Positions 1 through 21,462 of a DNA stretch of 21,462 bases are shown here, piece by piece. The position numbers were made by a program, and so were the translations under genes. Position 1 is the first letter of the stretch. Every line of letters begins with the position of its first letter. Below the pieces are notes generated by a model. That model did not search any database. It saw nothing but the letters and a program-made list of their open reading frames with translations, and was not told the origin of the DNA. The stretch comes from Ectocarpus siliculosus (lineage: Eukaryota > Sar > Phaeophyceae > Ectocarpales > Ectocarpaceae). The stretch lies in contig FN648767.1 of assembly GCA_000310025.1 (NCBI GenBank), positions 1 through 21,462 on the forward strand, written 5' to 3'.

Positions 1-715
1 GATCATTCTTTGTTCGTAGGAATCTGCCCTCGCGTCATGCTAATTCTGCTCTTTCCGCCACCGGCGGCTGAGTTTTGTCCGCCTCCGATCCTCTCTGTCG
101 TCAGCTTTCATGCCGCAGCAGTCTCGGTAATTCTGAGAGCTACATCATACGAAACCAAAATCCCCACGGGCTTTCTGAAACACCTACTGTAGCAGTATCC
201 CCCAGCGGGAAAGAGGAGAGTAGCGCCCCTGGCCTGTGTCATATATATATGGATCCGAAGGCAGGCAAGCACGCAACACTTATGAGCGGGAGAGAGGAAC
301 CATCCATGCCAACCAGCGGGTGAAAATTTTGGCATTCGTTGAAAAATTGTCCCCACAAAGAACGTCCATGTAGAAAAGGGGCGGAGAAAAGAAGCGGTGA
401 AAGATCAAAGACCAACCAAAGAACACAGCACAGCGTCTTCCGAGATGCCGGTGTTCCCCCGTCCCCTGCCTTCCACCGACTGCCAGATTGCTGGCTCTCT
501 TTGGCTTCAACCAACCCACAATGTACCGCAGAACGCCCACGTGATGATGGCAAAGGCAACACGTGCAATGCTCGCTGGCACAAGGGGTTATGGGATATTT
601 TGCGATATGTACAGGATCCGGCTCTGGTTGCCCTTGTCAGCAATAAACCAGGGACACCCGTTGTGTTGAAAATTAACGCATTGGTTTCTCATGTCTTTCG
701 TTGTCAGAAGAAAAG
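1..715. other. Upstream region / possible 5' UTR of the first gene
   Basis: No convincing coding exon is visible. Short open frames occur on both strands but have no coding character or recognisable motif. A short AT repeat lies at about 240-251. The last 30 bases are pyrimidine-rich and end in a CAG at 705-707, eight bases before the gene 1 ATG. This resembles a 3' splice acceptor, so a leader intron may end here with its first exon further upstream. No TATA box or other promoter element could be placed with confidence. Confidence 0.4.
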
Positions 716-778
716 ATGAGGGCTTGGATGCTGCTGCTGCTGGTGCTGTCAATGCTCCTCGCGTTCGGAGCACACGGC
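716..778 (+). other. Signal peptide of gene 1
   Basis: Residues 1-21 start MRAW and continue with a Leu/Val/Met-rich hydrophobic core that ends in small residues (FGAHG). The next residues are KGINAPANA. No heterokont ASAFAP-type Phe follows the likely cleavage site, so ER entry and secretion fit better than plastid import. Confidence 0.8.
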
Positions 779-2192
779 AAGGGCATCAACGCGCCCGCCA
801 ACGCCATCACCCCACAAGACAAGTGCTGCTCTGCTCTGCTGGTGGAGGGCGAGGCCGGCTCTCTCGACGATTTTGGGAAATACCGCCTCCCCCCTCCTTG
901 GTGAGCGATTGTTGAATTGATTGCCGCGCTCAGTTGGTCCCGCAGGTATCTAGGTGATCTGTCGGAGAAATACTAGACTACTGTGTAGAGAGCGGTAGAG
1001 ACGTTCAAATGCGCTTGTTTTGTCGTTGTTTCTGGATGCAAAGGGTGCCTGCCGCGCCCTTGTCCAGCCAGCCGTCGTCAGTAGATTCTGGTGCAGTCCA
1101 TGACATGTTCTACACTGCACTGTCCGCGTTGTTCCCTGCGGATGTCGCGTGCGTCACTTCTACAGCGGTGGAGAACTTGCCGTGGCCTGCCCCAGGCTGG
1201 GGTTCAACTCGGCAGCAATGAACGACGGGTCCATGACCCCTAGCTGGCTCGCGTTTCGGCAACAGGCCGACCTCCGCCTGGCCCCTTCCTGCCCGCGGGT
1301 GGAATGGGAGAAGAGGTGCCCGCCCGGGGCCACCATGCTCCTGGCGGAGAAGAGGAGGGGCGGGTGCCGCGCGGCCGGCTGCGTTGCGGTGGGCGGCGAG
1401 CCGAACGACGTGAGAGGTTTTCAGCATTTTTATCTCGCCCGATGTGTGTACGTACAGTGTTTTTTGTTTCGCTCTGCTTCATCTATCTTGAGATTTCATT
1501 GTAGAAGGATGTTTGTGTACTGTAGACGATCGCAGTTCCACAGCAGTACTCCTACATTTATGGACGTTGCAGATGGCTTGTGTGGTAGGTGGCATGGTGC
1601 CTGCTCAACATGAGAGTGTACTAGACAAGCCTCTCTCGTTAGTTGTCAACGCCTGATGATACTCGGTCTGCCTGGGTTGCCACCGCCCAAGAAATACTGG
1701 GTTTGCTCCGTGCACCGCAAGAAAAATTATTTCAAGTCTGCATATCGTACAAGTAGCTGCACCAGCAAATCAATATACCGTGATTGCCGAAAGTTATTTG
1801 TCGGGAGGTGTTTCACCCGTTGCCTGTTCAACCCTCCGATCGATTGTGAAGAATTGATTGTCCGGGAGTTGAACGGACGAACGGACATTTTGCAGTTTTG
1901 CAGCAGCAATTGTGACAATTGTGAGACATGCTGCTTGCTACTGCTACTTGACGAACGGGCAGAACAAAGAAGAACAAGACGAATCAGAGATCCTGCGGGC
2001 GGTCACGGCCCAACAGACCGCCCTCCTTCAGGCCGCGAAGCCCGCCACGCCGAAGACGTTCTACCAGCACGTCGTGGGCCAGCAGCGGGCGTACGGAAAG
2101 GCGAGTAAAATGTAAAAAGGAAGAAGAGAGGACGGACGGGAAAAAATGGTCTGCACATGATGACGAAGAAGAGCTTGTTGGGGTTCAACCAT

Positions 2193-2226
<34 letters not shown>

Positions 2227-5200
2227 AGTCGTACTTGTCGTTCGATGTTCGAAATTTCACTCATCCTTTTGTGGTGCCTGGCTCTCTCACCGGAGAGATA
2301 GATATTTAGTTGAAGCGGCTTTGGTTTTGTTGCTTTTTTCGACAAGTACAGCTACATTATCCGCCTTGTCTTTCGCATTCAGCATTGACACCGGACCGAG
2401 AGCAACTACTGGCAGGTACTGCTGTTGATTTACTTCCGTTCGCAGCTTCGCCGCATGCAAGAGAAACGGCAGAATTAATCGAATCGTTGGTACTGGGTAC
2501 TGATCGGATAGATAGTTTTCACCACCTGGATTCAATATTTTTCGTGCGAGAAAAAACTCAAGAACGATATTGTTTGAACGCATATATTGCACATCGGCAC
2601 GGGGATCGAATTGTTATGGCATGGATCGCAGAGTAGTAGCAGGAGGATTTGGCCCCTCCGCTTTCGGCAGTACCGTCGAACGTCTACATGGACAAATAGA
2701 AATAAATGTTTCGTTGTTTCGGGCACTTGCTGCGAGCAGAGTATTTGAAATTTGAATTTTTGAATATTGTGGAGACCACCAGAATTATTGTCCAATGCAT
2801 GTGTTTGTGCCCTGCTGCAATCAGACGAGAGGCCCAGAGAACAACAGTGAAAGCATCCACCACACTCCGAACGAAGCCTGAAGAACGAAACCTCCCAGGG
2901 AATTAAAATTCTGTAGTCTATGCGTATGTATTTCCTCGCCTTTTTTTTCCGCCCGCCCCCGCCAAGATACTTGTAATCGACACAAGATAGATGGATTGCA
3001 TACACACGCACCGTATCTTCGTCGTTGTTGCCTCTTCTGTTGTATGACATTGGACAAATATCAAAATCTCCCCCTCTCCCCCTCGTTCGATCCACTGTGT
3101 ACGCCTTTCCTTTTCGTTCAGGACGAGAAGCGCTTCATGAAGAAGCTGGCAAAGGCGACCAAGAGCTCCCCCTCTGGTAGCGTCGACACTATCCGTGGGC
3201 TGGTGGAGGAGGCCGCCACGAAGGGCTTCCGCTCCGTCGCCATTGAGGAGGCGGCGATGGTAGTAGCAAAGCAGGAGCAGCAAGAGAGGGTCCTCGCATT
3301 CTTTAGGTGAGAGATGTGTGCAGACGCTGCTCGTCTTCCGTCATGTGTGTGTTGGTTTTTATTGCCTTCACACTGATGGCATGTGGTGTGAGACCCAGTA
3401 GTCATCCGTCGCCCCGAAAAGAAGCGGGCAATGAATACCATACGCCAGTGGAGTGCTTCCTGCATGCTTGGGTCTCTCGGTTAAAGGGCTGTGGAACAGA
3501 TGCATTTTCACTATGCCTTCTCGCTGTGTCTTTTTTTTTTCCGTGCAGCACCCCCTCCCCCCCCCCGCCCCCAAGTCTTGAGCATGGCTTTGACAGGTTG
3601 TTCGTGTATTGTTGGTGTTGAATTGTTGTTTTTCTTCACATTAAACTCGTGTCAGTTGCTAATCCCAAAATCTAGCAAAGACTCGGCCCGTGGTCACAAA
3701 AATGCTAAAGCCTATGTATGGTATGTGGTGAATTCTTCCCGCAGAAGTCCAACATCGGGGTTCGTATTCCGACGAGAGATGGTGCCACGGGCCATTCCCT
3801 CCCGTGTGTGCAGGTCTTGATTCTCCCCCGTACAACTGGAGCACTTCCTTTTCTTACGTACAGCGTCTCACAACATTTGTCCGTGCTTTGTTGCATGCAT
3901 CCTGTTTCCGTTTTCATATTATTATTATTTTCGGACAGGAGTCTTCCCGGCGCCGTTGTCGACTACGTCTCGACCACTTCGCTGGATGCTGCGGTAAGTT
4001 CTACCTCGCCTGTCATTTGCCGAATGATGCATTGATGATATACAATAGTATAAGGAGGGACAACTGTTGAGAAAAGCACTGAGACGCGTGGCCTCCACAG
4101 TTCTCGAGAACGCCTCGAGTGGTTGACCTCGCTTGGTGTGTTAGAGTACAGGGTTATTTTAGTTGATTCGCTGAGTCCTGATACTTACCGTCGATAAGAG
4201 AGCCGAGCAGCCTGCGTTATTGTCCCGTGTACTGTAGGGTGAGGGAGCGAGCTCAGCGGTTGTGACAGTGCCAAACCCCTGGGGTAATGTCGACGATGTA
4301 TCGTGAGATTCCGCTGTATTCAGTTGTGCCCGATGCGTGGAAACGTTGCAGCGATGTTGCGCCTGAAGTCTTGGTTGGTTATATCGAGAGCATTTTGTTC
4401 CCTCGTGGCTGCACCGAAAATCGTTCTTTCGACGTGTCTCCCCTACTATTATAGATACCCCGAACATTCACCCCATCCTCCCACACCCTTTCCCCCGCGC
4501 TGCCTCTCGTCCACCCCACCTTACCACCAGAGGCGCTCGAACGCCTTGAAGGCGGAAATTGTCAAGCTGAGGAACACCGTCAAGGACCTCACGAGGACTG
4601 TGCACGAGAAGGAGCTCATCTCCACGGCTCAAGCGAGCGCGCTCACGGCGGAGCAGGCCAAGTCCAAGGCGGACCGCAACGAGGCGGCCGCCGAGGCAAA
4701 GTACTTCCGTGACGAGGTGGAGGCGCTCCGAGCCACCGTCGATTACGTGCTGGAAACGGCCGCCTCCGACCACGAGACGTCCGCGAGGACGGAGGGCGAC
4801 CTCATCGCAAAGCTCGACACCGCCGAGGGCATCGTCGCCGCCCTCACCGACACCGTCGCCGAGCAGCAACTGGCGGCCCAGAAGGAGTCTGAGCGATCGG
4901 ACCTCTCCCTCCGCCTGGTCGAGCAAGAAGCGGCCATGGCTCGAGCATCCACGCTCGCTATAGAAGAGGAGCTGTCTGAAGCTGAGCAGCGCGAGATTGA
5001 GCTCCAGTGCCTTCTGGACGTGGGCACGGACACGAGGAAGGAGCTGGAGGATGAACTGGCCTTGTGCCGGACGAACGTAAGCAGCCGACATGGGAGTTTC
5101 GACAGCGATTGACGCTTGGCACTGCTACTGATGTCTGTATCGTAGCCTGGCACAACGAGAGCCATACATACGGCAACCCTTTTTATCCCCCCACCTCCCG

Positions 5201-6227
5201 CTCACCCTCCCTTCCTCCGCTGCAACGTCTCGACTGTCGCCACTCGATGTACCGACGTAGGTGAACGAGGCTCGCGCAATCGCTGAGTCCTACGGTGCCG
5301 ACATCGAGGACCTGGACTCCCGTGCTCTCGCGGTCGCCCTCGCTCTGGCCGACGACGTCGCCGAGAAGGCGTCCACCGTGGAAAGCCTGGCGCACGTCGC
5401 GGAGGGAGCGGTGCTCGGCGCCACGCCCCCGTTCGACAACGACGACCGCTGGGGCTCGCACGCAGGCTATCCAATGATCCGGTGCGTGTTGGCGTGCTTC
5501 GATTGCAAATGCAAAGCATAGGAGTAGCATGTTTCCCGCTGGCGTGGTATTGGTGATTGCCGTTATTTTCGTTGCGCGTGCTTGGTGATGGCGATGTTGG
5601 TTGTGGTTCATGTTGGGGTGGTCACGTGCCGTCTCGATGACGTGTACAATATGGCAACTATACCAGATTTTCATGCAGAAACACCATTGGTTTCAGACGT
5701 GATTTGATGTTGAACAGTCACGACCCCCACCCCTCGCCACCGCCGCCGCCGCGCACGCCTCGGCTGCTCTAATGCCGCGCCTTTTACTGTACTGCAGATC
5801 CCACTTGGAGGCCGTGCAGCGACTGGTGTTGACGACTACGTCTACCCTTGTGGAGGAGGTATCATGCTGCGAGCACGACAAGGCGGAGGCGGTGAATCGC
5901 GAGGCCAGAACGCAACAGAGGATGAAGGAGGTCGAGGACGAGCTCACAACCTGCCACATGAGCGACGCCAGCACTACGCACGCCAGCACCCCCGACGACG
6001 CCACCACCGATCCCAGCATCAGCGACAGCACCAGCACCAGCGACGCCGCAAGCGACCGTACCGTGACGGGCGTGGACACCGTTGAGAACGACACGGACAC
6101 GGCCGGCGCGGGCGAAGCGGTGGACAGAAAGGAGGTCAACGATGACGGCGGCGAGGGGGGTTTCGGCATTGAAGAGGATGACGCCTACAGCAGTGGCACC
6201 AGCCCGCCTACCCTAGACGGGGTTTGA
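716..6227 (+). CDS. Secreted coiled-coil protein with Cys-rich N-terminus (8 exons, 667 aa, unknown family)
   Basis: Proposed exons: 716-900, 1166-1409, 1963-2100, 3122-3306, 3939-3993, 4531-5076, 5261-5481, 5798-6227; total 2004 bases, TGA at 6225-6227. Every junction keeps frame (phases 2,0,0,2,0,0,2) and uses GT-AG except intron 3, which needs a GC donor. Residues 1-21 are a clear signal peptide (basic start, Leu-rich core, AHG before the cleavage point), which fixes the ATG at 716. The mature N-terminus (22-143) has cysteines at 37, 38, 62, 70, 104, 113, 129 and 134; C62 is made by the exon 1/2 splice. Residues 144-269 look helical, 270-451 form a long heptad-like coiled coil, 526-577 a second helical segment, and 578-667 an acidic Ser/Thr/Asp-rich tail. 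No transmembrane segment is seen after the signal peptide. An extracellular, cell-wall or endomembrane structural role is only a guess. Confidence 0.8.
2101..3121 (+). other. Gene 1 intron 3, probable GC-AG intron with CAGT repeat
   Basis: Exon 3 reads cleanly to AAG at 2100, followed by GCGAGT. The next exon starts in phase 0 at 3122 after a pyrimidine-rich acceptor ending TTCAG. The nearby GT at 2105 would leave the wrong phase, so a GC donor is the simplest solution. The 1021-base intron holds a tetranucleotide CAGT microsatellite near its start; no coding exon was seen inside it. Confidence 0.6.
2192..2230. repeat. CAGT tetranucleotide microsatellite
   Basis: About nine copies of a CAGT/TCAG unit, with one variant unit (CTGT), lie inside intron 3 of gene 1. 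This is simple sequence with no spacer structure. Confidence 0.9.
4531..5076 (+). other. Gene 1 exon 6: long coiled-coil exon
   Basis: This 182-codon, phase 0-0 exon encodes residues 270-451. It is rich in Ala, Glu, Lys, Leu and Arg, with no proline and with repeated hydrophobic spacing, as expected of a long parallel coiled coil. It ends in an ELEDELALC stretch that is echoed in exon 8. The opposite strand stays open for 207 codons only because of its GC-rich codon pattern. Confidence 0.8.
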
Positions 6228-8678
6228 CTTGGTCCTGTTGATTCGTTGTCCTTGTTTTCGTGTGTTTGTGGTCGTGGCAGCTTGCCCTGGTTTTGGTTCA
6301 GAGCTCGTGAAAGTGTGGAGTCTTTCCGTTACATGCGCGTGCCGGATCTGTTTGATCTCTTGACAGTTTGGCTGGCATGTAGAATCAATCCTGCATGTTG
6401 TTGGGTGCAAGGTTTAGACCTTCTCTTGTGTATCCCGTTTTGGAGACGCAGCCGCCGACTTTGTGTGCCTTTGGTGCTGCTGCGCTTGCGCTGATTTGTT
6501 TTTCATTGCTTCCCTCGTGGAACAGCATTTGTTTCTTCGGTTTTCAAGAGCGAGCTTCTTTTTTTTTCTTCCGTTCCGTTCAAGCTCGGGGAGTTTATCT
6601 CGCGTGTGAAAAATTCTTACTCGAACCTGCTGGGTGTGCAGTGGTGCCGAACTATTTTCGAGATTGCGGCTAAGTCCCGGTGTTGGTCCGTTTACTTGCT
6701 TGACATGATCTTGGCGATAAAAACTCGGTTAATTGAACTGGCATTCCGCAGCTCTGTCAAATTTTGCTGCCGATTGCGGGAGGATCCGCACTGCACTACG
6801 TGTGCTGTGCGTGATCGCCTGCTGATCGCGGCGAAAATTATTTTGACATTTGAGCGCGTGCGTGGTGTCTTTTTTCCGTGGTTGGTGATCGACTTGGTTA
6901 CGTAGCGGGGCGCGAGCTCTTGGGAACAGTTTTGATTTCGAAACGAGAGGAATGCGCGGGGCTTATTTCCGGAGGTGCGCGGCCCCGCGTGGTTGGTGAT
7001 TTTTTCATGAATGCCGGGTTCGTTCATGTTTCGTTGTCTGGGAGGGGTAGCCGACTCTTTTTTATTTTACGCGACGAGCCGAAGGTTTGTTTCTGCGAAG
7101 GCAAGACAAAGCTAGATGACGGGATTCGTTGCCTTGAGTGATGCACTCATGATAAACGCATGCCGTCATTTAGTTTTTTTGTCGTGCCTTGAGAGAGACC
7201 TTCAGCCCATCCTGGTCAGCGCCGCATACATCTATCCGTGGTATTCAATTTTCTTTTGTCTGCATCGAACCAAAGCGCGACGGATCGGACAAACAATAGT
7301 CTAAGTAGATGATGCAAGTACTGGTGTTCGTGGTTGCATCTGATGTGATGTGCGTTCTGGTGTGACGTCAGTGTTGCGCAACGTTAACGTTGGAAGCACC
7401 ACAAGCCGGGTTCGTAGTGACGGTGTTTCCTTGTTCTCCACTTGCATTTTGTTTTTTCTTCCTTCATCGGGTTTTTCACGAGAAGAGTTTGTTCTGCTGC
7501 TGTCTCTTTTTCTGCCCTCGGTCCATCCACCGTACAACAGTCGATCTTTTGTCTGTTTACGGAGGCCTCTGCAATGGGGTCCATGATGACCGCTGGGCAT
7601 CGCACGAGGCGTCGAAAAGAGCATCGTACTGTAGGCTCTCCCGTGTGCTCGCATTTCGACGGGACGGTTGCATACACGGCACTGGTGTGTGGTGGTGGTT
7701 GTTGGTTCTGCTGGTGGGATGATTGTTTTTTATTTTTTTTGGCGAAACAAGACTGGGACAGAGAAATAAGCTCAAAGACTGTTTGAGGAAAGCGCAACAC
7801 ATGAACACTTTTCACATGAAAGAAGATGCAGTAGAGTGGGCGATGAAAACACCTAAGCACGTGAGGCTCTCATTCGCCTCCTCACGGGGGGGGGCTTGTT
7901 TCTGTCGATGGCATGGGTACCATCCCTCAGGAGGAACAGGTGTGAGCATTAGCCAGGCTGACTAAAGTCACGGATGATGGTCGCATTGCACACCAATCGA
8001 CAGGCGGCAGGTTCGCGTCTTCGATCATGCTGCCGTCAAACACACGGACAGCCTGTGCCGCGCTGCGTTCGCAACCTGTTCAACGCGGCTGTGCAGCGGC
8101 ACGTAACAGCATTGCCTTCCAGGCAACCACAAAAGTAGTTGTGGACCCGTCTCTTTTCGATGTTACTTTTGCGCTACTAAATGAGCTTACAATCACACAA
8201 TGACCGGCGCGTCGGAAGCGGCAGCAGCATGGTTGTCATATGCCTTCTCCGGCTAAGTCTGTAACCAACTAACTACTAGGGTTCTAGAGTTCCATACTCT
8301 CAGGCACCTCTACCGCACAACGAACGAAACGCACTTTGCTACACACCCGCACCGGCTAAATAGGAACCAAGAAGAACAAGCATCATCAGATGGCAGTGTG
8401 TCGAAGCACGAAAGCCTCGTATGGGCAGGGCTCGTCTCAGCCTACAAATGCACAATACCGATTGCGAACTCGGCGCCGTCCAATCCAAACCACCGTACAT
8501 GATACCACGAACGCGTTCGTACGCAAGACGTTAAAGTCTACACACATGCGAACGCAATCACTACTGCTACGTGCGGCTCCTGTTGTACCGCTGCTTGTCG
8601 GGAGCCGAGTTATTCTCCTCTTGTTGTCGTGTTACGTACGACTTCGACAACCGCTGCTGCAGCCACGTAGTCTCAGCT

Positions 8679-8710
<32 letters not shown>

Positions 8711-8859
8711 GGGAGAGAGCTTGTCTACTCTCACTCGACGGCGTGCATGTGCCCTTTGTCGGTGCCAGGGTTCCGAGACTACGTTGTCATCGATGGTGGT
8801 ACTAAGCTGCTGTTAGCCTGCGGTGGTGTGGCAATCTTGCCCCCCCTACCCTTTGTCTC
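6228..8859. other. Convergent intergenic region, probably two long 3' UTRs
   Basis: These 2.6 kb lie between the stop of gene 1 (plus) and the stop of gene 2 (minus). Open frames here are short or repeat-driven, and none shows a known motif or a splice partner. Composition is mixed: T-runs near 6559-6568 and 7731-7740, a G-run near 7886-7894, and a CAG run near 8688-8710. I see no tRNA or other structured RNA. Long 3' UTRs are known in brown algae, so part of each flank is likely transcribed; no polyadenylation site could be fixed. Confidence 0.5.
8688..8710. repeat. CAG triplet run in the 3' flank of gene 2
   Basis: A perfect AGC/CAG run lies about 150 bases beyond the gene 2 stop codon, probably in its 3' UTR. 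It is what keeps a plus-strand frame open here; no gene is inferred from it. Confidence 0.85.
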
Positions 8860-8970
8860 TCAGAACAAGCCCTTGAGCTCCTCGATGATCGCCAAGATCT
8901 CGGGGTCGTCCTGGTACTTGGACATGGCGCTCATGCCGTTCTGGGTAACGTCTTGGATGGCGGCCATGAC
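8860..8970 (-). other. Final exon: C-terminal half of STI1 domain
   Basis: After the spliced NPK, this exon encodes VMAAIQDVTQNG, MSKYQDDPEI and ends EELKGLF-stop, 36 residues. The spacing AxQDVxQN, MSKYQ, then a helix matches the Hip C-terminus closely and Tic40 more loosely. The protein ends a few residues after the last helix, as family members do. The acceptor is TAG at 8971-8973 and the phase is 0. Confidence 0.8.
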
Positions 8971-11319
8971 CTACGTGCCGTCGCGTACACGCGGCACCAG
9001 GATATCAAAACAGGAGTAGAGGAAACACGCAACAACAATAAAAATGGTCGTCATATTTTGAAATGCACAGGGAGGGACAAGGGAGCATGTGGCGGCATGC
9101 TGATCATCAAGAGCTGTTTTACCTTATTATCAGTCCTCCTTCCTCACAATCGTTAAACCACTGTGTCCTTCCGAATCTGACAAACGGAAGAGAGTATGTA
9201 CAAATGCTCATGGCCTACGTCTGGGCGAAGGCGGGTGCACAGTGAGCCAGCCCAACTCTCTCTCTCTTGCAAGACAACCAAGACCGCATTTCGTCGACCT
9301 GAAACACGCCAATAAAACTTACCTTTGGATTGCTCTGCGCCTTCTGGAACGCCTCCATGGCCTTCGGGTTGTTCATCATCTTCCCGATCATGTCACCCAT
9401 GCCTCCCATCCCTCCGCCCCCCCCTCCTCCTGGCGCACCGCCCCCCGCCGCACCGCCTGCTCCTCCCATCGCGCCAAGAATGCTGCCGATGTCGAAGCCA
9501 CCGGCTCCCCCTCCCGCCCCGCCAGCGGCCCCGCCGCCGCCCCCGCCCATACCCCCGAGGCCGCTCAAGATGTCGTTGATGTTGACACCGCCCCCGCCCC
9601 CGCCCATGTTGGGCATCCCCCCGGGCATCCCGCCGCCGGGCATCCCGCCGGGCATGCCCCCAGGCATACCACCGCCGCCTCCGGGCTGCTGCTGTTGTTG
9701 GCCGCTGCCGCCGCCGCCGCTGCCGCCGGAGGGGTCGCTGTTCATCTTCTTCACCTACTTTCAGCAGCAAAAGGGGCAAACACCCGAGCCGCGGGGCGGG
9801 TAGGTGGTGGGAATCCTGGATGTTTCGTTGACGTGGATGAAACTGCTGAGTTGGGGGTGTGTGGTTAAATATGCCGTGCCTCAATGTCGAGTCAAAAAGG
9901 GCGTAGATACACTTGCCACACACATACCTCACCGGTGTTATCTACCGCATCTGCGATCACGATGGCTAGACAACAGTTGCGGTGGATGCGGCTACTTGTT
10001 TTGCCTTCGAAAAAGCGAGTTGGCGCCGGCTGAGAGAGAGGCAAGCGATTTTTTTCGCGGTTTGCAGGTGCCTTGCGTCAAGTGTTATCCAGGACGCAAA
10101 AAGTGTTGACGTGTCATCAGCACAATGAGAGGGGCGACGTCCAACAAGAGGCTCCATTCACTCTCTTCAAAGGCAAACGCCCCCTGGTCCCTTAGCACAC
10201 CCTCCAAACGCGAACAACACCAGGGGCACCGAACAAATATCAATGCGTCAAAATATTCCCAGATACCAACCCCTGGCTTGATTCCCGCGCCAACCTAGAC
10301 CCATCCCTGGGAGCATCTCTTCCAAGTCTTCTCCTCACCTCGACGTCCTTGTAGGCGGCGTCGGCCTTGTCTTGTGCCTGGGCGGATGCCCCCCCCCCGC
10401 TCCCAGCACCACCATCGGTGTCGCCGGACGATGATGGCGGAGGTGCGGTGATCCCCTTGGCCCTAGCGTCGACCAGGAGGTCAACGAATTCCGACTTCTC
10501 GAAGAGCCCTCGGTATCCGACCCCTCGCTCGTCGAGCTCCTTCTTTATCGCGGAGACGCGCATCGCGGAAACCTGCAACACCCGTGCCAAAGCGTGTGTG
10601 TGTGGGGTAAGTCGTTCGCTGGCATTGACAGCACCAAAACGGCTGACCACTATTGGCAACAGTCATTGGCGGTACCATAGGCAGAAGAGCAATAAAGAAC
10701 GCTGTCGAGTAGGAATCAGAGTACGCGTGCAATGTGTGCTATTGTGTAGGTGTATAGATTTGTGGTTCGGGGTACGGTTGTCGTATTCCGCAGGGCATCG
10801 AAGCGCATAGAGACGGGAATTGTGGAACCAGGGCATGGCGTTGACTTACAAACCACGGGACCTCCCGCAGGGGGGGGGGGGGCAAAAAGAGCAACGGTGA
10901 TGTAACACGAAACACGCAGGTGCACCTCTATTTACTAGCTGCGGAGGAATATAACCGGGTTTCTTTCACCACCTGGAGAAAGGGTTCCTGCCGTCGAGTG
11001 AGCAACAGCAAGAAATAACACTGCCGAGAAAGAAACAACAAGGAACACACCAACACGAAAAAACGTGCACTACGAGGCGAAACCGCGGAACAGACAATCT
11101 TGGCTCCATCAAGCCAGGTCACCTACCTCATCGGCGGCGTCTTCTCCGGCAGACGACGCTGCCTCCTCCTCCTCCTCCTCCTCCTCCTTCTCCTCCTTCT
11201 CCTTCTTCTCGTCTTCCGCCTCGGCCGTGTCAGCGGCAGCAGCAGGCGGTGGCGGCGTCGTCGACGGTTCCGACGAGACCTCTTCCTCGGCGGCCGGCTC
11301 CCCTTCATCGCCAGCCGCG

Positions 11320-11359
<40 letters not shown>

Positions 11360-12784
11360 CGTCAGTAGCAGCAGTGTCCGCGGCGTCAGAGCTCTTCTCT
11401 CCTCCCGCCTCCTCGGCCGAACCTTGTTCTTCCTCCTCTTCCACCGCATCACTACTCTCCCCTTCCAATGCCGCCTTCCCTCCCCCGTCTACCCTCGCCT
11501 CCGCGAGCTTCATCACGAACTCCGACTTCTCCAACAGGCCCACGTAGCCCACGCCCAGGGCGTCCAGCTCCGCCTTTATCTGCCCCGCGGTCATGCGAGC
11601 CTCCCTGATCTTGGCCGCCTGCGCGTCCACGCCGCCGCCCCCCCCAGAGGCTTGCTCCTCGGCGTCATCGTCATCACCAGCAGCAGGAGCGGCGTCGGTC
11701 TCAGAGCCTGCGTCGTCCTCAGAAGGCGGGTCCGTTGCGTCGCCGCCATTGACTTCGTCGACTTGAGGAGGCGTGGCGGCGGCGGCGGCGTCGCCCTCGG
11801 GAGCTGGCGTCGCGGCTTCGGTGGTCTCCGGAGCAGGAGTCCCGGGCTCCGTCGGCGTGTCTGCCGTCTCGTCCGCCGGCGGTGGGGCGGTGTCTTGAGC
11901 TACCGCCGCGGTCTCGGCCGTGTCCGGTGAAGGGGTCTCGGACGCCCGTGCGCTTGCCTCATCCTGGGCCGACAAATGAGTAATAGTGGTTTGTCATTGC
12001 GTTAGTTGCCATTGGGTTGGTTGACGTGGTGGAAGGATAAGGTTGTGTCAACATGTGTGTAGAAACCACCCGCCGCGAATGGAAATTGGAGCAGGAAGCA
12101 GAGGTCGCGCGCGGGGAAGCCAGTGGATCGCGCGGACTTCGAGATGGGTGCGCCACACGTCCCGTGCAGTCCCATATATTTTTTTCTTCTCACACGCCAC
12201 CTCTCTCTCGTCCACAGCAGTATACGCGTGGCGTAGCACAAAGTAGTGCAAACGCTCCACTCCACGTGCTCCAAATCGATCAGTTACCCAAAGCACTCAC
12301 CGTTTCCGAAGGAGTCGGCGGCGGCGCTTCCTTGTCCTCAGGGGGTGGTGAGACTACTTCCTCAACCTCATCCTCCTTCTCCTCTGCGGCATTCGGTGCT
12401 CCGGACGGGTCCATGGAAACCTCCTCTCCCGCCACCTCTCCCCCCTTCTCCTCTTCCTTCTCCCCCTCTGCGCTCGGCTCCGGAGTCTCCTCTTCCTGGC
12501 CAGCTGGCTCCTCTTGTTCGACATCATCAGAAGCAGCAGCAGCAGCAGCAGCAGCAGCAGGGGCCGCCGCCGCGGCAGCAGCTGTATCCTTTTCTGTTTG
12601 GGCAGCCTCTGCTTCGGCGGCTGCCTTCGTTTCGGCTTCGGCCATCTCGGCGAGAGCTTTCTGCTTCTCCTCTTCGACGCGCACCGCCTGGCACACCGGC
12701 GGGGGCGTTGACAACAGGAACAAACAGGGAACACAGATGAATGAGATGAATGAGATGAACGAGTATCTCATACCGAAGAGCACG

Positions 12785-12854
<70 letters not shown>

Positions 12855-15472
12855 CACAGACAGACAGAGACAGAGACAGAGAGGGCAAATAGGCAAAGGC
12901 GTGACGAATACCAAGGCGTTTCGCGTCTCAGTCGCATAAACCAAACACCAATACTGCTGCTGTCTCTTGTGCTGCCCCTCCGCGCAGAACCTTTCTGTAT
13001 TCAAGGTGCCCTCTCTCTTCCACAACACCACAAGAACCAACAACAACTTACGCATAACGCCTGGGTGTATTACTCCAGCCGGACGTTATCACAACATGTA
13101 CACTGCACGCAGCAGGGGGGCTTGGCTATTACACCACTGTACCTCTTCCTCCTCGGCCTTCATCTTGGCGGCCGCCTGTTCAGCGGCAAGTTCGGCCTCC
13201 GTGTCTGCCTGATGAGATACAACACACACACGCGCACACGCACACACACGCAACGCGAGCCAAGTCAGCGCGAGACTCAGCGGCGACAAGAATCGCGGGA
13301 TTTGTGCATTACCGCTAAATTTGGGAATTGAAGATAAAAAAAAAGTGAGCAATCACCCTCACCGTATGTTACTTGTGTTCGCGATAGATGAAGGGTACGT
13401 GGAGGGTGCAATCGCAAGGGTTGCCGTTTCAACGCCCATCAACAACATTTTGGCGAATCCTCCGAACGTGTTTGATACCGGGTATGCACGTATGTGTACC
13501 TGGGCCTGGGCTTCGGCAGCTATCCTGGCGGCCTCCTCCTTCTCTTGTTCGATGCGCAGCGCCTGATTGCGACGAACACCAACACGAGACACACCCATAC
13601 ACGAACACGCCGAGAAGAACAAGCGGTGTTGGTTCTTGATGGCGGCAGTGCCGGTGTACAACACGCTGTCAAAAAACAACAGCAAACAACGTGCTACCAG
13701 GCGGTCAATTTGTACACAATTCGAACACGCGAGCAGCGAACTAGCCCACCTCTTCGCGCTCGGCGGCGGCTTGGGCGGCCGCCGCCTCCGCCTCCAGCTT
13801 CTCCTTCAGCTCAGCAGCAGCCTTCTCCTCCTCGGCGGCGACCCTGGCGGCTGCTTCCTCCTCCGCCTCCTGGCGAGCCTTAAGCTCTTCCGCCTCTCGT
13901 CTCGCCTCTTCTTCGGCCCTTGCCTGTTCGGCTTGAGCCTCGGTGGCTCTCGCCGCGGCGGCGGCGGCTTTTGCGTCCTCTTCGAGCCTCGCCTTCGCCT
14001 CGGCCACAGCGTCGTCGGCCGCGGGCATGGACTCTCCGGCCTCCGTCGCAGACGGCGGTTGTCCGGCCTCCGGGCCGTCGGCCGCAGCCGCGGCCGCGTC
14101 GGTGTCGACCTCACCGCTCGCTGACGATGCCTCCCCGGCGGCACCATCGCCTGTTTCTGCTGGCCCTGTCTGCCCACCGCCTCCGCCACCACCGGAAACC
14201 CGAGCCTCTGCCAGCGCAAGCACGTACTCCGCCTTCTCCAGCAGGCCCACGTAGCTGACCCCTAGCGCGTCGAGCTCCACCTTGATCTGGCCGGCGGTCA
14301 TTCGCGCCTCCCGTATGCTGTCAATTTCCCGTTGGAGGGCGTCCGGGCCCCCTCCCCCCGCCGCTTCCTTGCCGTCGTTGCCGTCACCGCTGGACGAGGA
14401 GGAGAGTCTGATGACCGGCGGCCTCACGATCGGCGATCGCGCCCAGCCGACGCCGGCGGTGCGCACCCTGGGAGTGGAGTTGAGAGGGGATTGAAAAAAG
14501 TTGGCACGTGCGTATTAAACAAAACGTGAGTACATACACAAACATACACACACGAGTGATGGGGGTGTTTGCTGGCATGGAGAATGCCGCCCCGTGGACA
14601 ACTCTCTTAGCATCCTCACGGTGGCCTCACGGAAGCATAGGGTGCACGGACAGAGTCGTGGGAATCTACTGTACATGAACGACAGCTGTTTGAGTCTAAA
14701 ACTGCTATGGACACAGCAGTCGTCCTGCTTTGTTCACGAGGTCATTCACTTTTGGCATTGGTTAGCGCACGAGAGAATGAGAGAAGTCTACCAAGTGCTA
14801 CTTGTCGTCTTTAGGTTGCGTTCAAACGAGCGGCCAGAAAGGAAGGGACCGAGCCAGAGCGAGACCGACTCTCTGCTCGCACCTCGACTGCACGGGAACA
14901 CCGCCGCGTGTCTTTCTGTGCTGTAGTCTAGGGCAAGAACATGTGTCGGCGTTTTTTTTCACATATGCACCGCCATGGGGCGGGCCTGACCCCGCTGCAC
15001 ATGGCGTCAGTCACTACTGCTCTTTGGTCTGGTGCGTCGTGATGAGGGTTGTGGCTCTCTGTGCTGTAAATCTACATACGCATATGCGCACACATGTACG
15101 CAGGGGCAGATAAGATCATCATGTGTGTTCGTGGTTGATCCGCGTTGTCAAATGTTTGTTCTAGAAAGGACGTGGGGCGCGACTGAGAACAGCGGTGCAG
15201 CAGAGCAGCATCACACACGAACGACGTGGGACAAGACAAATCTCGCGCAACCAAACATGCACACAACATGCACGCCTGAATACAGCCACAAGATCGCACA
15301 CTCTGGGCGTTTACCTGCTCTGGTCGGCGGGCTGAACGAACGTCGTGCCGCCGGCAAGGCTGCGCAGTTGAAGTCGTGTCTTGGTCTTGACAGGAGTCAC
15401 GAACGCGAAGGAGCCCACGAGATTCCAAAGGGAGCCCACCACCGCCGCCAGCACCAGCATCCTAGCACTCAT
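8860..15472 (-). CDS. Probable plastid-targeted SAP-like/STI1-domain protein, Hip- or Tic40-like C-terminus (9 exons, ~1001 aa)
   Basis: Exons in transcript order (minus strand): 15472-15315, 14467-13750, 13562-13500, 13208-13143, 12687-12301, 11963-11127, 10572-10339, 9754-9323, 8970-8860; 3006 bases with TGA at 8862-8860. Intron 1 is phase 2 and the other seven are phase 0. Residues 1-23 are a signal peptide ending GSFA before FVTP, followed by a basic, Ser/Arg-rich stretch to about residue 80, as in bipartite plastid targeting. SAP-like motifs lie at 104-143, 583-622 and 744-784. Ala/Glu-rich coiled-coil and acidic spacers separate them. A Gly-rich segment with MPGG repeats (about 829-940) leads into an STI1 domain (942-1001). 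STI1 domains of Hip, Hop and Tic40 serve Hsp70/Hsp90/Hsp93 work, so a plastid co-chaperone role is inferred. A split into two genes at intron 7 (second ATG 9745) cannot be fully excluded. Confidence 0.72.
9323..9754 (-). other. Gly/Met-rich GGMP exon leading into STI1 domain
   Basis: Residues 822-965. After VKKMNSDPSGG come a short poly-Gln (840-844), MPGG repeats, and long Gly runs interrupted by two similar hydrophobic islands, VNINDILSGLGG and FDIGSILGAMGG. Then DMIGKMMNNPKAMEAF starts the STI1 domain. GGMP-type repeats directly before STI1 are a hallmark of Hip (ST13). The exon begins right after a TAG acceptor with GTG in phase 0, and its first ATG is codon 4, so it reads as an internal exon. 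Confidence 0.75.
10450..10572 (-). other. SAP-like motif 3 (residues 744-784), start of exon 7
   Basis: The exon opens directly with this motif: VSAMRVSAIKKELDERGVGY, then RGLFEKSEFVDLLVDAR. It keeps the Gly-Val-x-Tyr turn and the EKSEF core but is diverged elsewhere from motifs 1 and 2. The acceptor is a strong pyrimidine/CAG site and the exon is phase 0-0. Confidence 0.7.
11322..11355 (-). repeat. Triplet run coding poly-Ala in exon 6 of gene 2
   Basis: A (CAG)n-type run of about eleven units is read as GCT alanine codons on the minus strand, in the spacer between SAP-like motifs 2 and 3. A GAG/GAA-rich run nearer the exon end codes poly-Glu (around 11160-11200). Confidence 0.85.
11490..11609 (-). 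other. SAP-like motif 2 (residues 583-622)
   Basis: It begins IREARMTAGQIK as motif 1 does, continues ELDALGVGY, then EKSEFV and LAEARV. Only a handful of its 40 positions differ from motif 1, while the spacers on both sides are unrelated low-complexity acidic sequence. This implies a recent copy or strong constraint. Confidence 0.7.
12532..12560 (-). repeat. Triplet run coding poly-Ala in exon 5 of gene 2
   Basis: The plus strand reads (GCA)n. In the minus-strand gene the frame is GCT, giving about nine alanines next to further alanine codons. Length polymorphism would be in frame. Confidence 0.85.
12785..12882. repeat. GA/CAGA microsatellite in gene 2 intron 4
   Basis: A pure GA run of about 50 bases is followed by degenerate CAGA/CACA units. 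On the sense (minus) strand it is a long CT tract inside intron 4 (13142-12688), upstream of the acceptor at 12688. Confidence 0.95.
13143..13562 (-). other. Two symmetrical mini-exons (63 and 66 nt) of gene 2
   Basis: Exons 13562-13500 and 13208-13143 encode 21 and 22 residues of Ala/Glu-rich helix, each flanked by consensus splice sites and both phase 0-0. Either could be skipped without shifting the frame. The first, starting ALRIEQEKEEAAR, resembles the start of the following large exon (AVRVEEEKQKALAE), which suggests duplication. Confidence 0.75.
14197..14316 (-). other. SAP-like motif 1 (residues 104-143)
   Basis: The motif begins IREARMTAGQIK, passes through ELDALGVSY and ends in EKAEYV and LAEAR. 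The pattern is helix, Gly-Val-x-Tyr turn, Glu-Lys-x-Glu, helix, resembling SAP-like folds such as the C-terminal domain of ARMET/MANF proteins. It is nearly identical to motif 2. Its binding partner is unknown. Confidence 0.7.
15315..15472 (-). other. Bipartite plastid-targeting presequence, exon 1 of gene 2
   Basis: The chosen ATG (15472-15470) is followed by a 23-residue signal peptide with a Leu/Val/Ala core ending in GSFA. Next come Phe24 and Pro27 (FVTP), matching the heterokont ASAFAP pattern in which the residue after cleavage is aromatic, usually Phe. Residues 24-80 hold nine Lys/Arg and only one acidic residue before the Ser run at 75-79. The frame is open upstream, and another ATG at 15496 would add eight residues, but the shorter form is a better signal peptide. 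Secretion or ER residence remains possible. Confidence 0.65.
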
Positions 15473-15762
15473 GGCGGGCAGCCGCGTGTGGTCCATTTGT
15501 TTTGCCGAGAGGCGTGGTCTGCGTTTCGTGCACTGCCCTAGGATTTTAGGATGATAGGATGACACGTGTTGTCCTGAACTGCTGTGTGTCAAGGAACATG
15601 ACAACCAGCTGATGCTTTCGTCATTTCGGAGAGGTTCTAAATTCGAACCGCACATTCGGGAAATCGCTATTTGACCGCGTCTGGAAACCCGCATCTCTGC
15701 TCAGCTGTCCTCCGCCTATACGTGATGCTCGAGCTGTGTAGCCAGGGCTTCAGAACCTCGCA
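15473..15762. promoter_or_regulatory. Divergent promoter region between gene 2 and MOCOS
   Basis: Only 290 bases separate the two start codons, so both 5' UTRs and core promoters must overlap or lie here unless leader introns exist. An imperfect palindrome at 15557-15574 has GGA and TCC arms around a perfect ACACGTGT core (CACGTG, a bHLH/bZIP-type box, at 15563-15568). No TATA box is evident. Direction and use of the box are inference. Confidence 0.5.
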
Positions 15763-18700
15763 ATGCCTTCCCATGAAGGCCTAGGGGCCGGGACAAGCGA
15801 CATGTCCATGAGCGATGCCATGGGCTCGCCCCAAAAGATAGGCTTCGTCAGAAACAATCCGGAGTACGGCTACCGGTCAGTTGTCGAAGGCACTGCCGCT
15901 GCCGATGGCCTACACCGATTGCCCATAGACTCCATCCGCGAGCATGATTTTCCTAGCCTTCTACAGCCAGTAATTGACGCCACAGCGACAACGTCAACCC
16001 GTCGGCGGCGGCAGCAACACCAGCAGCAGCAGCAACAACAGGTGGACCTGGTTTACCTCGATCACGCAGGGGCGACCCTCTCCGGGGTCTCCCAGCTGAG
16101 GGAGGCTATGGAGCCCTTGCTTGCCGGGGCCGTGCACGGGAACCCGCACTCTCAGGTACGTACCTCAGACAGTTCTGGAGATTTGTAGCAGAATGTGTCC
16201 ATGGTACAGACAGGAGCCGACAGTTCTTCCACCCGCAGGAAAATGTTTGTGGCGCTCCGACATGTTGACTCAACACGAAAAGTATTTTGGTTATTTCAAG
16301 GGTTCGTACAAAACGGTCCCGCGAAAACAGAGAACTTGTAATTGACGAAATGCCCGAAGCATTGCTGTGAAGTACGCACACATGCTGATACGAAACAACG
16401 AAACATCAGAAAGTACTTGTGCCTCAAAACAGAGTACTCTCAAGTCTGCCGTAAGCTACGCCGAGGGCACAGAATCAACGAAGATGAGAGGGTCGGGCCT
16501 CTTCGTGGAAAAACTATGAATAATTTTTGACTCGCTCGTACAAAACATGACACACTTGGGGAGTGCGCGCGTACAAGGACTCCGCCCTGTTAGGCCACAA
16601 ATGCTGGGAAATCTTCTGTACAGATTGATATCACGACCTCCACCAAACCCATCCGGGATCAGAGGGCAGTCCTCCTTAACTCGTTTGGGCCTACAGGCGT
16701 ACTGACCGATCATTGATTGATCATTTGCAAATGCTGGTGTGGTGGCAAGCCGTGGAGGTAGTGTTGGAGACTGGTCCGAAAAATAAGGTTCGATACGATA
16801 CGCCGACCGTATCGAGACAAAAAACGTAAATACCGATATTTTGTTCCATGTTCTGAAAATGGCTCGATACGTATCGAGTATCGATAATCGATATCGATAC
16901 GACTGTTTTGAAGGCCGTGGGTTACAAGAGCGAGCGTTATGCAACCACACGTACCTTGTCACACCCAAACCCTATCGGAAGTACGCATCAGACGTGCGCA
17001 CATGGTCCCGCAGCATGGAAGTAGTAGTGGTGTGTTCAATATGGACATCACGAACACAACAGAGTCACACGCTGTGATGTGATGTGGCCGCGAAGCAATA
17101 CCGCTGTTCGCCATCGTGCAAGAGGCAGGGTGGTTGTGTCGCGGTGTAGTGTAGACCAGATAATTTTACGTTGTACCGCCAAGTGTTTATGTGTGCATAC
17201 ACTGTACTGTTGCGATCGAATCAGAGCAAGCTCAGTTGCCTCTGCAAGCAGGTTTTCATGGCAATGGGGAAAAAACTTGAACATTTCTTTCATATCTTAG
17301 TACTTCGAACTATGCATACATGTTGGGGCTGGACTTCAAACTGAAACGTGGGAAACGTCTGCCGCATACAATCGGCTTTTAGCAAAGGGTTGGGCAGGAA
17401 GTTTGCGAGGTCTATCGTTTTCGGGGATACGTGCTCTTCTCCTTGCGCGTTGTCTCCACTCTGAGGTGCGGCCGCTGCTTCGGCCGCTTGGCAAGCGGCA
17501 GCAACAGCGGCAGAGGGAGCTGGTTCGTAGGAAGACACGTCCACCGCAGAGGCAGCGCTATCTCCGTCTCCACTGATAATTTAGGCTATACTGAAAATAG
17601 CGTAGCTGAAGCAGCTACACGACTAATCATTTCAAGGTCTACAAGGCTACCTGCCCTACCGGCCGCAGCGTGACCACCCGTCAACCCTTCTACGACTCTG
17701 TCTGTGGCCACCACCCTGTCGCGGGCTGCTCGCATGACCTATTGGTGGAGATAGCTGTTGCGTCTACAGAACTACACTTTGCCTCCTTCTCTGCACTTCT
17801 GTCTCTTTTTTTTTCTGCGGTGGAAAAAACCAGTTGACGTCGAAACGGAGCGTAGGCCCAAAGGGGTTGTTAACCAAGCAACAACACCCGACCCCCAACG
17901 TTTTGACAGGGTCCCGTCGCAACCGTTACCGGAGAACGCATCGACGCCGCCCGCCACGCCGTCCTCCAACACTTTGGCGTGTCCCCCCAAGAGTGGAGCG
18001 TGGTGTTCACTTCGGGCGCGACCTCTGCCCTGAAGATGGTCGGCGAGCAGTTCCCTTGGCGACGACATCGAAGGGGAAGCGGAAGGGGGGGGTCCCGTTT
18101 CGTCCACGCGCGGAGGAGCCACAGCTCGGTTCTCGGCATCCGTGAGTACGCCCGCGCCGCTGGTGCCGGCGTTCAATGCATGGACTTGGAACTCGGCGTG
18201 GACGGCGTTGTTGGTAGTAGGGGCAGAGGCTGCTACGTCTCGTCGACGTATGCTGAGGACGACCGGGCGGGAGGGCAGGTAGCACGGGGGAGGTGGGAGG
18301 GGGAAGTGCGGGACGAGAAGGGGGTACCGACGGAGAGAGACACATACTGGTGCGATAGTGGTGGTTGCAGCTGTGGCGAAGCTAGCGGCGGGGGTACCCG
18401 CTCAGGAAGACCGATCAACACCAGCGCCAGCACGGCTGTTGGCATCTCTACCTCTGGTTCGAATGGCGACGACAACCACACGGTGAACAACGGAGGAACT
18501 AGTGGCGGTAGTAGATATGGCGGCGGTGATACCAGCAGCGACAGCGACAGTGGCAACACCGACGCTGAGAATGACGAAGACGACGGGCGGGTCGTGCACT
18601 CCCTGTTTGCTTTTCCCGCAGAGTGTAACGCCACGGGCTTACGTGCCGACCTGGGCATCGCCGGGCGCGTGAAGCAAGGGGCCCTCTCTACGCCCGGACA

Positions 18701-21403
18701 TAGCTGCCGGCGCTCCCACGGCCGACATCGCCGGAACTCCGACTGTCGCCATGGCGGCCATCTTTCTTGTTCTCACCATGACTGCGGAGAATTCGCTATT
18801 CCTCGCCATGCCACCTCACCAGGCCATGTCAGAAACACCCATGCCGATAGCGATAGAGGCCGGCGAGCTCTGGAGGGGCTCGACTCTGACCGTCTCGACG
18901 ACACCAACGATTCCGGAGAAGAGGGAAGAAGAGATGACGATGAACCGGCTATTTCGGGCGACAGGCCACGACGAAGGCGGCGGCGGCGGCGGCGGCGGCG
19001 GCTCGTGGAACGGTGGTGGGTGCTGCTAGACGCAGCAAAGTTTGCGGGCACGGCGTCGCTCGACCTGTCCAGCGTCGAGGCGGATTTTGTTTGTATATCT
19101 TTCTACAAGATGTTCGGGTGAGTTTGTTGTGGCTCTTGTCGAGTGCGGCGCTTGTAAGCCAAGGGGTCCAATATTGTGGCGAGGAGAGCAAAGATCAGGA
19201 AACCGAGTATGTTAAACGCGTCCTCGCGTTGTATGTGGTGTTGGACAAGTACCCCGTGCCACAGCTGTGCCCACGACGGTAAGGCAAGACAAGCTGCACT
19301 ACAACTCTCCCGTCGCTCCACCGGTCTCTTTCCATCCTTGCCTCACCCTCCTCCTCCTCACCGCAACCGGCTCGGCCGAACCAAACGTCTGCATCACCTT
19401 AGCTACCCGACCGGCCTTGGCGCCCTGATCGTTCGCGAGAGCGCCGCGCACGTGCTCCGAAAGCTTTACTTCGGCGGCGGCACCGTGGCGGCCGCCCTTG
19501 CCGGCGGCCCGTTTCGACAGCTTCGTCCGGAAACGGAACGGCGGCTCACCGACGGCACCGAAAACTTTCTCGGCGTCTTGGCTCTCCAGGTATGTGCGCC
19601 ACGGCGGCAAAGTCGGTCGATAAGACGAGAGAGACAGGAGAGGGCACACGCGCCGGGGGCGAGAGAGAGAAACGTTGGAATGTTTGTGTGATACTTTGCT
19701 CAGGTTTGCTTGGCTCTTAAGTACGGCACAGGGTGATACGCGCGCACGCTATCACTCTTCGCCGCGCACGTATTGCTGTCGAATTTTGGTTCTTGTTCGT
19801 TTTGGAATTCCACGCTCGTTTTTCCTGTCTCTCCAACAACGACAGCGCGCTGCGCTGAATTCCGCTGTCTTCAGGCGGGGTTTGGGGCGCTGACACGCGT
19901 CGGTGGAATGCAGGCAATCGCCACCCACACGTCGTCCCTGGCGCGCTATCTATACGCGCAGCTCTCATCGCTGCGGCACGCGAGCGGAGAGCCGGTGCTC
20001 AGGTTCTTCGGCAGGTGGGACGGGGAGGCATCGGGGGCGGGGTCGGCACCACCGGCATCAGCACCGCCACCACCAGCAGCACCGCGACAGGCGCCACCGT
20101 CAACAGTGTCGCCAACGATGTCCCCTGCTATGGCGGGGCCGATGGAGTCGGGGGGCGATTTACCGAATGTGTCAGGCGCAGCAGAGAGAAGGAACGGAAA
20201 CAACGGCCGCCCATTCCAAGAGACGCGAGAGGCGGAGCAACGACGGGAAGCAGAAGCCGACGGGGTCGGGGCAGAAAAAGCGGGCCAGGGAGTGGCCGAC
20301 ACCGAAATAAAGCGACACAGCCTGTTCGTGGGGCAGGGGCCGGTGCTAACGATGGCCTTTCTCCGGCCAGGCGGGCAGCACGTCGGGCACGCGGAGGTGG
20401 AAAAGATTGCCAGCCTCGAGAACATTCAGCTGCGGACGGGCTGTTTCTGCAACCCGGGGGCGTGCCAGTCGGCTCTCGGCCTGACGGATGACGATGTTAA
20501 GGAGCACCTGGAGCGGTGAGTCGAGAGATAAATAGCATGACGTTCGGCTTCCGTTGAATTTTGTCTCTCACCATAGCTTGCGGGCGAGAAAAAATGCAGG
20601 GTGCTTGGTACAATACGGTTTCGATGTTGCGCACGGAAGGGTGTTCAAAGGAAAGGAATTCCTTTGACTTTTTCCGGCGGATGGGATGTGGTGTGTTGCG
20701 GTGATGGCGTGTTTGTTGGGTATAAACGACACCTTGTTACTTCTCGATATAGGCATGACCCTAAGATGTCGCCGAGGCAGAATGACCTCCTGGCCTTGCT
20801 TTGGGTGACTTTCACGTGCCTGAACCATGCTTGGTAGTTTCTCTCTCTCTCTCCCCCCCCCTCTCTCTGCCTCTGTCTCTCTCTCTCCCTCTCTCTCTCC
20901 CCCCCCCCTCTCTCTTCCTCTCTTTGTAGCCGCTAGGTGGTGCTCACATTTCTTGCTGTTCTCGCTTTTGTTTTTATCCCGCCGCCACAACAAAGAGGCC
21001 ACGTCTGCTGGGACGAGCACGACCTCATCGACGGCCGGCCTACCGGCCTGGTTCGAGTGTCGCTGGGGTGGATGTCAACCTGGGAGGACGCCGCCGCCTT
21101 CGTGACCTTCGTTAGGAAACACTTCGTCTCCACGACACCGCTGCAGGTCCGCTGTTGGAAAGGCTCCTGCTGCTGCTGCTGCCGTGGTTTCGTTTGTTAG
21201 TTTCTATATGCCGTCCTATTTGTTTGCGAGCTAGCCGCACCTCATCCCGGTCCCCGCCGCTCCCACCTTATCCTCTTCGACGCTGCCCTCCACAGAACGA
21301 CAATGCAACCTCCCCCCTTGTGAAACGTAGCCTGGGCCGGCGTAACTCTGGCTCATCCCTGGGTTGTAGAGGTGTGCGGTCACGGTCTAGCGGAATGCGT
21401 TGA
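15763..21403 (+). CDS. MOCOS: Molybdenum cofactor sulfurase, NifS-like domain (6 exons seen; 3' end uncertain)
   Basis: Exons: 15763-16155, 17910-19117, 19403-19589, 19875-20515, 20996-21146, 21296-21403; 895 codons if the TGA at 21401-21403 is the true end. Junction phases 0,2,0,2,0 all match. An in-frame TAG at 15739 supports the ATG. The family is a PLP enzyme that moves sulfur from cysteine to the molybdenum cofactor of xanthine dehydrogenase and aldehyde oxidase. Visible motifs: YLDHAGATL (98-106), NPHSQ (127-131), VVFTSGATSALK (162-173), FAFPAECNATG (364-374), LLDAAK (503-508), SFYKMFG with PLP Lys531, YPTGLGAL (535-542), FGGGTVAAA, RTGCFCNPGACQ (783-794; Cys786 or Cys788 region as in ABA3), GHVCWDEHDLIDGRPTG. 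Insertions at about 224-358, 392-499 and 646-742 enlarge the domain. The MOSC half found in animal and plant enzymes is absent from the window; the last exon may instead splice onward. Confidence 0.9.
16011..16041 (+). repeat. CAG/CAA run coding poly-Gln in MOCOS exon 1
   Basis: It encodes residues 84-93 (mostly Gln, one His), between DFPSLL and the conserved VYLDHAG start of the catalytic domain. Interspersed CAA codons interrupt the pure CAG run. Confidence 0.85.
16156..17909 (+). other. MOCOS intron 1 (1754 bases)
   Basis: This is the longest intron in the window, joining NPHSQ to GPVATV in phase 0 with donor GTACGT and acceptor TGACAG. It is AT-richer than the exons and holds a palindrome cluster (16791-16900) and an antisense open stretch (17290-17580) of uncertain meaning. 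No MOCOS exon is missing between its ends, because the conserved sequence continues directly across the junction. Confidence 0.75.
16791..16900. repeat. Cluster of CGATA/TATCG palindromes in MOCOS intron 1
   Basis: A 7-bp stem with a 5-base loop lies at 16796-16814 (CGATACG / CGTATCG). A perfect 16-base palindrome CTCGATACGTATCGAG occupies 16863-16878, followed at once by a near-palindrome of TATCGAT units to 16900. Such inverted units could be part of a small non-autonomous element, but no target-site duplication or outer terminal repeat was found. Confidence 0.7.
18968..19002 (+). repeat. GGC run coding poly-Arg within MOCOS
   Basis: A (CGG)n run gives about eleven consecutive arginines (residues 485-495) at the end of the second insertion, shortly before the conserved WWVLLDAAK segment. 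Confidence 0.85.
20839..20926. repeat. CT/C-rich microsatellite in MOCOS intron 4
   Basis: Alternating CT runs and two poly-C blocks lie some 70 bases upstream of the acceptor at 20995, on the sense strand. Confidence 0.9.
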
Positions 21404-21462
21404 CATGATTACACCCCCCCCCCCCCCCCCCCCCAAAAGGGGATGGAAATCTCCGTTCCCAA
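21404..21462. other. Window end with 21-base poly-C tract
   Basis: After the possible stop codon a homopolymer of 21 cytosines runs from 21414 to 21434. Nothing coding can be supported in the remaining 28 bases. The tract may be natural or reflect difficulty in sequencing here. Confidence 0.7.

What the first reader, a model, noticed from the sequence alone, without database searches (positions are those of the whole stretch)
8860..15472. New-looking domain combination: plastid presequence, three SAP-like motifs, GGMP repeats and a Hip/Tic40-type STI1 end
The exon chain, phases and motifs are read directly. GGMP plus STI1 is known from Hip, and a plastid STI1 co-chaperone (Tic40) is known in green plants. 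A secondary-plastid protein carrying Hip-like GGMP-STI1 but with SAP-like motifs in place of TPRs would be a distinct chaperone adaptor, possibly for Hsp70/Hsp93 in the plastid. The chaperone role is inference.
Basis: partly seen in the sequence, partly recalled or inferred. Interest (0 to 1): 0.78.

Follow-up and report, generated by a model that had tools for sequence, protein, structure and literature searches.

The report
Plastid-bound SAP-GGMP-STI1 chaperone helper gene
An alga's nuclear gene encodes a protein, apparently sent to the plastid, that joins three SAP-like modules, an Hsp70-tail-like GGMP repeat and a chaperone-helper STI1 end, and a second shorter gene with the same SAP-plus-STI1 plan hints at a small family of plastid Hsp70 helpers built differently from the known ones.

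Summary
On the minus strand, 15472-8860, nine GT-AG exons join in one frame into 1001 residues: signal peptide with an A|F junction, basic stretch, three SAP-like motifs, a long charged Ala/Glu region, five GGMP units and an STI1/DP end (Pfam PF17830 passes when scanned alone, not within the whole protein).

(1) A second gene in the same genome (contig C101, about 240 aa, spliced by eye) also reads leader, SAP motif, STI1, so the combination is not a one-off. (2) Exact GGMPGGMP coding occurs at 7 places in the 189-Mb assembly: this gene, its two broken partial copies, and the tails of four Hsp70 genes. (3) The third motif's top PDB match, not significant (E 0.25), is the MANF SAP domain crystallised on the ATPase domain of the Hsp70 BiP.

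Best explanation: a soluble Hip-like plastid co-chaperone with SAP modules in the role of Hip's TPR. Targeting, Hsp70 binding and function are inferred. It fails tested features of Hip (HipN, TPR), Tic40 (membrane anchor, second STI1) and MANF (CxxC). New variant of a known kind; eukaryotic protein databases could not be searched.

The parts
15404..15472 (-). signal peptide, residues 1-23 (by eye)
   Evidence: strongest hydrophobic 19-residue window of the protein starts at residue 7
15315..15403 (-). rest of exon 1: F24 and first part of the transit-peptide-like stretch, which runs on into exon 2
   Evidence: A|F junction, no acidic residue until D50
13750..14467 (-). exon 2
   Evidence: AG..GT borders and frame
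14188..14328 (-). SAP-like motif 1 (in exon 2)
   Evidence: 77% identical to motif 2
12604..14010 (-). charged Ala/Glu-rich region, residues 206-363, spread over exons 2-5 (introns included in this span)
   Evidence: composition 61 A and 45 E of 158
13500..13562 (-). exon 3
13143..13208 (-). exon 4
12301..12687 (-). exon 5
11127..11963 (-). exon 6
11490..11636 (-). SAP-like motif 2 (in exon 6)
10339..10572 (-). exon 7
   Evidence: 4.3% and 4.7% differences to the two copies
10441..10572 (-). SAP-like motif 3 (in exon 7), closest to MANF SAP and to the C101 motif
   Evidence: exon-intron borders with GT and AG at both ends in 3 of 3 copies; 584 bases, intron 1 is longer (847)
9323..9754 (-). 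exon 8
9612..9673 (-). GGMP repeat
9323..9394 (-). first part of the STI1/DP domain (residue 942 on)
   Evidence: PF17830 stretch 942-997
8860..8970 (-). exon 9: rest of the STI1/DP domain and stop
   Evidence: same 36 residues in 3 of 3 copies

Best explanation
One gene encodes a soluble, nucleus-encoded co-chaperone carried through the ER into the secondary plastid (leader read from sequence; transport inferred). In the stroma its SAP-like modules, above all motif 3, dock on the nucleotide-binding domain of the plastid Hsp70 (DnaK) and hold it in the ADP, client-bound state, as the SAP domain of MANF does to BiP and as Hip does to cytosolic Hsp70 (inferred). The long charged Ala/Glu region is a spacer or oligomerisation rod (inferred). 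The GGMP repeat resembles the tail of this genome's own Hsp70s (likeness shown; role inferred) and the STI1/DP end offers a hydrophobic groove for client helices (known for the domain class; inferred here). In short, a Hip-like Hsp70 attenuator built with SAP modules instead of TPRs; the shorter C101 protein would be the minimal form.
For: Intact nine-exon frame. Leader with F at +1, the mark of import into red-type secondary plastids; a second gene with the same kind of leader. STI1 domain over cut-off when isolated, and over cut-off in the C101 protein; a profile of the two finds Tic40 at E 4.4e-9 (one residue of the C101 row was later taken as intron-derived). GGMPGGMP coding at 7 places only: this gene, its two copies, four Hsp70 tails; reversed-pattern control 0. 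Motif 3 finds MANF SAP first in the PDB; residues R133, K138, E153 of MANF, which face BiP, correspond to R, K, E in motif 3 and in C101. No membrane span besides the signal peptide. dnaK and clpC are listed as plastid-encoded in a brown alga.
Against: The MANF match is not significant (E 0.25; 0.51 with a four-sequence profile), motif 2 finds nothing, and the C101 motif finds a nuclear-type SAP chain (E1B-55kDa-associated protein 5, E 0.72) instead and passes the general SAP model. E153 is the same in 10 of 10 SAP-like sequences compared and so says nothing; motifs 1 and 2 have T at the R133 place. In full MANF R133 makes contacts within MANF, not with BiP. The AlphaFold model of motif 2 is poor and finds no fold. 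PF17830 is below cut-off in the whole protein. Plastid DnaK has, to my knowledge, no GGMP tail, so the repeat may have no partner there. No expression, localisation or binding data.
Confidence: 0.42

Rival explanations
1. Tic40-like import factor: the STI1 end acts on ClpC/Hsp93 or Hsp70 at the inner envelope while preproteins come in, and the SAP modules serve to dock on the translocon.
For: Tic40 is the best PDB sequence for both STI1 domains. Tic40 was reported from a haptophyte, though not from the heterokont Nannochloropsis.
Against: No membrane anchor in the mature part and one STI1 stretch, whereas Tic40 has a single membrane helix and two such domains. The PDB holds few STI1 structures, so 'best PDB match' is a weak guide.
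Confidence: 0.22
2. Nucleic-acid-linked adaptor: the SAP modules bind plastid DNA or RNA, as classical SAP domains do, and the STI1 end brings a chaperone or client there.
For: The C101 motif passes the general SAP model (24.2 v 23.9 bits) and its one PDB hit is a nuclear-type SAP chain (E 0.72).
Against: In this gene motif 3 prefers ARMET_C (15.8) over SAP (12.4), both below cut-off. The mature protein is rich in Glu and Asp (14.5% and 6.4% against 4.7% Lys and 3.1% Arg).
Confidence: 0.15
3. The same kind of co-chaperone, but working in the periplastid space (remnant cytosol of the engulfed red alga) or the ER, on a eukaryotic-type Hsp70 with a GGMP tail.
For: GGMP tails belong here to eukaryotic-type Hsp70 genes, which fits a eukaryotic-type partner better than DnaK.
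Against: F at +1 is the stromal mark. Of six Hsp70 5' regions fetched I read four, and none shows an A|F leader.
Confidence: 0.12
4. Two genes: a leader-SAP gene (exons 1-7) and a separate GGMP-STI1 gene (exons 8-9) starting at the ATG near 9745.
For: Exon 8 has an early in-frame ATG, and intron 7 has a stop in that frame directly before exon 8 in the window copy.
Against: The borders of intron 7 are kept in 3 of 3 copies, phases fit, and the C101 gene independently reads SAP followed by STI1.
Confidence: 0.07

Closest known systems
Hip (ST13, Hsp70-interacting protein)
   Same: GGMP repeats followed by a C-terminal STI1/DP domain, with a charged region before them (domain order of Hip from PMC13149161, passage)
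   Different: plastid-type leader; no HipN and no TPR found; SAP-like motifs instead
Tic40 of green plastids
   Same: STI1 domain of plastid co-chaperone type, best PDB match (2lnm) for both genes
   Different: no membrane anchor, one STI1 stretch, GGMP and SAP-like motifs present; Tic40 features from PMC5296341, passages
MANF/ARMET C-terminal SAP domain
   Same: motif 3 aligns over 32 residues without gaps, including the EKS(E/D) loop
   Different: Y-x-G-L/I in place of the MANF C-x-x-C, score under the ARMET_C cut-off
C-terminal tails of cytosolic-type Hsp70
   Same: GGMPGGMPNMGG here, GGMPGGMPDMGG in 3 of the 4 Hsp70 tails of this genome; the fourth reads GGMPGGMPDMSG
   Different: no EEID end and no Hsp70 domains

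Membership tests
Hip (ST13) | N-terminal HipN domain | tested here: not met
   Pfam scan of the whole protein at E up to 10 lists only STI1-HOP_DP and ARMET_C
Hip (ST13) | TPR domain | tested here: not met
   none in the same scan
Hip (ST13) | GGMP repeats | tested here: met
   five units; pattern search
Hip (ST13) | C-terminal STI1/DP domain | tested here: met
   33.2 v 29.1 bits isolated; 26.6 in the whole protein
Hip (ST13) | stabilises ADP-bound Hsp70 | not testable with these tools
   needs purified proteins
Tic40 | single membrane helix in the inner envelope | tested here: not met
   outside the signal peptide the most hydrophobic 19-residue windows are poly-Ala or Gly-rich or lie in the SAP motifs, at most 1.35 on the Kyte-Doolittle scale
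Tic40 | two C-terminal Hip/Hop/Sti domains | tested here: not met
   one PF17830 stretch
Tic40 | binds Tic110 and stromal chaperones | not testable with these tools
   the Tic110 search found nothing and its control rang nowhere, so it is uninformative
MANF/ARMET | ARMET_C score over cut-off | tested here: not met
   15.8 v 23.5 bits for motif 3
MANF/ARMET | C-x-x-C in the SAP domain | tested here: not met
   Y at the first place and L or I at the second in 4 of 4 motifs
SAP domain (PF02037) | score over cut-off | tested here: inconclusive
   window motif 3 12.4 v 23.9: not met; isolated C101 motif 24.2 v 23.9: met, but 19.6 in its whole protein
STI1/HOP DP domain (PF17830) | score over cut-off | tested here: met
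   isolated C-terminus 33.2 v 29.1, below cut-off in the whole protein (26.6); C101 whole protein 32.9
Stromal proteins of red-type secondary plastids | signal peptide, F at +1, transit peptide | tested here: inconclusive
   features read by eye and by composition; no predictor (HECTAR, ASAFind, SignalP) could be run

The most novel reading that the evidence does not exclude
A plastid class of Hsp70 co-chaperones, with a long and a short form in this genome, in which MANF-like SAP modules replace Hip's TPR as the clamp that keeps Hsp70 in its ADP state, joined to an Hsp70-tail-like GGMP repeat and an STI1 client groove: a re-invention of Hip for a secondary plastid whose DnaK is plastid-encoded.
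Probability: 0.3. Interest if true: 0.78.

Novelty: new variant of a known kind. Interest (0 to 1): 0.56.

Why it matters
How red-type secondary plastids regulate their own DnaK/ClpC chaperones and draw proteins in is little known (my judgement). Tic40 was reported absent from the heterokont Nannochloropsis oceanica (PMC3499364, passage) and present in the haptophyte Chrysochromulina tobin (PMC4226036, passage). A SAP-STI1 pair of genes with plastid-type leaders gives a concrete candidate, and if the reading is right it shows that one and the same chaperone brake can be built on a different Hsp70-binding module.

Tried and rejected
Membership in Hip, Tic40 or MANF was rejected on tested features. 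Fold of the SAP-like motif: model of motif 2 with mean pLDDT 66.3 from three sequences, best Foldseek match E 5.2, meaningless; the second structure job was not used, and the STI1 domain could not be folded because it is split by an intron. Viral-contig scans with the C101 STI1 segment and with motif 2: 12 and 76 pattern matches, no relative. NCBIfam and PADLOC: nothing. Tic110 in the genome: nothing, control uninformative. The genome search with PF17830 did not list this gene itself, because the domain is split by intron 8; so the HipN miss in the genome does not prove that the alga lacks Hip. The copies on C298 and C329 were considered as working paralogues and rejected: C298 holds part of exon 6 to exon 9 with frame breaks in exons 6 and 7; C329 exons 7-9 with a frame break in exon 8; I saw no leader exon in the stretches fetched. 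The breaks lie partly in base runs, so assembly error is possible. A comparison with the C-terminus of Hip itself was not made: no Hip chain appeared among the PDB hits. In PMC5462543 (ochrophyte plastid proteome) the main text has no 'STI1', 'Tic40', 'chaperone' or 'SAP domain'; PMC2765969 has no 'dnaK', 'clpC' or 'chaperone' in its main text. Supplementary files were not open to me.
Full report
The gene. On the minus strand between 15472 and 8860 nine exons join in one frame, with GT-AG borders at 8 of 8 introns, into 1001 residues. Every exon is richer in G+C than every intron. Two other places in the 189-Mb assembly hold parts of the same gene: C298 (part of exon 6 to exon 9) and C329 (exons 7-9). 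Over exons 7, 8 and 9 C298 differs from the window at 10 of 233, 14 of 429 and 1 of 111 bases, C329 at 11 of 234, 9 of 393 and 0 of 111; silent and replacing changes, read in the window's frame and leaving out codons with gaps, are 12 and 13 for C298 and 10 and 10 for C329, a rough dN/dS of 0.34 and 0.31. The last 36 residues are the same in all three. Both copies lack the 5' part and have frame breaks, so I take them as decayed duplicates. From intron 8 onward C329 is identical to the window (0 of 352, 0 of 111, 0 of 54), while its exon 7 and intron 7 differ by 4.7% and 3.6%; this points to recent exchange or to an assembly effect.

The leader. Residues 1-23 look like a signal peptide; residue 24 is F after A, and the first acidic residue is D50. 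F at +1 after the signal peptide is the known mark of import into red-type secondary plastids (PMC4329603, passages). The genome is that of a light-harvesting eukaryote (72 LHC matches at E up to 1e-8). In 3 of 3 LHC loci read, S-A-F stands near the start of the open frame; their first exons were not resolved. That the organism is a brown alga is my recollection of such LHC sequences and gene style, not a tool result.

The modules. The C-terminal 65 residues pass PF17830 alone (33.2 v 29.1 bits) but not within the whole, compositionally biased protein (26.6). Best PDB sequence: Tic40, E 2e-6. The three SAP-like motifs are clear repeats of each other (77% and 55% identity to motif 2) but reach neither the SAP nor the ARMET_C cut-off. 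Motif 3 finds MANF first in the PDB, not significantly (E 0.25; 0.51 with a four-sequence profile); motif 2 finds nothing at E up to 10. A structure model of motif 2 was too poor to use.

The second gene. A genome search with motif 2 gave, besides this gene and its copies, one more place, C101 (E 0.006). Read out by eye, L005 2748-5763 on the minus strand holds six exons with GT-AG borders that fit in phase: a leader ending in SGMA|FVGIG, a basic stretch, one SAP motif 57-61% identical to motif 3, and an STI1 domain over the PF17830 cut-off (32.9 bits). Its SAP motif alone passes PF02037 (24.2 v 23.9; 19.6 within the whole protein). The splicing is my own reading. The STI1 domains of the two genes are 36% identical, and a profile of both finds Tic40 at 4.4e-9. 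The order leader, SAP, STI1 thus occurs in two diverged genes, which argues against a chance fusion and against two separate genes in the window.

GGMP. The DNA pattern for GGMPGGMP was sought without mismatch in the whole assembly: 16 matches at 7 places, reversed-pattern control 0. Three places are this gene and its two copies. The other four lie just past the last Hsp70 matches, where the frame reads like GGMPGGMPGGMPDMGG followed by KIEEID; three end at EEID and one reads nine residues further. Apart from its own copies this gene is the only one other than Hsp70 found with the exact repeat; looser repeats, repeats split by an intron and withheld stretches would be missed. Hip carries GGMP repeats and TPRs and stabilises ADP-bound Hsp70 (PMC2779461 and PMC13149161, passages).

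Mechanism. The SAP domain of MANF docks in the cleft between subdomains Ia and IIa of BiP's nucleotide-binding domain, prefers the ADP state and attenuates nucleotide exchange; a superposition suggests that DnaK in the ADP state has room for it; binding of the R133E and E153A mutants was too weak to fit (PMC6358605, section 7 and passages). On the alignment R133, K138 and E153 (residue numbers mapped by me) correspond to R, K, E in motif 3 and in C101, and to T, K, E in motifs 1 and 2. Against this: E153 is the same in all 10 SAP-like sequences compared, including one locus with a rififylin-like ubiquitin-ligase domain match; K or R at the K138 place is found in all 10; the R-and-K pair is found in 4 of 10 (motif 3, C101, a C17 protein with a strong ARMET_C match, and MANF). 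In full MANF, R133 makes contacts within MANF instead of with BiP. I therefore treat Hsp70 docking as a hypothesis that fits three separate hints (GGMP, STI1, MANF-type SAP), not as shown. STI1 grooves bind helices in Hop and Dsk2, and Hip and Tic40 are counted to the same class (PMC13083955, passages). dnaK and clpC are listed as plastid-encoded in the brown alga Coccophora (PMC5695614, one passage), so a nucleus-encoded regulator of a plastid-encoded chaperone would be a sensible arrangement. The 18 Hsp70 matches in the assembly (E up to 1e-20) include no uninterrupted full-length one, so plastid DnaK seems not to be in it.

Novelty. No paper with 'SAP domain', 'STI1' and 'plastid' together was found (0 papers); broader searches (listings, most capped) showed none on this combination. 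Supplementary tables and eukaryotic protein collections were not open to me, so the protein may well exist elsewhere as an unnamed entry. I file it as a new variant of a known kind: a Hip/Tic40-type STI1 co-chaperone with a different set of partner modules.

Noticed in passing
L005 2748-5763 (contig C101, minus strand): Second gene with plastid-type leader, one SAP motif and an STI1 domain (about 240 aa). Its last exon, like that of the window gene, is 111 bases long and begins GTC ATG GCC in phase 0, although the protein alignment does not put the two introns at the same place.
   Followed up: partly
window 15742-20516 (+): Neighbouring gene on the other strand: one open stretch (17907-19118) matches Aminotransferase class V (24.4 v 21.5 bits); by eye a molybdenum cofactor sulfurase type (recalled, not tested).
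   Followed up: partly
L003 4319-5137 against window 4288-5112: On C298 the broken copy of this gene is preceded by a diverged copy of another stretch of the window (by eye), in a different arrangement: a rearranged segmental duplication.
   Followed up: no
L004 intron 8 to 3' flank (contig C329): Identical to the window from intron 8 onward (0 differences in 517 bases) but 3.6-4.7% different in intron 7 and exon 7: recent exchange between copies or an assembly effect.
   Followed up: partly
L006 3006-4418 (contig C8, minus strand): Another protein with two STI1/DP stretches in one 471-residue open frame (46.7 bits); leader and remaining exons not read.
   Followed up: no
L007 (contig C26) and L009 (contig C17): Other ARMET_C-type SAP domains: C26 with a rififylin-like domain match and at least two SAP-like motifs, C17 with a strong ARMET_C match (49.3 bits) that keeps C-x-x-C.
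   Followed up: partly
G000 contigs C92, C232, C488: Runs of light-harvesting genes with the same model score: 10, 3 and 5 matches, which suggests recent tandem copies or collapsed/expanded assembly.
   Followed up: no
L020 (contig C12, Hsp70 tail): One of the four GGMP-tailed Hsp70 frames reads nine residues past EEID before its stop, while the other three stop at EEID.
   Followed up: no
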